Program-made: the position numbers and the translations under genes | Notes under the pieces: model-generated | Seen by the model: the letters and a program-made list of their open reading frames with translations, nothing else | The model's database searches: none | What the model was told of the DNA's origin: nothing | Shown here: positions 1 through 64,000 of the stretch, piece by piece | Numbering within the stretch: position 1 is the first letter of the stretch | Layout: each line of letters opens with the position of its first letter | NCBI RefSeq assembly: GCF_003952485.1 | Contig: NZ_CP034447.1 | Coordinates: forward strand, 5,718,501 to 5,782,500 | Source of the DNA: Mesorhizobium sp. M1E.F.Ca.ET.045.02.1.1 | GTDB taxonomy: Bacteria; Pseudomonadota; Alphaproteobacteria; Rhizobiales; Rhizobiaceae | DNA length: 64,000 nucleotides | Direction of reading: 5' to 3'

Positions 1-1335
1 CAGCGATGCGGCCGCCGTGGCGCCCGTGATCGGACCGATCTTCGGGAAATAGGGTTCCGTCGGCACCTGCGCTTTCGACAGCAGACGAGCGTCCACAGGC
101 AGATAATTGCGGTCGGCGCGCGAGGCCGCCTCGCGATAGCTCGCCATATAGGATTCGAGCTGCTGGCGCTGAGCATTGGCGTCACGCTGCAACGCGTCGA
201 GTTGCACCTGCTGCTCGCCGGCGCGGGCCGAAGCGGCCTTTAGCTGGTTGACCTCCTGGACGAGCTGGTCCTCGCGAGCCTTGGCCGTCTGCGCTTGGGT
301 CGCCAGACCCTTCAGGATCTTCTGCCCCTCGTTGCGGATCTGGCCGTTGAGATCGGCGAGCTGCGACTTCAGCGCCCGGATGCGCGGATGATTGTCCAGC
401 AGCGTCGTCGACAGGTCGGCAATGTTGGTCCTCAGTTCCACCTGCCGCTCGAGCAGGCGCTGGATCAATTCGGAAGACAGGACTTCCGGCACGCTGTCGA
501 GCGTGCCGCCATTCTGAAGCGCCTTGCGCACGCTGTCGGCGGTCGCCTCGGCGGCGGCGCGATTGGCGCGCACCCGCGAAAGCTCGGTCGACAGTTCGGA
601 AAGCTGTTGGGTCGCGAGCACCGAATTGTTGCCGCCCATCAAGAGGTCCGATTGCGCGCGGTAAGCAGCGACCTTGGCTTCGGCCTCCTTCACCCGATTC
701 TGTAGATCGGTGATTTCCGGGCCGAGAAAGCCGGTGGCGGCGGTGTTCGATTCCTTTTTCGCGTTGCCCTTGGAAGCAAGATAGGCCTGCGCGATCGCGT
801 CCGCGACCCGCGCCGCAAGCTTTGGATCCTCCGAAGAGAACTCGACTGCAATAACGCGAGATTTTTCAACGCCGTAGACGTTGAGCTTATCGCGCATCGC
901 CTTGAGCACGCGCTCTTCCGGCGAAATGTCGAAAGGGTCGCTCTTCAAGCCGACCAGGACGAGGGCGCGGCTCAGCGCCGACATCTTCAGCGTCTCGTCG
1001 AATTCGGGCACTTTCTCCAGATTGAGATCCGTCGCCACCTTCTTGAGTATGTCGGGCGACGATATGATCTGGACCTCGGTGGCTACGGCCTCCTCGTCGG
1101 TTGCCGGCTTGTCATCATTGGTTGCGCCGGCCGGCCGCGTGAAGACCGACTCGCGCGGCCCGATCTCCAGCTTGGCGGTGGCCTTGTAATAAGGCGTGGC
1201 CAGCCAGGCGAAGGCAAACGCCAGCCCGGTGACCACGAGCGTGACGAGAACAATGCGCAGCCAGTTCCTCGCCAGACTGGCGAAGAGCTGCCTCAGATCG
1301 ACATCGACATCTGCGGCCGCGGACTGAACGGACAT
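1..1335 (-). CDS. Wzz/GumC/ExoP-type polysaccharide co-polymerase (partial)
   Basis: Inner-membrane chain-length or export protein for an exopolysaccharide or capsule. The reading frame is open from ATG at 1335 to the left edge, so 445 codons are visible and the C-terminus is missing. A short N-terminal cytoplasmic stretch is followed by a hydrophobic segment at about residues 25-46, a Wzz-like periplasmic domain, then a long Ala/Gln/Glu/Leu-rich coiled-coil region from about residue 200 onward. The second membrane segment and any BY-kinase domain (Walker motifs, Tyr cluster) would lie outside the window, so whether this is a kinase fusion cannot be told. It is divergent from the export lipoprotein at 1599, and the genes around it are polysaccharide genes. 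Confidence 0.85.
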   Translation of the reverse strand, partial: MSVQSAAADVDVDLRQLFASLARNWLRIVLVTLVVTGLAFAFAWLATPYYKATAKLEIGPRESVFTRPAGATNDDKPATDEEAVATEVQIISSPDILKKVATDLNLEKVPEFDETLKMSALSRALVLVGLKSDPFDISPEERVLKAMRDKLNVYGVEKSRVIAVEFSSEDPKLAARVADAIAQAYLASKGNAKKESNTAATGFLGPEITDLQNRVKEAEAKVAAYRAQSDLLMGGNNSVLATQQLSELSTELSRVRANRAAAEATADSVRKALQNGGTLDSVPEVLSSELIQRLLERQVELRTNIADLSTTLLDNHPRIRALKSQLADLNGQIRNEGQKILKGLATQAQTAKAREDQLVQEVNQLKAASARAGEQQVQLDALQRDANAQRQQLESYMASYREAASRADRNYLPVDARLLSKAQVPTEPYFPKIGPITGATAAASL

Positions 1336-1598
1336 GCATCCTGCTCCGGAACTTTGAGTCGAGGATAGACCGTAAACAACTATGGTAACTCACCCGTTAA
1401 GATCAGAACGCATGCTTATTAGAAGACACTCAAAGAACATCGGACGAAGGCAATAGAACAATTGGGTTTTTGCCTGCCGTCACCGCTTCCGGGCACGGTC
1501 CTTTACCGGCCATTAACCCTAACAGGATGATAACGGGCGCACTTCCTGGGGTTGGCCGCAGCACTGGCGGCGAGAGCGACGAAGGTTCGTGTCCGATC

Positions 1599-2162
1599 AT
1601 GAAAAGCACTGCTTATCTCTTTCGCGCCATGCTTGCCTTGTCGCTGCTCACCGGCTGTTCCAGCTACCGCCCGACACCCGCCGCCTTCCATGAAGTGCTC
1701 GACCAGCCTTACAGACTCGGCGCCGGCGACCGCATCCGCGTCACCGTCTTCGAGCAGGAAGGGCTGACCAACACCTACAGCGTCGACCAGTCCGGCTACA
1801 TCTCCTTCCCGCTCGTCGGCGCCGTGCCGGCGCGCGGCCACACCGCCCAGCAGTTGGAAAAGGAAATCGCCGACAAATTGCGCCAGGGATATCTGCGCGA
1901 TCCCGATGTGTCGGTCGAGATCGACCGCTACCGGCCGATCTTCGTCATGGGCGAAGTCGGCGCGGCGGGCCAGTATTCCTATGTGCCGGGATTGACCGTG
2001 CAAAAGGCGATCGCGATCGCCGGCGGCTTCACGCCGCGCGCCAACCAGGAAAGCGTGGACATCACCCGTGATATCAACGGCAAGGTCATGACCGGCAGGG
2101 TGCAGACATCCGACCCGCTCTTGCCCGGCGACACCATCTACGTCCGCGAACGGCTGTTCTGA
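1599..2162 (+). CDS. Outer-membrane polysaccharide export lipoprotein (Wza/GumB/ExoF family)
   Basis: Forms the outer-membrane end of a polysaccharide exporter. I chose ATG 1599 because it gives a short lipoprotein signal peptide with lipobox LLTGC (Cys20); an in-frame start at 1470 would add 43 residues with no signal character. The mature protein of about 168 aa has the Poly_export domain (from YRLGAGDRIRVTVF, about residue 37) followed by one SLBB-like unit starting near GEVGAAGQY. This is the short GumB/ExoF-like length, not full Wza. The GT4 gene follows after 8 bp, suggesting one transcript; the co-polymerase at 1335 is its natural partner. Confidence 0.9.
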   Translation: MKSTAYLFRAMLALSLLTGCSSYRPTPAAFHEVLDQPYRLGAGDRIRVTVFEQEGLTNTYSVDQSGYISFPLVGAVPARGHTAQQLEKEIADKLRQGYLRDPDVSVEIDRYRPIFVMGEVGAAGQYSYVPGLTVQKAIAIAGGFTPRANQESVDITRDINGKVMTGRVQTSDPLLPGDTIYVRERLF

Positions 2163-2170
2163 AAACCAAC

Positions 2171-3301
2171 GTGGCGGCTCACCTCCGCATCGTTCACTGT
2201 TTCCGCTCACCTGTCGGGGGAATCTTCCGGCACGTGCGCGATCTGACCGAGGCGCAGGTCGCCGCCGGCCATTCCGTGGGCATCGTGTGCGATTCGACCA
2301 CGGGCGGCGACTATGAGGAGCGGCTGTTCAAGGCGATGGAGGGGAGTTTAGCGCTCGGCATTCATCGCACGCCGATGCAGCGTCATATCGGGCCTGGCGA
2401 TATGACGGCGGCCTGGCGCACCTATCGAATCATCAAGGAATTGCGGCCGGACGTGCTGCACGGGCACGGCGCCAAGGGTGGCGCGTATGCCCGTCTGTTC
2501 GGCTCACTGTTGCGGGTTTCAAGGTATCGCGTGGCCCGCCTTTATTCGCCGCATGGCGGCTCGCTCCACTATGACGAAACGACGGCCACGGGAAAGCTGT
2601 TCTTCGCGCTTGAGCGCTTCATGGCGCGCTTCACCGACTGCCTGCTGTTCGTTTCCGACTACGAACGGCGAACCTACGGCCGCAAAGTCGGCGAGCCGCC
2701 GGTCCCCAACACGCTGGTCTACAACGGCCTGCGCGCCGCCGAATTCGAACCGGTAGGAACGGCGGCGGATGCCGCCGATCTTCTCTACATCGGCATGATG
2801 CGCGACCTCAAAGGCCCGGACATCTTCATCGACGCACTGACGCAGGCAGGCAGCGAGATCGGCCGCCCGTTGAGCGCGGTGATGGTCGGCGACGGCGACG
2901 ACCTGCCGCGCTACCACGCCCAGGTGGAGCGGCTTGGATTGAAGAGCCATGTCCGTTTCCTGCCGCCGATGCCAGCCAGAGAAGCCTTCGCGCTGGCTGG
3001 GCTGATCGTCGTCCCGTCCCGCGCGGAAGCGATGCCCTACATCGTGCTGGAGGCGCTGGCCGCCGGCAGGCCGATGATTGCGACTGCGGTCGGCGGCATT
3101 CCGGAAATCTTCGGCGAAGGCTCCCCTGCCCTAATACGGCCGGATGCGGACCAGCTCGCCGAGAGGTTGGGCACAGCTCTCAACGATCCCGACGCCTACC
3201 GGAAACTGATGCCGCAGGGCGGCGAGCTCAGGGCGCGATTCGGCGCTGACGTCATGGCGGCCGAAATCGAGAAGGCTTATTTCGCGGCGCTTCGCGGTTA
3301 G
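2171..3301 (+). CDS. Glycosyltransferase family 4
   Basis: Retaining GT-B glycosyltransferase, probably adding a sugar to the lipid-linked polysaccharide repeat. GTG start at 2171 lies 8 bp after the export lipoprotein stop. The 376-aa protein opens with LRIVHCFRSPVGGIFRHVRDL, the N-terminal Rossmann strand and glycine-rich acceptor loop of GT4 enzymes. The C-terminal half has the donor-binding EX7E-type motif (EAMPYIVLEALAAG, about residues 287-300) followed by GGIPEIF. The gene ends tail to tail with the regulator at 3302, with no spacer. Sugar donor and acceptor cannot be read from sequence. Confidence 0.9.
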   Translation: MAAHLRIVHCFRSPVGGIFRHVRDLTEAQVAAGHSVGIVCDSTTGGDYEERLFKAMEGSLALGIHRTPMQRHIGPGDMTAAWRTYRIIKELRPDVLHGHGAKGGAYARLFGSLLRVSRYRVARLYSPHGGSLHYDETTATGKLFFALERFMARFTDCLLFVSDYERRTYGRKVGEPPVPNTLVYNGLRAAEFEPVGTAADAADLLYIGMMRDLKGPDIFIDALTQAGSEIGRPLSAVMVGDGDDLPRYHAQVERLGLKSHVRFLPPMPAREAFALAGLIVVPSRAEAMPYIVLEALAAGRPMIATAVGGIPEIFGEGSPALIRPDADQLAERLGTALNDPDAYRKLMPQGGELRARFGADVMAAEIEKAYFAALRG

Positions 3302-5785
3302 TCAGGTCGGAAGAGCCGCAAATCGTCGTTCGAAACCCGCAAGAACGTCCGCCTCGAACACGCTCAACGACCGGCCCCGTTCCCACAGCGCGGCGTAGGA
3401 TTCCCGGTCGAGCTGCGCCGACAGGATGGTCTCGATCCGCTCCCGCTGAGCAGCTTCGGTAGACTGCCGGCCGTCGGGCCAGTCCTCAAAGCAATGATCG
3501 ACAAATCCAAGCATGAGCGCGGCATCGTTCAATCTTCCGTCTCGGGCCGCGAGCTCGGTGGCATTTTGGATGATGCACCAGTGCCATGACGCATGGTCGC
3601 GCGGGAGATATTTCCACGCCTCGTCGATGGCTTCCCTTGCCGCCTCGGTATTGCCTAGCGCCATCGAATAGCAAGCGAGATTGCTAAGCTGAGCACCGAG
3701 TTCAAGCGAGCTGCCGCGTTCACGAAGGCTTGGCAAGATGCCTTTGGCGAGCGCGAACGCGCCTTGATGATCCTGTCTTCGGTGAACCATTTCAGCCAGA
3801 TACATGGTCGACCGGAAGAGGCCACGCTCGTTTCCGCACGACCGATGCATCGCCAATCCCGCCTGGCACTTGGTCATTCCGGCGACCTCTTCTCCACCGG
3901 TCAACAGCCACAAACCAATCGAAACGAGCGCCCACGCCTTCAACTTTGATGATGGAAGTTTAGCCGACAGGGTCTCAAGCCGCGCGAAAATCGGGGCGGC
4001 CTCGGAACGACGGCCGGCGAAGTTGAGCGTGGTCCCAAGAAGAACGAGGGCATGCGACAGCAGCAGATCGTTTGCGTCGGCCTCGAATTGCCGCACCGCC
4101 TGCATCAGCGCCTCGATCGCGCGCAGGTCCTGGGAATTGATCCGCGCGAGCTCCCCAACCGCAAGGAAAAGGCGGCCGCGAAGCGACGGGTCGAGATCAT
4201 CGGCGAAGGCGACAGCCGCCTCGGCAAACCGAAGGCCCTCGCCGGCGAGCTGAGCTTCTATCCAATAGCGATAGCTGGCGGCAGCCAAACCGACGAACAG
4301 GGCCCAGTCGGCGCTTGATCTGGCCCATTCAAGGGCCGAGCGCAGATTGTCGGTGTCCGGCCGATAGGCTGCTACCCAGGTTGCGTCCGGAACCAGCTCC
4401 CATCGTGCGAGGCTTTGCTCGAAGCGGCTCCGGACATGGTCCGCCAGGCGTGCCCGTGCATCTTGCTCTTCGTTCTGCCTGGTCAATTCCTGCAAGGCGA
4501 AGTGGCGCGTCGTCTCCAGCAATCTATAGCGGGTCCGATCTCCACCGTCGCGCGTAACCATCGATCGCCTGATGAGCTCCGACAAGTGGTCGTCGGCATG
4601 CTCACCGACCACGGCGCGAACACCGTCCAGCGTAAAGCTGCCCTGGAACACACCAAGCGCCCGCAGAGCCCTTTGCTCGCCCTCGGCAAGCAGCCCGTAG
4701 CTCCACTCAAGCGACGCCGCCAACGATCGATGCCGCCCCGGCGTGTCACCCCAACCCGTCGAAAGCTCCGCGAAGCGCTCGGCAAGCTGGCGGTCCACTT
4801 CGCCGAGGCCAAGAGTCGCCGATCTTGCCGCCACCATCTTGAGGGCAAGGGCGACGCCGTCGAGGCGAACGCAAAGTTGCCGCACGATAGGCAATTCGTC
4901 GACAGCAACAGTCTCGCCCTGCGCTTCATAGCAGTGGATGAGGAACATTTCGGCGGCCGAAAGACCGCTTTCGAAAGCTGCTTCGAGGCCGAACGGCGCG
5001 AGCCTGAAGACGTGCTCCCCGCTCAGCCCCAGCGGCACCTGCGAGGTCGTGACGATCCTCAGCTTCGCGGCTTCGGAAAGCAGGGAACGGACAATGTTGG
5101 CAACGGAGTGGGCAACGTGCTCGCAATTGTCGAGAACAAGCAGCCCGGCCAGTGGCCGCAGCATATCGACGATGGCGAGCAGTGGGGTGGTTTCGGTTCT
5201 GACCGGAATGCCGAGGACTTGCATGATCGCACTCTCGACGAAGCTGCCGTCGGGCACGGACGCCAGGTCGACAACCCAGACACCGTCTGGAAAGCCGCCG
5301 GCGAGTTCCTCGGCGGCTTTGAGGGCCAACGTCGTCTTGCCGACGCCGCCCGGGCCCAGGGTCGTAACCAATGGATATTGGTTGACGAGTTCCACGAGGC
5401 TTCTGACTTCGTGGTCGCGCCCGATGCATTCCGGTCGGTAGCGAGACAGATTGCCACCGGAGCGAACGGCCGGCGCCATGCGCTCCTGGATGCGCGTGGG
5501 CGGTGGGCCAACATACCGATAGCCACGGCCATGGACGGTCGCGACGAAGTTCGGGCCGAGGGCTTTCCTGAGCGCGGACATATGCACGTGAAGGGTGTTT
5601 TCTTCGACGACCGTGCCCGGCCAGAGAAGATCGAACAGGTCGCGCTTCTCGACCAGCACATTGGGGCGCTCAAGAAACACGAACAGCAAGTCGATGCTGC
5701 GCGCGCTGAGTTCAATCGCACCCTCCGGACCGTTCAGCGAACGCTCCCGCTCGTCCAGCACGAAATCGCCGAAGGACAGCGCCAT
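3302..5785 (-). CDS. Winged-helix (OmpR-type) regulator fused to an AAA/NB-ARC-like ATPase and TPR-like region
   Basis: A large one-component transcriptional regulator of 827 aa. Residues about 1-95 form a Trans_reg_C winged helix (typical end GRGYRYVGP). An ATPase follows with Walker A GPGGVGKTT near residue 147 and a Walker B-like LLVLDNCEHV near 215. The C-terminal 350 residues are helical and Leu/Ala-rich, resembling TPR repeats. ATG 5785 is preferred over TTG 5791 because AGGA sits 6 nt before it. No receiver domain is present, so the signal is probably sensed by the ATPase/TPR part. The target is unknown; the surrounding polysaccharide genes are a possibility only. Confidence 0.82.
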   Translation of the reverse strand: MALSFGDFVLDERERSLNGPEGAIELSARSIDLLFVFLERPNVLVEKRDLFDLLWPGTVVEENTLHVHMSALRKALGPNFVATVHGRGYRYVGPPPTRIQERMAPAVRSGGNLSRYRPECIGRDHEVRSLVELVNQYPLVTTLGPGGVGKTTLALKAAEELAGGFPDGVWVVDLASVPDGSFVESAIMQVLGIPVRTETTPLLAIVDMLRPLAGLLVLDNCEHVAHSVANIVRSLLSEAAKLRIVTTSQVPLGLSGEHVFRLAPFGLEAAFESGLSAAEMFLIHCYEAQGETVAVDELPIVRQLCVRLDGVALALKMVAARSATLGLGEVDRQLAERFAELSTGWGDTPGRHRSLAASLEWSYGLLAEGEQRALRALGVFQGSFTLDGVRAVVGEHADDHLSELIRRSMVTRDGGDRTRYRLLETTRHFALQELTRQNEEQDARARLADHVRSRFEQSLARWELVPDATWVAAYRPDTDNLRSALEWARSSADWALFVGLAAASYRYWIEAQLAGEGLRFAEAAVAFADDLDPSLRGRLFLAVGELARINSQDLRAIEALMQAVRQFEADANDLLLSHALVLLGTTLNFAGRRSEAAPIFARLETLSAKLPSSKLKAWALVSIGLWLLTGGEEVAGMTKCQAGLAMHRSCGNERGLFRSTMYLAEMVHRRQDHQGAFALAKGILPSLRERGSSLELGAQLSNLACYSMALGNTEAAREAIDEAWKYLPRDHASWHWCIIQNATELAARDGRLNDAALMLGFVDHCFEDWPDGRQSTEAAQRERIETILSAQLDRESYAALWERGRSLSVFEADVLAGFERRFAALPT

Positions 5786-5896
5786 CGCCAATCCTGAATT
5801 GACCTCACAGAAACGCTACAGAAGATTTCAGCATTGCATCAAGGACTTTCCGTCTACGCAGCCGCATCGTCCCGCCATGGCCATTGGAGAACGACG

Positions 5897-6178
5897 ATGC
5901 AAAGCCTGCAAGCCATCCTCAAGCTTATCCCGCGCATTCTCGCTGCGACCATGGCGGTCGCGAGAAGCACGCTCGCGGACGCAGCGGCAAAACATCGGGA
6001 TCGCCGCATCCTCGAGAGACTAAGCGCCGCCGAACTGGAAGACATCGGCCTCTGCCGTGGCGCGGATGGTGCGATCGACTTCCAACCTCGCTGCCCAGAT
6101 GAATCCGAGCCCAAAGGCGGCGGCATCGAGACACTTTACGGCAGCCCCGCCATGGCGACCGCGATAGAGAAGGCCTAA
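5897..6178 (+). CDS. DUF1127 domain protein
   Basis: Small protein of 93 aa with a C-terminal DUF1127-like motif: RDRRILERLSAAELEDIGLC, about residues 35-54, a basic helix followed by 'L..IGL'. ATG 5897 is preferred because GGAGA lies just upstream; an earlier in-frame ATG at 5834 has no ribosome-binding site. Some rhizobial DUF1127 proteins affect RNA turnover and phosphate or carbon metabolism, but the role of this copy is unknown. It is divergent from the winged-helix ATPase regulator. A second DUF1127 gene lies in the tRNA-Pro island at 9645-9923. Confidence 0.8.
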   Translation: MQSLQAILKLIPRILAATMAVARSTLADAAAKHRDRRILERLSAAELEDIGLCRGADGAIDFQPRCPDESEPKGGGIETLYGSPAMATAIEKA

Positions 6179-6330
6179 TTCGCAGGCCTAAGCTTGGCCG
6201 ACGCTAATTCGGTCCGGACGAAAGACCGTCAGTCGCCGCGAGCGACAGACAGCTTCAAAACCACCGGTTGTTTCAAGGCTTTCTTAGCTCTCTTTTGCTA
6301 TCCACTTTTGCGTAGCTCGCGGACAATCCC

Positions 6331-7866
6331 ATGAACGAGATCGATCCCGCACACCGCTTTTCCATGGACGCGGTGCGCAAATTCGAGGGCCCGGCCGAGG
6401 GTCAGGCGCCCAGCGGCATCAACGACGTCGCGCGCCAGGTCGCTTCGCAGTACCGGCGCGATACGATGTCGCCGATCATGGTCAGCGGCGTGCTGCGCAT
6501 GGTCGAATTCGCGATGCTGTTCCTTTCGGGGCTCGGCCTCTATCTCTACTTTGTCGGCTTCTTCAACTACCTCGCCTGGCAATACCCGCTGTCGATCGCG
6601 GCGGCGTCGTTCCTCGCGGTCGTGCTGCTCGACGTCACCGACAGCTACCAGATCGCGGCGTTGATGCGCCCTGTCGCCAATTTCGGACGCGTGCTGCTCG
6701 TCTGGGCCAGCACCTTCGCGCTGATGGCGCTCACCGCCTTCGCCATGAAGGCATCGGAAGACTATTCGCGGCTTTTGTTCGGCACCTGGTTCGTGGTCGG
6801 CTTCGTGCTGATCTTTACCCTGAGACTCGTGATGTCCAGGCTGATCAGGCGCTGGGCGCGCGACGGGCGCATGGAGCGGCGCGCCGTCATCGTCGGCGGC
6901 GGCAAGTCGGCCGAGATGCTGATCCGCTCGGTCGAGAAGCAGCCCTACAACGACATCCGCATCTGCGGCATCTTCGACGACCGCGGCGACAAGCGCTCGC
7001 CGCCGATCGTCGCCGGCTACCCGAAGCTCGGCACCATTTCCGAACTGATCGAGTTCGCCCGCATCGCCCGCATCGACATGCTGATCGTGTCGCTGCCGCT
7101 GACCGCGGAATCGCGCGTGCTGCAGCTTCTGAAGAAACTCTGGGTGCTGCCGGTCGACATCCGGCTCTCGGCGCATTCCAACGCGCTGCAATTCCGCCCG
7201 CGCGCCTATTCCTACATCGGCTCGGTGCCGATGCTCGACATTTTCGACAAGCCGATCAACGACTGGGACTCGGTCGCCAAGCGAAGCTTCGACATCATCT
7301 TCTCGCTGGTCGGCATCATCCTCTTCTCGCCGGTGATGCTCGCCACCGCGATCGCCATCAAGCTCGACAGCAAGGGTCCGGTGCTGTTCAAGCAGAAACG
7401 GCACGGCTTCAACAACGAGATCATCGAGGTCTACAAGTTCCGCTCGATGTACACCGACAAATCGGATCCGACCGCCAAGCAGACGGTGACCAAGAACGAT
7501 CCGCGCGTCACCCGCGTCGGACGCTTCATCCGCAAGACGTCGATCGACGAGCTGCCGCAGTTCTTCAACTCGCTGCTCGGCTCGCTGTCGCTGGTCGGGC
7601 CGCGGCCGCATGCGATCGCCGCCCAGTCGCACAATCTGCTCTACAACGAAGTGGTCGACGGCTATTTCGCGCGCCACAAGGTCAAGCCCGGCGTCACCGG
7701 CTGGGCCCAGATCAACGGCTGGCGCGGCGAGATGGACACCAATGAAAAGATCCGCATGCGCACCGAATACGATCTCTACTACATCGAGAACTGGTCGATG
7801 CTGTTCGACCTGCGCATCCTGTTTCTGACGCCGGTCCGCCTGCTCAATACGGAAAACGCCTATTGA
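6331..7866 (+). CDS. Undecaprenyl-phosphate sugar phosphotransferase (WcaJ/ExoY-type, polyprenyl glycosylphosphotransferase)
   Basis: Initiates lipid-linked repeat-unit synthesis by moving a sugar-1-phosphate from a UDP-sugar to undecaprenyl phosphate at the inner membrane. The 511-aa protein has about four N-terminal membrane spans (residues 50-170), a CoA-binding-like Rossmann domain (about 185-300), another hydrophobic segment near 325, and the C-terminal bacterial sugar transferase domain. That domain carries KFRSMYTD (about 369), RVGRFIRKTSIDELPQ (about 394) and SLVGPRPHA. This is the long WcaJ architecture, not the short ExoY. Its stop overlaps the next gene's start by 4 nt, so the two are probably translationally coupled. 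Confidence 0.93.
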   Translation: MNEIDPAHRFSMDAVRKFEGPAEGQAPSGINDVARQVASQYRRDTMSPIMVSGVLRMVEFAMLFLSGLGLYLYFVGFFNYLAWQYPLSIAAASFLAVVLLDVTDSYQIAALMRPVANFGRVLLVWASTFALMALTAFAMKASEDYSRLLFGTWFVVGFVLIFTLRLVMSRLIRRWARDGRMERRAVIVGGGKSAEMLIRSVEKQPYNDIRICGIFDDRGDKRSPPIVAGYPKLGTISELIEFARIARIDMLIVSLPLTAESRVLQLLKKLWVLPVDIRLSAHSNALQFRPRAYSYIGSVPMLDIFDKPINDWDSVAKRSFDIIFSLVGIILFSPVMLATAIAIKLDSKGPVLFKQKRHGFNNEIIEVYKFRSMYTDKSDPTAKQTVTKNDPRVTRVGRFIRKTSIDELPQFFNSLLGSLSLVGPRPHAIAAQSHNLLYNEVVDGYFARHKVKPGVTGWAQINGWRGEMDTNEKIRMRTEYDLYYIENWSMLFDLRILFLTPVRLLNTENAY

Positions 7867-9203
7867 GCGCGGTCGCGCATGAACTGCCGGCGGCCCCGGT
7901 CAACCAGTTGCCGCCCCAGGCGGTCAACCAGTTGCCGCCCCAGGCGGTCAACCAGTTGCCGCCCCGGGCGGTCAACGCCAAGCTGATCGCGCTGATTTCG
8001 TCGGCGGCGATAGGCATTGGCATCCTGCTTTCCGGCTTCGTCATCAGCGAGCCCGCGCCTTACGAGCTCTACATGGCCGGGCTGATCGTCGTATGGGCGC
8101 TGTTCGGCCTGAAAATATCGCGGGCGATATTGCCGCTCTTGGTGCTGCTGGTGGCGATGAACATCGGCGGCATGATCGCGATGACGCAGATGACGGAGCT
8201 CGCCAGCACGCCGCTCTATCTCGCCGTCTCGCTGTTCCTCGCCTTCAGCGCGGTCTTCTTCGCCTCGGTCACGTCGACGCAGCCCGGCCTCTACCGGCTG
8301 ATCTTCATCGCCTATGTGGTGTCGGCGGTGGCGACTTCCCTGCTCGGCATCGCCGGCTATTTCCACGCCTTCCCGGGCGCGGAAATGTTCACCAAATACG
8401 ACCGCGCCGCCGGCGCCTTCCAGGATCCGAACGTGTTCGGCCCGTTCCTAGTGCTGCCCGGCACCTATCTGCTCTATCTGCTCTTGGCCGGTCCGGTGTC
8501 GCGCATGCCGCTGCTGGCGGTGCCGCTGCTGATCATCACCGCCGGAATCTTCTTCTCCTTCTCGCGCGGCGCCTGGGGCATGTTCGCGGTGTCGGCGGTG
8601 CTGCTTACCGCCTGCCTGTTCCTGCAGAGCGCCAGCGGTATGTTCCGGCTGAGGGTCGTGGTGATGACAATCGCCGCGGTCGCCCTGCTGGTCATCGCCG
8701 TCCTCGTCATCCTGCAACTGCCCGGCGTGTCGGACATGTTCACCCAGCGCGCGCAGCTCGAGCAGAGCTATGATACCGCCCGCCTCGGCCGCTTCGCCCG
8801 CTACGCGATTGGCTTCCAGTTGGCGCTGGAGCACCCGTTCGGCATCGGCCCGCTGGTGTTCGGCACGATCTATGGCGAGGACACGCACGACATCTGGTTG
8901 AAGGCGCTGATGGACTATGGCTGGCTGGGCTTCGTCTCGTTCCTGACGTTGACCTTGTGGACGATCGCCGCCGGCTTCCGCATCCTGCTGCGCGACCGAC
9001 CCTGGCAGCCCTACCTGCTTTGCGCCTATGTCGCCTATCTCGGCAATATCGGGCTCGGCACCTTCATCGACATCGACCACTGGCGCCATCTCTATCTGCT
9101 GCTCGGCCTGATCTGGGGTGCGATCGCGCTGGAGTACCGGCATCAGAAGCAATTGCAGTTGGTAAGGTCGGTGCAGGTGGCTGCAATTTCATCGGTAAGA
9201 TAA
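7863..9203 (+). CDS. O-antigen ligase/polymerase-like membrane protein (Wzy_C family)
   Basis: Multi-pass inner-membrane protein of 446 aa with about 10-12 hydrophobic segments and a large periplasmic loop, the layout of O-antigen ligases and polymerases. The Wzy_C region includes FSFSRGAWGMF near residue 229 and a later HPFGIGPLVFG...DTHDIWLKALMDYGWLG segment. It starts at TTG 7863, overlapping the preceding stop by 4 nt. The N-terminal cytoplasmic tail holds three tandem octapeptides (VNQLPPQA type). Working with the upstream phosphotransferase, it would polymerise or transfer the finished repeat. Ligase and polymerase cannot be separated from sequence alone. Confidence 0.85.
   Translation: MSAVAHELPAAPVNQLPPQAVNQLPPQAVNQLPPRAVNAKLIALISSAAIGIGILLSGFVISEPAPYELYMAGLIVVWALFGLKISRAILPLLVLLVAMNIGGMIAMTQMTELASTPLYLAVSLFLAFSAVFFASVTSTQPGLYRLIFIAYVVSAVATSLLGIAGYFHAFPGAEMFTKYDRAAGAFQDPNVFGPFLVLPGTYLLYLLLAGPVSRMPLLAVPLLIITAGIFFSFSRGAWGMFAVSAVLLTACLFLQSASGMFRLRVVVMTIAAVALLVIAVLVILQLPGVSDMFTQRAQLEQSYDTARLGRFARYAIGFQLALEHPFGIGPLVFGTIYGEDTHDIWLKALMDYGWLGFVSFLTLTLWTIAAGFRILLRDRPWQPYLLCAYVAYLGNIGLGTFIDIDHWRHLYLLLGLIWGAIALEYRHQKQLQLVRSVQVAAISSVR
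7898..7976 (+). repeat. 24-bp tandem repeat in the O-antigen ligase-like gene
   Basis: Three consecutive 24-bp units plus 7 bp of a fourth. Units 1 and 2 are identical; unit 3 differs by one base, giving VNQLPPRA instead of VNQLPPQA. The period is a multiple of three, so copy-number change would stay in frame. It sits immediately before the first membrane segment. Confidence 0.95.
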
Positions 9204-9257
9204 CCGCCGAATTCGGTTGACCCGCACCGGGTTATCACGATACATCGCCACCCGGTC

Positions 9258-9309
<52 letters not shown>

Positions 9310-9334
<25 letters not shown>

Positions 9335-9360
9335 TTTTAAGCCTCGAGACTTGGCCCCCC
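9310..9360 (+). repeat. Attachment-site-like direct repeat, left copy
   Basis: 51 bp running from the T-arm of tRNA-Pro through its CCA and 26 bp beyond. An identical 51-bp copy lies at 13438-13488. This is the pattern left when a tyrosine recombinase integrates an element into the 3' end of a tRNA gene and restores the tRNA. Confidence 0.92.
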
Positions 9361-9373
9361 CAAATCCCTTCCG

Positions 9374-9588
9374 TCAATCGAGAGCAATCCTGCCGTTGCG
9401 GAAGAGCGTGTCCTTGATCTGGCTGTCTTCCGGATAGTGGTAGTGATTGGCGACAAACAACAACGCCTCTTTCTGGGCCGCGTTTATTGCGCCGCTAAGA
9501 ACGCGTCGATTAGTGTTTCGGTGCCCACTGCCACGCAGCCGCAGCCACCGAGGCCGCACATGGGGCAGGTACCAGGCGTTCCGGTCAT
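9374..9588 (-). pseudogene. Possible broken gene for a small Cys-rich protein
   Basis: From ATG 9588 a 34-codon frame encodes a Cys-rich N-terminus (CPMCGLGGCGC, residues 8-18) and stops at 9484. A neighbouring frame, offset by one nucleotide, continues for about 40 codons with protein-like composition (AAQKEALLFVANHYHYPED) to a stop at 9374. Joining them near 9495 gives a protein of about 74 aa. No ribosome-binding site is evident before 9588. This could equally be chance, so the call is tentative. Confidence 0.28.
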
Positions 9589-9644
9589 CGTGGCGCAAGC
9601 GAAGAGGAGATTTAAGGCGCGCCGCGCATGCCAGCTTTCTCTTC

Positions 9645-9923
9645 TTACCAATTTCCCCTCCGGTTCTGCGCCGCACTATTGAGCGCGTGAGAAGTGGATC
9701 GATCGAAGCTGTCGACGCAGGCCGCATCGACGTCTGCTTTGGTCAAGCCGATGTCGCGCAGATGGAAGTTGGACAGGTGACCGAGCGAGCGCTCTATGTC
9801 GCGGCGCATCCGCCATTCATGGACAAGGGCCAGCAGGCGTTCGAGCGGCCGGCCACGAAAAGTACCCGGCATGCGGAGTGCGGTCCAGCCTAGCGTCGTT
9901 TGCGTCATATTATGCCTAGCCAT
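9645..9923 (-). CDS. DUF1127 domain protein (island copy)
   Basis: A 92-aa protein with a DUF1127-like core: RDIERSLGHLSNFHLRDIGL around residues 41-60, followed by TKADVDAAC. ATG 9923 is supported by GGAGG 5 nt upstream. Compared with the copy at 5897-6178 the core is similar but the flanks differ, so this is not a recent duplicate. It lies inside the tRNA-Pro island and is divergent from the HxlR relic at 10079, with about 150 bp between starts. Function is unknown. Confidence 0.75.
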   Translation of the reverse strand: MARHNMTQTTLGWTALRMPGTFRGRPLERLLALVHEWRMRRDIERSLGHLSNFHLRDIGLTKADVDAACVDSFDRSTSHALNSAAQNRRGNW

Positions 9924-10078
9924 GATAACCTCCGTTGGTCGGGGATGCTCGAATGACGATCACCATGACGGTGGAAGGCGGGCAGGCGCTAGGGCAGCTT
10001 CGTCAGCGTTCCGCTTCAGATTGTGAACTGGCTCTGGACCTCCACAGGGTCTAACTTGCGGCAAAGGAGAGTTCAGTC

Positions 10079-10787
10079 ATGCCGGGACGGCCTTACGGAC
10101 TGATCTGCCCTATCGCGTGCGCCTGCGAGATCCCTGGAACCGCGCTGGACGATCCAAATCCTGACTGAGCTCTGGAACGGCTCGACCCGTTTCAACGACA
10201 TTCGCAAGGGACTGGGCAACATCTCGTCCGCCCTCTTGTCGAGGCGGCTCAAGGAGATGGAAGCGTTGGGCCTGGTCGAGCGCATCGAGGACAAGGCGAA
10301 GGGTACGGTCGACTATTTCCGCACCAAGAAGGCGATCAACCTCGAGCCGGCGATGAACGCGCTGGCGGAATGGGCGCAATGCAACATCGAGGCGGAGATC
10401 GCGCTCAGCGGTGCGGATGCTTCGACCATCATGTGGGGCGTGCGACGAAAGATCGACCTCGCCGAATTGCCGCGGCGGCGCGCCGTCATCCGCTTCCATT
10501 TCCGCGACGATCCCCCACCGAAGTATCCCCATTACTGGCTTGTGGTCGAGTCAGGCGCGGAATTGCCCGAGTTATGCTCGCTCGACCCCGGCCGGGATGT
10601 CGACCTTTACGTCGAGACAGGAGTTGTTTCGCTTGGGGTCATCATCGAGGGCCGTTCCAACGTGGAACGCGAGATAGAAAGAGGCGGCCTTTTCCTGAGC
10701 GGCGACGCCGGTCTTGCCCGCAGCATGGACCGTTGGCTGCGAACCTCGGTCTATGCGGCGTTCGAGGGAATTGTCCCGCTTTCTTGA
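10079..10787 (+). pseudogene. HxlR-family regulator, frameshifted
   Basis: HxlR proteins are winged-helix DNA-binding regulators. ATG 10079 has AGGAGA 8 nt upstream and begins MPGRPYGLICPIACACEI, the usual HxlR N-terminus with its conserved Cys. It then runs into a stop after 29 codons. A neighbouring frame carries the rest without a good start: RWTIQILTELWNGSTRFNDI, then the wing, then a C-terminal domain of about 120 aa ending at 10787. One extra C in the CCC run at 10132-10134 accounts for the shift; removing it would give about 235 aa. It may be a real inactivating mutation or a sequencing error. Confidence 0.8.
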
Positions 10788-10877
10788 AAACCACGGTGAG
10801 ACTGTCGCCTCACGCCTGAAGGGTCGTTCGTAGCCGTGCTGCGCCCAGCAAAGACATGTCGGCGGACGGCGAAGGGC

Positions 10878-11693
10878 TTATCCGGAGGACACCGGGCCCT
10901 GACCGCGATGACGAGTTCGCTCCAGGCTAGGAGCAAGCCTCGAGAACGCGGCTTCCAGCCCGCCCGTAACTGCCGCTCCACCTCCATAACTTATGAAGAG
11001 ATCAAATACCTGCTCATTCAGACTTCCCTTCGTCGAGTAAGCTGTGCGCAGTTCCTCGAAAGATCTTTCGGGCGAAGCGCGCGCCGTTTCCGATAAGCCC
11101 GCAAACAGATGTGCGAGGAAATCGCGAGCGTGCTCGTTGAGCATACCCTTCGCCATCATCCAGCGCGCGATAACATCAAGAAATCCAAAGTAAGTTCCCA
11201 TGAGGCAACACGCCGCGCCGAACAACTCGAACTCCGCAGCGTCGCGCGCCTCAACGACCGAGCCGAGCGAGGAGAACAGTTCGGTGACGACGGAATCGCC
11301 TGGAAATATCGCGGTCACACCATGCAAGTCGGCAACAAGAGGAACCGGGATTGCACGGCAGAGTCCTGGTATGCCATGGGTCCATTCCGAGAGCTCTTCC
11401 AATTGGAGGCCCGCCACAAAGCTCACAACCCGTTGACCTGGGTGAAATTCTAGCCTTGCAACGATGTCATTCGCGACTTGCGGCCGAACCGCGAGAAACA
11501 CGATGTCGGAGGAATCAACAACCCTTTGGTTATCACGAGCAACTCGGACGAGTTGATGAAGCGCTGCCAAGCGAGCAGCCACCTCGGCGTTGCGCGGCGA
11601 CACCGCAATGCCCTCAAGGTCGTTCCCTGCCTTAACCAAGCCTCTGACGACGCTCTCTGTGATTGCACCCGTTCCGACGAATCCCAATTTCAT
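10878..11693 (-). CDS. Pyrroline-5-carboxylate reductase-like NAD(P)-binding protein
   Basis: A 271-aa protein of the ProC family. The Rossmann motif GFVGTGAITESVVRGL is at residues 4-19, DIVFLAVRPQV is near residue 64, and the helical C-terminal dimerisation domain contains a P5CR-like segment (TAYSTKGSLNEQVFD, compare the family's TSPGGTT motif). ATG 11693 is favoured because AGGAG precedes it by 7 nt; an upstream in-frame ATG at 11747 has no such site. The family makes proline from pyrroline-5-carboxylate, but the altered substrate-loop motif and the island setting mean the substrate may differ. It is the only plausible metabolic enzyme of the island. Confidence 0.78.
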   Translation of the reverse strand: MKLGFVGTGAITESVVRGLVKAGNDLEGIAVSPRNAEVAARLAALHQLVRVARDNQRVVDSSDIVFLAVRPQVANDIVARLEFHPGQRVVSFVAGLQLEELSEWTHGIPGLCRAIPVPLVADLHGVTAIFPGDSVVTELFSSLGSVVEARDAAEFELFGAACCLMGTYFGFLDVIARWMMAKGMLNEHARDFLAHLFAGLSETARASPERSFEELRTAYSTKGSLNEQVFDLFISYGGGAAVTGGLEAAFSRLAPSLERTRHRGQGPVSSG

Positions 11694-11822
11694 TTTGATC
11701 TCCTGAGCGAGGTGGCCAGACCTCGAAGAATGGTCCAGCACAAACACGTGTTAGCTCTTGGTCATCTTGGTCGGTTGACCACGACACCGCCTCATCTCGC
11801 TTCGTGGTGTGCCGACCGTGTC

Positions 11823-12227
11823 CTAACGACTTGCCGCGATTGAACTTGTGCCCGGCGGTGCGAAAAAGCACGTCCACCTGAATCTCTGATAGGCTTCGAA
11901 CTTCATGTGGGGGGCGATCGTTCGGTAAAACGTCATCAGACGCTCGCAAATATGATACCGATCATCCGGCGCGGGCTGGACGCGATCTCTAGGAATAAAC
12001 CACTCAGCTTCTTGCGGCTCATTCAGGTAGGTGGGACGCGGCATCCTCACAAAATAACCGTCTTTGGTCATCCTGACGTTGCTGGAATCGATTGGGTGGC
12101 AATCCTTATTGCCGCAGCAGTCATAACGAAGAACGGGATCAGTCTTCCCGGTGTACCAATCGTGAGCGTTCGCCTCGCCGGCTAAGACAAGCCACGTCAA
12201 TGCAGTAGTGATTTGGAACTGCACCAT
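11823..12227 (-). CDS. Small secreted Cys-rich protein, family A
   Basis: A 134-aa protein with a signal peptide ending near EANAHDWYTG. The mature part has paired Cys (YDCCGNKDCHP), then two further Cys (HICERL, WTCFFAPP). The pattern AH-x-WY, CC, (D/E)xC-x-P, then a basic, Arg/His-rich tail with a late 'C..PP' resembles the island protein at 12565-12915, so the two look like distant paralogs. I do not recognise a characterised function. Export to the periplasm is inferred from the signal sequence. Confidence 0.65.
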   Translation of the reverse strand: MVQFQITTALTWLVLAGEANAHDWYTGKTDPVLRYDCCGNKDCHPIDSSNVRMTKDGYFVRMPRPTYLNEPQEAEWFIPRDRVQPAPDDRYHICERLMTFYRTIAPHMKFEAYQRFRWTCFFAPPGTSSIAASR

Positions 12228-12382
12228 GAATTAGCCCTCGCATTTGCCTATCATATTAGTATGTGCTAATCTAGAACGAAATCGTATCGTCCAGCAGAGA
12301 AGTCCAAGGCCACTTGGCGTGTCCGCGCGAAGGGTGCCGTGGCTGGTGACGACTTCGGTCACCGCAAGGGGGAGGCCCTTCG

Positions 12383-12568
12383 ATGCAAGTGGTCAGCACG
12401 CGACGACGCGCAGGGCTGGCGGGCTTGATGGCCACGGCTGCGGCGCTGGAGAGTGGTTCTGCGTTAGCGCACAGCGCCGATCGGGCCTGGACCTATCTAT
12501 CAAACGCCCTCGGCCATCGCTGCATCTATCAGTCGGACTTTCTCAACCTGATCCGGGATAAATCATGA
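12383..12568 (+). CDS. Hypothetical small protein, coupled to the next gene
   Basis: A 61-codon frame starting at ATG 12383, about 10 nt after a GGGGGAGG run. The N-terminal half (RRRAGLAGLMATAAALESGSALA) resembles a Tat or Sec signal, leaving about 30 residues with one Cys. Its stop overlaps the start of the next gene in an ATGA, so it may serve as a leader for translational coupling. The product is not recognised. Confidence 0.4.
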   Translation: MQVVSTRRRAGLAGLMATAAALESGSALAHSADRAWTYLSNALGHRCIYQSDFLNLIRDKS

Positions 12569-12915
12569 TCTGGCCATTTGGCGGGGGCGGCGGCGCCCTC
12601 GGGTTGGACGCTATCATCGCCGCAGCGTGTGCCTTCGGAGTGCCGACGGCATCGGCACATAGCTGGTACGAAAAACAGTGCTGCGAGGACGAGCATTGCG
12701 AGCCGATGGCGGATGGCGCCGTTCGCGAAACAAGCAAGGGCTTCAAGGTGCCGTCCGGTGAGTTGCTGCCTTATGGGGACAGCAGGGTTCGTCAGTCACA
12801 CGACATGCGTTACCATTGGTGCCATGACCAAAAAGCAACGGTAACCCGGCATCGTGAAATACCATTTGGTCCTGACACTACGATCTGCCTGTACGTGCCG
12901 CCTAAGTCATCCTGA
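12565..12915 (+). CDS. Small secreted Cys-rich protein, family A paralog
   Basis: A 116-aa protein with a hydrophobic N-terminus ending near GVPTASAHSWYEKQ, probably a signal peptide. The mature region has CCEDEHCEP, then YHWCHD and a final TICLYVPP. The order of AH-x-WY, CC, C-x-P and late C matches the divergently placed protein at 11823-12227. Its start overlaps the preceding small frame by 4 nt. Function unknown; the shared Cys/His pattern could form disulfides or bind metal. Confidence 0.62.
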   Translation: MIWPFGGGGGALGLDAIIAAACAFGVPTASAHSWYEKQCCEDEHCEPMADGAVRETSKGFKVPSGELLPYGDSRVRQSHDMRYHWCHDQKATVTRHREIPFGPDTTICLYVPPKSS

Positions 12916-12965
12916 CATTCAGTACAGCTAGCCCTATCGCAAAAACCCGCTGCGATGAACTTGCA

Positions 12966-13388
12966 TCAATCGGCCCGCGCCACTCCAACGGCTATTCCTT
13001 CGCCAATGGCAAGGCCCCCGATACCAAGCGCATCGTCACCGTCCCGACGATCTGTTGGGAAAATTGCCCGGTGATCTTGGACTGCCACAAAAAGCGTCAG
13101 GCCCGTGTAGCCTGACATCTCGAAGACGCCGCCCACATTTTCGATCGCTCCATTGCTCAGCATATACGACGCCATCATGCGCGAGAGGCCGTTGCGGCCG
13201 AGGCCGACAATCTCGTTGATGTGGATGAGACCGTTTGAGGAGTCGACGAGCGGCCCCTCTCTTGCCCTTAGCTGCCCGTCGCGGCATTGCGCCCGGAACT
13301 TTCCGGCAAGGGGTGGAGTTGTCGGGAGAAGTCGTAGTCGGCGATGTTCCGAGTCGACACGACAGCCCCCGCCAGGACGTCCTTTCAT
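12966..13388 (-). CDS. Doubtful hypothetical protein
   Basis: A 140-codon frame filling the right end of the island. Its N-terminal third is Arg/Gly-rich like a shadow frame, while residues 45-115 have a more protein-like composition (IHINEIVGLGRNGLSRMMAS). I recognise no family and see no convincing ribosome-binding site. It could be the tail of a decayed gene. The 12916-13437 stretch otherwise shows no gene. Confidence 0.22.
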   Translation of the reverse strand: MKGRPGGGCRVDSEHRRLRLLPTTPPLAGKFRAQCRDGQLRAREGPLVDSSNGLIHINEIVGLGRNGLSRMMASYMLSNGAIENVGGVFEMSGYTGLTLFVAVQDHRAIFPTDRRDGDDALGIGGLAIGEGIAVGVARAD

Positions 13389-13437
13389 GCCGAGCTGACC
13401 AATCTACTCACTCACTGGACACTTGGAATCCGGATAA

Positions 13438-13488
13438 GGTTCGAATCCGGCCACTCCGACCATTTTAAGCCTCGAGACTTGGCCCCCC
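13438..13488 (+). repeat. Attachment-site-like direct repeat, right copy
   Basis: Perfect 51-bp copy of 9310-9360: the T-arm, 3' acceptor strand and CCA of tRNA-Pro plus 26 bp of downstream sequence. The 5' part of the tRNA is absent here, so this is not a functional tRNA gene. It marks the right end of the island; the YbaK-like gene follows at once. Confidence 0.92.
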
Positions 13489-13510
13489 AAAATCCTTCTT
13501 CACCAATCGC

Positions 13511-13969
13511 CTACTGGCACACATCGACCCAATCGGCGCCGACCAGCTCGGCCATCCTTTGCGGTGCGATGCGCACGGCGGCGTTGGTGGCGCCGGCGGC
13601 GGGGACGACCTCGTCGAAGGCTCTGAGCGTCACGTCGCAATAGACCGGCAGCGGCTCCGGCAGGCCGAAGGGGCAGACGCCGCCCGGCGGGTGGCTGGTC
13701 GCCTCCAGAACCTGTTCGCCGTCGAGCATGCGCGGCTTGCCGCCAAGGGTGTCCTTGCACTTGCGGTTGTCGAGCCTGGCGGTGCCGCTGGTCACGACCA
13801 GCATGGTCTGATCACCGACGCGCAGGCAGATGGTCTTGGCGATTTGCGCCGGCATCACGCCATGCGCCTCCGCCGCCAACACCACCGTCGCCGAGCTTGC
13901 TTCGGTGACCAGGACCTCGATGTCGGGCGCATGTTCGGCAAAGAAGGCGCGGACCGATTCCAAGCTCAT
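13511..13969 (-). CDS. YbaK/ProX-type aminoacyl-tRNA editing protein
   Basis: A 152-aa stand-alone editing domain of the YbaK/prolyl-tRNA-synthetase-associated family, which hydrolyses mischarged tRNAs, notably Cys- or Ala-tRNA-Pro. Diagnostic segments are AAEAHGVMPAQIAKTICLRV (about residues 33-52, with the conserved Lys) and PPGGVCPFGL (about 99-108), the substrate-loop motif of the family. Without the island this gene would sit about 200 bp from tRNA-Pro(GGG), a fitting neighbour for a Pro-tRNA quality-control enzyme. The exact mischarged amino acid cannot be assigned from sequence. Confidence 0.85.
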   Translation of the reverse strand: MSLESVRAFFAEHAPDIEVLVTEASSATVVLAAEAHGVMPAQIAKTICLRVGDQTMLVVTSGTARLDNRKCKDTLGGKPRMLDGEQVLEATSHPPGGVCPFGLPEPLPVYCDVTLRAFDEVVPAAGATNAAVRIAPQRMAELVGADWVDVCQ

Positions 13970-14082
13970 GAGCGAACCTCGTCAGACTGATGGAGGCGCT
14001 GCCGAATCGCAGCGCCGACAGTGATTGCCACACGGTGTCCCGGCTGTTGGCAAGGGCCAGGGACTGTGCGTCGACGGCGCAA

Positions 14083-14116
14083 AAAAGCCCGCCAGGCGGG
14101 ACCGTGGCGGGCTTTT
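14083..14116. terminator. Bidirectional intrinsic terminator
   Basis: A 12-bp perfect stem (AAAAGCCCGCCA / TGGCGGGCTTTT) with a 10-nt loop. The T run serves the plus strand and the A run gives T's on the minus strand, fitting the end of the XRE gene at 14138. Confidence 0.8.
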
Positions 14117-14137
14117 CATGTGGACGCTTGGGCGCCC

Positions 14138-14404
14138 TTATTGTTGTGTAGGCCGGCTCTCCGGGGCCGGCACCGTGATCAATTCCTCCTCCGGCATCTG
14201 CAGCGCGGAAGCGATACGCCTGAGCTTGGCGGGATCGGCGTCCTTGCCGTCCTCGATGTCGACGATCTCGCCCACGGCAAGGCCGCAGGTCAAGGAGAGC
14301 TCCTCGATCGTATATCCCCTCGTTTCGCGCGCGGCTTTCAGCGGATTGAGGCCGGACGCGGCAATGATGTTGTTCGAAACAGCGTTTCGTGCGGTGTTGG
14401 GCAT
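14138..14404 (-). CDS. XRE-family helix-turn-helix regulator
   Basis: An 88-aa DNA-binding protein. An HTH_3-type fold covers about residues 18-75: LNPLKAARETRGYTIEELSL, then CGLAVGEIVDIEDGKD and KLRRIASALQMPEEEL. No effector or peptidase domain is attached and no toxin-like partner is adjacent, so it is more likely a small stand-alone regulator than an antitoxin. A strong terminator follows 22 nt downstream. Target unknown. Confidence 0.78.
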   Translation of the reverse strand: MPNTARNAVSNNIIAASGLNPLKAARETRGYTIEELSLTCGLAVGEIVDIEDGKDADPAKLRRIASALQMPEEELITVPAPESRPTQQ

Positions 14405-14705
14405 GGCAACTCCTTGGGATGAAACAAAACTGATGAAATGTGGCGTTGCCTGAGACGGCCGGGAGAATGGCCGTTAACAGGTGATTTGCCAAGAGGGACC
14501 GTTGCGGCCGTCACGCCATCGTGAAGCGGGTGTTCCCGGTCGGAGGCCGCTGGCCTCCAACATGTAAGGTGGCGCGGCGCGCAATCAAGTTCTTTTGAAG
14601 CGCCGAAAGTCGATCTCGCCGGCATTTTGCCTGCTCCAATTCGTTAGGGTTCTATCACTGATCGACGGCGGGCGGCGTCAAAACCCTTTTGAAGGATCGG
14701 ATGCC
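14405..14705. other. Intergenic region, divergent promoters expected
   Basis: About 300 bp between the divergent XRE regulator and the secreted protein at 14706. I see no gene, repeat or clear operator. It must hold the promoters of both genes, but no convincing -35/-10 pair can be assigned by eye. Confidence 0.5.
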
Positions 14706-15305
14706 ATGAAACTGAAGCTATTCGCGATCGTGCTCGGCACGATTTCAGGCCTTGCGAGCGCGGCGCAGGCCGACACGGTACGCGTGCGCGGCACGGTGGT
14801 CGACCTCGCCGGAACAGCGCTGACGGTGAAAGCCCGCGACGGCAAGACCGATACGGTCACCCTTTCCCCCGATTGGATGATCTCCGGCGTCGCCAAGGCA
14901 TCGGCCTCCGACATCAAGCAGGGCGATTTCCTTGGCATCGCATCGGTATCCAAGGCCGATGGCGGCAGCGGCGCGCTGGAGGTCGTGATCTTCCCCGCCG
15001 CGCTGAAGGGCACCGGTGAAGGCGACCGCGATTGGGATTTGCAACCCAACAGCCGGATGACCAACGGCACGGTCGCCGACGTGGCCGAGATAAACGGCCG
15101 GACCGTGACGCTCACCTACAGCAATGGCCAAAAGAAGCAGATCGCGATTCCGCAATCGACGCCGATCGTGACCTTCGCGACCGCCAGGCCGGCGGACCTC
15201 AAGCCGGGTGTCGCGGTATTCGTCTCCGCCGAACGCGGCGGCGACGGAAAGCTTGTTTCGCGCCGGGTCGTGGTCGGGAATCACGGCATCGCCCCGCCGA
15301 TGTGA
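14706..15305 (+). CDS. Hypothetical secreted protein with duplicated beta-rich (OB-like) units
   Basis: A 199-aa exported protein. ATG 14706 gives a clean signal peptide (KLKLFAIVLGTISGLASAAQA, residues 2-22); AAGGA lies upstream. The mature part has two similar beta-rich units, each with a VxGTVxDxxGxxLTVKxxDG-like strand pattern (VRVRGTVVDLAGTALTVKA near residue 26, and NGTVADVAEINGRTVTLTYS near 120) and a KxGxFxxI/V-like element. This resembles DUF5666-type repeats. A periplasmic location is inferred; no partner or activity is known. Confidence 0.7.
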   Translation: MKLKLFAIVLGTISGLASAAQADTVRVRGTVVDLAGTALTVKARDGKTDTVTLSPDWMISGVAKASASDIKQGDFLGIASVSKADGGSGALEVVIFPAALKGTGEGDRDWDLQPNSRMTNGTVADVAEINGRTVTLTYSNGQKKQIAIPQSTPIVTFATARPADLKPGVAVFVSAERGGDGKLVSRRVVVGNHGIAPPM

Positions 15306-15360
15306 TGCGAAGAAGCTGGCGTGTCGGCCAGCGTGTTCCAAAAGATCATGATGCCGCGGG

Positions 15361-15394
15361 GTGCTCTGCGCGTCCGAAAGGGTGCGCAGAGCAC
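15361..15394. repeat. Perfect hairpin (11-bp arms)
   Basis: GTGCTCTGCGC at 15361-15371 pairs with GCGCAGAGCAC at 15384-15394 around a 12-nt loop. It lies between two small secreted-protein genes. It lacks a T-run, so it is probably a dispersed palindromic repeat and not a terminator. Confidence 0.7.
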
Positions 15395-15544
15395 CGGGTT
15401 TAGCCGGAAACAATCCAGAAACAAAAATCTATAGTCCGGAAAAATTGTCGAAAAAAACCAGGAGGATAGTCCCGATCGCGAGGCTTGGGTCACCGATTTG
15501 GTCCGGTGAATTCCGGAACGCCCGCGTAAAAAGGAAACGAAGTC

Positions 15545-15739
15545 ATGAAGAAGTCCCTCCTCTCCGCGCTCGGGCTGGCCCTGGCCCTGGCGTTCACGAT
15601 GCCGATCCTTGGCGCGACTAGCGCCGATGCCGCTCCGGTGAAGAAGCATCACCATCATCATCGTCATCACTACAAGCATCACCGCACGCACCACCATCAT
15701 CGTCACCACCACAAGAAGGTGGTTGCGAAGAAGGCCTGA
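15545..15739 (+). CDS. Histidine-rich small secreted protein
   Basis: A 64-aa protein with a Sec signal peptide (about residues 1-29, ending near TSADAA) and a mature tail of about 35 residues, of which 16 are His and most of the rest Lys or Arg. Such tails bind Ni, Zn, Cu or Co, so a periplasmic metal-buffering role is plausible but unproven. AAGGAAACGAAGTC lies before ATG 15545. No metal transporter or metalloregulator is adjacent. Low-complexity repeats (CATCAC codons) make it prone to length change. Confidence 0.72.
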   Translation: MKKSLLSALGLALALAFTMPILGATSADAAPVKKHHHHHRHHYKHHRTHHHHRHHHKKVVAKKA

Positions 15740-16177
15740 CCCTCCCCTCCTGCCGATGGGAAGGCCGGCCTTCGCTCGTTGACCGGGTGCGGTCTTCCCA
15801 TCGTATTTGCGCTTTGCGGGGCATGCTTGCTTTGAGCAGCTACAGCCCCTGATGGAACGCGCCGCCGAGATCGACCCTCTTATTTGCAGTCCCGGGCCTC
15901 TTGCCCGCCCCGGTATGTGCCGCAATTCCGACTGGGCGCCAGGCGCAGCCGGATGGAGCCCTACGCCGGGGGTGCCGCTGGCCAGACCATGTCTCAGGCC
16001 GCAAGCGAAATCGACGCCTGACACCTTCCAAAGCGATGCCCACATATGCCCGGCGATAAAATCGCATGGGACATGAACCTTCCCCATCAAGCGGTCATGG
16101 ACGCCACGAAGGCGCTCCTCAACCCAACCGGGACGCCAGGAACGCGATCCCGACAACCAATGGAAGGAAATGCTCAA
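15740..16177. other. Gap without a convincing gene
   Basis: About 440 bp after the His-rich gene. Frames exist on both strands but have shadow-like composition and no ribosome-binding sites. No repeat is apparent. Confidence 0.5.
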
Positions 16178-16438
16178 ATGACCGACTTCAAGCGTATCTC
16201 GCTCGCCGCCGCCCTCGTCGTCTCGGCTTTCGGCTCGACCTCGGCGCCGGCCTTCGCCGGCACGCATCCCACCGGCGACGGCGGCGCGGTCTGCAAGGGC
16301 TCGGGCTCCTGTCTGGTCCTGCAGATCGACTGCAAAGGCACCTACACCGACGCCACCGACAAGAACGGCACCGTTTACGGCAAGTGCAGCCAGGTCATGA
16401 AGGTCGACCCGAAGACCCGGCTCAAGCTCGCGAACTGA
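16178..16438 (+). CDS. Hypothetical small secreted protein with four Cys
   Basis: An 86-aa exported protein. ATG 16178 with AAGGA about 10 nt upstream gives a signal peptide ending at SAPAFAG (about residue 28). The mature part has four Cys (VCKGSGSCLVLQIDC and YGKCSQ), probably two disulfides, and a basic C-terminus. An alternative in-frame ATG at 16046 would place the signal internally. No family recognised. Confidence 0.65.
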   Translation: MTDFKRISLAAALVVSAFGSTSAPAFAGTHPTGDGGAVCKGSGSCLVLQIDCKGTYTDATDKNGTVYGKCSQVMKVDPKTRLKLAN

Positions 16439-16446
16439 TCGAGGCC

Positions 16447-16546
16447 AGAGCCTATTCCATCCCGATGAAATCGGGATGGGGCTCTATCTCTCGGTTTGAG
16501 CATGATCTTTTCCGGAAACCGGATTCCACTTTTCGGGATCATGCTC
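16447..16546. repeat. Double-hairpin dispersed repeat, copy 1
   Basis: Hairpin 1 (16447-16485) is AGAGCC...CCATCCCGAT-GAA-ATCGGGATGG...GGCTCT. After a 12-nt spacer, hairpin 2 (16498-16546) has arms GAGCATGATC / GATCATGCTC around the core TTTTCCGGAAACCGGATTCC. The same two-hairpin architecture recurs at 28989, 40729 and 59468, and hairpin 2 alone at 32695. Confidence 0.85.
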
Positions 16547-16556
16547 CGTGGCACGG

Positions 16557-16587
16557 AAATGGCGGCCGTCGCGAACGGCCGCCATTT
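16557..16587. terminator. Strong hairpin between convergent genes
   Basis: A perfect 13-bp stem (AAATGGCGGCCGT / ACGGCCGCCATTT) with a 5-nt loop. It lies between the plus-strand gene ending at 16438 and the minus-strand gene ending at 16613, where a bidirectional terminator is expected; the T-tract is short. Confidence 0.65.
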
Positions 16588-16612
16588 CTGTTGTTGGCAA
16601 CCCCGGAGAAAG

Positions 16613-16909
16613 TCAACGCCGGCTGATGAGGAGGCCGGCCAGCAGCCCGACCAGGACCAGCCCTACCGCTGCCGCTGTGGCCGGATGGTTGCGCGCGGTG
16701 CGCTCCAGCGCCCTGCCCCTGCGCCTGATTGCCGGCAATGCCTCATGGAGACGATCGGCAAGCTGCGAATAATAGTCGGACGTCGCCTCGCGGCCGTCCT
16801 CGTAATAGGCGTCGCCGCGTTTGGCCAAGGCTTTCCTGAGATCGTCGAGTTGATGCGAGAGCGCCGCAAACTGCTTGTCCAGATCATGATCTGTCGCGAA
16901 CAACGCCAT
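16613..16909 (-). CDS. DUF883/ElaB-YqjD-like membrane-anchored protein
   Basis: A 98-aa protein with an amphipathic coiled-coil region (LDKQFAALSHQLDDLRKALA, about residues 10-29), a basic linker, and a C-terminal hydrophobic anchor (AAAVGLVLVGLLAGLLISRR). This is the layout of the YqjD/ElaB family, inner-membrane proteins reported to associate with ribosomes in enterobacteria. ATG 16909 has AGAGG upstream; an in-frame ATG at 16948 would add 13 residues. Function here is not known. Confidence 0.72.
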   Translation of the reverse strand: MALFATDHDLDKQFAALSHQLDDLRKALAKRGDAYYEDGREATSDYYSQLADRLHEALPAIRRRGRALERTARNHPATAAAVGLVLVGLLAGLLISRR

Positions 16910-17017
16910 ACCTCTGTCCTTCTCTTCCCAGAGAAGGCCTAAACGCATGGGCGCAACGGCAGTTCCGGCTTTCAGAGACGCTGACAGCTCAAGTCCGCAA
17001 GGACCGGCAACGGAAGC

Positions 17018-17557
17018 TCAACGCACCTGGTCGAGTAGGCGCTTGCACTCCAGGAGGTCGAAGAGCGCCTCCTGCAGCAAAGCCCGGTTGTCGCGCGACA
17101 GTTTCGAGGAGTCCGGCTGTACCGGACCTTCGTCGTCGCCCTTGCCGAGGCCGAAGAAGCGGCGGCTGGGCTTCACCTTGGGCTGGCCGACAAGCGCATC
17201 CTCGTCGCCGCGCGGCTGGGCGGCCGCAGTCAGCGGCACCTGCTCGGCCTGCCGGCGTTGCGCGATCGCCTCGACGGCGGCCATGTCGCCATTGCCGATG
17301 GCGACCAGGAAATGGTTGCCGTTCTCGCGCAAAAGCTTCTGCACGCCTTTGATCGTGTAGCCCTGATCGTAGAGCATATGCCTTATGCCCTTGATCAGCT
17401 CGACATCCTGCGGCCGGTAATAACGGCGGCCGCCACCACGCTTCATCGGCTTGATCTGGTTGAAACGCGTTTCCCAGAAACGCAGCACATGCTGCGGCAG
17501 GTCGAGATCTTCCGCGACTTCGCTGATGGTGCGGAACGCATCGGGGCTTTTGTCCAT
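17018..17557 (-). CDS. MerR-family transcriptional regulator
   Basis: A 179-aa regulator. The MerR winged helix covers about residues 9-78: [20 protein letters not shown], the [12 protein letters not shown] wing, and [14 protein letters not shown]. The C-terminal 90 residues are charged and contain no Cys cluster, unlike metal-sensing MerR proteins. The gene ends an alphaproteobacterial block DUF177-plsX-fabH-ihfA-merR transcribed on the minus strand. It may be co-transcribed with ihfA, 130 bp upstream. Ligand and targets unknown. Confidence 0.85.
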
Positions 17558-17687
17558 GGGCGAATCCTCACGCTGGACGGCGATTCGGGACCTATGCCGA
17601 ATCGGGCCTTATTTCAGCGATTTATGAAACGATATTCAAGCCCGACGTCAAAGCGGTCGACGGTTTTCAACCATATTTGCCGGCGCG

Positions 17688-18011
17688 CTATTTGCCGCCC
17701 TTGGCCTTGCTGTTCTGGTGCGAGCGCAGGATGCGGTTCTTCAGCACGTTCGACGATTTGAAGGTCATCACCCGGCGGGGCAGAATCGGCACTTCTTCGC
17801 CGGTCTTCGGATTGCGGCCGATACGCTCATTCTTGGAGCGAACATGGAACGTTGCAAAAGACGACAGCTTCACCGTCTCGCCGCGAACGATGGCTTCGCA
17901 AATTTCATCCAGAACGGCCTCGACGAGCTCGGCCGATTCAGTTCGCGACAAACCAACCTTGCGATAAACGGCTTCGGCAAGGTCGGCACGCGTAAGTGTC
18001 TTTCCCCCCAT
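17688..18011 (-). CDS. ihfA: Integration host factor alpha subunit
   Basis: A 107-aa DNA-bending protein of the HU/IHF family. It starts [20 protein letters not shown] and carries the DNA-intercalating arm [20 protein letters not shown] (about residues 58-77) and [16 protein letters not shown], both typical of IHF alpha. It would pair with an IhfB encoded elsewhere. Placement between fabH and a MerR gene is the usual alphaproteobacterial arrangement. Length is slightly longer than enterobacterial IhfA because of a Lys-rich tail. Confidence 0.95.
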
Positions 18012-18115
18012 GCAACCGTCCCATCAGCTCAAAAAAACGTAAATCGATACAGCCAGCGGCAGAGCCTAAGTAATTGATCCGTCAAGGTCAAGGACCGAAC
18101 CCACGCGTTCGGCAC

Positions 18116-19087
18116 TTACCAGCGGAGCAATACCGCGCCCCAGGTGAAACCTCCGCCCATCGCCTCGAGGAGGACAAGGTCGCCCTTCTTGATGCGGCCG
18201 TCGGCGACGGCGACCGACAAGGCGAGCGGCACGGAGGCAGCCGAGGTGTTACCGTGCAAATCGACGGTGACCACCACTTTTTGTTCGGCTATCCCGAGCT
18301 TCTTGGCGGAAGCGTCAATGATCCGTTTATTGGCCTGATGCGGCACGAACCAGTCGAGGTCTTGCGCCGTGATGCCGGCCTCGGCGAAGGTCGCCTCGAT
18401 GACATCGGTGATCATGCCGACCGCGTGCTTGAATACCTCGCGGCCTTCCATCCTGAGATGGCCGACCATGCCCGTGGTCGATGGGCCGCCATCGACGAAG
18501 AGTTTGTCCTTATGGACGCCATCCGAGCGCAGGCTCGCAGCCAGCACGCCGCGATCGGCGATGCTGCCCTCCCCCTCCGCTGCCTCGAGCACCACCGCTC
18601 CGGCGCCGTCGCCGAAGAGCACGCAGGTCGAGCGGTCGTTCCAGTCGAGGATGCGCGAAAAGGTTTCCGAGCCGATGACCAGCACGCGTTTCGCGAGGCC
18701 GCCGCGGATATAGAGGTCGGCGGTGGCAACAGCATAGACGAAACCGGAGCACACGGCCTGCATGTCGAAGGCAAAGCCGTGATGCATGCCGAGCCGGTTC
18801 TGGATCTCGACGGCGGTCGCGGGGAAAGTGTTGTTGGGCGTCGATGTCGCCAGCACGATCAGGTCGATATCGGCCGGCGTCAAACCGGCGCTGTCGAGCG
18901 CGGCGCGCGCAGCCGCCTCGCCCAGCGAAGCCGTCGTCTCGTCATCGGCCGCGACATGGCGCTGGCGGATGCCGGTGCGCTGGACGATCCACTCATCGGA
19001 GGTCTCGACCATGCCTTCGAAGTCGGCATTCTTCATGATGCGGCGGGGCAGCGCGGCACCGTTGCCGCGCACGACTGATCTGATCAA
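18116..19087 (-). CDS. fabH: Beta-ketoacyl-ACP synthase III
   Basis: Condenses acetyl-CoA with malonyl-ACP to start type II fatty-acid synthesis. The 323-aa protein has all three catalytic elements: Cys113 in AVCSGF, His in PHQANKRII (about residue 250) and Asn in HGNTSAAS (about 280). It begins 9 bp after plsX stops, so they share a transcript and link fatty-acid initiation to phospholipid synthesis. Confidence 0.97.
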
Positions 19088-19096
19088 GGTTCGTTC

Positions 19097-20167
19097 CTAT
19101 TCCTCGGCGTCGACGGCGACACCGGATTTCCTGTTTGCCTGGGCATTCGGATTGCGCGCATGGAACAGATCGAGATCGGCCTCGATCCGGTCAAGCAGAT
19201 TGTTGCGCACCATATCGTAGCCGAGCTCGATCGCCGCCGCGAAGCCGTCCGAATCGGCGCCGCCGTGGCTCTTCACGACGATACCGTTCAAGCCCAGGAA
19301 GACGCCGCCATTGGAGCGGCCGACATCCATCTTCTCGCGCAGCCGGTCGAAGGCGCCCTTGGCGAAGACATAACCGATCCTGGCCATCAGCGTGCGGCCC
19401 ATGGCGGCGCGGAGGTAGCCCGCGATCTGCCTTGCCGTGCCCTCCGCGGTCTTGAGCGCGATGTTGCCGGCAAAGCCCTCGGTGACGACCACGTCGGCCG
19501 TGCCCTTGCCGATATCGTCGCCCTCGACGAAGCCACGATAGTTCATCGAGGCCATGTTGGCCTCACGCAGCATGCGTCCCGCCTCCTTGACCTCCTCCTG
19601 GCCCTTGATCTCCTCGACGCCGACATTGAGCAGGCCGACGCTCGGCCGCTCGATGCCGAACACCGAACGCGCCATGCCGGTGCCCAGGATGGCGAAATCG
19701 ACGAGCTGATGCGCGTCCGCGCCAATGGTGGCGCCGACATCGAGCACCACGCTCTCGCCGCGCGTCGTCGGCCAAAGCGCAGCGATCGCCGGGCGGTCGA
19801 TGGTGGCCATGGTGCGCAGGCAGAATTTCGACATCGCCATCAGCGCGCCGGTATTGCCGGCCGAGATGCAGGCCTGCGCGGCGCCATTCTTCACCGCCTC
19901 GACCGCCTTCCACATCGATGATTTCCAGCGGCCATGGCGCAGCGCCTGGCTCGGCTTGTCGTCCATCCTCACCGCGATCTCGCAATGGACGAACTCGCTG
20001 ACCTCGGCCAGTTTTGGAAACTTGGCCAGTTCGGGACGAACGGCGTCCTCGCGGCCATAGATGACGAAGCGGATGTCAGGGCGGCGGATGGCGACCGTCA
20101 TCAGCGCAGGGATGACAATGCCTGGTCCGTGATCGCCGCCCATGGCATCGATGGAAATCCTGATCAC
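19097..20167 (-). CDS. plsX: Phosphate acyltransferase
   Basis: Converts acyl-ACP to acyl-phosphate for phospholipid synthesis. The 356-aa protein begins [14 protein letters not shown], the PlsX signature, and has [15 protein letters not shown] near residue 102 and [14 protein letters not shown] near 215. It lies between the DUF177 gene (131 bp upstream) and fabH (9 bp downstream). No rpmF lies between DUF177 and plsX, unlike the enterobacterial arrangement. Confidence 0.97.
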
Positions 20168-20297
20168 TCGGTGTTTTTCTCACGGTTTGCCTGGCTAGCG
20201 GCGGACGCCTGCCGAGGTAAGGGGGCTCGCGAAGGTTCGGCGAAAATAGCGGTTTTGGGCTGCCGCACAACCAACTTTTCCAAAATCCGGGCCGCCT

Positions 20298-20846
20298 TCA
20301 GGATTTTCCGAGCAGCGAACGCAGCTTTTTCTGGAATTCGCTTTCTTCCGAAGGATCGTCGCCCGCGGTGTCCAGCGAGGCTCCGGGCTTGCGCGGATAA
20401 GGGTCGATCGCCAGGCCGAAAAACTGCTCGGCAAGCGCGCCGACATCAATGGTGTCGCCGGAAAAAGTTTCGGGACTGTCAGGCCCGTCCGCGTCGAGGA
20501 CGATTTCGCCGCCGCCCTCGAACCCCTCGCGCCCGAGCTTCGACTGCTCAGGCAGGAACAGCGCCTCGACGGGCTCGTCGATATGGGCTGCGACCGGATC
20601 GAGGGTGACGATGCAGGCCTGGGTGATGTCGGCCTCGACGCGACCGCTGACCTTGACGCCGTTGCGTTTCCAGGACGCCACCAGGAGCTCGGCGCGGTAG
20701 CGCTCGACCGAGAGCAGATCGTATTTCGCGGCAAGCGCCGCGCGCTGCCGCTCGTCGGCTTCGATCAAAACCGGCAAGCCCTTCTGCGGCAGACGGGCGA
20801 CGTTGGCGACGAAAGATACGGGGCTTTCCGGTTTGGCGTGTTTCAT
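20298..20846 (-). CDS. DUF177 (YceD-like) protein
   Basis: A 182-aa protein of the DUF177 family, associated in several bacteria with 23S rRNA accumulation and ribosome assembly. Family features are the segment RVEADITQACIVTLDPVAAH near residue 70 with its conserved Cys, and an acidic C-terminal half. ATG 20846 follows GGAGGCGAGA. The gene heads the plsX-fabH block, and its start is 11 bp after the stop of the upstream chaperone gene, so they may be co-transcribed. Confidence 0.85.
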   Translation of the reverse strand: MKHAKPESPVSFVANVARLPQKGLPVLIEADERQRAALAAKYDLLSVERYRAELLVASWKRNGVKVSGRVEADITQACIVTLDPVAAHIDEPVEALFLPEQSKLGREGFEGGGEIVLDADGPDSPETFSGDTIDVGALAEQFFGLAIDPYPRKPGASLDTAGDDPSEESEFQKKLRSLLGKS

Positions 20847-20857
20847 TCTCGCCTCCT

Positions 20858-21400
20858 TCACGCGGCTCCGGCGACCGGGAACGCCACGGTGCCGGCCACG
20901 ATCGATTCGGTCGGCTGCATGGCAAGCTGCCGGGACGCTTCGGAAACATAGCTCGCCAGCAGCGGCGCCTCCGGCCACTCGCCGACATCGGGCCTGACAT
21001 TACGGGCGAGCGCCGCGGCAAGGGCCACCCGGTCGTCGTCCCGCAAGGCGTGGTCATAAGCCGCGGTGCGGCCGTAAAACATCCTTGCCAACTTCTTCAT
21101 GCGCTTCGGCACGCCGACATCGCTGATGCCGAGTTCCCTGAGCGAATGCTCGACATCCAGGAAGAACTCGTCGATCAACACCTGAGCGATCTCGGCGGCA
21201 GCACCGCCTTCCCCGCGCAGCCTGTGCTGGAACAGGAACATGTGCAGGGACAGCATTTCGAAACGGCCGAGCGGCGTATCGGGCACATTCCAGTCGGAAT
21301 AAAACACGGTTTGCCGCGCCGCCGCCACGATTTGTGCGTAGAGCGCCTCGGTGATGGCGCGGTTGGCGTGACGTTCGCGGCCAAAAAGGCGCTGGAACAT
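20858..21400 (-). CDS. Ubiquinol-cytochrome c chaperone family protein
   Basis: A 180-aa protein of the CBP3/UQCC1 family, assembly factors of cytochrome bc1. Typical features are YAQIVAAARQTVFYSDWNVP near residue 20, RFEMLSLHMFLFQHRL near 45, and EFFLDVEHSLRELGISDVGV near 75. ATG 21400 is used; an in-frame ATG at 21454 would add 18 polar residues. It is divergent from bamE. In alphaproteobacteria this gene often sits by DUF177-plsX. Confidence 0.88.
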   Translation of the reverse strand: MFQRLFGRERHANRAITEALYAQIVAAARQTVFYSDWNVPDTPLGRFEMLSLHMFLFQHRLRGEGGAAAEIAQVLIDEFFLDVEHSLRELGISDVGVPKRMKKLARMFYGRTAAYDHALRDDDRVALAAALARNVRPDVGEWPEAPLLASYVSEASRQLAMQPTESIVAGTVAFPVAGAA

Positions 21401-21517
21401 TGAGGGTGGTCTCCCGGGGACCTTTTGTTTGATTTGGCCTTGTTGCATCGGCATGCAAGCTGGTTTACCGGTTTTGCGGCCCAGCGCAAGTTGCGGGGAT
21501 GTGATGGAGAATTGTTG

Positions 21518-22042
21518 TTGGGTGCGCTGAAATTCAAGTCGTTTCTTACGCCTGTGCCGGCGGGCGTAGCCTCCCTGCTGGTGGCGGTATCCGCGCTTTC
21601 GGGCTGCAATTCATCCAAGATGATCGGCGACCTCAGCCCGAGCGAGACGCTGACGCAGGGCTACGTCATCGACCAGGCGGCAATCGACTCGGTGCCGGTC
21701 GGCTCGAGCCGCGAGCAGGTGCTTCTGGCGCTGGGCACGCCGTCGACGACGGCAACCTTCGACAACGAGGCCTTCTATTACATATCGCAGACACGCAAGC
21801 GCTACGTCGCCTTCGACAAGCCGCATCTGGTGGACCAGAAAGTGCTGGCGGTCTATTTCGGCGCCGACGGCCGCGTCACCCAGATCGCCAATTACGGCAT
21901 GAAGGACGGCAAGATCTTCGACTTCATCTCGAGGACGACGCCGACCGGCGGCAAGGACCAGAACTTCCTGAGCCAGATCATCAACGGTGCCAGCAAACTG
22001 GCCCCCGGCATCCCGGGCGGCGGAGGCGGCGGCACGCCCTGA
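21518..22042 (+). CDS. bamE: Outer-membrane assembly lipoprotein BamE (SmpA/OmlA)
   Basis: A component of the BAM complex that inserts beta-barrel proteins into the outer membrane. The lipobox is ALSGC, about 24 residues from the chosen start. The SmpA/OmlA domain contains DSVPVGSSREQVLLALGTPS and later YYISQTRKRYVAF. The start is uncertain: TTG 21518 lies 8 nt after GGAG, with alternative TTGs at 21512 and 21515. A Gly-rich tail ends the protein. Two terminators follow. Confidence 0.85.
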   Translation: MGALKFKSFLTPVPAGVASLLVAVSALSGCNSSKMIGDLSPSETLTQGYVIDQAAIDSVPVGSSREQVLLALGTPSTTATFDNEAFYYISQTRKRYVAFDKPHLVDQKVLAVYFGADGRVTQIANYGMKDGKIFDFISRTTPTGGKDQNFLSQIINGASKLAPGIPGGGGGGTP

Positions 22043-22066
22043 GTTCGGCTATCCGGCTGACAGCTC

Positions 22067-22099
22067 AAGACCCGTCGGATCGCTCCGGCGGGTCTTTTT
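22067..22099 (+). terminator. Intrinsic terminator of bamE
   Basis: A GC-rich hairpin (AGACCCGTCGG / CCGGCGGGTCT) followed by TTTTT, 25 nt after the bamE stop. Confidence 0.88.
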
Positions 22100-22118
22100 G
22101 CTTTCGGTCCCCACGTAC

Positions 22119-22150
22119 AAAAAACCCGCGGGATCGCTCCCGCGGGTTTT
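22119..22150. terminator. Bidirectional terminator between bamE and hppA
   Basis: A 13-bp perfect stem (AAAACCCGCGGGA / TCCCGCGGGTTTT) with loop TCGC. It ends the minus-strand hppA transcript and backs up the bamE terminator. Confidence 0.88.
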
Positions 22151-22172
22151 GTCCTGAAAGAGAGCGTCCGGC

Positions 22173-24314
22173 TCAGCCGTGCGCGAGCACAGCAAGGAGC
22201 AGCAGCGCCACGATGTTGGTGATCTTGATCGCCGGGTTGACGGCCGGGCCGGCGGTGTCCTTGTAGGGGTCGCCGACGGTGTCGCCCGTGACCGAGGCCT
22301 TGTGCGCCTCGGAGCCCTTGAGATGCTTGACACCGCCCTTGTCGGTGAAGCCGTCCTCGAACGATTTCTTGGCGTTGTCCCAGGCGCCGCCACCGGAAGT
22401 CATCGAGATGGCGACGAAGAGACCGTTGACGATGACGCCGAGCAGCGAGGCACCGAGCGCGGCGAAGGCCGAGGCCTTCGAGCCCGAGATCAGGAACACA
22501 CCGAAATAGACGACGAGCGGCGCCAGGACCGGCAGCAGCGACGGGATGATCATCTCGCGGATCGCCGCCCTGGTGAGAAGGTCGACGGCGCGCGCATAGT
22601 TCGGCTTCGAGGTGCCGGCCATGATGCCCTTGTCCTCGCGGAACTGCTTGCGCACTTCCTCGACGATCGAGCCCGCGGCGCGGCCGACGGCGGTCATGGC
22701 GATGCCGCCGAACAGATACGGGATCAGGCCGCCGAAGATCAGGCCGGCGACGACGTAAGGGTTGGAGAGGTCGAAGGAAACCTCACCCATGCCCTGGAAG
22801 TAGGGATACTTGTCGCCGTTGGCCGCGAAGAACTTCAGGTCGTTCGAATAGGCGGCGAACAGCACTAGTGCGCCAAGGCCGGCGGAGCCGATGGCATAGC
22901 CCTTGGTCACCGCCTTGGTGGTGTTGCCGACCGCGTCGAGCGCGTCGGTGGAATGGCGCACTTCCTTGGGCAGGCCGGACATCTCGGCGATGCCGCCGGC
23001 ATTGTCGGTAACCGGGCCGAAGGCATCGAGCGCCACGATCATGCCGGCGAGGCCGAGCATGGTGGTGACGGCGATCGCCGTGCCGAAGAGGCCGCCGAGC
23101 TGATAGGTGGCGATGATGCCGCCGACGATGACGATTGCCGGGAGCGCCGTCGATTCCAGCGAGACCGCGAGGCCCTGGATGACGTTGGTGCCGTGGCCGG
23201 TCACAGACGCCTGGGCGATCGAATTCACCGGGCGCTTGTTGGTGCCGGTGTAGTATTCGGTGATCACCACGATGAGCCCAGTCACCAGCAGACCGATCAG
23301 GCCGCAGATGAACAGGTTCTTGCCCGTGATGGCGAGGCCGCCGACATTGCCGATCTCGCCCCAGCCCAGCACGGCCGAGGTGGCAAGCGCCAAGCCGACG
23401 ATCGACAGCAGTCCGGTGACGATCAGGCCCTTATAGAGCGCGCCCATGATCGAGCCGTTGGAACCGAGCTTGACGAAGAAGGTGCCGACGATCGAGGTTA
23501 GGATGCAGGCGCCGCAGATCGCCAGCGGATAGAGCATCGCGGCGCCTAGAACGGCGGTGCCGCCGAAGAAGATGGAGGCGAGCACCATCGTGGCGACCAC
23601 CGTCACCGCATAGGTCTCGAACAGGTCGGCGGCCATGCCGGCGCAGTCGCCGACATTGTCGCCGACATTGTCGGCGATGGTGGCCGGATTGCGCGGATCG
23701 TCTTCCGGAATGCCGGCCTCGACCTTGCCGACCAGATCGCCGCCGACGTCGGCGCCCTTGGTGAAGATGCCGCCGCCGAGACGGGCGAAGATCGAGATCA
23801 GCGAAGCGCCGAAGCCGAGCGAGACCAGCGAGTCGATGACGACGCGGTCATTCGGCTGCAGACCCATCGCACCGGTCAGGATGGCGTAGTAGATGGAGAC
23901 GCCGAGCAGCGCGAGGCCCGCCACCAGCAGGCCGGTGATGGCGCCTGACTTGAAGGCGATGTCGAGGCCGGCGGCGAGGCTGTTGGAAGCGGCCTGCGCG
24001 GTACGCACATTGGCGCGGACCGAGACATGCATGCCGATGAAGCCGGCAGTGCCCGACAGCACGGCGCCGATCAGGAAGCCGATCGCGGAAGTGATGGAGA
24101 GCAGCCACCAGGCGAGCAGAAGCACGACGATGCCGACGACGGCGATGGTCGTGTATTGGCGCGCCAGATATGCCTGGGCGCCTTCGCGAATGGCGGCGGA
24201 GATTTCCTGCATGCGCTGATTGCCCTGATCGGACGCAAGGACCGAACGTGTCGCCCAGATGGCGTACAGAACTGACAGCAAGCCGCAGGCGATGACGGCG
24301 GTAATGATGGTCAT
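22173..24314 (-). CDS. hppA: Membrane-bound proton-pumping pyrophosphatase, K+-insensitive type
   Basis: Couples pyrophosphate hydrolysis to H+ transport across the inner membrane or acidocalcisome-like vesicles. The 713-aa protein has about 16 hydrophobic segments. The substrate site is [20 protein letters not shown] (about residues 201-220). Lys in [14 protein letters not shown] (about residue 467) marks the K+-independent class, where the K+-dependent class has Ala. ATG 24314 gives the normal N-terminus; an upstream in-frame start lacks membrane character. Single gene, closed by the terminator at 22119. Confidence 0.96.
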
Positions 24315-24609
24315 TGCCGGATTTTCCTCGATTGTTGGCCCAGAAGAACCCCTCCCTGGGCCGTTGAGACGGGAGACGCATTGCCGCCAAGCGGAATCCG
24401 CCACCTTCGCTGGCGTGTATGCGAAACAGGGTTTGGAACGTCAAGATATTGTTCGGTTTTTGCCCTGCTTTCACCCGAAAGACGAAGACGGCGACTCACC
24501 AGCGGGCGCCATCGTGCTCTTAGATCGATTGAAATGACGGCGCGTAGATCATCCGGTGGGCATCTGTTGACAATGGCGGAGATCGGCGAGGATCAAATCT
24601 GAAAATCGG
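24315..24609. other. Intergenic region upstream of hppA
   Basis: About 295 bp between the minus-strand permease gene and hppA, holding the hppA promoter. I see no gene, repeat or clear regulatory motif. Confidence 0.45.
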
Positions 24610-25359
24610 CTACTCTGCTTCCCGCCCCATGCGACGCGCGGCGTAGCGCTCGATCGCCGACAGGCCGTCATAGATCAGCACCGCGAGCGCCGCGACGATC
24701 AGGCCGCCCTGCAGCACGAAGGCAAGGTTGTTCGAGATCAGGCCGGCGATGATCACCTCGCCCAGCGTCTTGGCCGCCACGGTCGAGCCGATGGTGGCAG
24801 TGGCGAGACTGATGACCACGGAAAGCCGGATGCCGCCGAGGATCACGGGGGCGCTCAGCGGCAATTCGACCTTCATCAGCCTTTGCCAGCCGGTCATGCC
24901 TGCGCCGCGCGCCGCTTCCATGACATTGCCTGGCAGCGTGGTGAGCGCGGTCAGCGCGTTCTCGAAGATCGGCAGCAGCCCGTAGAGGAAGAGCGCGATC
25001 AGCGTCGGTTTCTCGCCAAATCCCACCGCCGGCACGGCCAGCGCCAGTACCGCGACCGGCGGAAAAGTCTGGCCGATATTCACCAGGCTGCGCGACAGCG
25101 GCAGGAACTCGGCGCCGGCCGGGCGGGTGACCAGGATGGCGAGCGCGACGGCGACGATCGTCGCGGCAACCGTGGCGACGAGCACCGTCCTCAGATGCAG
25201 CAATGTCAGCGTCAGCAGGCTGCCCTGGTTGTAGATCGCCGGCGCGCCGTTCTCGGTCAGGGGCTTCAGCAGCGGCTCGAACGAGACCGGGCTGGCGATG
25301 AAAGCCACCAGCAGCACCAGAAGCGCCAGCCTCAATAGCGCAGGCAGCCAAGCCTTCAT
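24610..25359 (-). CDS. yehW: Quaternary-amine ABC transporter permease, YehW-like
   Basis: A 249-aa inner-membrane permease of the osmoprotectant (glycine betaine/carnitine/choline) ABC family. The BPD_transp_1 domain has the EAA-type loop NVMEAARGAGMTGWQRLMKV near residue 150 and about six membrane spans. ATG 25359 overlaps the ATPase stop in ATGA, so translation is coupled. Length and position match YehW in the enterobacterial yehZYXW order. Confidence 0.9.
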   Translation of the reverse strand: MKAWLPALLRLALLVLLVAFIASPVSFEPLLKPLTENGAPAIYNQGSLLTLTLLHLRTVLVATVAATIVAVALAILVTRPAGAEFLPLSRSLVNIGQTFPPVAVLALAVPAVGFGEKPTLIALFLYGLLPIFENALTALTTLPGNVMEAARGAGMTGWQRLMKVELPLSAPVILGGIRLSVVISLATATIGSTVAAKTLGEVIIAGLISNNLAFVLQGGLIVAALAVLIYDGLSAIERYAARRMGREAE

Positions 25360-26291
25360 GCCGGCCTCGCCCGCTTCACCAGCCCTTCCACGGTGATGCG
25401 GCCGATGAGCTTGCCGTTGCCATCCTTCACCGGCAGCGCCGGACGACCAGTCCATAGAAGCTCGGCCAATGCATCGCGCTGGCTGGCCTCACCGGGGATC
25501 GCCTCGCCTTCGGCACCACCGGGCTCCACGGCATCGCGCGCGCGGCCGAGCGACAGGAGCCGGAACGGCCGCTCGCTGGAACCGACCAGGGTCTCGACGA
25601 AGCCATTTGCCGGCCTCGCCAGGATCTCCGCCGGCTTGGCGTATTGCAGCACCTTGCCGGCATCCATGACGGCGATCCTGTCGCCCATATGGATCGCCTC
25701 CTCCATGTCGTGGGTGACGAGGATGACGGTGGTGCCGAAGCGCTTCTGGATCGCCAGCAGATCCTCCTGCGCCTTGGTGCGGATGATCGGATCGAGCGCG
25801 CCGAAGGGCTCGTCCATCAGAAGCACATTGGGTTCCGCGGCGAGCGCGCGGGCGACGCCGACGCGCTGCTGCTGGCCCCCGGAGAGTTCATGCGGATAGC
25901 GCGGACCATAGGCTTGAGGATCGAGCAGGTAGAGCGTCATCAATTCCTCGACGCGAGCCTTGATGCGATCGTTGTCCCAGCCGAGCAGCAGCGGCACGGT
26001 GGCGATGTTCTGCGCCACCGTGCGATGCGGGAACAACCCATGGCCCTGGATGGCGTAGCCGATGCTGCGGCGCAGCTCGTATCCGGGCAGCGAGCGATTG
26101 TCGGCGCCGTCGATCTTGATGATGCCCGAAGTCGGCTCGACCAGCCGGTTGATCATCCTGAGCAGCGTCGTCTTGCCGGAGCCGGAGGTGCCGACGATGA
26201 CGCAAACAGTGCGCGGCTCGATGACCATCGAGACGTCGTCGACAACGGGCGTTCCGTTATAGCGCTTGGTGATGCTTTCGATCTCGATCAT
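25356..26291 (-). CDS. yehX: Quaternary-amine ABC transporter ATP-binding protein, YehX-like
   Basis: A 311-aa ATPase. Walker A GTSGSGKTT is at residues 34-42, the Q-loop lies near YAIQGHGLFPHRTV, the signature LSGGQQQRVGVARAL is near 137, and Walker B LLMDEPFGALDP is near 157, followed by the H-loop VTHDMEEA. The C-terminal 70 residues form a shortened CBS-like region, as in ProV and OpuCA. It overlaps both flanking permease genes by 4 nt. Confidence 0.94.
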   Translation of the reverse strand: MIEIESITKRYNGTPVVDDVSMVIEPRTVCVIVGTSGSGKTTLLRMINRLVEPTSGIIKIDGADNRSLPGYELRRSIGYAIQGHGLFPHRTVAQNIATVPLLLGWDNDRIKARVEELMTLYLLDPQAYGPRYPHELSGGQQQRVGVARALAAEPNVLLMDEPFGALDPIIRTKAQEDLLAIQKRFGTTVILVTHDMEEAIHMGDRIAVMDAGKVLQYAKPAEILARPANGFVETLVGSSERPFRLLSLGRARDAVEPGGAEGEAIPGEASQRDALAELLWTGRPALPVKDGNGKLIGRITVEGLVKRARPA

Positions 26292-27451
26292 GCGGGTTCC
26301 GCCCTGCGCTTGGTGGAGGTCATTTCGATGACCGCATCGAGGATGATGGCCGCGGCGAAGGCCAGCGCCACGGTAGGCAGCGCGCCGAGAAGCACGAGGT
26401 CCATCGCCGTCTGGCCGACGCCCTGGAAGACGAAGACGCCGAAGCCGCCGCCGCCGATCAGCGCCGCGATGGTGGCGAGCCCGATATTCTGCACCAGCAC
26501 GATGCGGATGCCGGTAAGGATCACGGGAAAGGCAAGCGGGAACTCGACATCGAACAGGCGCTGGCGGTCGGTCATGCCCATGCCGCGCGCTGCATCGTTG
26601 GCGGCGCGTGGCACGCCAGCCAGGCCGACCACGGTGTTCGCCACCACCGGCAACAGCGAATAGAGAAACAGCGCGACGAAGGCCGGCGCGGTGCCGATGC
26701 CCCTGATGCCGATAGCCGCCGCGCCCGGCACATGCGCGGCGACCCAGCCGAGCGGTGCGATCAGCAGGCCGAACAGCGCGATCGACGGAATGGTCTGGAT
26801 GATGTTGAGGACATTCAGCACCCCTGCCCGCAGCGGCTCGACGCGGTGGCAGAGGATGCCCAGCGGAATTCCGGCGACCACCGCAACTGCCAGCGAGCCG
26901 AGCGCCAGCGTGATGTGCTTGGAGCCTTCCGCCCAGAAACTGTCCGCGCGACTGGCATATTCCTTGAGGATGGAAAGGCTGTCCCAGCTTCCCGAGGCAA
27001 GCAGCGCGCCGATGGCGAGCGCGGCGACGGCAAGAACGCCGACACGCGCCAAGGGCGAGAGGTCAAGCCTGGTCAGAACATCGGCCAGAAGCAACGTGAA
27101 GGCAAAGATCAGCAGCCAGAATCCCGAGGCCGGCGCGACGCGGGCAAAAGTGTTGCCGGCGGGCGTCAGGAAGGTGCCGGCAATGCCGATCAGGATGGCG
27201 AGAGCGACAAGCGCAAAGACGCTGGCGGCCAGCCTGAGGATGAGCGGTGTTCGCAGAAGCGCGACGATGCCGCCGGCAATCAATATCGCCAGCAGCAGGG
27301 CGCCTAGCGCCGCAGGCAGCGCCTCGAGGATCGGGCGCGCCTGTCCGGGCACGATGCGGTTGGCGCGGAAGGTGGCGAAGGGTGCCGCAAAGGCGGCATA
27401 GGCATCGATGGCGGCAATAACCACGCCGAGCTTGTCGAAGCGGAGGGTCAT
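26288..27451 (-). CDS. yehY: Quaternary-amine ABC transporter permease, YehY-like
   Basis: A 387-aa permease with extra N-terminal membrane segments (about residues 40-160) before the standard BPD_transp_1 domain, whose EAA loop is NDAARGMGMTDRQRLFDVEF. The extra N-terminal region and total length are characteristic of YehY. Its stop overlaps the ATPase start by 4 nt. A palindromic repeat separates it from the binding-protein gene. Confidence 0.9.
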   Translation of the reverse strand: MTLRFDKLGVVIAAIDAYAAFAAPFATFRANRIVPGQARPILEALPAALGALLLAILIAGGIVALLRTPLILRLAASVFALVALAILIGIAGTFLTPAGNTFARVAPASGFWLLIFAFTLLLADVLTRLDLSPLARVGVLAVAALAIGALLASGSWDSLSILKEYASRADSFWAEGSKHITLALGSLAVAVVAGIPLGILCHRVEPLRAGVLNVLNIIQTIPSIALFGLLIAPLGWVAAHVPGAAAIGIRGIGTAPAFVALFLYSLLPVVANTVVGLAGVPRAANDAARGMGMTDRQRLFDVEFPLAFPVILTGIRIVLVQNIGLATIAALIGGGGFGVFVFQGVGQTAMDLVLLGALPTVALAFAAAIILDAVIEMTSTKRRAEPA

Positions 27452-27540
27452 CGAGACCTCTCCGGAGCAGCGACAGAGAGCCTCGCGGACGTGGTAAATC
27501 CCGCAACCTTGGAGATTGGCGAAACCCTGCGCGACATCCG

Positions 27541-27725
27541 ATCTCCCCCCTTGCGGGCGAGATGGCCGGCAGGCCAGAGGGGGGTGGGAAGGATCGCTAC
27601 CTTCCGGGCAAGGGCTTGCGAGAAGCGAAGATTGTTGGATGGCGAAGCTACAATCGGCTGAGAAGTCGGCGGGACAGTACCCCCCTCTGTCCTACCGGAC
27701 ATCTCCCCCGCAAGGGGGGAGATTG
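27541..27725. repeat. Long inverted-repeat element, copy A
   Basis: The outer ends pair CTCCCCCCTTGCGGG-type sequence with CCCGCAAGGGGGGAG; inside lie GATGGCCGGCAGGCCAGAGGGGG and CCCCCTCTGTCC. A close relative with the same outer ends and the same inner GATGGCCGGCAGGCCAGAGG sits at 63307-63462. It lies inside the yeh operon, between yehZ and yehY. Confidence 0.82.
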
Positions 27726-27781
27726 GCAGCTCCGCCGACCGCACCTCTCCAACTCGCACGCGTGTCGCGATCCCCGCCTGA

Positions 27782-28693
27782 TTACTTCAAGAACCCGTTC
27801 TTCTTCAAAAAGTCTTCCGCCACCCCCTTCGCGGGTTCACCACCCAGCTGGACACGGCCGTTGAGCTGCTGCAGCGTGGCAAGGTCGAGCTTGGCGAAGA
27901 CCGGCTTCAGCAGCGTCTCGATCTCCGGATGCTCCTTGAGCACCTGCTCACGGATGATCGGCGCGGGCTGGTAGACGGGCTGCACGGCCTTGTCATCCTC
28001 GAGCACGACAAGGCCGGAGGGCTGGATGCCGCCATCGGTGCCGTAGACCATGGCGGCGTTTGCGCCGTTGGTCTGATTGGCGGCGGCGGCGATGGTCGCC
28101 GCCGTGTCGCCGCCGGAAAGCGTGATCAACTGGTCCGGCTTAAGCTTGAAGCCGTAAGTGGTCTGGAAGGCCGGCAGGGCCGCAGCCGAATTGACGAACT
28201 CGGCCGAGGCGGCCAGCACCACCTTGCCGCCGCCGGAGACGTATTTGCCGAAGTCCGACAGCGTAGCCAGCTTGTTCTCGTCGACCACTTCCTTGCGCAG
28301 CGCGATCGCCCAGGTGTTGTTGGCGGGCGACGGCGACAGCCAGACGATCTTGTTGGCGTCATAGTCGAGCTTCTTGGCGGTTTCGTAGGCCTTGGCGGCG
28401 TCCTTCCACACCGGGTCGTCCGCCTTCTGGAAGAAGAAGGCGGCATTGCCGGTATACTCGGGATAGATGTCGATCTCGCCGGCGGTGATCGCTTTGCGCA
28501 CAACCGGCGTCGCGCCTAGTTGAATGCGGTCCGTGGTCTTGATGTTGTTGGCGTTCAGAACCAGCTCGATGATGTTGCCGAGCACGCCGCCTTCGGTGTC
28601 GATCTTCGAGGAGACCACCACCTGAGCGTGCGCCGAGGCTGTGGCGATGCCGAATGCGATCGCCGCTGCGGCGAGCTTTCCGATTGAAAACAT
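27782..28693 (-). CDS. osmF: Quaternary-amine ABC transporter substrate-binding protein, OsmF/YehZ-like
   Basis: A 303-aa periplasmic protein with a signal peptide (cleavage near ASAHAQVVVSSK, about residue 23) and an OpuAC domain: SSKIDTEGGVLGNIIELVLN, ATPVVRKAITAGEIDIYPEY near residue 60, and NTWAIALRKE near 125. ATG 28693 has AAGGGA upstream. Gene order osmF-yehY-yehX-yehW matches the enterobacterial system. Ligand specificity cannot be read here; enterobacterial OsmF binds betaine weakly. Confidence 0.9.
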   Translation of the reverse strand: MFSIGKLAAAAIAFGIATASAHAQVVVSSKIDTEGGVLGNIIELVLNANNIKTTDRIQLGATPVVRKAITAGEIDIYPEYTGNAAFFFQKADDPVWKDAAKAYETAKKLDYDANKIVWLSPSPANNTWAIALRKEVVDENKLATLSDFGKYVSGGGKVVLAASAEFVNSAAALPAFQTTYGFKLKPDQLITLSGGDTAATIAAAANQTNGANAAMVYGTDGGIQPSGLVVLEDDKAVQPVYQPAPIIREQVLKEHPEIETLLKPVFAKLDLATLQQLNGRVQLGGEPAKGVAEDFLKKNGFLK

Positions 28694-29118
28694 TGTGAAA
28701 ATCCCTTGCTGTGAGCCGATAGACTGGTGGCCGCATATGAGCATGGCTTTAACGCGCCGTCGGGGTACACGGTTTCATAACTAAGGAGATGCACGCAATA
28801 ATTTTGTTCCCGGCGCGAACGGGTGCGCCACGCCGGGTCCCGACAGCGTCGTGTCAGCTTCGACGTCGCGGCCTTTCAGAGGCGCATAGGACGCTGGGCG
28901 CCTCGATTTGGTGCATGATCCCTTCCGGCGGAAGCCCGGCACAGACGTGCCGCGCCTTGATTATTGCTTTTGTGCGTTTCGTATTCTGGAGCGGTTCAGC
29001 GTTTGGTAGAATCGCTGAACCGCTCTAACCATTTGTTTTTACGCAATTCCGGACGGAAAACCGTTACACACTTTTCCTGGAATTGCTCTAGCCGCTGCGC
29101 GCTTTTGGGCGACACACC
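28694..29118. other. Intergenic region with a repeat
   Basis: 425 bp between osmF and the GYD-domain gene. It contains the osmF promoter region and the double-hairpin repeat at 28989-29090. No gene seen. Confidence 0.55.
28989..29090. repeat. Double-hairpin dispersed repeat, copy 2
   Basis: Hairpin 1 (28989-29025) has perfect 13-bp arms GAGCGGTTCAGCG / CGCTGAACCGCTC. After a 17-nt spacer, hairpin 2 (29043-29086) pairs GCAATTCC with GGAATTGC around a GGAAAACCGTTACACACTTTTCC-type core. Same architecture as the copies at 16447, 40729 and 59468. Confidence 0.85.
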
Positions 29119-29445
29119 TTATGTTGCCGGCGGTCGATAACGGATCGACTTCGCCTTGCCGAGAGCTTCAATCGTCTCCTCGACGCTGAGGAGAACGGTG
29201 GTCTCGAACGAACTCAGCGCGCCGCCGGCACCGATGGCGAGAGCGACGGCGGCCATCGACACATTGTCCGGCGCCTCCCAGAGATTCCAGCCATCGTGTT
29301 CGCCGAAAGCGTACCAGAACCCGTGCAGCTTTCCGCCCGCAGACTCAATGTACGAACGAGCCGCGTTGCGCCGGTCCTCGGGATTTTCGATCATCCGCGC
29401 CCACGTCTCGGGTGTATAGCTGAAGCGCGTGAGATACATTGCCAT
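29119..29445 (-). CDS. GYD-domain protein
   Basis: A 108-aa small cytosolic protein of the GYD family (ferredoxin-like fold, compact alpha/beta). Segments MYLTRFSYTPETWARMIENP, GGKLHGFWYAFGEHDGWNLW and DNVSMAAVALAIGAGGALSS follow the family pattern. ATG 29445 is favoured by GGAGGAG upstream. Function of the family is not established. It is downstream of, but apparently not in, the nusB-MFS operon on the same strand. Confidence 0.82.
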   Translation of the reverse strand: MAMYLTRFSYTPETWARMIENPEDRRNAARSYIESAGGKLHGFWYAFGEHDGWNLWEAPDNVSMAAVALAIGAGGALSSFETTVLLSVEETIEALGKAKSIRYRPPAT

Positions 29446-29592
29446 GGTTCGCTCCTCCGTCAGAGTCACTCCCCTCAGGCAAATTTACCGCTCAAACCGG
29501 AAAGGCGCGAATCATTTCCGTATCCTGGAACCGGCAGGTGTGCGGAGGATGGGTTCCACAGCATCGGCCGCGGCCGATCCCGACTTCCAGCG

Positions 29593-30819
29593 TCATATGC
29601 CGGGTCGGCGCAATCCCGTGATCCTCAAGGCGCCGAGCGCCAGGAAGCAGAGCGCAACAACCGGGAACACGACCCAGTTCAGCATGGTCCAGCCCCAGGC
29701 ATTGTAGACCGCGCCCGACATCAGCGAAGCGAAGGCGACGGAGCCGAACAGGACGAAGTCGTGAAAACCCTGCACCTTGCCTTTTTCGGATGGGTGGTAG
29801 CTCGCTGCGACCATGGCGGTCGCGCCGATGAAGCCGAAATTCCAGCCGAGGCCGAGCAGGATCAGCGCCGTCCAGAAATGCCAGAGCTCCAGGCCGGAAA
29901 GCGCCACCGCTGCGCAGCCGATGAGCAGAACCAGGCCGATGGCGACGATGCGTTCGGCGCCGAAGCGGTGGATCAGCGAACCGGTGAAGAAGCTCGGCCC
30001 GAACATCGCCATGACGTGCCAGGAAATGCCGAGCGTGGCATCGTCGGTCGAGAGCCCGCAGCCGACCATGGCGAGCGGCGCGCCGGTCATGACGAAGCTC
30101 ATCAGCGCATAGGCGCAGACGGCGCAGAATAGTGCCGCGACGAAGCGCGGCTGGGTGGCGATCTCGACCAGCGGGCGGGCGTCGCTTGCGGCGGTTTCCG
30201 CGGAGCCGCTTTTACCTGTGGAAATGTGCAGGAAGGAAAGGACGACGGCGCCGACCGCTGCAAGGATCAGGATCGAGGCGAAGGATCCGGCAAACATCAC
30301 CGGCGCCAGAAGCTCACGGGTGTAGATGACGATCTGCGGCCCGAGGATGGCGGTGACGATGCCGCCGGCCAGAACGAAGGAAATGGCGCGCGCCTTGAAT
30401 TGCGGCGGCGCGTTATCGGCGGCGGCGAAGCGGAATTGCTGGACGAAGGCGCCGCCGACACCGATCACGCCGAGGCCGAAGGCGAACAGCCAGAAGCTCG
30501 CCTGAAAGAGCGCCAGCGTCGCGATCAGGCCGCCGAGCGCGGTGATGAGGGTGCCGGTCATGAAGCCGCCGCGATGGCCTAGCCGGCGGATGATCGCGGC
30601 TGCCGGCAGCGCGCCGAGCGCCACCCCGAGGTTGAAGCCGGTGACCGGCGCCGTCGCCAGCGATTTGTCGGGGCCGAGCAGATATTGGCCGGCAAGCGCC
30701 CCGAGCGAAATGGCAATGGGTGCCGCGGAGCCGACGATCGCCTGCGCCGCGGCGAGCAGCAGCGCCGTGCGGCGCGCTTCGCGGCCGGCTCCGGCGACCA
30801 CGGCCGTGGCGGCCGTCAT
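29593..30819 (-). CDS. MFS transporter
   Basis: A 408-aa 12-helix major facilitator. The loop between helices 2 and 3 carries [13 protein letters not shown], an MFS motif-A variant, and a second half begins near residue 220. It starts with a 4-nt overlap (ATGA) with the nusB stop, so it is the last gene of the rib-nusB transcript. Position after riboflavin genes might hint at flavin transport, but general MFS features do not support a substrate. Confidence 0.85.
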
Positions 30820-31310
30820 GATGCGTCCTTGCCGCGTCCCTCGCCTCGCACCCGGCGCGAAACGCGATCGAGCACGGCATTGACCAGCTTCGGCTCATCC
30901 TCCTCGTAGAAGGCCTTGGCGATATCGACATATTCCGAGACGATGACGGCCACCGGCACGTCGTCCCGCTTCATCAGCTCATAGACGCCGGCGCGCAGGA
31001 TGGCGCGCAGCGTCGAATCCAGCCGCGACAGCGGCCAGTCGTCGGTGAGCGCCTGGCGGATGACGGGATCGATGGTCTTCTGGTTGTCGACGACGCCGGT
31101 CAGGATGGCGCGGAACCATTGCGCGTCGGCCTCGCGATAGAGCGCGCCGTCGACTTCCTTGCCCAGCCGGAAGGCCTCGTATTCGGCGGTGATCTCGAAG
31201 ACACCGCTGCCTGCCACATCCATCTGATAGAGCGCCTGGACAGCGGCAAGACGAGCGGCACCGCGCTTGTTGGCGTGGCGCACCGCACCGGTCTGGGCAG
31301 GCTCGGTCAC
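30816..31310 (-). CDS. nusB: Transcription antitermination factor NusB
   Basis: A 164-aa all-helical RNA-binding protein acting with NusE in rRNA antitermination. Signature segments are [20 protein letters not shown] (about residues 13-32), [17 protein letters not shown] (about 95) and [20 protein letters not shown] (about 120). It overlaps ribH upstream and the MFS gene downstream by 4 nt each. Confidence 0.97.
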
Positions 31311-31801
31311 GATTGGGCTCCGAATTTCTCTTTCAGCGCGATCATGGTCAGCGCCGCGCGCGCGGCGAAACCGCCCTTGTCGCCTTCAGTGCGGCGGGCA
31401 CGCGTCCACGCCTGCGCGTCGTTCTCGGTGGTCAGGATGCCGTTGCCGATCGCGACCGCTTCCTGCACCGAAAGGTCCATCAGCGCACGGCTCGATTCGT
31501 TAGCGACGATGTCGAAATGATAGGTGTCGCCACGGACGATGGTGCCGAGCGCGACGAAGCCGTCATAGTGCGTGCCGCCTTCGGCGGCGCCATCCAGCGC
31601 GAAGGTAATGACGGCCGGTATTTCCAGCGAGCCGGGAACGGTGACGACGTCATAGGTAGCGCCGGCTTCGTCCAGCGCGCCGGTCGCGCCGTCGAGCAGC
31701 GCGTCGGCGAGGTCGTCGTGGAAGCGCGCCTCGACGATGAGCAGATGCGCCTTCGCCTTCGGACGAATGAACGCTTTGCCGTGTTGGGATATGCCAGCCA
31801 T
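31307..31801 (-). CDS. ribH: 6,7-dimethyl-8-ribityllumazine synthase
   Basis: Condenses 5-amino-6-ribitylaminouracil with 3,4-dihydroxybutanone phosphate, the penultimate riboflavin step. The 164-aa protein has [15 protein letters not shown] (about residues 55-69), [20 protein letters not shown] (about 87-106, with the catalytic His) and [10 protein letters not shown]. It lies between ribE and nusB. A decayed antitoxin relic separates it from ribE. Confidence 0.97.
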
Positions 31802-31878
31802 AAAAGTCTCCGGGGGATTGCCGGTGACTTAGGCCGAAGCCGGATTGATCGCAAGCACAAGATTGCTGCAATTGGCCG

Positions 31879-32057
31879 TCAGACGCCAGTAGCCTCGCGA
31901 TAGCGACGCACCGTATCGCGCAGACGGTCATTCACCGGCCGCGGATTGACCAAGGCCTCAACGAACACCCTGCAATCGTTGACCGACAGATCGAGACCCG
32001 CTGGTCCTCAATGCTGAGCTTTTCCTCCTGCATGGACCCGGTTGCATTCTTGGTCAT
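31879..32057 (-). pseudogene. DUF1778 (TacA-like) antitoxin relic
   Basis: Reading from the end of ribE on the minus strand, one frame encodes QEEKLSIEDQR and, after a one-nucleotide frame change near 32000, a second gives DLSVNDCRVFVEALVNPRP then VNDRLRDTVRRYREATGV before a stop at 31879. This matches the C-terminal neutralisation region of DUF1778 antitoxins (...LS..D...F.EAL.NPP..N.RLR...RRY). The DNA-binding N-terminus and the GNAT toxin are absent. The opening ATG overlaps the ribE stop. Confidence 0.6.
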
Positions 32058-32674
32058 CACAACCCTTCTTTCGCGGCCTCCACAAGACGCGCGGCATAGC
32101 GGGCCATGGTGTCGATCTCGATGTTGACGCGGTCGCCGGCCTGGCGCTCGCCCCAGGTGGTGACGCTCAGCGAGTGGTGGATCAGAAGAACGTCGAAGCG
32201 AGTGCCTTCAACCTTGTTGACGGTGAGCGAGGTGCCGTCGAGCGCGACGGAGCCTTTCGGCGCGATGAATTTCGCGAGATGCCGCGGCGCCTCCAGCGTG
32301 AAGCGCACGGCGTCGCCCTCCTCCTTGCGCTCGACGATTTCTGCCGTGCCGTCGACATGGCCGGAGACGATGTGGCCGCCGAGCTCGTCGCCGATCTTCA
32401 GCGCCCGTTCAAGATTGATCCTGGCGCCGGATTTCCAGCTCGACGCGGTAGTCAGCCTGAGCGCTTCTTCCCAGGCCTCGACCTCGAACCAGCGCGCGTT
32501 CGAGCCATGCTCGGGAAGCGCCGTCACGGTCAGGCAGACGCCGCCGCAGGAGATCGAGGCGCCGATCGCAATGGTCTCGGGGTCGTAGGAGGTATCGATG
32601 CGCAGGCCGACGCCTTCGCTGAGCGGCTTCACCGCGGCCACGGTCCCGACGTCGGTGACAATTCCAGTAAACAT
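32057..32674 (-). CDS. ribE: Riboflavin synthase alpha subunit
   Basis: Dismutates two ribityllumazines to riboflavin. The 205-aa protein begins MFTGIVTDVGTV and has two lumazine-binding repeats, SISCGGVCLTVT (about residues 37-48) and GSVALDGTSLTVN (about 133-145), the family signature. ATG 32674 is chosen over an in-frame TTG at 32677. It lies between ribD, 61 bp upstream, and ribH. Confidence 0.96.
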   Translation of the reverse strand: MFTGIVTDVGTVAAVKPLSEGVGLRIDTSYDPETIAIGASISCGGVCLTVTALPEHGSNARWFEVEAWEEALRLTTASSWKSGARINLERALKIGDELGGHIVSGHVDGTAEIVERKEEGDAVRFTLEAPRHLAKFIAPKGSVALDGTSLTVNKVEGTRFDVLLIHHSLSVTTWGERQAGDRVNIEIDTMARYAARLVEAAKEGL

Positions 32675-32694
32675 CAATCTCGGTCTTTCCGTCT

Positions 32695-32743
32695 GACCAT
32701 GATCTTACCCAAAAACCGGTTCCCAGCTTTTGGGATCATGGTC
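32695..32743. repeat. Single hairpin repeat (related to double-hairpin family)
   Basis: Arms GACCATGATC and GATCATGGTC enclose a TTACCCAAAAACCGG...CTTTTGG core, matching hairpin 2 of the copy at 16498-16546. It overlaps the last codons of ribD and supplies its stop codon at 32736-32738. Confidence 0.82.
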
Positions 32744-33863
32744 GTACCCATTCGGCGTAGCTGTCCTCGCCGAAGCGCATCTCGCGCAATTTGCGGAAAC
32801 CCGGCGGGATATGGTCGGCGTCGATAGGCGATGCAATGCCGTCCTCGCCGATTGCTTCCGGCCCCTGGAACAGGACGATACGGTCGACCAGGTCTTCCTC
32901 CAGAAAGGCCTTGGCCACCTTGGCGCCGCCCTCCACCAGCACGCTTGCCATGCCGAGCGCGGCCAAATCCTCCAGCAGTTCCGGCAGGGCCACTTCACTT
33001 TCGTACGTTTCCGTACCGATAAAATGCACGCCAGCGCGTTCGAGCGCGGCCCGCCGGTGCGGGTCCGCCTCGGGGCACGCCGCGACATAGAGCGGAACAC
33101 GGTCAACGCCGGACACCAGCTTGCATGTCTCCGGCAACCGGATCTGGCGATCGAGGATGATGCGCGCCGGCGAGCGGTTCTCCAGCCCCGGCAAGCGCAC
33201 GGTCAGAGCCGGATCGTCCTCGAGCGCGGTACCGATGCCGACCAGGATGGCATCGGCCTCGGCGCGCATCAGATAGACCTCGCGCCGCGCGATCTCGCCG
33301 GTGATGGCAACCTGGCCGGCGCCTCTCCTGCCGATCTTGCCATCGCTGGAAAGCGCAAGCTTCAGGATCACTTCCGGGCGTTTCTTCAGAGATCGAATCA
33401 AATAGCCGGCCATCTGCTCGGCGGCCTCGGTGGCCAGCACCTTCTCCGCCACCTCGATGCCGGCGGCGCGCAGGATGGCATAGCCCTTGCCGGAGACGCG
33501 CGGATCGGGATCGCTGGCAGCACCCACGACGCGCGCGATGCCGGCATTGACCAGCGCGTTGGCGCAAGGCGGCGTGCGGCCATGGTGGGCGCAAGGCTCC
33601 AGGGTGACATAGGCAGTGGCGCCGTGCGCAAGCTCACCGGCCTCGGCCAGGGCCTCGGTCTCGGCATGCGGCCGGCCGCCGATAGCGGTGACGCCGGTGC
33701 CGACGACCATCGGACCGGCGCCGTCGTCGCGCACGACAATCGTGCCGACGGAAGGGTTGGTGGAGGTGCGGCCGGCATTGCGGCGCGACAGCCTCAGCGC
33801 CGCGGCCATGTAACGACGATCCAGAGCCGCCTGATCGGCCTCGCTCAGTCGCGGTCCTGCCAT
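32736..33863 (-). CDS. ribD: Bifunctional diaminohydroxyphosphoribosylaminopyrimidine deaminase/reductase
   Basis: Two consecutive riboflavin steps. Of 375 residues, about 15-145 form the Zn deaminase (HAETEAL, then PCAHHGRTPPCANAL) and about 165-370 the reductase (ILKLALSSDGKIG, then VLVEGGAKVAKAFL). ATG 33863 lies 2 nt from the nrdR stop. The last residues and the stop fall in a dispersed repeat, so the C-terminus YAEWVRP has been shaped by that element. Confidence 0.96.
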   Translation of the reverse strand: MAGPRLSEADQAALDRRYMAAALRLSRRNAGRTSTNPSVGTIVVRDDGAGPMVVGTGVTAIGGRPHAETEALAEAGELAHGATAYVTLEPCAHHGRTPPCANALVNAGIARVVGAASDPDPRVSGKGYAILRAAGIEVAEKVLATEAAEQMAGYLIRSLKKRPEVILKLALSSDGKIGRRGAGQVAITGEIARREVYLMRAEADAILVGIGTALEDDPALTVRLPGLENRSPARIILDRQIRLPETCKLVSGVDRVPLYVAACPEADPHRRAALERAGVHFIGTETYESEVALPELLEDLAALGMASVLVEGGAKVAKAFLEEDLVDRIVLFQGPEAIGEDGIASPIDADHIPPGFRKLREMRFGEDSYAEWVRP

Positions 33864-33865
33864 GA

Positions 33866-34345
33866 TCAGCCGGCGTCCTCTTCGGTTTTTTCCTCGTCGC
33901 CCTTCAGCTCGCCCAGCAATTCGTGGAAATCCTTGGCTTCGCGGAAGTTGCGGTAGACAGAGGCAAAGCGGACATAGGCGACGTCGTCGAGCGATTTCAG
34001 CGCCTCCATGACCAGGCGGCCGACCTCGCCGGAGGCCACTTCCGTCTCGCCGGAACTTTCGAGCTGACGCACGATGCCGGTCACAGCGCGGTCGATGCGC
34101 TCGGGATCGACGTTGCGCTTGCGCACCGCGATCTCGACGGAGCGCAGGAGCTTGTCGCGATCGAACGGCACCTTGCGGCCGGACTTCTTGATGACGACGA
34201 GGTCGCGCAGTTGCACGCGCTCGAAGGTGGTGAAGCGGCCGCCGCAATCCGGACAGACGCGGCGCCTGCGGATCGCAGCGCCATCCTCGGCGGGGCGCGA
34301 ATCCTTCACCTGCGTATCTTCGGACTGGCAATAAGGGCAGCGCAT
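33866..34345 (-). CDS. nrdR: Transcriptional repressor NrdR
   Basis: A nucleotide-sensing repressor of ribonucleotide reductase genes. The 159-aa protein has a zinc ribbon ([17 protein letters not shown], then CPDCGGRF, about residues 31-38) and an ATP-cone domain ([20 protein letters not shown], about 55-74). A Glu-rich tail follows. It is located between glyA and ribD, the common alphaproteobacterial order. Confidence 0.97.
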
Positions 34346-34458
34346 GGAAAGCCTTGGGTTCGCGATTCTATGGGCGAAAGGCTTAGAGCCTTTTATGCCT
34401 CAGAGATAGCGAGGCGCGAGCAAGATTGCCAGCGCCCTGCCCTGAACGCTCCGTCGCC

Positions 34459-35049
34459 TCAGGGCGCGACATCCTTCGTGGCGAAGCCGCAGGACGTGCC
34501 GAGGTTGCGATAGGCCTTGGTGAAGCCGTCCATCGGGATGCTGGCGACCGTCTGCTTGCCGAAAACGACATCGAGCGAGGTGACTTTGCGCATGGCTCGC
34601 AGCAGCGCGAGACTGGTCTTGGCCTGGTTGTCGACCATCCAGCTCGGACGGCCGTTGACGGCATCGGTGGAAGAGACCGCCGCGGAAACCTTGATGCCGG
34701 GGTCGCCAAATGTCGCTGCGATGCTCTTGCCGGTCGGCAGGTCCTTGTTGTCGACGGTGATCATGATGGCGGGATAGGCATCGGGCGGCAGCGCGTCGCC
34801 GTTCGAGATCGAAAGCGTCAGCGTGCCCGCGCTGCCATTGCCGTCGACGAAAGCGGTCGAAGCCGCGCAGGTCTTGCGCGCGTCCTGCCCGGTATCGAGC
34901 GTATCGATGATCGTGGTCCACCCGCCGAAAGTGTTGGTGGCCGGCAAATTCGGATCCGGCTGCGTTTGCTCCTGTGCAAGCGCGCCCGATACGGCAAAGC
35001 CGGCCAGCGAACCAAGCAGGACCAGGGCAGCGGGACGAAAAGTGCGCAT
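34459..35049 (-). CDS. Hypothetical exported protein
   Basis: A 196-aa protein with a signal peptide (about residues 1-26, ending VSGALAQE). The mature part is rich in Thr/Asp/Ser and shows strands like GGWTTIIDTLDTGQDARKTC and FGKQTVASIPMDGFTKAYRN with two Cys, probably a disulfide. This resembles the invasion-associated-locus-B type of small periplasmic protein in layout but I cannot confirm family membership. Two adjacent ATGs (35052, 35049) follow GGAGG; 35049 has the better spacing. It is embedded between glyA and nrdR. Confidence 0.6.
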   Translation of the reverse strand: MRTFRPAALVLLGSLAGFAVSGALAQEQTQPDPNLPATNTFGGWTTIIDTLDTGQDARKTCAASTAFVDGNGSAGTLTLSISNGDALPPDAYPAIMITVDNKDLPTGKSIAATFGDPGIKVSAAVSSTDAVNGRPSWMVDNQAKTSLALLRAMRKVTSLDVVFGKQTVASIPMDGFTKAYRNLGTSCGFATKDVAP

Positions 35050-35128
35050 CATCAAGCCTCCAGTTCGGAGCGCCGTCCAGTCAGGACGACGCAATGCCGG
35101 CGGATAAAAGATGATGCGCAGCGCCCGG

Positions 35129-36442
35129 TCAACCGAGATAAGGATAGAGCGGGAAACGATCCGTCAGCGCCGTGACCTTGGCCTTTACGGCGGCCTCGAC
35201 GGCGGCATTGCCCTCGTCGGAATTCGCCACCTTCAGCCCATCCAGCACCTCGGCGATCAGCTTGCCGATCTCGCGGAATTCGGCCTGGCCGAAGCCGCGC
35301 GTGGTGCCGGCAGGCGTGCCGAGACGGACACCGGAGGTGACGAAGGGCTTTTCCGGGTCGAAAGGGATGCCGTTCTTGTTGCAGGTGATGTTGGCCCGGC
35401 CAAGGGCCGCCTCGGCACGCTTGCCGGTGGCGTTCTTCGGTCTGAGGTCGACCAGCATCAGATGATTGTCGGTGCCGCCCGAGACGATATCGAGGCCGGT
35501 TTCCTGCAGGCTCGAAGCCAGCGCCTTGGCGTTGGCGACGATGCTTTCGGCATAGGCCTTGAAGCTCGGCTTCAGCGCCTCGCCGAGCGCCACCGCCTTG
35601 GCGGCGATGACATGCATCAGCGGACCGCCCTGCAGACCGGGGAACACCGCCGAATTCATCTTCTTGGCGATCTCCTCGTCGTTGCACAGGATCATGCCGC
35701 CGCGCGGGCCACGCAGCGACTTGTGCGTGGTCGTGGTCACGACATGGGCATGGGGCAGCGGCGACGGGTGCATGCCGCCAGCGACGAGGCCGGCGATGTG
35801 GGCCATGTCGACCATCAGGTAGGCACCGATCGAATCGGCGATCTCGCGGAAACGCTTCCAGTCCCAGGTGCGCGAATAGGCAGTGCCGCCGGCCAGGATA
35901 AGCTTCGGCTTGGTCTCATGCGCGGTCTTTTCGATCGCGTCCATGTCGAGCAGATGGTCGTCCTTGCGCACGCCGTAGGAGACGACCTTGAACCACTTGC
36001 CGCTCATGTTGACCGGCGAGCCGTGGGTGAGATGGCCGCCGGAATTCAAGTCGAGGCCCATGAAGGTGTCGCCGGGCTGCAGCAGCGCCAGGAACACGGC
36101 CTGGTTCATCTGGCTGCCGGAATTCGGCTGGACGTTGGCGAAGTTGCAGCCGAACAGCTTTTTCGCGCGCTCGATGGCCAGTTCCTCGGCCACGTCGACG
36201 AACTGGCAACCGCCATAGTAGCGCTTACCCGGATAGCCCTCGGCATATTTGTTGGTCATGATCGACCCTTGAGCCTCGAGCACGGCGCGGGACACGATGT
36301 TCTCCGAGGCGATCAGCTCGATCTCATGGCGCTGGCGGCCAAGCTCGTTGCGGATAGCGCCGAAAATTTCCGGATCGGCATCGGCAAGCGTGGTCTCAAA
36401 GAAGGATTCGAATTTGCTGGAGGCTGCCGCGGCATTTGACAT
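35129..36442 (-). CDS. glyA: Serine hydroxymethyltransferase
   Basis: PLP enzyme converting serine and tetrahydrofolate to glycine and methylene-THF. The 437-aa protein has the PLP lysine in [14 protein letters not shown] (about residue 240), the N-terminal [19 protein letters not shown] and [19 protein letters not shown] 36442 is used; the longer frame upstream is low-complexity. It heads the glyA-nrdR-rib-nusB region. Confidence 0.97.
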
Positions 36443-36569
36443 GGCTTGCTTTCCCTTGGGGCCGGAGGTCTTGCGAGGTCGCCGCGCATTAACACAGTTG
36501 TTCGGAGCCCGCCACGTTTGCGGCGCGAAATTTGCTGGCCGGATTGCGCCAAGCAAATCGACCGAACCG

Positions 36570-38213
36570 TTATTTCCTGCCCTGCCGGCTCTTGAGCAGG
36601 GCTTCGGTCAGCGTGATCTCGGAAAGCAGCGCCCGCATCGTATGGTCGTTGATCTCGCGGCTGCGGAACATGGCGCGCACGGCGGCGCGCTCCGCCTCGA
36701 TGCCGGCATGCCTCAGCTCGAGTTCCAGCCGCCCGGCTTCACGAGCCTCGGCGCGCGCCTCTTCGGCCTCGTCGGACGCCGCGATGCGGCGTCGGTAGCC
36801 GGCAACGATGCTGTCGGCAACCGCGAGCCGGGCCTCGGCCACCTCGCCCTCTTCGCCGCCGTTGCCGGCGAGACTTTCTATCCTGGCGATGGCCGCGTTG
36901 GCAGCGCCGACACGCGCCCGGCGTTCTTCCGCCGCGCCCGGATCCTCGCCCGGCTCGACCAGCCCGCGCGCGATCCTCGGCAAAGCGAGGCTGGCGATGA
37001 CCAGCGAGCAGATGATGACGCCGGCGGCGAGAAAGATCACCACATCTCTAGCCGGAAAGGGCGAGCCGTCCTGCAGCGCGAGCGGCAGCGACAGGATGCC
37101 GGCCAGCGTGATCGCCCCGCGCACACCGGCCACCGACCCGGCAAGCCTGACACGGAAACCAAAGGGCTCGGCTTCGCGCTTGCCGAGCCGTGCGGCGATC
37201 CCAGTGGCCATGTCGCCGATCCAGATCCAGAGGAAGCGCAGGCCGATCAGGCAGAGCGTCAAAATGAGCACGGTCAGCGCCGGCTCGAACAGCCAGTGCC
37301 GGCTGGTGAGCTCCGGCGGAACCTTGCGGATGATGTCTGGAAGCTGCAGGCCAAGCAGGATGAAGAGAGCGCCATTGAAGACGAAGGTCAGTGTCGACCA
37401 TAGCGACATCGCCTGAATGCGCCCCGAGACCGCCAGATAGCGGAAAATGCCGGACGTCCCGGTGAGCAGGCCCGCCGTGACCGCGGCCAGGATGCCGGAG
37501 GCGCCGGCATGCTCGGCGATCAGATAGGCGACGAAGGGCAGCAGGATCATGACCAGCACCTGCGCCTCCGCCGGCGTGCCGCCGATGCGGCCAAGGATTT
37601 GCAGCGCCTTGGCGGCGATGAACAGCGCCGCGATGCCGGCAAGGATGCCGACGGCCACGGCATAGACGAAGCTCAGCGAGGCGGCGGCGAAGGAGAAGCT
37701 GCCGGTCAGCGCCGCTGCTACGGCGAAGCGGAACATGACCAGGCCGGAGGCATCGTTGAGCAGGGATTCGCCTTCCAATATATGCATCAGCCGCGCCGGA
37801 ACGACATTGCGGTCGACGATCGAGGACACGGCGACCGCATCGGTCGGCGACAGCACGGCGGCTAAAGCGAATGCAACCACAAGCGGGATGCTCGGCACCA
37901 GCCAATGCAGGGCGTAGCCGAAGCCGACAATGGTGAAGAAAACCAATCCGATCGCAAGATCGAGGATCGGCCCTCGCAGCTCGATCAGCTCCCGCTTCGG
38001 CGCCGCGAAGGCATCGCCGAACAGAAGCGGCGGGATGAACACCAGGAGGAACAGCTCCGGATCGATCTCGACATGCAGGCCGCGCGCCGGCCAGGCAAGG
38101 GCGGCGCCGATGGCGATCTGCAACACCGGCAGCGGCACCCGCACCAGCCGCATCAGCGCGCCGGAAAGCGCCACGAAAGCAAGCACGACGAGGATGAAGA
38201 CGGCGACGTCCAT
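36570..38213 (-). CDS. Na+/H+ antiporter, CPA1 family
   Basis: A 547-aa inner-membrane antiporter. About 12 spans occupy residues 1-410. The ion-binding segment is [12 protein letters not shown] (about residue 133), followed by [16 protein letters not shown] (about 158), with [16 protein letters not shown] near 360, all CPA1 hallmarks. A cytoplasmic tail of about 120 residues rich in Glu/Ala/Arg follows and is probably helical. The organism's use (pH or Na+ tolerance) is inferred from family. Confidence 0.93.
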
Positions 38214-38315
38214 GATGCGATTCCGGCTCCCAGGCCGACCATGCGCAATTGCCGGCGTCGCGTCCAGACAGGCGGCTGGGTATTGCTTTGCAGAACCAAC
38301 GGCTGATCCAAACAA

Positions 38316-38342
38316 AAAAGGCCGCTTCTAGAGCGGCCTTTT
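38316..38342. terminator. Intrinsic terminator after the L,D-transpeptidase gene
   Basis: A 10-bp stem AAAAGGCCGC / GCGGCCTTTT with a 7-nt loop, 20 nt past the stop of the minus-strand gene ending at 38362. The A/T flanks allow use in both directions. Confidence 0.85.
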
Positions 38343-38361
38343 CATATTTAATATCAGTCGC

Positions 38362-39615
38362 TTACAGCGCAGACGTGATCTGCAGCTCGCTGTTGCCGTC
38401 GAGGCCGTAAATGTCGTCGCGGAACTGCACGACGCCGGTCCCGGTCGACCACGCGGACAGATAGAGGAAGTGGACCGGCACCGGATTGACGACCTGAACC
38501 GGCGTGTTCTCGCCGGTCTTGATGGTGGCCTCGAAATGCTGGCGATCCCAGCCAGGCGTGTCGCGCAGGATCCAGGTGACGAGGTCGCGCACGTTCTGGA
38601 CGCGCACACAGCCGGAGGAGTCGAAGCGCATCAGCTTGCCGAACAGGCTCTGCTGCGGCGTGTCGTGCATATAGACGCCGTCCGGGCTCGGGAAGTTGAT
38701 CTTGACCGAGGCCATGGCGTTGCCGACGCCCGGATCCTGGCGGAAACGGTACTTGGCGGCATCGTCCGTCGACCAGTCGACGGTCATCGGATCGACCTCG
38801 CTGCCGTCCGGCGCGAACAGCCGGATGTGGCTCTCCTCGAGGTATTTGGGGTCCTTCCGCATCAGCGGAATGATGTCCTTGCGCACGATCGAGACCGGCG
38901 CGTTCCAGTACGGATTGACGATGATCTCGTTGATCTTGGAATTCACGATCGGCGTCTGGCGGTCGATCTTGCCGACGATCGCGGTGTGGCGAAGGACCAC
39001 GCGCTCGTTCTCGACGGCCTCGATCTGTGCGGCCGGAATGTCGACCAGCACATAGCGGCTGCCGAGCGTGCCGGCCTTTTCCTTCAGGCGCTGCAGGTTG
39101 GTCTGCAGCTGGCCGAGCCGGATCTGCGCCGAAACGTTCATCGCCGCATACGTGTATTTGCCCATCGCGCCATCGGCCGGCAGGCCGTGGCGAAGCTGGA
39201 AGCGCTTGACCGCCGAGTCGACATAGGAATCGAAGGCCGTAGAGATACCGGCGCTCTGCGACAGGTCGCCCGAGATCATCAGCCGCTTGCGCAGCGGCAC
39301 GACATCCGGATCGTCGACGCCGAGCTGAAGCTTCTTGGTTGCCGGAACCTGTTCCCAGCCGCCTTGGCCTACGATGTTCTGATACTGCGCCACCGCCTGC
39401 TCGGTGAAGGCGACGGTCTGCAGACTGAAGATCGGCAGCGTCGAGGCAACCTTGCCGGTCTGACTGGCGCGGGCATCGAACTGGTCGTCCCAGTTGCCGC
39501 GGGCCGAGGATTTCAGGATATCCCCGACCACATCCTGCGCGCTGGCATGGCCGGCGACAACAGCGGCGGCGAGCGCGGAGGCACCGGTCAGGAAGAAACG
39601 GCGGCTGGTTCTCAT
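38362..39615 (-). CDS. ldtP: L,D-transpeptidase (YkuD/YcbB type), LdtP-like
   Basis: Cross-links peptidoglycan (3-3 links) or anchors proteins. ATG 39615 begins a Tat signal with SRRFFLTG. A peptidoglycan-binding-like region lies near residue 130 (VKRFQLRHGLPADGAMGKYT). The YkuD domain ends with HDTPQQSLFGKLMRFDSSGC, whose catalytic Cys is near residue 335, followed by VRV. It is 357 bp downstream of the MarR-type regulator on the same strand; the homologous pair in related genera is ldtR-ldtP. The terminator at 38316 closes the gene. Confidence 0.9.
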   Translation of the reverse strand: MRTSRRFFLTGASALAAAVVAGHASAQDVVGDILKSSARGNWDDQFDARASQTGKVASTLPIFSLQTVAFTEQAVAQYQNIVGQGGWEQVPATKKLQLGVDDPDVVPLRKRLMISGDLSQSAGISTAFDSYVDSAVKRFQLRHGLPADGAMGKYTYAAMNVSAQIRLGQLQTNLQRLKEKAGTLGSRYVLVDIPAAQIEAVENERVVLRHTAIVGKIDRQTPIVNSKINEIIVNPYWNAPVSIVRKDIIPLMRKDPKYLEESHIRLFAPDGSEVDPMTVDWSTDDAAKYRFRQDPGVGNAMASVKINFPSPDGVYMHDTPQQSLFGKLMRFDSSGCVRVQNVRDLVTWILRDTPGWDRQHFEATIKTGENTPVQVVNPVPVHFLYLSAWSTGTGVVQFRDDIYGLDGNSELQITSAL

Positions 39616-39971
39616 GGACGTTCCAGACATTCTAGCTGTATCAAATCTCGCTCAGTTCGCTCTACCGGCGGGTTGCCCGCACTCTAAGGTTGGCAATCTT
39701 AACAATTAGCCAACCATGTCCCGCATTGTCCGGCCGCCAGAAACGCGCGGCCGCCGCGCCGGTTCCCATGAGCGCAGGTCATTGGCCCGCAGCATCACCC
39801 GTATTCTCGCTTTCACCGTGATTATGGCGGCAACGTGGCCTTGGTCCGCGATTTGCAGAAGGCGGGATCATGAAAGGATAAGGACCGGTGCTTTTCGGCA
39901 CCGGTCCCTGACAGTTCCCTCCGGCCTCGCTTCTTCGGCGCGACTTCAATGTCTCAAGCGCCGGAAGCGGC
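39616..39971. other. Intergenic region between ldtR and ldtP
   Basis: 356 bp with a hairpin at 39882-39907. It must contain the ldtP promoter and, by homology to related bacteria, possibly an LdtR site, but I could not pick one out. Confidence 0.45.
39882..39907 (-). terminator. Possible terminator of ldtR
   Basis: A 10-bp perfect stem GGACCGGTGC / GCACCGGTCC with a 6-nt loop, 65 nt downstream of the ldtR stop. On the minus strand it is followed by TTATCC, a weak T-tract. Confidence 0.5.
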
Positions 39972-40487
39972 TTACATGCGGTAAGCGATCGTATCGTTCC
40001 AGAAGCGATCCAGCCGCTGCAGGGCGCGGTTCATCTGCTTGAACTCGTCGGTGTTGATGCCGCCGACCGCCTCGATCGAGCCGACATGGCGCTCGTAGAG
40101 ACCGGCGACGACGTCGGCCACGTCGTTGCCCTTCGGCGTCAGCGAGACGCGGACCGAACGGCGGTCGATGCGCGAGCGCTGGTGGTTGATGAAGCCGAGG
40201 TCGACCAGCTTCTTCAGATTGTAGGAGACGTTCGAACCGAGATAATAACCGCGCGAGCGCAGCTCGCCGGCGGTCAGCTCCGAATTGCCGATGTTGAACA
40301 GCAGCAGCGCCTGGATGGCGTTGATGTCGGAGCGGCCGTTGCGGTCGAACTCGTCCTTGATCACGTCAAGCAGGCGGCGATGCAGACGCTCCACCAGCTG
40401 CAGCGATTCCATGTACAGCGAACGGATCGCCTCGCGGCGGTCGTCGGATACGTTGGCGGTCTTCGCCGCCGGACGCGAATTGATCAT
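39972..40487 (-). CDS. ldtR: MarR-family regulator LdtR
   Basis: A 171-aa winged-helix regulator. The DNA-binding part includes GYYLGSNVSYNLKKLVDLGF (about residues 80-99) and the wing RSRIDRRSVRVSLTPKG. Length and sequence style match LdtR, which in Liberibacter and Sinorhizobium controls the L,D-transpeptidase gene and cell-envelope stress genes. ATG 40487 with GAGG upstream is chosen over an in-frame ATG at 40532. Confidence 0.88.
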   Translation of the reverse strand: MINSRPAAKTANVSDDRREAIRSLYMESLQLVERLHRRLLDVIKDEFDRNGRSDINAIQALLLFNIGNSELTAGELRSRGYYLGSNVSYNLKKLVDLGFINHQRSRIDRRSVRVSLTPKGNDVADVVAGLYERHVGSIEAVGGINTDEFKQMNRALQRLDRFWNDTIAYRM

Positions 40488-40829
40488 TGTCTTTGCCTCT
40501 CGTTTGTCGCCCGGTGATTTTTTGTTCTTCACCTTGATCGCGACACTATCGAATACTCATAAAATTCGACTTAAACGCCAGGGCTAACAAGAGCTTACCG
40601 GTAAGAGGTTTCGAAAGAGGCTTAACGAACGGTCACGCGAGCAAGAACAATTAACCTAAAGATTTAGCCAACGGTTTTTGGGCAAAGCGCCGACTCGAAT
40701 TTAGGGCTGCGGAGCCGTCCGGCAAGTTAAAGCGCGTCGCGCTGAAGCGGACTCAGGCGACGCGCTTCAGGTCTTTGTCTGCTGCATGTCGTTTTCCCGA
40801 AACCGCTGCCCACTTTCGGGCGACATGCA
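40488..40829. other. Intergenic region upstream of ldtR
   Basis: 342 bp with the ldtR promoter region and the double-hairpin repeat at 40729-40829. No gene seen. Confidence 0.5.
40729..40829. repeat. Double-hairpin dispersed repeat, copy 3
   Basis: Hairpin 1 pairs AAGCGCGTCG with CGACGCGCTT, then a spacer AGGTCTTTGTCTGCT, then hairpin 2 with GCATGTCG / CGACATGC arms around a GTTTTCCCGAAACCGC core. Read on the opposite strand, the copy at 59468-59572 is nearly the same sequence along its full length. Confidence 0.9.
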
Positions 40830-41252
40830 TTATTGCCTAAGCTGGCGCTTCTGCAGCCAGATTACCACGCGGAAGACGATGTAAAGCAGCGCCACGCAGG
40901 CATGCGAGATGACGATCAGCAGCCGGTGGCCGAAGAGGTCGGGAAAGCCGGCATACATCACGGTCTCGGTCGCCGCGCAGATGAACCAGATGACCGGGCC
41001 CCAGGAAGCGAGCATCCAGAGGCCCGCGGCGGCGAAGGGAAAGAAGACGGCAAGGGTCGTCGCGGCCACCTGCCAGTGCACCGGCATCAGGTCGAAGCGC
41101 CAGAGCTCGCCGGGATAGATGCCGATCAGCCGGATCCAGTAGAGGATGCCGAAGAGCAGGCAATAGCCGGCGATCACGCGCTGGAACCAGGCGAAGATGA
41201 TCTCGGTGGTCGAGGGCTGCAGCACCACGCGCCTGGAGGTGACCTCGCTCAC
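40830..41252 (-). CDS. Small four-span membrane protein (DUF6163-like)
   Basis: A 140-aa inner-membrane protein with about four hydrophobic segments (FAWFQRVIAGYCLLFGILYW, a central AATTLAVFFPFAAAGLWML, and two more). GTG 41252 overlaps the stop of the upstream enoyl-CoA hydratase-like gene by 4 nt, so it is translationally coupled to it. Its role is unknown; resemblance to a domain of unknown function is from memory of the family and should be treated as tentative. Confidence 0.65.
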   Translation of the reverse strand: MSEVTSRRVVLQPSTTEIIFAWFQRVIAGYCLLFGILYWIRLIGIYPGELWRFDLMPVHWQVAATTLAVFFPFAAAGLWMLASWGPVIWFICAATETVMYAGFPDLFGHRLLIVISHACVALLYIVFRVVIWLQKRQLRQ

Positions 41253-42292
41253 AGCTCGAGCTCCCGGGAGCCGAGCGACGCGAAATAGGCATCGACGTCG
41301 GCGGGGCTCACCGCGCCGAGGTCGGCGGGCCGCCACTCAGGCTTCGAACCCTTGTCGATGATGGCGGCGCGGATGCCTTCGTAAAAGTCGTGGCCAGCCA
41401 GCATGCGGTTGAGGATGCGGAACTCCATCTTCATGCACTCGTCCATCGACAGCGTCAGTCCGGCGCTGATCTCGCGCCAGGCGACGTTGAGGCTGGTCGG
41501 CGAGCGCGCCTTGATCGTCGCCAGGGTCTTTGCCGCGAACACATCGGTGGCGGCAGCCTCCTCGAGGCTGGCGATGATGCCTGCGAGCGAGGCTTGCGAG
41601 AAATGGCGCGCGATCGCTTCCAGATCCTGCCGCTCGGTCTCCCGCTTCGCCGGACTGAAGAAGCCGCGCAATTCCTCACCCGGATCGCCTGATACGGCCA
41701 ACTCGTCGAGCAAGCCTGCCTGGTCCTCGGCCTTGATGGTGTGGGTGGCGAGGCCCGACCACAGTGCATCGCCATAGCGGATGCGATTTCCCGTCAGCCC
41801 CAGATACATGCCGAAACTGCCGCCGAGATCCGGCAACAGATGGCTGGCGCCGACGTCGGGGAAGAAGCCGATGCCGACCTCGGGCATGGCGAACTGCGCG
41901 TTCTCGGTCAGCACGCGATGCGAGCCGTGGAAGGAGATGCCGACGCCGCCGCCCATGACGATGCCGTCGATCAGCGCGACATAGGGTTTCCTGAAGCGCG
42001 CGATGCGGGCGTTGAGCCGGTACTCGTCGGCGAAGAAGTCGACGGGCGGCTTGCCGGCGCGGCCGGCCTCGTAGATGTGCAGGATGTCGCCGCCGGCGGA
42101 GAACGCCCTGCCCTCGGCCTTGACGACGACGAGGCTCACGCCGGCATCGCCCTCCCAGGCATCGAGCGCCTTGCCGAGCGCCTTCACCATGCGGTGGGTG
42201 ACGGCATTGAGCGCCTGCGGCCGCGTCAGCGTGACGACGCCCGCCTTGCCCAAACGCTCGAAGCGAATTTCGTCGCCTCCGCCAAAATCCAT
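41249..42292 (-). CDS. 3-hydroxyisobutyryl-CoA hydrolase-like (enoyl-CoA hydratase/isomerase superfamily)
   Basis: A 347-aa crotonase-fold enzyme. The oxyanion-hole region is AEGRAFSAGGDILHIYEAGR (about residues 60-79), and NAQFAMPEVGIGFFPDVGAS (about 130) is typical of HIBYL-CoA hydrolases of valine catabolism. The C-terminal half matches the extended HIBCH length. ATG 42292 is chosen; upstream sequence is low-complexity. It is coupled with the small membrane protein gene. Confidence 0.85.
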   Translation of the reverse strand: MDFGGGDEIRFERLGKAGVVTLTRPQALNAVTHRMVKALGKALDAWEGDAGVSLVVVKAEGRAFSAGGDILHIYEAGRAGKPPVDFFADEYRLNARIARFRKPYVALIDGIVMGGGVGISFHGSHRVLTENAQFAMPEVGIGFFPDVGASHLLPDLGGSFGMYLGLTGNRIRYGDALWSGLATHTIKAEDQAGLLDELAVSGDPGEELRGFFSPAKRETERQDLEAIARHFSQASLAGIIASLEEAAATDVFAAKTLATIKARSPTSLNVAWREISAGLTLSMDECMKMEFRILNRMLAGHDFYEGIRAAIIDKGSKPEWRPADLGAVSPADVDAYFASLGSRELEL

Positions 42293-42401
42293 CGTGAGAG
42301 AATCCTCCCCCGCGCCTGCGGGAGGAGAAGTGCTAAGCGGCGACCGGGCGAACGTCAATTGTCGAGAGCCCGGGCCGGACGCGTTTCTCGTGGCGAGCGC
42401 G

Positions 42402-42950
42402 CTACCAGACGAACGGGATAAGCGCGTTCGTGCGGCGCGCATAGCCGGGGAATTCATCGGGAAACTGCCGCGCCAGAAGCCGGTCCTCGGCGCCAACGCG
42501 CCAGATGAAGATCGCCCCCAAGAGGAGGAGCAGAAAGACGAAAGGGCCGCCCACCACGATCGCCGAGCCGATGCATGCGAGCAGGCCGCCTGTGTACATG
42601 GGATGGCGCAGGCGGCGGTATGGGCCGGACGTCACCAGTTCGTGGTCCTGCTTGGCCGAGACGGTCTGGCTCCAGTTGCGACCGAGGGTTTGCCGCGCCC
42701 AGACCAACAGAAACATGCCGGCGACGGCCAGGACGACACCGACGCTGCTCAGGACGGCGTTGACGGGCGCGAAGTTGACGAAGGCGAACAATTGGACGCG
42801 CGGCAGCAGGAAGGCCGCGATCATGGCAAACATCAGTCCGAAACTCTGCAGCAGATGCGGCTCGGTATCCCGTTTCACGCCAATCGCGTGAACGGTCAGA
42901 TAGACAATCAGCAGCACCCAGGCAGCGTAGATGAACCAGATGAAGATCAT
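42402..42950 (-). CDS. ICMT-like isoprenylcysteine methyltransferase family protein (1)
   Basis: A 182-aa membrane protein with about five spans. The C-terminal part has ELVTSGPYRRLRHPMYTGGL (about residues 105-124) and a late Glu-rich loop (GAEDRLLARQFPDEF), the SAM-binding signature of the ICMT/PEMT superfamily. Bacterial members methylate lipids or small molecules; substrate unknown. A second, distinct member lies at 58785-59468. Confidence 0.8.
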   Translation of the reverse strand: MIFIWFIYAAWVLLIVYLTVHAIGVKRDTEPHLLQSFGLMFAMIAAFLLPRVQLFAFVNFAPVNAVLSSVGVVLAVAGMFLLVWARQTLGRNWSQTVSAKQDHELVTSGPYRRLRHPMYTGGLLACIGSAIVVGGPFVFLLLLLGAIFIWRVGAEDRLLARQFPDEFPGYARRTNALIPFVW

Positions 42951-43042
42951 GCCTCACTCCACTCCTCGGTTAGCCGGCAATCGTCTTGGCCGTCGTCCGC
43001 GCCCGGTGCTAGAAATGGCCATCCTGAACCGGACGACAAGAC

Positions 43043-43864
43043 ATGCCCGGATTTTCTCACCCAGCGGCGACGGCGATCGGCCTGATCGCCATTTGCCTGA
43101 TGTCTTGCCCCGCCGGCGCCGCGACGGCGGACGAACTCTACCAGGCGCAGACGATCGTCACCGGCACCGGCGAGCCGAACCGCGAGATCGGCTTCAAGGA
43201 TTGCCTGGACAAGGTGCTGGTCAGGGTGTCCGGCGACCAGAGGCTGACGCAGAAGGCGGAGATGCTGGCGCTGCGCGACAAGGCAGCCGACTTCGTCCAA
43301 TCCTTCCGCTACCACGACCGGCTGGAAGGCATTCCCATCCATGACGAGCAAGGCACGCATGACCGGCCGCACGACCTTACCTGCCTCTACAAGCCCGCGG
43401 TGGTCGACAAGCTCCTGGCGCAGCTCGGCAGCAGGCCGTGGCGCGGCGAGCGGCCGCTGATCGCCGTTTTCCTCACGACCGAACAAGGCATGAAGCATTT
43501 CGTGCTGACGGCCGACGAAGGCCGCGGCGGGGCCATGCGCGAATCCTTCGTCAACGCTACGGCGCCATTGCTGATGCATGCCAGTTTTCCGAAATCCGGG
43601 CAGCTTGCCGGGCTCGACGACAAGGCGTTGCGCAATGCCGACATGGCAAGACTCGACCGGCTCGCGAAAAAAGCGGGAGCAGTCCAGGCGCTCGCCGGGA
43701 GCATCGTATGGAGCGACAAGGAACTCGGCTGGATCGCCGACTGGCGGCTGTCAGATCGCGGCAAGACGTATCGATGGCAGGTGCGCGGCGTCAGCTTCGA
43801 CGAGGCGTTTCGCGCGGCGATAAAGGGCGCGGCGCAGATTTTGTCGGGGAATGGGCAGCCGTGA
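43043..43864 (+). CDS. DUF2066 domain protein
   Basis: A 273-aa exported protein. The signal peptide ends near SCPAGAAT (about residue 28). The mature part is DUF2066: AQTIVTGTGEPNREIGFKDC, LDKVLVRVSGDQRL and LIAVFLTTEQGM. Such proteins are widespread in proteobacteria but uncharacterised. It is divergent from the ICMT-like gene and is followed by a palindromic repeat. Confidence 0.82.
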   Translation: MPGFSHPAATAIGLIAICLMSCPAGAATADELYQAQTIVTGTGEPNREIGFKDCLDKVLVRVSGDQRLTQKAEMLALRDKAADFVQSFRYHDRLEGIPIHDEQGTHDRPHDLTCLYKPAVVDKLLAQLGSRPWRGERPLIAVFLTTEQGMKHFVLTADEGRGGAMRESFVNATAPLLMHASFPKSGQLAGLDDKALRNADMARLDRLAKKAGAVQALAGSIVWSDKELGWIADWRLSDRGKTYRWQVRGVSFDEAFRAAIKGAAQILSGNGQP

Positions 43865-43874
43865 TGCACAGTTT

Positions 43875-43999
43875 CCTCGCCCCCACGAAAGTGGGGGAGA
43901 GGTGGCTCGGCGAAGCCGAGATGGAGAGGGGGAGCGCCCTACGAAGGCCCCTCTCCGGCCGCTTCGCGGCCACCTCTCCCCCGCTTTGCGGGGGCGAGG
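43875..43999. repeat. Inverted-repeat element, copy C
   Basis: Nested inverted repeats: CCTCGCCCCCACGAAAGTGG at the left pairs with GGGGGCGAGG at the right, and GGAGAGGTGG pairs with CCACCTCTCC. It starts just after the DUF2066 stop. It is a different sequence family from the 27541/63307 elements but has similar architecture. Confidence 0.78.
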
Positions 44000-44089
44000 A
44001 ACCCGAGCTTCGGCCTTGGCACAATCGTGTCGCATTGGTCAGCGGCAGGGGCGCGTGGTAAAAGCCGGGTCGACAAGAGAGATTTGGCG

Positions 44090-45121
44090 ATGAACAGATT
44101 CACCCCCGCAAAGCCTGCCGGCGCACGCAACGTCGACGAGATCACCGGCAGCCGGCGGCTCAGGCGCATGCGCAAGGCCGACTGGTCGCGCCGTCTGGTG
44201 CAGGAGAACCAGCTCTCGGTGAACGACCTGATCTGGCCGATCTTCGTGATCGACGGCAAGAACACGCGCGAGCCGATCGCCGCCATGCCGGACGTCTATC
44301 GCCTGACCATCGATCTCGCGGTGAAGGAAGCGGAGCGCGCCGCAAAGCTCGGCATCCCTGCGATCGCCACTTTCCCAAATGTCGAGCTTGCGCTGCGCGA
44401 CCAGACGGGCTCGCACATCCTCGACCCCGAAAACGTCATCAACCGCGCCACGCGCGCGATCAAGCAGGCGGTGCCGGAGATCGGCATCATCACCGACGCG
44501 GCGCTCGACCCGTTCACCAGCCATGGCCATGACGGCATTCTGCGTGACGGCATCATCGTCAACGACGAAACGGTGGAACAGGTCGCCGCCGCGGCGGTCA
44601 TCCAGGCGGCCGCCGGCGCCGACATCATCGCGCCGTCCGACATGATGGATGGCCGCATCGGCGCCATCCGTGACGCGCTCGATGCAAACGGCTTCCAGGA
44701 CGTGGCGATCATGTCCTACGCGACGAAATTCGCCTCCGCCTTCTACGGTCCCTATCGCGAGGCGGTCGGCACCGCCGGTCTGCTCAAGGGCGACAAGAAG
44801 ACCTACTATATCGACCACGCCAATTCCGACGAGGCGGTGCGCGAGGCCGAGCAGGATCTCGCCGAAGGCGCCGACATGCTGATGGTGAAGCCGGGGCTGC
44901 CCTATCTCGACATCATCCGCCGGCTGAAGGACGAGCTCCAGATGCCGACCTTCGCCTATCAGGTGTCGGGCGAATATTCGATGATCAAGGCGGCCAGCGC
45001 CAAGGGCTGGATCGACGGCGAAAAGGCGATGCTGGAATCGCTTCTTGCTCTAAAGCGCGCCGGTTGCGACGGCATCCTCACCTATTTCGCGCCGACCGTG
45101 GCGGAGATGCTGAAGGGCTGA
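44090..45121 (+). CDS. hemB: Delta-aminolevulinic acid dehydratase (porphobilinogen synthase)
   Basis: Condenses two ALA molecules to porphobilinogen in haem and cobalamin synthesis. The 343-aa protein has catalytic Lys in MSYATKFASAFYGPYR (about residue 210) and MLMVKPGLPYLDIIRR (about 268), and ends TYFAPTVAEMLKG. No Cys-rich zinc site is present, consistent with the Mg-dependent class. ATG 44090 follows GAGAGA. Confidence 0.97.
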   Translation: MNRFTPAKPAGARNVDEITGSRRLRRMRKADWSRRLVQENQLSVNDLIWPIFVIDGKNTREPIAAMPDVYRLTIDLAVKEAERAAKLGIPAIATFPNVELALRDQTGSHILDPENVINRATRAIKQAVPEIGIITDAALDPFTSHGHDGILRDGIIVNDETVEQVAAAAVIQAAAGADIIAPSDMMDGRIGAIRDALDANGFQDVAIMSYATKFASAFYGPYREAVGTAGLLKGDKKTYYIDHANSDEAVREAEQDLAEGADMLMVKPGLPYLDIIRRLKDELQMPTFAYQVSGEYSMIKAASAKGWIDGEKAMLESLLALKRAGCDGILTYFAPTVAEMLKG

Positions 45122-45276
45122 GTTCCCTTCCCAATCGCCTTCCAAGTCCTGCCGCATGATCGGGACGCCCACTCGGGCGGGACGATTTGCGCGCCCAGAA
45201 AAATACCGCTTGCATTTCGAAATCAGTTAAGTTACTCCACAACTGCTTGCAAATTACAATCGGTTTTTAGGAGGCA

Positions 45277-45924
45277 ATGATGTCCAAGCTGCGTGTCAAC
45301 GCTTTCACCTTGTCACTCGATGGTTACGGCGCCGGTCCCGACCAAACTCTCGAAAACCCGCTCGGCGTCGGAGGCGAAGCCCTCCATAAATGGATGATAG
45401 GCACCCGCAGTTTCCACCAGATGGTCGGCAAGGACGGCGGCACCACCGACATCGATGACAGCTTCACCGTGCGCAGCTTCGAGAATGTCGGCGCCTGGAT
45501 CCTCGGCCGCAACATGTTCGGGCCGATCCGCGGCGAATGGCCGGACGAGAGCTGGAAAGGCTGGTGGGGCGACAATCCGCCCTATCACGTGCCGGTCTTC
45601 GTGCTCACCCACCACAAGCGAGCGCCGATCGTCATGGAAGGCGGCACGACGTTTTACTTCGTCACCGACGGCATCCATTCAGCGCTCGAGCAGGCGAAGG
45701 CGGCGGCCAACGGCAAGGACGTGCGGGTCGGCGGTGGCGTTTCGACCGTCCGGCAATATCTGAAGGAAAGCCTGATCGACGAGATGCATCTGGCGATCTC
45801 GCCGATGCTGCTCGGCTCCGGCGAGCATCTTTTCGCCGGCCTCGACATGCTGAAGCTTGGCTACCGCTGCACCAGCCAGGTCGCGACGGCCGATGCCACG
45901 CATGTGATGATCGGGCGGGCTTAG
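45277..45924 (+). CDS. Dihydrofolate reductase/RibD C-terminal-domain family protein
   Basis: A 215-aa protein with the RibD_C/DHFR-like fold: SLDGYGAGPDQTLENPLG at the start, GAWILGRNMFGPIRGEWPDE (about residue 70) and GGVSTVRQYLKESLIDEMHL (about 155). These stand-alone proteins are thought to be NADPH-dependent reductases of unknown substrate. ATG 45277 follows AGGAGG. Not assigned as true folate DHFR. Confidence 0.82.
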   Translation: MMSKLRVNAFTLSLDGYGAGPDQTLENPLGVGGEALHKWMIGTRSFHQMVGKDGGTTDIDDSFTVRSFENVGAWILGRNMFGPIRGEWPDESWKGWWGDNPPYHVPVFVLTHHKRAPIVMEGGTTFYFVTDGIHSALEQAKAAANGKDVRVGGGVSTVRQYLKESLIDEMHLAISPMLLGSGEHLFAGLDMLKLGYRCTSQVATADATHVMIGRA

Positions 45925-45948
45925 CGCCTCTCCTTCTCCCCTTGTGGG

Positions 45949-45973
45949 CTAGCGTGCGCACACATTTGCTTCG
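45949..45973. repeat. IS left terminal inverted repeat
   Basis: A 25-bp terminal repeat starting CTAGCGTGCGCAC; the complement is at 47437-47461. Confidence 0.92.
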
Positions 45974-45976
45974 GGC

Positions 45977-47281
45977 TCATTTTTGCGAGGCCAGAACGAA
46001 GCCGTGTGTGATGGCGTTGAAGCGTCTGAGGCCGTGGGTGAAGGTGATGGGCCCTGGCGGGCGTTCCTTTTCGTAGCCGTTCCAGCCTCCGAGCCTGGCG
46101 ATACACCAGGCGGCCCAGGCGAGCGTGTGCGTGGGGTGCGGGTTCTTCTGCTTTTGGGTCTTGCCTTCGAGCTTGGCGATGAGCACTTCCAGGACGGTGA
46201 TCTCGGTGGGATCGAAGAGGTGTGCGGCCTGGAAGCGCTGGCCCGGCGAACCACGCCCGTGTACGAGTTGCATGACCTTGGTGGCGACGACCAGAGCGGT
46301 GGCGGCCAGACGTTCGAGTGCATCGCCGTCGGCGATGAGACTTTCCTCCAGATCGATGGCCTGCGACTTCACGGTCCGAAACAGCTGTTCGACGCTCCAA
46401 CGCGAGCGATACAGGTCGACGATGCGGCAGGCATCGGCGAGCGTTTCGACGCTGTGGGTGGTCAACAGCCGCCAGATCACCGCGTCCTTGGCCGAAGGTG
46501 GATCGATCTCACGCACTTCCACCATGTTGAGCGTGAGTTCGCGCGGATCGCGGCTGTCGGCGCCAAGGCGGGGCTGGCGCAAGCTCACCGCGGTGAAGCG
46601 AACGGCCAGTTCGACGGTGCGGGCCGGCCGGCCGGGTCGGGCCTGCAGTTCGAAGGCAATGCGGCCGGCTTCCGGCGTCTTGGCGATCGCGCCGAACAGG
46701 CGCTCGCCCCGCGTGCCCAAGGCCCGATCCCGTACAGCGCGGATGAGCACATGGGTGCGCTCGTCGGGCAGCCTTGCAAACACTTCGTAGATGTCGGCCT
46801 CGCGGTCGCCGATCACCGTCATCTGCGGCGCGTCGGTCAGCGCCTGGCATGCCGCCTTGGCGGTGCCGATCCACTTGTGGCTTTCCTTGGCTTCGATCGG
46901 CAGCGCCTGGTAGTCATCCGCCTTCTCTGCCTCGCGCCGCCAGATCGTGGCGCCTGCAAGGCCAAGGACCGAGCCGTCCACGGCATCCACGGCCAACGCC
47001 GGATGCACGAACAGCCCGATATCGGTGCCATTGCCGACACGACCGAGGCCGCGCTTGCGCGAAGCCTTGGCTTCATAGTTGATCTCGCTGCTGTCCTCGA
47101 TGATCAGCACGTGGCGGCCGGCGGCCAGTTCGGCGGTTCGCGCCGCCGCCGTGCGGATGATCTCTTGCGTGCTCACGTGGCGATTGCGAAACAGGCGTGT
47201 GAACGCGACCTTCTCGGCGCGCGTGTCGGCCAGCCGGCGCATGCCCGTGCTGACACGCGCAAACATGCGCTCCAGAACCAT
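45977..47281 (-). CDS. IS4-family transposase (DDE, Tn5-like)
   Basis: A 434-aa frame from ATG 47281. Catalytic residues are Asp63 (IIEDSSEI), Asp159 (VIGDREADIY) and Glu298 within the IS4 signature Y-2-R-3-E-6-K (YRSRWSVEQLFRTVK, residues 291-305). The normal N-terminus appears to lie upstream in another frame: from ATG 47334, MASLLGYFGDLRLQKRG, which is the usual start of this family. The two frames meet at an A6G4 run (minus-strand sense of 47285-47294). One base fewer or a -1 slip would join them; otherwise this copy lacks its first about 20 residues. Confidence 0.88.
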   Translation of the reverse strand: MVLERMFARVSTGMRRLADTRAEKVAFTRLFRNRHVSTQEIIRTAAARTAELAAGRHVLIIEDSSEINYEAKASRKRGLGRVGNGTDIGLFVHPALAVDAVDGSVLGLAGATIWRREAEKADDYQALPIEAKESHKWIGTAKAACQALTDAPQMTVIGDREADIYEVFARLPDERTHVLIRAVRDRALGTRGERLFGAIAKTPEAGRIAFELQARPGRPARTVELAVRFTAVSLRQPRLGADSRDPRELTLNMVEVREIDPPSAKDAVIWRLLTTHSVETLADACRIVDLYRSRWSVEQLFRTVKSQAIDLEESLIADGDALERLAATALVVATKVMQLVHGRGSPGQRFQAAHLFDPTEITVLEVLIAKLEGKTQKQKNPHPTHTLAWAAWCIARLGGWNGYEKERPPGPITFTHGLRRFNAITHGFVLASQK

Positions 47282-47436
47282 GCTCCCCTTTTTTGCAGGC
47301 GCAGGTCGCCGAAGTAGCCAAGCAACGAAGCCATCGTCGAAACCTCCAGAATCAACAATGGCGGCTACAGAATCACATACAATTCAACCGCTTCAAGCCA
47401 TTTTCCGACGGCGCCTCTTCACGCTTGACCACAGCA

Positions 47437-47461
47437 CGAAGCAAATGTGTGCGCACGCTAG
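47437..47461. repeat. IS right terminal inverted repeat
   Basis: A 25-bp terminal repeat, perfect complement of 45949-45973, next to the target duplication at 47462-47472. Confidence 0.92.
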
Positions 47462-47650
47462 CCCCTTGTGGGAGAAGGTGGCCGAGCGAAGCTCGGCCGG
47501 ATGAGGGGTGTTGGACGGATCACTGCGCTGAAGATATAAACGCCTCAAAACGTTTAATTTTTCGAAGCCTCATTCCCTCCAACACCCCTCATCCGTCTCG
47601 GCGCTGCGCGCCGATCCACCTTCTCCCACAAGGGGAGAAGGAGGGGTGCC

Positions 47651-48571
47651 TCAATACTTCTGCGGCACGTAAAGCTCGCGCGGCAGCACCTGGCGCTCGT
47701 AGTCCGGGTTGAAGACGCGCTCCGGGAGCGTGATCTCCTCGTGCGGCACATCTTCGTAAGGCAATTGCTGCAGCAGATGGTCGATGCAGTTCAGCCGCGC
47801 CCGCTTCTTGTCGTTGCCCTCGACGATGAACCACGGCGCTTCCTTGATGTTGGTGCGGGCGAAGGTCTCCTCCTTGGCCTTGGTGTACTGCTCCCAGCGC
47901 ACGCGCGACTGCAGGTCCATCGGCGACAGCTTCCACTGCTTCATCGGATCGTGGATGCGCATCAGGAAGCGCATCTGCTGCTCCTCATCGGTGATGGAGA
48001 ACCAGTACTTCACCAGCGTGATGCCCGAGCGCACCAGCATGCGCTCAAATTCCGGCACGTCGTGGAAGAATTCTTCCACCTGCTCGGGGTTGGCAAAGCC
48101 CATCACGCGCTCGACGCCGGAGCGGTTGTACCAGGAGCGGTCGAGCAGCACGATCTCGCCGCCGGCCGGCAGATGCGGCACATAACGCTGGAAATACCAT
48201 TGCGACTTTTCGCGCTCGGTCGGTGCCGGCAGCGCCACGACGCGACAGATGCGCGGGTTGAGGCGCTGGGTGATGCGCTTGATGACGCCGCCCTTGCCGG
48301 CGGAGTCGCGGCCTTCGAAGATCACCACCAGCTTCTTCTTGTGGTAGGCGACCCAGGACTGCAGCTTGATCAGCTCGGACTGCAGCCGCAGCAGCTCGCG
48401 GAAGTAGGTCAGGCGCTCGATGGAAGGCGGATGCGCATTCTTGTAGATCCTGGCGATCTCCAGCGACAGCGCCGGCTCGGAAATCTCCAGCTCATAATCC
48501 TCGTCGAGCGTGTCGGCGAGTTCGGCTTCCAGCCAATCCTTGGCCCCGGAATTCGGTTTGAGTTCGTTCAT
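47651..48571 (-). CDS. ppk2: Polyphosphate kinase 2
   Basis: Uses polyphosphate to phosphorylate nucleotides (or the reverse). The 306-aa protein has Walker A EGRDSAGKGG (Lys93), then NPRICRVVALPAPTEREKSQ and the lid/second motif region LLDRSWYNRSGVERVMGF near residue 150. Single-domain length fits class I PPK2. ATG 48571 with AGGAG upstream. The palindromic repeat hosting the IS lies just beyond its stop. Confidence 0.95.
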   Translation of the reverse strand: MNELKPNSGAKDWLEAELADTLDEDYELEISEPALSLEIARIYKNAHPPSIERLTYFRELLRLQSELIKLQSWVAYHKKKLVVIFEGRDSAGKGGVIKRITQRLNPRICRVVALPAPTEREKSQWYFQRYVPHLPAGGEIVLLDRSWYNRSGVERVMGFANPEQVEEFFHDVPEFERMLVRSGITLVKYWFSITDEEQQMRFLMRIHDPMKQWKLSPMDLQSRVRWEQYTKAKEETFARTNIKEAPWFIVEGNDKKRARLNCIDHLLQQLPYEDVPHEEITLPERVFNPDYERQVLPRELYVPQKY

Positions 48572-48840
48572 CACGCTGCTCCTGCCTGTCAGCCATCTTA
48601 GCCTCGGATGCGTTTCAGCCTGGGCCAGAAACGCCACTCCCTAAGCCGACTGAGATACAGACGCGCAATGACGGTTTTATTGCAAGCGCCGTCCCGGCCG
48701 GGTGCTGGTCTAGCCGATATGTGATCGGCCCGGACCGACAGCGGGGCGACAAGCCGCCGGAATTGTCCTACAAATACCATCGCGCTTTTTCCGGCGCCCG
48801 CCACGCGCGCCTCTTCAAAACAAAATCGCGAGGATCCGAC

Positions 48841-49884
48841 ATGGAATACCGCACCCTTGGCCGTTCCGGCCTGAAGGTTTCGACATTGACCCTTGGCACG
48901 ATGACCTTCGGCGGCACGGGCCCGTTCGCCGCCGTCGGCAAATCCGACCTTTCGGAAGCCAGGCGCATCATCGATACCTGCCTCGATGCCGGCATCAATC
49001 TCATCGACACCGCCAACGTCTATTCGAATGGCTTGTCGGAGGAGATCGTCGGCGAGGCGCTCGGCGGGAAGCGCAAGAACGATGTGCTGATCGCCTCCAA
49101 GGCGCGCATGCGGATCGGCAACGGCCCCAACGACGAAGGCCTGTCGCGCCATCATCTGATCCGCGAATGCGAGAGGAGCCTGAAGCGGCTCAAGACCGAC
49201 GTCATCGACATCTATTTCCTGCACGAATGGGATGGCGTCACGCCGCTGGAGGAGACGATCGCCGCGCTCGACACCTTGGTCGGCCAGGGCAAGGTCCGCT
49301 ATGTCGGCTGTTCCAACTTTTCGGGCTGGCAGGTGATGAAGGCGCTCTCGATCAGCGACAGCCATCATCAGCCGCGCTTCGTCACCCAGCAGATCCACTA
49401 CACGCTTGAAGCACGCGAGGCCGAATACGAGTTGCTGCCGATTTCGGTCGACCAGGGCCTCGGCGTGCTGGTGTGGAGCCCGCTGGCCGGCGGCCTGCTT
49501 TCGGGCAAATACCGCCGCGACAGCCCGACGGCGCGGCAACTTGGCGGCTGGTCGGAACCGCCGATCCGCGATGAGGACAGGTTGTGGCGGATCGTCGACA
49601 TGCTCTCCGAGATCGGCAAGGCGCGTGGCGTGTCGGCGGCGCAGGTGGCGCTTGCCTGGCTGCTCGGCCGCCCGGCCGTCAGTTCGCTGGTGATCGGTGC
49701 CCGCAACGAAACCCAGCTCACGGACAACCTTGCCGCGGCAAGCCTGACGCTGACGCTCGACGAGCGTTTGCGCCTCGACGCCGTCAGCCGGCCGCCGGTG
49801 CTTTATCCTTACTGGCACCAGCAGTTCACCGCCAAGGACCGTTTCGGCCCGGCCGACCTGGTGCTCGACCGCAGCGATATCTAA
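48841..49884 (+). CDS. Aldo/keto reductase
   Basis: A 347-aa NADPH-dependent oxidoreductase with the complete AKR tetrad: Asp56 and Tyr61 (DTANVYSNG), Lys87 (IASKARM) and His128 (FLHEWDG). The NADP-binding loop VIGARNETQLTDNLAA is near the C-terminus. Length and AAxALAWLLGRPAVSSLVIG pattern fit AKR families active on aldehydes or sugars; substrate unknown. ATG 48841 has GAGGA upstream. Divergent from ppk2. Confidence 0.9.
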   Translation: MEYRTLGRSGLKVSTLTLGTMTFGGTGPFAAVGKSDLSEARRIIDTCLDAGINLIDTANVYSNGLSEEIVGEALGGKRKNDVLIASKARMRIGNGPNDEGLSRHHLIRECERSLKRLKTDVIDIYFLHEWDGVTPLEETIAALDTLVGQGKVRYVGCSNFSGWQVMKALSISDSHHQPRFVTQQIHYTLEAREAEYELLPISVDQGLGVLVWSPLAGGLLSGKYRRDSPTARQLGGWSEPPIRDEDRLWRIVDMLSEIGKARGVSAAQVALAWLLGRPAVSSLVIGARNETQLTDNLAAASLTLTLDERLRLDAVSRPPVLYPYWHQQFTAKDRFGPADLVLDRSDI

Positions 49885-49890
49885 GAACCC

Positions 49891-50862
49891 TCAGCCCGTG
49901 ATGTAGCGCCAAACCTCGGGGTCGGGTTTGATCTGGCCGCTCAGCACGAAATATTTGTAGAGGACGAGCAGCGAGACCGCCCGCTCGTCCTTTTCATTGC
50001 TGAACCGGCGGCAGTAAGCGTTGGCCGCCGTCGTGATGCGTTGGGCTTCCGCCGGGTGCGTTTCGAAATAGGCGATCTTGTCGGCGACGTCCGAAAAATC
50101 GGGCGCCAGCGGCACGTAGTGGACATTGGGCTCGACCTCAGCTTCGGCGAACCAGGTCTCGTAGGTCGGAGGCGGCATCAGGCAGAGCGAGTTCGAGCTC
50201 ATGATCCATTTCAGGTTCGTGGCCACGTCGTTACCTTCGAGCGAGACGATGTAGCGGAACTGCAGCTGCTGCGGGATCGTAAGGTAGGGCTTACGGTAGT
50301 TCTCCGGCGCGCTTGGCTTGGGCGAGCCCGCATCGCAAGCCGGCAGACCGCGCACTGCATCGACGAACCGCTTGCGGATCGGATTGTTGAAATCGCCGCG
50401 CCAGACCGCCATCGGGCGCTTCTCGGCGAAGGACAACCCGTCGCGGGGAAACCGGAAATGGCGGAACTTGTCGAGCTTCATGATCACGGCGTTGCCGTTG
50501 TCGTCACGGATCGGCCGGTCCTTGACGATCGCCGGCATCTTGGGCACATCGACGACATCGCCGAACTCGAGATCGATGATCAGGTCGCGATCGAAGTAGC
50601 GGGCGAACTCCTTCAGATCGTAATAGTACATGCTCCCGAACTTGGGTATTTGACCGGCCGGCACGGCCGCCGCGCTCGGCGCGAAGCCATGGTCGAGCTT
50701 GTTGTAATAGTTGACCCGATCGCGGACCGTTTTGCTGGAAAGCTTCGCCTGCCCCAGGAGGCCGGCGAGGCGCTGGCGAAAGAGAGCCTGCGGCACCACA
50801 TCGCGCGTTATGTTGCGTACGAAATAGAATACCCGCGCTGCGGTGCGTAAGGGCGAGGCCAT
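49891..50862 (-). CDS. Glycosyltransferase family 90 (CAP10/LpsA-like)
   Basis: A 323-aa enzyme of the GT90 family, used in rhizobia for lipopolysaccharide core sugars. Recognisable parts are PMAVWRGDFNNPIRKRFVDA (about residue 148) and YIVSLEGNDVATNLKWIMSS (about 205) followed by NSLCLMPPP, the donor-site region. It stands alone rather than in an LPS cluster, 6 bp beyond the aldo/keto reductase on the opposite strand. Substrate unknown. Confidence 0.82.
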   Translation of the reverse strand: MASPLRTAARVFYFVRNITRDVVPQALFRQRLAGLLGQAKLSSKTVRDRVNYYNKLDHGFAPSAAAVPAGQIPKFGSMYYYDLKEFARYFDRDLIIDLEFGDVVDVPKMPAIVKDRPIRDDNGNAVIMKLDKFRHFRFPRDGLSFAEKRPMAVWRGDFNNPIRKRFVDAVRGLPACDAGSPKPSAPENYRKPYLTIPQQLQFRYIVSLEGNDVATNLKWIMSSNSLCLMPPPTYETWFAEAEVEPNVHYVPLAPDFSDVADKIAYFETHPAEAQRITTAANAYCRRFSNEKDERAVSLLVLYKYFVLSGQIKPDPEVWRYITG

Positions 50863-50982
50863 GCGTCCTTCGTTTCAAAGATGTGGCGTCGAGCCTCCTA
50901 CAGCATTGTGCCGAACATCTTGCAAGCCCGCGCAGGCAAACGAACTTGTGAGAGTCCTAATATTCGGCGGCGATTGCAGGGA

Positions 50983-51699
50983 TCAGGCAGCGACGACGGC
51001 GAAGCCCCTGGCGCGCAGGCCGCGCCGGTCATCATGCAGCGAAGTCACCAGCCGGTCGCGGCTGCCGGCGATATGAGCCGAGAGCAGCCTAGCTGCCTCG
51101 TCGGCGTCACCCTTTCGCACGGCGCCCAGGATGGCATGGTGCTCGGCCCAGGCGCGGCCGAGCGCCGCCTCGTCGCGCACTTCCAGCCAGCGGGCACGCG
51201 ACAGCCTGGTCATTGCATCGCGTACCGCCCGCAACAGGAATTCATTGCCGGAAAGCCTGGCCAGCTCGATGTGGAAATCCATGCCGACGCGATGCCATTC
51301 CTCGCGCGGCGTGTCGGCGTCGCAGGAATCGAGCATCGCCGCGATCACCTCGACCCCGCTGCGATCCTCAAGCGCTGCCGTCAGCCGCACCGCCGCCACC
51401 TCGACCGCCTCGCGGTAGACGGCGATCTGGCCAAGCTCGGCGAGATTGATCGGCGCCACGGTCCAGCCGCGGCCGTCGCGGCCGACCAGACCTTCGGTCT
51501 CGAGGCGCAGCAAAGCGGCCCTGACCGGCGTGCGCGAGGCGCCGAAGCGGCTTTCGATCCAGCGCTCCGTCAGCCGCTCGCCCGGGCCGATCTCCAGCCC
51601 GAGGATCATCTCGCGAAGTTGCCTTTCGACATTCTGCATCTGCGACATTGTCGTTCCGCTCTTCGGCACCGCATTGACAGCGGCCGGGTTGAGGTCCAT
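50983..51699 (-). CDS. GntR-family regulator (FCD subfamily)
   Basis: A regulator of about 238 aa. The winged helix includes ERQLREMILGLEIGPGERLT and SRFGASRTPVRAALLRLETE; the FCD ligand domain has conserved Asp/His (DFHIELARLSGNEFLLRAVR, later EHHAIL). FCD regulators sense organic acids. The start is uncertain: ATG 51699 is used, ATG 51648 is an alternative. It is divergent from the MFS gene at 51767 with an operator-like site between. Confidence 0.85.
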   Translation of the reverse strand: MDLNPAAVNAVPKSGTTMSQMQNVERQLREMILGLEIGPGERLTERWIESRFGASRTPVRAALLRLETEGLVGRDGRGWTVAPINLAELGQIAVYREAVEVAAVRLTAALEDRSGVEVIAAMLDSCDADTPREEWHRVGMDFHIELARLSGNEFLLRAVRDAMTRLSRARWLEVRDEAALGRAWAEHHAILGAVRKGDADEAARLLSAHIAGSRDRLVTSLHDDRRGLRARGFAVVAA

Positions 51700-51702
51700 G
51701 AC

Positions 51703-51734
51703 GGATACCGATTTGGTATCCCAAAATGGTATCC
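51703..51734. promoter_or_regulatory. GntR-type operator candidate
   Basis: GGATACC-GATTT-GGTATCC (51703-51721) is an inverted repeat; a further GGTATCC follows 13 bp later at 51728-51734. It lies between the divergent regulator and transporter starts, the usual place for an autoregulatory GntR site. Confidence 0.65.
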
Positions 51735-51766
51735 GGAGCAATCCCGGATAACCGGGCAGGCATAAC

Positions 51767-53020
51767 ATGGCGGACGGCGGTACAGAACAGGGCGGCTACA
51801 ACGCCCATTGGCGGCGCAATCTCGCCGTCTGCTTCGCCGGCTCGTTCAGCACGCTCATTGCCATGACGCTGCTCTTGCCTTTTCTGCCCCTTTACGTCGA
51901 ACAGCTCGGCGCCGAGGGGCACGCCGCGATCGTGCAATGGTCGGGTATCGCCTATGGCGCAACCTTCTTTGCCGCGGCCCTGGTCGCACCGTTGTGGGGG
52001 CGGCTGGGCGACCGCTATGGCCGCAAGCTGATGCTGGTGCGCGCCTCGTTCGGCATGGCGATCTGCATGTCGCTGACCGGCATGGTTGAAAGCGTTTGGC
52101 AACTGGTGCTGCTGAGGCTCCTGATCGGCTTTGCCGGCGGCTATTCCTCGGGATCGACGATATTGGTGGCGATGCAGACGCCCAAGGACCGCTCCGGCTG
52201 GGCGCTCGGCGTGCTGGCGGCCGGCATCACGGCGGGCTCGCTGGTCGGCCCGCTGCTCGGCGGCGCGCTGCCGCCGGTGATCGGCATCCGCGCGACCTTC
52301 CTGCTGTCCGGCGGCGTCATCTTCCTTGCCTTCCTGGCCACGACCTTCCTGATCAAGGAAAACCCGCGTCCAGTTGCGGCCAACGCCGCTTCGGCGGCGA
52401 AGCCGAGGAGCGGCTGGTCGCAGATCCCTGACAAGCGACCGGTCGTGGCGATGCTGACGACCGGCATGCTGCTCGCCTTCGCCACAATGTCGATCGAGCC
52501 GATCATCACCGTCTATGTGCAGCAACTCGTCGTGGGCCAGAGCAAGGTGACGATGGTCGCCGGCGTGGTGATGTCGGCGGCAGCACTCGGCACGATCCTG
52601 TCCTCCTCATGGCTGGGCAGGCTCGCCGATCGCGTCGGCCACTGGAACGTCGTTGTCGGCGCGCTTGCCGTCTCGGCGCTGCTGCTCGTCCCGCAGGCGT
52701 TCGTCACCGATGGCTGGCAGTTGATCGGGCTGCGTTTCCTGATGGGTCTGGCGCTGGGTGGCCTCTTGCCCTGCATCACCAGCGTCATCCGCCACAACAT
52801 CCCGGACGGCGTCGGCGGCAATGTGCTCGGATTGTCGATCTCGGCGCAGTATGTGGGCCAGGTCGCGGGGCCGCTGGCCGGCGGTTTCGTCGGCGGCCAT
52901 TTCGGCATGCGGGCGGTGTTTTTAGGCACGTCGGTGCTGATGGCGTTCGGAGCGGTCTACAACTGGATTGTCCAGTCGAGGCGGGCGCGGCATATGCTGC
53001 TCGAAGCGGGCGAGTCCTGA
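51767..53020 (+). CDS. MFS drug-type transporter
   Basis: A 417-aa major facilitator with 12 predicted spans. The loop after helix 2 has the motif-A-like PLWGRLGDRYGRKLMLVR (about residues 72-89); in the second half SSSWLGRLADRVGHWNVV is its counterpart. This matches TetA/multidrug-type MFS exporters. The divergent GntR gene and shared operator suggest that the regulator's ligand is the transported compound or a relative. Substrate unknown. Confidence 0.88.
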   Translation: MADGGTEQGGYNAHWRRNLAVCFAGSFSTLIAMTLLLPFLPLYVEQLGAEGHAAIVQWSGIAYGATFFAAALVAPLWGRLGDRYGRKLMLVRASFGMAICMSLTGMVESVWQLVLLRLLIGFAGGYSSGSTILVAMQTPKDRSGWALGVLAAGITAGSLVGPLLGGALPPVIGIRATFLLSGGVIFLAFLATTFLIKENPRPVAANAASAAKPRSGWSQIPDKRPVVAMLTTGMLLAFATMSIEPIITVYVQQLVVGQSKVTMVAGVVMSAAALGTILSSSWLGRLADRVGHWNVVVGALAVSALLLVPQAFVTDGWQLIGLRFLMGLALGGLLPCITSVIRHNIPDGVGGNVLGLSISAQYVGQVAGPLAGGFVGGHFGMRAVFLGTSVLMAFGAVYNWIVQSRRARHMLLEAGES

Positions 53021-53055
53021 GAGGCTCGCCGTCAACCGAAGCACGGAGATCCGCG

Positions 53056-53430
53056 ATGAGCCTCGCCGGGCAACCATCAAACGGCGGCAGCCGTATCCTC
53101 GTGCTGGCGGGTGGGCTCGTTGGCGCGGCAGGCGTGGCGCTGTCGGCCGCCGCCGCGCATCGGGGCGGCGCCTTCACCGGCACAGCCGCCTCGTTCCTGC
53201 TGATGCACGCCCCTGCCTTCGTCGCCATCGGCCTTGCCGACGGCAACAGGAGCCTCAGGATCGCAGGCCTGGTGCTGCTCGTCGGCCTGCTGATGTTTTC
53301 TGGCGATCTTATCGCCAGAGACTTCCTCGGCTCGCGGCTGTTTCCGATGTCGGCGCCGGTCGGCGGCACTCTGCTGATCGCCGGCTGGCTGGCGATTGCG
53401 GTCTCGGCGCTGTTGCGCCCACGGTCCTAG
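53056..53430 (+). CDS. DUF423 membrane protein
   Basis: A 124-aa protein with four hydrophobic segments. RILVLAGGLVGAAGVALSAAAAHRGG, then FLLMHAPAFVAIGLAD, FSGDLIARDFLGSRLFPMSAPVGG and the C-terminal GWLAIAVSALL follow DUF423 order with its conserved His, Ser/Gly-Asp and Pro positions. ATG 53056 follows GGAG. It may be co-transcribed with the MFS gene, 35 bp upstream. Confidence 0.82.
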   Translation: MSLAGQPSNGGSRILVLAGGLVGAAGVALSAAAAHRGGAFTGTAASFLLMHAPAFVAIGLADGNRSLRIAGLVLLVGLLMFSGDLIARDFLGSRLFPMSAPVGGTLLIAGWLAIAVSALLRPRS

Positions 53431-53470
53431 AACGCCCCTTCATCGGAGCGAGGCTCGCGGAGCGGCGAGG

Positions 53471-53608
53471 TCAGCGGCGCACCAAACGCAGCTTCCGCCT
53501 GCGCGTCGCCGGCTCCGCCGCGCGCTGCCGCTCAGGCCGGTCGACCGCCGGCGAGATGCCCCAATAGTTGCGATAGATGTCCTGGAAGAGATGGCTGATC
53601 GGATGCAT
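53471..53608 (-). CDS. Microprotein B (45 aa), paralog of microprotein A
   Basis: A 45-aa frame starting MHPISHLFQDIYRNYWGISP. ATG 53608 has AGAGGA 9 nt upstream, and the 14-bp palindrome at 53625-53638 sits before that site. The first 21 residues match the protein at 53666-53809 at 13 positions (MHP-S-LF-D-Y-N-WGI-A). The tail is Arg-rich. No membrane segment or known fold. Two conserved paralogs with ribosome-binding sites argue for a real gene. Confidence 0.68.
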   Translation of the reverse strand: MHPISHLFQDIYRNYWGISPAVDRPERQRAAEPATRRRKLRLVRR

Positions 53609-53624
53609 GGCTGATTTCCTCTGA

Positions 53625-53638
53625 TTGAATCGATCCAA
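53625..53638. promoter_or_regulatory. LacI-type operator candidate 1
   Basis: TTGAATCGATCCAA, a near-perfect 14-bp palindrome centred on ATCGAT. It is 16 bp upstream of the start of microprotein B. The same sequence occurs at 53900 and, inverted, at 53850. Confidence 0.72.
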
Positions 53639-53665
53639 TTTTTCAGCACGAAAAAGAACCGCCCC

Positions 53666-53809
53666 TCAGGCGCGCTTGCGCCCCACGATGAAGCGTGGCT
53701 CGCGCTTCCACGGGCTTGCCTTGCCGCGCCGCTTTTCGCTCGTTGCGGCCGAGGCAATGCCCCAGTCGTTCTTGTAGAAGTCCTCGAACAAATAGCTGAC
53801 CGGATGCAT
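53666..53809 (-). CDS. Microprotein A (47 aa)
   Basis: A 47-aa frame starting MHPVSYLFEDFYKNDWGIAS. ATG 53809 follows a strong AGGAGGG 6 nt upstream. The C-terminal half is basic (KRRGKASPWKREPRFIVGRK). Paralog of microprotein B at 53471. An operator-like palindrome lies at 53850-53863, upstream. The basic tail would fit nucleic-acid or membrane binding, but that is speculation. Confidence 0.7.
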   Translation of the reverse strand: MHPVSYLFEDFYKNDWGIASAATSEKRRGKASPWKREPRFIVGRKRA

Positions 53810-53849
53810 GGCACCCTCCTTCTTTCAAATCCGCTCGGGAGAAGCTGTC

Positions 53850-53863
53850 TTGGATCGATTCAA
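53850..53863. promoter_or_regulatory. LacI-type operator candidate 2
   Basis: TTGGATCGATTCAA, the complement of the other two copies. It is 41 bp upstream of the start of microprotein A, 36 bp from the third copy. Confidence 0.75.
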
Positions 53864-53899
53864 ATCATATGCTCGCCGCACTCGAAGTCAAGCAGGAAT

Positions 53900-53913
53900 T
53901 TGAATCGATCCAA
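53900..53913. promoter_or_regulatory. LacI-type operator candidate 3
   Basis: TTGAATCGATCCAA, 71 bp upstream of the lacI-type gene at 53984. Together with candidate 2 it frames the divergent promoter region. Confidence 0.75.
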
Positions 53914-53983
53914 GAAAAATGTTAGATGACCGGCAACCATTCCGCGGTCATGTTCGTGATGTGACAGGATTCGGAGGAACGAC

Positions 53984-55063
53984 ATGGCATCACCCATCGA
54001 AGGCCAGGCACGACCCATCCGGCTGGCGGATATCGCCAAGGCGGCTGGCGTCTCGCATGGCACGGCCTCCAATGTCTTCAGCCGCCCGGAGATCGTGCGC
54101 CAGGAAGTGCGCGAGCGGGTCAAGGCAGTGGCGGAGGCGATGGGTTATGCCGGGCCCGATCCCAAGGGGCGCCTGTTGCGCGCCGGCAAGGTCAATGCCA
54201 TCGGCGTCGGCACGACCGAGCCCCTCTCCTATTTCTTCGAGGATCCCTTTGCCCGCGTCATGATGGCCGGCATCTCCGAAGCCTGCGACGCCACGGGCGC
54301 GGGCATCGCACTGGTCTCAGCCGCCAACCAGGAAAAGCTCGCCTGGAACATCCAGAGCGCGCTTGTCGACGGCTTCATCCTATTCTGCATCGAAGGCGGC
54401 TCGCGCCTTGTCGACCTGACGCGCGAGCGCAGGCTGCCCTTCGTGGCGCTGGAACTCGGCTTCGAGGACGAAACCGTCTCGGCGATCGGCGTCGACAATG
54501 TCGCAGGCGCCAGGCTTGCAGCGCGCCACCTTGCCGAGCTCGGCCATCGCCGTTTCGCGGTGCTGTCGCTGGCCTTTGCCGACGACCGCACCGGCTTCGC
54601 CACGCCGGAAATCGTGCACAGCGCGCTCTACACAGGAACACGCGACCGCCTTGCCGGCTATTTCGAGGAGCTCTCCCGCTTCGGCATCAATACGGCGAAG
54701 ATCCCGGTCTACGAGACCGAAAATGAAGAGAAGAGCACCAGGGCCGGGCTCGAGGCGATCTTCGCGGGCAACAAGCGGCCCAGCGCCATCCTGGCGATGT
54801 CGGACAGGATGGCGCTGATCGCCATCGAATGGCTGACCGCGCGGGGGCTCAAAGTGCCGGAGGATGTCTCCATCGTCGGCTTCGACGGCGTGCCGGACGG
54901 CGCGCTCTGCGACCCGCCGCTGACCACGATCGCCCAGCCGATCACCGAGATCGGGCGGCGGGCGGCGCGCATGATCCTCGACTTCGACGGCGCGGTACGG
55001 CGCGAGACGATGGGTGTCGAGCTCGTCGTCAGGGCCTCGACCGGCCCTGCCCCGAGGATCTGA
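53984..55063 (+). CDS. LacI/GalR-family regulator
   Basis: A 359-aa repressor. The N-terminal HTH is IRLADIAKAAGVSHGTASNV (about residues 11-30), followed by the hinge region, then a periplasmic-binding-protein-like ligand domain (INAIGVG-like KVNAIGVGTTE near 70, RLAARHLAELGHRRFAVLSL near 175, DVSIVGFDGVPDGALCDPPL near 295). The ligand is probably a sugar or nucleoside. GGAGG precedes ATG 53984. Operators of identical sequence lie upstream of itself and of the two microprotein genes. Confidence 0.92.
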   Translation: MASPIEGQARPIRLADIAKAAGVSHGTASNVFSRPEIVRQEVRERVKAVAEAMGYAGPDPKGRLLRAGKVNAIGVGTTEPLSYFFEDPFARVMMAGISEACDATGAGIALVSAANQEKLAWNIQSALVDGFILFCIEGGSRLVDLTRERRLPFVALELGFEDETVSAIGVDNVAGARLAARHLAELGHRRFAVLSLAFADDRTGFATPEIVHSALYTGTRDRLAGYFEELSRFGINTAKIPVYETENEEKSTRAGLEAIFAGNKRPSAILAMSDRMALIAIEWLTARGLKVPEDVSIVGFDGVPDGALCDPPLTTIAQPITEIGRRAARMILDFDGAVRRETMGVELVVRASTGPAPRI

Positions 55064-55070
55064 CGAGCCC

Positions 55071-56306
55071 TCAATAGCCGCCCAACCTCGCCTGCACCGG
55101 CTGCGCACCGAACGAAGCGCGCCCAGTCTGCTCGCGCGCCGGCTTGGCGCGGGCCGGACCGAGGCTGGCAAGCCATTCGAGATACAGCGCCAGCGCGAAC
55201 TGCATGGCGATGCCGGCGGCGATCAGCAGCGTGTCATAGGCCAGGCCGCCGGGATTGATCAGCTTGAGCACCTGAGCCGCCATGGCGATCACCGTTCCGG
55301 CGATGAACACCGGCAGCGAGCGCTTGCCGAGGATCGCCAGCGGATTGTCGGGCCTGGCGCGGAAGAGGTTCGATACGGCCGGCAAGGCGATGATCAGGTA
55401 GCTGACAGAAAGGATATGCAGCAGTCTCGGCAGCGACAGGAAGGTCTTGTCGAAGCCGCCGAGCACCACCGGCAGGTCGAACCAGGTGATATGACCCCAG
55501 AGCGGGCTGTGCACCCAGATCGCCGCGCCGACCACATAGGCGCCGGCGAAGCCCATCAGCCACCGGTTTACGGGAATGGTGCCGCCGCGCTTGACATGGA
55601 GCATGGCCGCAAGGCCGATATTGAACAGGAATTGCCAGGACAGCGGGTTGAGGAACCAGAGACCCGGCTCGGGATAGTTCGGCGGCGCGATCTGCCAGAT
55701 ACCGGCGACAAGCCACAGCAGCCCGGACACAAACAGTGCGGCCACGGGCCTGTAGCTGACGAACAGAACGAAGGCCGGCGCCGCCAGAAGCAGCGCCGCA
55801 TAGACCGGCAGGATGTTGTTGTAGCCGAGCTGATGGCCGAGCGTGACGATGCCGAGCAGCACCTCCGGCGTGTTCTTCATCAGCGGCTCGATGTTGATCA
55901 TCTTCAAGAGCTCCGGCCTGTGGGCAAATACCGCCGCGGCGCAGAACATGGCGATCACCGCCATGGTGATGACGATGTGGGTGACATAAAGCACGCCGGC
56001 GCGCCGCCACATCTTGAGCGTCGCCAGCAATCTGCCGCCCGGCTTGAACTTGCTGCCATAGGCAAGCGCAACCGAGATGCCGGAGATCAGGACGAAGGCC
56101 TCGGCCGCATCGGAAAAGCCGAGATTCTTGTAGGTCAGGCTTTCGAAGACGGTGCCAGGCACATGGTCGACGAAAATGGTGAGCAAGGCGAGCGCGCGCA
56201 GCACATCGATACGCGTGTCGCGACCGTTGATACGCGTGTCGCGATCATTGATACGCGTATTGCGATCATTGATACGCGTGTCGCGTTGAGAAACCGGGAT
56301 GGTCAT
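55071..56306 (-). CDS. OpgC-like membrane protein (acyltransferase 3 superfamily)
   Basis: A 411-aa protein with about 10 spans. OpgC succinylates periplasmic glucans; the N-terminal core RIDVLRALALLTIFVDHVPG (about residues 34-53) and FVLISGISVALAYG are the OpgC hallmark with catalytic-region Asp/His. Before it stands a 27-residue tail of four heptad-like repeats (RDTRIND type). ATG 56306 with GAGG 10 nt upstream is preferred over TTG 56312. No opgGH is nearby. Confidence 0.88.
   Translation of the reverse strand: MTIPVSQRDTRINDRNTRINDRDTRINGRDTRIDVLRALALLTIFVDHVPGTVFESLTYKNLGFSDAAEAFVLISGISVALAYGSKFKPGGRLLATLKMWRRAGVLYVTHIVITMAVIAMFCAAAVFAHRPELLKMINIEPLMKNTPEVLLGIVTLGHQLGYNNILPVYAALLLAAPAFVLFVSYRPVAALFVSGLLWLVAGIWQIAPPNYPEPGLWFLNPLSWQFLFNIGLAAMLHVKRGGTIPVNRWLMGFAGAYVVGAAIWVHSPLWGHITWFDLPVVLGGFDKTFLSLPRLLHILSVSYLIIALPAVSNLFRARPDNPLAILGKRSLPVFIAGTVIAMAAQVLKLINPGGLAYDTLLIAAGIAMQFALALYLEWLASLGPARAKPAREQTGRASFGAQPVQARLGGY
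56205..56285 (-). repeat. 21-bp tandem repeat in the OpgC-like gene
   Basis: Three 21-bp units and one 18-bp unit encoding RDTRIND, RNTRIND, RDTRING and RDTRID. The last runs into the conserved RIDVLRAL of the family, so the repeat appears to have grown by duplicating that start region. Confidence 0.92.
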
Positions 56307-56503
56307 CGACAAAAGGCCTCAGAGCTGGTGTTTCATGTCCAGCAATGCGACCCCCGACGCACCGCTTCGATTCCTCCCATCGGGGAGTGTATCGGCGCAG
56401 AAACGGTCTGAAATGCGCCCGGTTCAATCAACTTTCGCGGAGCTTGAAAACATTCCGTTTTGAAGCCGGCAAATCAACAAAACACCCATGAAATCAAACG
56501 GAT

Positions 56504-57169
56504 ATGAGCGTGTCCGAATATTCCGAAGAAAACAACATCCTGCACCGCGATCTTAGTTTTTCCTATCGATTGCTGAGGCCGGCGAATGCGAGCGGCGAAT
56601 GCCTCTTCGTGCTGCATGGATCGGGCGTGGACGAAACGACGATGGTGCCATTGGCGAGGCAAATCGGGCCGCGCGCGGTGCTTGTCGCGGCGCGCGGCCG
56701 CATCGCCCAAGAGGATGGTTTCCGCTGGTTCGAGCGAATCACGCCGACCAGTTTCGAGCAATCGAGCATTCGCGCGGAGGCGGCCGCTTTCGCCGAGTTC
56801 GCAGCCGTAGCCGCGAAGCGCCATGGGCTCGACCTTCAGCGCGCAACCTTCCTCGGCTATTCGAACGGCGCCAATCTGGTTTCCACGCTGATGCTGCTCC
56901 ATCCGGGCCTCGTCAGGCAGGCCGCGCTTCTCAGGGCGATGCCGGTACTCGACGACACCCCTGCGCCCGACCTTGCCGGAACGCGGGTGCTGATCATCGC
57001 CGGCGCGGCGGACCAGACCTACGGACCCTTCGCGCCCGCCCTGGTGACGCTGTTCAGCCAGCGCGGCGCCGAGGTCGATGCGCGCATCGTCGCCGCAGGT
57101 CACGAATTCGGCGACGCGGATGCAGCGATCGTGCCGCAGTGGCTTGCGGGGGCCACACCAGTCGCCTGA
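56504..57169 (+). CDS. Alpha/beta-hydrolase (carboxylesterase/phospholipase type)
   Basis: A 221-aa hydrolase. The oxyanion loop CLFVLHGSGVDETTMVPLAR, nucleophile elbow LGYSNGANL (Ser about residue 122), acid loop IIAGAADQTYGPF (Asp about 173) and the final catalytic His in AAGHEFGDAD form a complete catalytic triad. Length fits the small YpfH/EstB-like esterases. Substrate unknown. Confidence 0.88.
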   Translation: MSVSEYSEENNILHRDLSFSYRLLRPANASGECLFVLHGSGVDETTMVPLARQIGPRAVLVAARGRIAQEDGFRWFERITPTSFEQSSIRAEAAAFAEFAAVAAKRHGLDLQRATFLGYSNGANLVSTLMLLHPGLVRQAALLRAMPVLDDTPAPDLAGTRVLIIAGAADQTYGPFAPALVTLFSQRGAEVDARIVAAGHEFGDADAAIVPQWLAGATPVA

Positions 57170-57207
57170 CTGGAACGTCGCTCCTGGCAAGGAGCTTTGT
57201 CCAGTGT

Positions 57208-58596
57208 CTATCCCTGCCCCATCCTGTTCCAGGCATCCAGGCCCGCGATCTTGTAGGCTTCGGCCAGCGTCGGATAGTTGAAGGTGTTGTTGACGAAGAA
57301 GTCCACGGTACCGCCGAGATTGATCACCGCCTGGCCGATGTGGATGAGCTCGGTGGCGCCCTCGCCGACAATGTGGGCGCCGAGCAGCCGTCGCGTCTCG
57401 ACCGAAAAGAGGAGCTTCAGGAAGCCTGAGTTGACGCCCATGATGTGGCCGCGCGAGGTTTCCCGGAAGCGTGCCACGCCGACCTCATAGGCGATCCCGC
57501 TCTCGCGCACCTGCTCCTCCGATTGGCCGACGGTGGAGATCTCCGGCACCGCATAGATGCCATAGGGAAAGGTTTCCGGCGGCGGCGGCAGGGTGACGCC
57601 GAAAGCGTGACAGGCGGCCACCCTGCCCTGCTCCATCGAGGTGGAGGCAAGGCTTGGGAAACCAATGACGTCGCCGGCGGCATAGATGTTCTGCGCGCTG
57701 GTCTGGAAGGTTTTCGGATCCACCTTGATACGGCCTCTCCCATCGGCTTCGATGCCGACCATCTCCAGGCCGAGGCTGGCGACGTTGCCGGTGCGGCCGG
57801 CGGCATAGAGCACGATCTCGGAGCGGATGGTGCGGCCGTCGGCCAGCGTCACCTCGGCATGATCCGGCTTCGAAGCGATTTCCTTGACCGTGCTGCCGAG
57901 GCGAATGGTCATGCCGCGGTCGCGCATCTGGTGGATGAAGTCGTCGACGATCTCGCGGTCGATGAAATCGAGGATCGTGTTGCGCGGCTCGACCAGCGTC
58001 ACCGGCACGTCGAGCGCCGAGAAGATGGTCGCATACTCGACGCCGATGACGCCGGCGCCGATCACCGTCAGCGTGCGCGGCAGATGGTGGAGTTCCAGCA
58101 TCTCGTCGCTGTCAAAGATGCGCTTCTTGTCGAAGGGCACGTCGCCCGGACGATGCGGCCTGGTGCCCACGGCGATCAGCGCGTTGGCGAAACCGACTTC
58201 GCTGTAGTCACCGTTGTCCGCCGTCAGGCTGACCCGGTTGGGGCCGAGGAATTTCACCGCGGCGCGCGCGCTCTTGACCGTATTGCGCATGAACTGGTGC
58301 TGCAACACCTCGACCTCATGGTCGAGCGTCTTGTGCAAGCGCTCGACAAGGTCGGTGACCGAGATGTCCTGCTTGACGCGGTAGCCACGCCCGTAGAAGC
58401 CGCGCTCGCGCCAGCCGGAGAGGTTGAGGACCGTCTCGCGCAGTGTTTTCGATGGGATGGTGCCGGTGTGCACCGAGACGCCACCGAGGCGGCGGCCCCT
58501 GTCGACCACCAGAACCGATTTGCCAAGTTTGGCCGACTGTACCGCGGCGCGGCGCCCCGAGGGACCGCTGCCTATCACGAGCATGTCGTAGTCCAT
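57208..58596 (-). CDS. sthA: Soluble pyridine nucleotide transhydrogenase
   Basis: Exchanges electrons between NADPH and NAD+. The 462-aa flavoprotein has the FAD motif VIGSGPSGRRAA (about residues 6-17), the NAD(P) motif VIGAGVIGVEYATIF (about 180), and lacks the redox Cys pair: GGVSVHTGTIPSKTL replaces GGxCxxxGCIPSK, as in SthA. ATG 58596 is chosen over an in-frame ATG at 58701. Divergent from the ICMT-like gene. Confidence 0.92.
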   Translation of the reverse strand: MDYDMLVIGSGPSGRRAAVQSAKLGKSVLVVDRGRRLGGVSVHTGTIPSKTLRETVLNLSGWRERGFYGRGYRVKQDISVTDLVERLHKTLDHEVEVLQHQFMRNTVKSARAAVKFLGPNRVSLTADNGDYSEVGFANALIAVGTRPHRPGDVPFDKKRIFDSDEMLELHHLPRTLTVIGAGVIGVEYATIFSALDVPVTLVEPRNTILDFIDREIVDDFIHQMRDRGMTIRLGSTVKEIASKPDHAEVTLADGRTIRSEIVLYAAGRTGNVASLGLEMVGIEADGRGRIKVDPKTFQTSAQNIYAAGDVIGFPSLASTSMEQGRVAACHAFGVTLPPPPETFPYGIYAVPEISTVGQSEEQVRESGIAYEVGVARFRETSRGHIMGVNSGFLKLLFSVETRRLLGAHIVGEGATELIHIGQAVINLGGTVDFFVNNTFNYPTLAEAYKIAGLDAWNRMGQG

Positions 58597-58784
58597 TTCC
58601 CCACCTCTTTGTGCGCCGCAGCAGGCTAAACTGGGAAGAGCGTCATGTTCAACTGCCAACACGCCATTCGCCGGGGACTCGAGAGATTCCACCGCATACA
58701 ACCAAAGCCACTCAAAAGCTTAACCTCGCGGCAAGGGCTTGCGTGCAATGGTCTCATACGAGGGGACCGCCGGGGATCGACGAC

Positions 58785-59468
58785 TTGACCATTCTGAAAA
58801 GCATCGCCCTGTCTGGCGAAGGAACGGGATTCCTCTCCGGGCCACGGGCGAGCGAAGTCTTGACGGACTTGCGCGAGGGCTTCTTCCGCTTTTTCGCGCT
58901 GGCTGTGATGTCGCTATTCGTTTATCGCGGCGTGTCCCAGCTCATCATCGACCCGGCTCGGCTCAACGTCCTGCTGTTGACGATTTCCGAAACCCTCACC
59001 CTCATCTGGCTGCTCCTCGCGCGCCGCCCGATCGTTCGCGACTGGAGCCCGTTCACCGTGGTCATTTCGGTGACGGCCACTTTCGGCGCCGGCCTCATCT
59101 CGTTCGAGCAAGGCGTCGCGATCATTCCGCTCGCGATCGCCGCACCGGTGCAGTTCCTGTCGCTGTGGATGTCCATCTGGGGAAAGATATCGCTCGGCCG
59201 CTCCTTCGCCATCCTGCCCGCCAACCGGGGCGTCGTGACCGACGGCGCCTACAGATTTGTCAGGCACCCGATTTACGCCGGCTACCTTATGGGACACGTC
59301 GTGTTCCTGCTGTCGAATTTCTCGATCTACAATTTCACCGTCTACGCCATCATCAGTCTGTTCCAGATTCACCGCATCCTGCGCGAAGAACGGCTTCTTG
59401 CCATAACGCCGGAGTATAGCGAGTATCTCAACAAGGTCCGCTACCGGCTCTTGCCGGGCGTCTTCTAA
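58785..59468 (+). CDS. ICMT-like isoprenylcysteine methyltransferase family protein (2)
   Basis: A membrane protein of about 227 aa with around five spans. The C-terminal PANRGVVTDGAYRFVRHPIY and REERLLAITPEYSEYLNKVR are the SAM-binding and second motifs of the ICMT family. The start is uncertain; TTG 58785 is used because upstream sequence overlaps the divergent sthA. It differs from the protein at 42402. The gene ends inside a dispersed repeat. Confidence 0.75.
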   Translation: MTILKSIALSGEGTGFLSGPRASEVLTDLREGFFRFFALAVMSLFVYRGVSQLIIDPARLNVLLLTISETLTLIWLLLARRPIVRDWSPFTVVISVTATFGAGLISFEQGVAIIPLAIAAPVQFLSLWMSIWGKISLGRSFAILPANRGVVTDGAYRFVRHPIYAGYLMGHVVFLLSNFSIYNFTVYAIISLFQIHRILREERLLAITPEYSEYLNKVRYRLLPGVF

Positions 59469-59572
59469 TGCATGTCGCCCAAAAGTGTGCAGCGGTTTTG
59501 GGAAAACGACATGCATCAAAACAAGGACCTAAAGCGCGTCGCTTGAATCCGTTTCAGCGCGACGCGCTTTAG
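59468..59572. repeat. Double-hairpin dispersed repeat, copy 4
   Basis: Read on the minus strand it matches the copy at 40729-40829 along its length: AAAGCGCGTCGC hairpin, AGGTCCTTGTTTT spacer, then the GCATGTCG / CGACATGC hairpin around GTTTTCCCAAAACCGC. The orientation is opposite to copy 3. Confidence 0.9.
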
Positions 59573-59669
59573 ACCCCCGGGCCGGCCAAGCCCAAATCCG
59601 TTCCTTGAATTCAGCGCTGCCCTCACCATCTGAGATGGCGGGCATCGAATGCCCTTATGAGGAAAGGAC

Positions 59670-60140
59670 ATGAACACGCGCGTGCTTGACGGCGAGATCA
59701 TCACAACGAGGTTCGAGGACACGCGCGCCTATCGCGGCGTGCGGACCAGGCGCGTCTTCGCCTTCATCCTCGACTATTTCATCGTTGCGCTGCTCACCAT
59801 CCCCTTCGCGATACTGGTCGCCGTGCTTGGGCTTTTGACCTTCGGCCTGGGCTGGGCGCTGTTTTCCGTCCTGGTGCCGGCGGTTGCCATCCTCTACATC
59901 TGGAACACGCTGGGCAGCCGTGACCAGGCGACGACCGGTATGAAGATCATGGGCATCCGGCTCGACAAGCTCGACGGCACCCGCATCGACGGCCTGACCG
60001 CGGTCGTGCATTCGGTGCTGTTCTGGGCCGCCAACGTCATCCTGACGCCGCTGGTGCTGCTGGTCACGCTGTTTTCCGACCGCAAGCGCACGCTGCATGA
60101 CCTGCTTCTCGGCACGGTCGTCACCCGCACCGACATCTGA
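59670..60140 (+). CDS. RDD-family membrane protein
   Basis: A 156-aa protein with three spans. The RDD pattern is visible: RVFAFILDYFIVALLTIPFA (span 1 with Arg-Asp), then TTGMKIMGIRLDKLDGTRID and SDRKRTLHDLLLGTVV with Arg/Asp residues. Family function is not settled (some are Na+/H+ antiporters). It precedes bpt by about 140 bp. Confidence 0.85.
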   Translation: MNTRVLDGEIITTRFEDTRAYRGVRTRRVFAFILDYFIVALLTIPFAILVAVLGLLTFGLGWALFSVLVPAVAILYIWNTLGSRDQATTGMKIMGIRLDKLDGTRIDGLTAVVHSVLFWAANVILTPLVLLVTLFSDRKRTLHDLLLGTVVTRTDI

Positions 60141-60280
60141 CGGTGCCTGCGGCCGCCATCGCCGCGCCGGTTGTGCTAGAATATGAACAGGCTAGGCCGG
60201 CCGCGGCCGCACAATCCTGTTGAATTTTTCGCCGGCCGGGCCAAAGGTAGAGCGATTCGCAGGAGCGTTTCCAAGATTAG

Positions 60281-61045
60281 ATGACGCAGCATCCGACCCA
60301 GTCGCCGCAGTTCTTCCTGACCGCGCCGTCGCCATGCCCCTATCTGGAGGGCCAGTTCGAGCGCAAGGTGTTCACGCACCTTGTCGGCGACAAGGCGCCC
60401 GAGATGAACGACCTCTTGACCCAAGGCGGCTTCAGGCGCTCCCAAAACATTGCCTACAGGCCCGCCTGCGAATCCTGCCGCGCCTGCGTGTCGGTGCGCA
60501 TCCTTGCGCAGGAGTTCACCACCAGCCGCAACATGCGCCGCGTCATCCAGCGCAATGCCGATCTGATCGGCGCCATGCACGACGCGCAGCCCTCGACCGA
60601 GCAATATTCCCTGTTCCGCGCCTATCTCGACGCCCGGCACCGGCGCGGCGGGATGTCCGACATGACGGTGCTCGACTATGCCATGATGGTCGAGGACACG
60701 CATGTCGACACCAAGATCATCGAATACCGGCGCCGCGGCCCCGACACCTTCATCACCGGCAAGGGCCAGGGCGAGCTGATCGCCGTGGCGCTGACCGACA
60801 AGATGGCCGACGGCCTGTCGATGGTCTATTCCTACTTCAATCCCGATTTCGAGGATCGCTCGCTCGGCACCTTCATGATCCTCGACCACATCGCCCGCGC
60901 CAAGGCGATGGGACTGCCCCACGTCTATCTCGGCTACTGGGTCAACGGCTCGCGCAAGATGAGCTATAAGATGCGTTTCATGCCGCAGGAGCATCTCGGC
61001 CCGAAGGGCTGGGAACGCTACGACCACGAAGCGGTCAGTCGCTGA
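60281..61045 (+). CDS. bpt: Aspartate/glutamate leucyltransferase
   Basis: An N-degron enzyme adding Leu to N-terminal Asp/Glu for ClpS/ClpAP degradation. The 254-aa protein has a Cys cluster [18 protein letters not shown] (about residues 62-79) and the fold core [20 protein letters not shown] (about 185). Sequence style matches rhizobial bpt. It follows the RDD gene, an arrangement shared with related genomes as far as I recall. Confidence 0.93.
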
Positions 61046-61164
61046 CCATTTTTTCCAAAGCCCGACCTTAAACTGTTTCAAGAGCCAGGAAGCTGGTGTT
61101 TCCGCCGCTCGCTGTAAGCGTGCGCCATCAAGCCAGCCGTCTGCAAATCATTGCGAGACTTATC

Positions 61165-62061
61165 ATGTCTTCCCACCACGACCACCAGAAGGGCCTGCTG
61201 ATCACTGCCATCGGCGGATTGACGCTTACCGTCGACATTCCACTGATCCGGTTGGCCGACGGCAGCCCCTGGACCATCATGATGCTGCGCACCGGCACGA
61301 CACTCATTGCCGCCTTGATAATCTGGGCCGTCTGGCGTGCGTTGCGCGCCAATGCGCCGCAACTCATTCCCGGCTGGTCGGGACTTGCCGTGGCCTTTTG
61401 CTACGGCCTGACCGGGATAACCTTCGTCACCGCCGTCTACCACACCTCGACAGCCGACCTGGTGTTCATCCTCGCCTTCAACACCGTGTTCGCGGCGCTG
61501 CTATCGTGGCTTTTTCTCAAGGAAAGACCCCGGCTCGGAACTGTGGTCGCGATGCTGGCGATGATCCTGGGCGTGCTGATCATCGTCGGCGGCTCGGTCG
61601 GCACGGGTCATCTGTTCGGCGATTTCATGGCGCTCTGCTCGGCTTTCTTCGTCGCCTTGGCCATCACCATCTCGCGCGCCAGCGGCAAGGACATGGGCTT
61701 CACGGCGCTCGTCGGCGTCATCCTGCCTCTGGCGGTCGCCTTGTTCATGGTCTCGGGCGAAGGGTTTCACGTCAACCAGCCATGGTGGATCATCTTCAAC
61801 GGCGCCGTGATCATGCCGATCTCGTTCTTCTGCCTCGCCAATGGACCGAAATACATCTCGGGGCCGGAGGTGGCGATGTTCTATCTGCTCGAGACCGTGC
61901 TGGCGCCGATCTGGGTCTGGCTGGTCTTTGCCGAGACGCCGACGCGCAACAGCCTGATCGGTGGCACGATCCTGATCGTGACGCTGGCGGCGCATTCGCT
62001 GTGGCAGTTGCAGGAGGGCCGCAAGCGCCGCGCGGCGCTTGCCGTCGTTCACCCGGCCTGA
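61165..62061 (+). CDS. EamA/DMT-family transporter
   Basis: A 298-aa protein with 10 spans and two EamA repeats (first around residues 10-140, second around 150-290). ITAIGGLTLTVDIPLIRLAD and WLVFAETPTRNSLIGGTILI are typical. ATG 61165 is preferred over 61096, whose extension is polar. Its 3' end overlaps the convergent AI-2E transporter gene by 13 bp. Substrate unknown. Confidence 0.85.
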   Translation: MSSHHDHQKGLLITAIGGLTLTVDIPLIRLADGSPWTIMMLRTGTTLIAALIIWAVWRALRANAPQLIPGWSGLAVAFCYGLTGITFVTAVYHTSTADLVFILAFNTVFAALLSWLFLKERPRLGTVVAMLAMILGVLIIVGGSVGTGHLFGDFMALCSAFFVALAITISRASGKDMGFTALVGVILPLAVALFMVSGEGFHVNQPWWIIFNGAVIMPISFFCLANGPKYISGPEVAMFYLLETVLAPIWVWLVFAETPTRNSLIGGTILIVTLAAHSLWQLQEGRKRRAALAVVHPA

Positions 62062-63242
62062 ATTTTCCTGACCTCGGGTGCCTCCTCGTCGATGGCAGGC
62101 GCCTGTTCATCCATCATCTCGACCTCGCGCAGCCATTCGCGCCAGATGGCGACAAGCAGCGCCATCAGCACCGGACCGATGAAGAGGCCGAGGAAGCCCA
62201 TCGTCTTGACGCCGCCGATCAGCCCGAAAAAGGTGGGCAGGAACGGCAGCTTGATCGGCCCGCCGACAAGCTTCGGGCGCAGCGTCTTGTCGACGATGAA
62301 CAGCTCGACCGCGCCCCAGGTGAACAACGCCATGCCGGCAAACAGCTTGCCGCTGGCGGCGAGATAGATCGACACCAGCGTGAAAGAGAGCGGCGCGCCG
62401 CCGGGGATGAGCGCCATGATGCCGGTGAGCGCGCCGAGCGTCACCGGCGACGGCACGCCGGCCAGCCAGTAGGCGACGCCCAGCACCAGGCCTTCGCCGA
62501 TGGCGATGACGGTCATGCCGGTGACGGTGGATGAGATGGTGGCCGGCACGACGCGCGAAATCCGCTCCCAGCGCGTCGGCAGGATGCGCTCGCCGAGACG
62601 ATCGACCTGCGCGGCGAAAGCCTCGCCGTCGCGATAGGCGAAAAACAGCGCGATCAGCATGAACAGCAGCGTCAGCAGCAGGCCGAAGGCGCTGCCGCCG
62701 GCGGCCAGCGCGCCACGGTAGATGGTGCCGATGTTGGAGCCGCTGACCATCTGGATCAGTTCGCCGATGCCGCCGGGATGACCGAGATTGGCCGTCCACT
62801 GCTGGTTCAGCCACTCGCCGATGACGGGCATCGTGGCGATCCATTGCGGCGTGGCGGAACCGTGGCGGTTGGTCTCGATCGCCCATACCACCCATTCGCG
62901 CAGCTCGTTGATGGCATAGGTGCCGGCAAGCGCGATCGGCACCACCAGGAAAGTCAGGATGAACAGAATCGCAAGGGTCGCGGCGATGGTGCGGTTGCCG
63001 CCGACCGCGGCAAGCAGCCGGCGGTAGAGCGGCCAGCTCGCGAAGGCGATGACGAGGGCCGCCAGAACCGGAAACAGGAAGCCGTGGAAGAAATAGACGC
63101 CGGCGGCGGCGATCAGCACCAGGAGCCAGCGCGCCGCCGACAGCGGCGGGATGACGGCCGCCCTCAGCGGCGTCGACAGGCCGAACAGGCGCTGCCCCGG
63201 TTTCTGGATTTCAGCCCGCTTCAACCCGGCGTTTCTCCCCAT
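62049..63242 (-). CDS. AI-2E family transporter (PerM/TqsA type)
   Basis: A 397-aa protein with about eight spans. The C-terminal motif region IMALIPGGAPLSFTLVSIYL and LRPKLVGGPIKLPFLPTFFG (about residues 275-320), then GGVKTMGFLGLFIGPVLMAL, is the family signature; members export small molecules. A short charged tail rich in Glu follows. ATG 63242 chosen over in-frame upstream starts. Confidence 0.9.
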   Translation of the reverse strand: MGRNAGLKRAEIQKPGQRLFGLSTPLRAAVIPPLSAARWLLVLIAAAGVYFFHGFLFPVLAALVIAFASWPLYRRLLAAVGGNRTIAATLAILFILTFLVVPIALAGTYAINELREWVVWAIETNRHGSATPQWIATMPVIGEWLNQQWTANLGHPGGIGELIQMVSGSNIGTIYRGALAAGGSAFGLLLTLLFMLIALFFAYRDGEAFAAQVDRLGERILPTRWERISRVVPATISSTVTGMTVIAIGEGLVLGVAYWLAGVPSPVTLGALTGIMALIPGGAPLSFTLVSIYLAASGKLFAGMALFTWGAVELFIVDKTLRPKLVGGPIKLPFLPTFFGLIGGVKTMGFLGLFIGPVLMALLVAIWREWLREVEMMDEQAPAIDEEAPEVRKIQAG

Positions 63243-63306
63243 GGTTCGATGGATGCTTATGCGCCATGATAGTGCAGCAATCGTGACGATAGTCCAAATG
63301 TCTAGG

Positions 63307-63462
63307 AATCTCCCCCCTCGAGGGGGAGATGGCCGGCAGGCCAGAGGGGGTCGCCGCGCGTGGAACGGCAACGCCTTTCGCGACCAGGAGAACGCTGGCG
63401 CTCTACGTTAGACGACTCCCTCTGTCGCCTTAGGCGACATCTCCCCCTCAAGGGGGGAGATT
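63307..63462. repeat. Long inverted-repeat element, copy B
   Basis: Outer ends AATCTCCCCCCTC / GAGGGGGGAGATT-type sequence, inner GATGGCCGGCAGGCCAGAGG. The same ends and inner block occur at 27541-27725; the middle parts differ. It lies upstream of the AI-2E transporter gene, downstream of parC. Confidence 0.82.
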
Positions 63463-63471
63463 AGCGCCGCG

Positions 63472-64000
63472 CTACCCGAACTTGCCCGTCCTCGGGAAAC
63501 CCTTCGGCACCATGCGGCCGGCGGCGGCGCGGGCGCCGATCCATTCGGCCAGTTCCTCGCGCGACTTGGTAAAGGTGCGATCGGCGGAGTCCTGCCAGGT
63601 CAGTCCCGCTGCAATCGTGAAGGTCTTCAGGTCCAGCACGCCGCCGTCCTTGTATTTCTGCAGGCGCACGCCCTTGCCGCGCGCCATCTCGGGAATCTCG
63701 GCGAGCGGGAAGATCAGCATCTTGCGGTTCTCGCCGACGATGGCGAGATGGTCGCCGGCGACCGGGACGCAGCGCTTGGCCTCGTCCGGCGCCTTGACGT
63801 TCATCACCTGCTTGCCCTTGCGCGTGTTGGCGACGACCTCTTCCTCGGAAACGACGAAGCCGTTGGCATCGTATGAGACCAGGAGCAGCTTGCGCTTGGG
63901 ATCATGCACGAAGGCGGTGACGATGTCCTGGTCGTTCTCCATGTCGACGATGATGCGGATCGGCTCGCCATGGCCGCGCCCGCCCGGCAGCCGGTCGGCG
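63472..64000 (-). CDS. parC: DNA topoisomerase IV subunit A, C-terminal part
   Basis: The last about 175 codons of a gene open at the right edge. This is the beta-pinwheel C-terminal domain: [40 protein letters not shown] and [20 protein letters not shown] are typical of alphaproteobacterial ParC (GyrA would show GxRGGKG boxes). The catalytic domain is outside the window. Confidence 0.9.

Follow-up and report, generated by a model that had tools for sequence, protein, structure and literature searches.

The window, by which we mean the whole stretch of 64,000 nucleotides that was analysed, carries in its region 53471–55063 two very small genes on the minus strand, microB and microA, and the gene of a LacI-family regulator on the plus strand. 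The first-pass annotation had claimed tandem frames of 47 and 45 aa between a DUF423 gene and a LacI gene, and such frames are indeed found at 53666–53809 and 53471–53608. The features of the locus are the following:

53666..53809, minus strand: microA, 47 aa; the protein starts MHPVSYLFEDFYKNDWGI and has a basic tail
53471..53608, minus strand: microB, 45 aa; the protein starts MHPISHLFQDIYRNYWGI and has a basic tail
53984..55063, plus strand: gene of the LacI-family regulator, 359 aa, with the HTH AAGVSHGTASNVFSRP
53850..53863, no strand: operator O2, an exact palindrome directly downstream of the microA -10 box, in a conserved position
53900..53913, no strand: operator O3, an exact palindrome on the regulator side, 8 bp upstream of the microA -35 box
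53625..53638, no strand: operator between microA and microB, an exact palindrome whose near edge is 17 bp from the microB start
53886..53891, minus strand: -35 hexamer TTGACT of the microA promoter, from a consensus scan
53864..53869, minus strand: -10 hexamer TATGAT of the microA promoter, abutting O2, from the same type of scan

The gene order GntR, MFS, DUF423, microproteins, LacI, OpgC, hydrolase is largely kept in 34 same-genus loci from 33 genomes, some of which end at contig ends or carry insertions. In same-genus loci, microB is placed between microA (or the regulator) and DUF423. When open reading frames filtered by codon composition were clustered across 39 loci, no neighbour besides LacI recurred in more than two of five families. 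Beside LacI loci, RDD-like and arginyltransferase-like genes were seen in eight genera, hemB-like genes in seven and DUF423-like genes in five, all four names having been assigned by eye from sequence. Between microA and microB, at 53660–53672, there is a weak terminator-like stem with a T-run. As a terminator it was rejected, since this one weak five-pair match compares with 0.6 expected and is no more than chance.

The two microproteins have 13 of their first 21 residues in common, as counted by eye, and the recount agrees with the figure given originally. Both frames had also been credited with good ribosome-binding sites; this is true of microA (GAAGGAGGG), whereas the site before microB (AGAGGAAA) is only fair. 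Codon differences in both microproteins favour third positions. Frame-neutral substitution, named in the first-pass annotation as a finding that would speak against these genes, is thus ruled out. For microA, pN/pS is 0.13 in codons 1–18 and 0.52 after them (29 sequences), and for microB the corresponding values are 0.15 and 0.62 (33 sequences), counting only frames that start MHP, VHP or MRP and are shorter than 56 aa and leaving out the single frame of locus L029, the microA of L035 and the broken microA of L043. Selection that is strong on codons 1–18 and weak after them fits the idea of a shared core with divergent tails, which may have different partners. Both microproteins are under purifying selection, and the selection pattern together with the conservation rules out spurious small frames. 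In L043 (genome G020), the microA frame is interrupted and microB is intact.

In a tblastn search, microA was matched in 34 of 61 genomes, its own included, and all matches fell within its own genus (34 of 37 genomes); 24 genomes of other families, one from each, gave no match at that sensitivity. The proposed search for homologs elsewhere thus found them in abundance within the genus, beside LacI and the palindrome. Possession of two microproteins is the state of one lineage, and some relatives carry one, as do the genomes G005, G024 and G036. At three loci of the genus (L196, L197 and L198), there is one microprotein frame only, which has the usual N-terminus but is 130–137 aa long, and an additional MFS-like gene separates it from DUF423.

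Neither microA nor microB belongs to a family in Pfam, NCBIfam or PHROGs; no Pfam family was matched at E values up to 1, and a match to PF06568 (DUF1127) is absent for both. Their AlphaFold2 models show no confident fold (mean pLDDT 57–58, pTM 0.15–0.19). The titles and abstract openings surveyed contain no account of these microproteins or of the LacI circuit, and a search for LacI in PMC12218461 and PMC10117765 came back empty.

The 14-bp palindrome TTGRATCGATYCAA is present in three exact copies, at 53625, 53850 and 53900, precisely as had been claimed. The central CG had been taken as a LacI-family feature, and TTGRATCGATYCAA is indeed even and CG-centred in all three copies, which is how LacI-family operators are described in the part of PMC4052901 used here. 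At two or fewer mismatches, the window contains five matches against a mean of 0.73 in shuffled sequences, and none of 100 shuffles reached five. The genome search proposed in the first-pass annotation showed that the palindrome is not scattered: in the whole genome (7.35 Mb), TTGRATCGATYCAA occurs exactly three times, each time at the microprotein–LacI locus, and copies with one mismatch occur at four places elsewhere. A reversed control pattern had zero matches in every genome scanned for exact operators. The shuffles, the genome-wide confinement and this control together rule out a chance palindrome.

Exact operator copies are present in 56 of 61 genus genomes, with three copies in 43 genomes, two in ten, four in two, one in one and none in five. 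Counted over 34 genus genomes, one of them the window's own, the locus accounts for 94 of 95 exact copies, and the remaining one is a site in G018. Among the named genomes, exactly three exact sites lie near the match in 69 of 80 loci, two in nine and one in one; these 80 loci were kept from 106 found, and the zero at L164 stems from a wrongly assumed position and is no finding. The start of O3 is 50 bp from that of O2 in the window and 46–50 bp in most loci tabulated. At least three operator-like sites were counted in 49 of 60 tabulated LacI loci (four of them from the same genus), two in two, and none or one in nine, and in 42 of the 60 the sites are spaced by 31–36 and then 46–50 bp. In other genera, too, the second microprotein has a site in front of it, for example at L187 and L189. 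At 53815–53828 a half-operator-like remnant, TTTCAA, was noticed by eye. Its position, at a distance of about 35 bp from the operator at 53850, is where other loci carry a third operator, and the ribosome-binding site of microA overlaps with it.

The regulator does not always travel with the microproteins and the sites. In G714, a genome of the same genus (locus L306, G714:C1:372500-377500), a 71% identical LacI has been kept; 81 bp separate it from the DUF423 stop, and both the microgenes and the upstream operators are missing, which speaks against a strict pairing of regulator and microproteins. Four other genus genomes without operator sites have no LacI ortholog (identities up to 35%).

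The microA promoter, which the first-pass annotation did not mention, lies between the two upstream operators. It is of the sigma-70 type, TTGACT-N16-TATGAT, runs on the minus strand from 53891 to 53864 between O3 and O2, and is the single promoter-like match in the consensus scan, where 0.2 are expected. Of 35 genus loci examined, 29 yielded an O3–O2 interval, and CTTGA is present in 28 of these; in the wider comparison of LacI loci, TTGA starts 6–8 bases after O3 in 29 of 30 extracted intervals. A steric block of this promoter is the natural reading of how repression would work.

The regulator itself is an ordinary LacI-family member. It matches the Pfam families LacI (PF00356; 41.6 bits, cut-off 27) and Peripla_BP_3 (PF13377; 111.5 bits, cut-off 26.5), and so has the family architecture of an N-terminal HTH and a periplasmic-binding-protein-like effector domain. 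No NCBIfam equivalog scored above its cut-off, and the best paralog in its own genome is 34% identical. LacI orthologs were found at E≤1e-90 in 25 of 297 family genomes, and the regulator was matched at E≤1e-65 in 55 of 397 order genomes. In a sample of the class, one of 384 genomes besides the window's own was matched at E≤1e-75, and that match is without operators. The LacI proteins of other genera of the family are 54–70% identical to the window's regulator, and the regulator–promoter unit is present in several families of the order. A search of named plasmids for orthologs of the regulator gave a best match of 40%, and such a search with a second ortholog as query gave none at 1e-70.

Sites and recognition helix vary together. 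In half-sites located by a finder that itself rewards T or C beside the CG centre, and over residue changes that amount to few independent events, the base beside the centre goes with the identity of the residue that comes after AGVS in the recognition helix, which is His25 in the window's regulator: with His (VSHGTA) 82 of 86 half-sites have T, with Lys all 30 have C and with Leu all 4 have G, and Gln (VSQGTA) gives a mixture (T in 91 and C in 61 of 158). The variant HTH VSHGTV at L283 pairs with C in 6 of 6 half-sites, and therefore the His residue alone does not set the base. In six genomes with ACCGGT-type sites, all 13 exact sites are beside the LacI gene, and this type has zero copies in the window's genome.

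Beyond the genus, a divergent small gene lies upstream of LacI in nearly all fetched loci at about 50% identity or above, L255 being an exception. Three kinds of protein recur in this slot. The first, MHPxxxLFEDIYRNxWGI, is found in Mesorhizobium and six other genera; the second, MIPASYLFxxxY, is diverged and has variable tails; the third comprises DUF1127-like proteins of 74–92 aa. The N-terminal motif is common to the MHP and MIPASYLF kinds, and we found no relation between it and the DUF1127-like kind. Slot proteins were assigned to class a, b, c or other by eye and with Pfam; L273 and L245 were labelled DUF1127-like without a PF06568 match, the starts of the L249 and L284 frames were chosen by motif, and the frames at L252, L253, L277 and L283 could not be placed in any class. 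PF06568 was matched at E≤0.03 in 8 of 12 slot proteins tested, ten labelled DUF1127-like and two unclear, and three of the matches are above the curated cut-off. Mean arginine content in the three kinds is 16.5, 13.0 and 14.6%.

Within the family, a profile built from both microproteins was matched in 15 of 297 genomes at E≤1e-3, and all 15 are among the 25 genomes with a LacI ortholog at E≤1e-90. With the same profile, the order-wide sample gave only same-genus genomes and G368 below E 0.001, and the weaker matches look like chance. Searches of 35 genomes with a 20-row alignment, A4, placed all 23 solid matches to MxP-type proteins beside LacI, 117–282 bp away; because many rows of A4 come from the searched genomes, their own matches are expected and only the absence of second copies is informative. 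The same search gave two weak matches (E about 0.08) away from LacI and no solid match in 12 genomes with DUF1127-like or other slot proteins.

In a LacI tree of 70 rows, 57 rows of slot classes a, b and c plus two others form one supported group (99/99), with the placement of long branches unsure, nine same-genus rows being tblastn segments with gap and stop signs removed, and L234, a duplicate of L270, left out. The class of the slot protein changes 8 times on this tree, against a shuffle mean of 38.

Taken together, the near-exclusive sites, the conserved geometry of sites and promoter and the covariation of sites and helix strongly support the original proposal of a LacI circuit that would repress the microproteins and itself. 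Comparison among genomes supports the predicted arrangement of regulator, operators and promoter, the conservation of the proteins and the confinement of exact sites to the locus; from these we infer binding, repression, an effector and autoregulation and, with low certainty, the microproteins' mode of action. The microproteins look like the regulator's only close targets. We consider it fairly probable, judging from sequence comparison, that the regulator is an effector-released LacI repressor dedicated to one or two small arginine-rich regulatory proteins that act in trans. In such a circuit, the regulator would bind two or three 14-bp operators bracketing one strong promoter and would thereby silence both its own gene and the divergent gene of the small protein. 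Release would come from a small effector molecule, probably a sugar or a derivative of one, to judge from other members of the family. The induced product would be one or two small arginine-rich proteins with a conserved N-terminus, M[H/I]P..[Y/F/H][L/F]F...., and a fast-evolving tail. Acting in trans, these proteins may bind RNA or another protein, the latter in the way DUF1127 proteins bind sensor kinases, and may thus adjust carbon or phosphate physiology. The role in trans is suggested by analogy: the slot is taken by DUF1127 proteins in sister genera, and proteins of that family bind partners.

Could the microproteins instead act on the regulator itself, as anti-repressor or co-repressor, in a closed feedback loop with no outside target? 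The exclusive adjacency of MxP-type proteins to LacI and the agreement of protein class with the LacI tree (8 changes versus 38) would suit such a loop. However, linkage alone explains the tree signal, LacI stays 54–70% identical across other genera of the family in which the small protein has given way to unrelated or strongly diverged ones, LacI persists without microproteins in G714, and the known partners of DUF1127 proteins, as given in part of PMC12501420, are other proteins or RNA. We therefore regard the loop as unlikely. The solitary LacI of G714 might also mean that the main targets of the regulator are distant sugar genes with imperfect sites, the microproteins being a minor branch, in the manner of global LacI regulators such as PckR. 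Imperfect operator copies at the locus itself in relatives, and the four one-mismatch sites elsewhere in the window's own genome, which are possible further targets, agree with this account. Yet exact sites are almost confined to the locus in 34 genomes, and the changed ACCGGT sites are likewise confined to it in six. Moreover, since all exact sites of the own genome are at the locus, pckA, edd and zwf, the PckR targets listed in the part of PMC4052901 used here, carry none. Control of distant sugar genes thus seems decidedly improbable as the main function.

It is more improbable still that the transcript works as a regulatory or dual-function RNA, the small frames playing a secondary part. 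The combination of a strong promoter with very short genes could be so interpreted, and elsewhere small RNAs are encoded in one operon with CcaF1, an arginine-rich small frame (PMC12501420, in part), but the third-position bias, the pN/pS of 0.13–0.15 over codons 1–18 and the conservation of the N-terminal motif across genera all speak for translated proteins. Rfam likewise gave no match up to E 0.1, which rules out a known structured RNA.

How does a repressor dedicated to small proteins compare with known systems? AglR, ThuR and other local autoregulated LacI repressors of sugar operons, described in part of PMC4052901, resemble the window's regulator in the LacI/Peripla_BP_3 architecture, the CG-centred palindromes, the divergent target, autoregulation (here predicted) and a peak of intersite distances at 32 bp. 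According to the same part of that study, 182 LacI groups have an assigned pathway, and 176 of these regulate carbohydrate metabolism. Here, in contrast, no transporter or enzyme gene has an exact site, and the close target is one or two lineage-variable tiny proteins: in the own genome, every exact site lies upstream of a microgene or of the regulator, and a single site departs from this rule in 33 other genomes of the genus. PckR, GapR and GluR are also alphaproteobacterial LacI-family regulators (PMC4052901, in part), but they are predicted to control many genes, whereas the exact sites here are locus-confined; the comparison with PckR covers the distribution of exact sites.

The closest parallels on the side of the small proteins are DUF1127 proteins such as the A. 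tumefaciens SDPs, CcaF1 and YjiS (PMC12501420, in part). Like them, the window's proteins are small and arginine-rich, and in other genera the slot next to the orthologous regulator holds DUF1127-like proteins, although the window's microproteins have neither a DUF1127 match nor a detectable sequence relation to them. In Agrobacterium, DUF1127 proteins bind the sensor kinase PhoR (PMC12501420, in part), and in Brucella three DUF1127 small proteins under VtlR are linked to fucose use (PMC12595884, in part). VtlR is similar in being a conserved regulator with small proteins as its main targets; unlike the regulator studied here, which is of the LacI type and has a divergent adjacent target, it is of the LysR type, regulates positively and counts an sRNA among its targets, as far as the consulted part of PMC12595884 goes.

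Judging from the titles and abstract openings surveyed, three things are apparently undescribed: a LacI dedicated to tiny proteins, a microprotein family missing from the family libraries, and a conserved switch whose occupant changes. The microproteins are a small-protein family absent from Pfam, NCBIfam and PHROGs, and they are easy to study because regulator, sites and promoter are predicted to the base. Sister genera carry DUF1127-like proteins at this switch, and the locus therefore links an uncharacterised family with one whose partners are emerging and lets one ask whether unrelated tiny proteins can be functional equivalents. If the LacI is dedicated to tiny proteins, small-protein modulators would seem to be one more route by which rhizobia and their kin relay sugar signals. 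The switch may be an old one dedicated to small regulatory proteins. More tentatively, and with some doubt on our part, the LacI with its three-operator promoter could be an old cassette serving as a socket for exchangeable small regulatory proteins, MxP-type, DUF1127-like and others, that lineages have swapped. If so, functionally equivalent small effectors without sequence similarity would plug into one physiological signal.

Among more distant relatives, eight of nine f11 loci, in which LacI is 44–52% identical, have at most one operator-like site, a further point against a strict pairing. At L261 (genome G260), a distant LacI relative (43%) is accompanied by two TTGAAGCGCTTCAA sites 55 bp apart, and the divergent frame there, of 147 aa, looks membrane-protein-like by eye.
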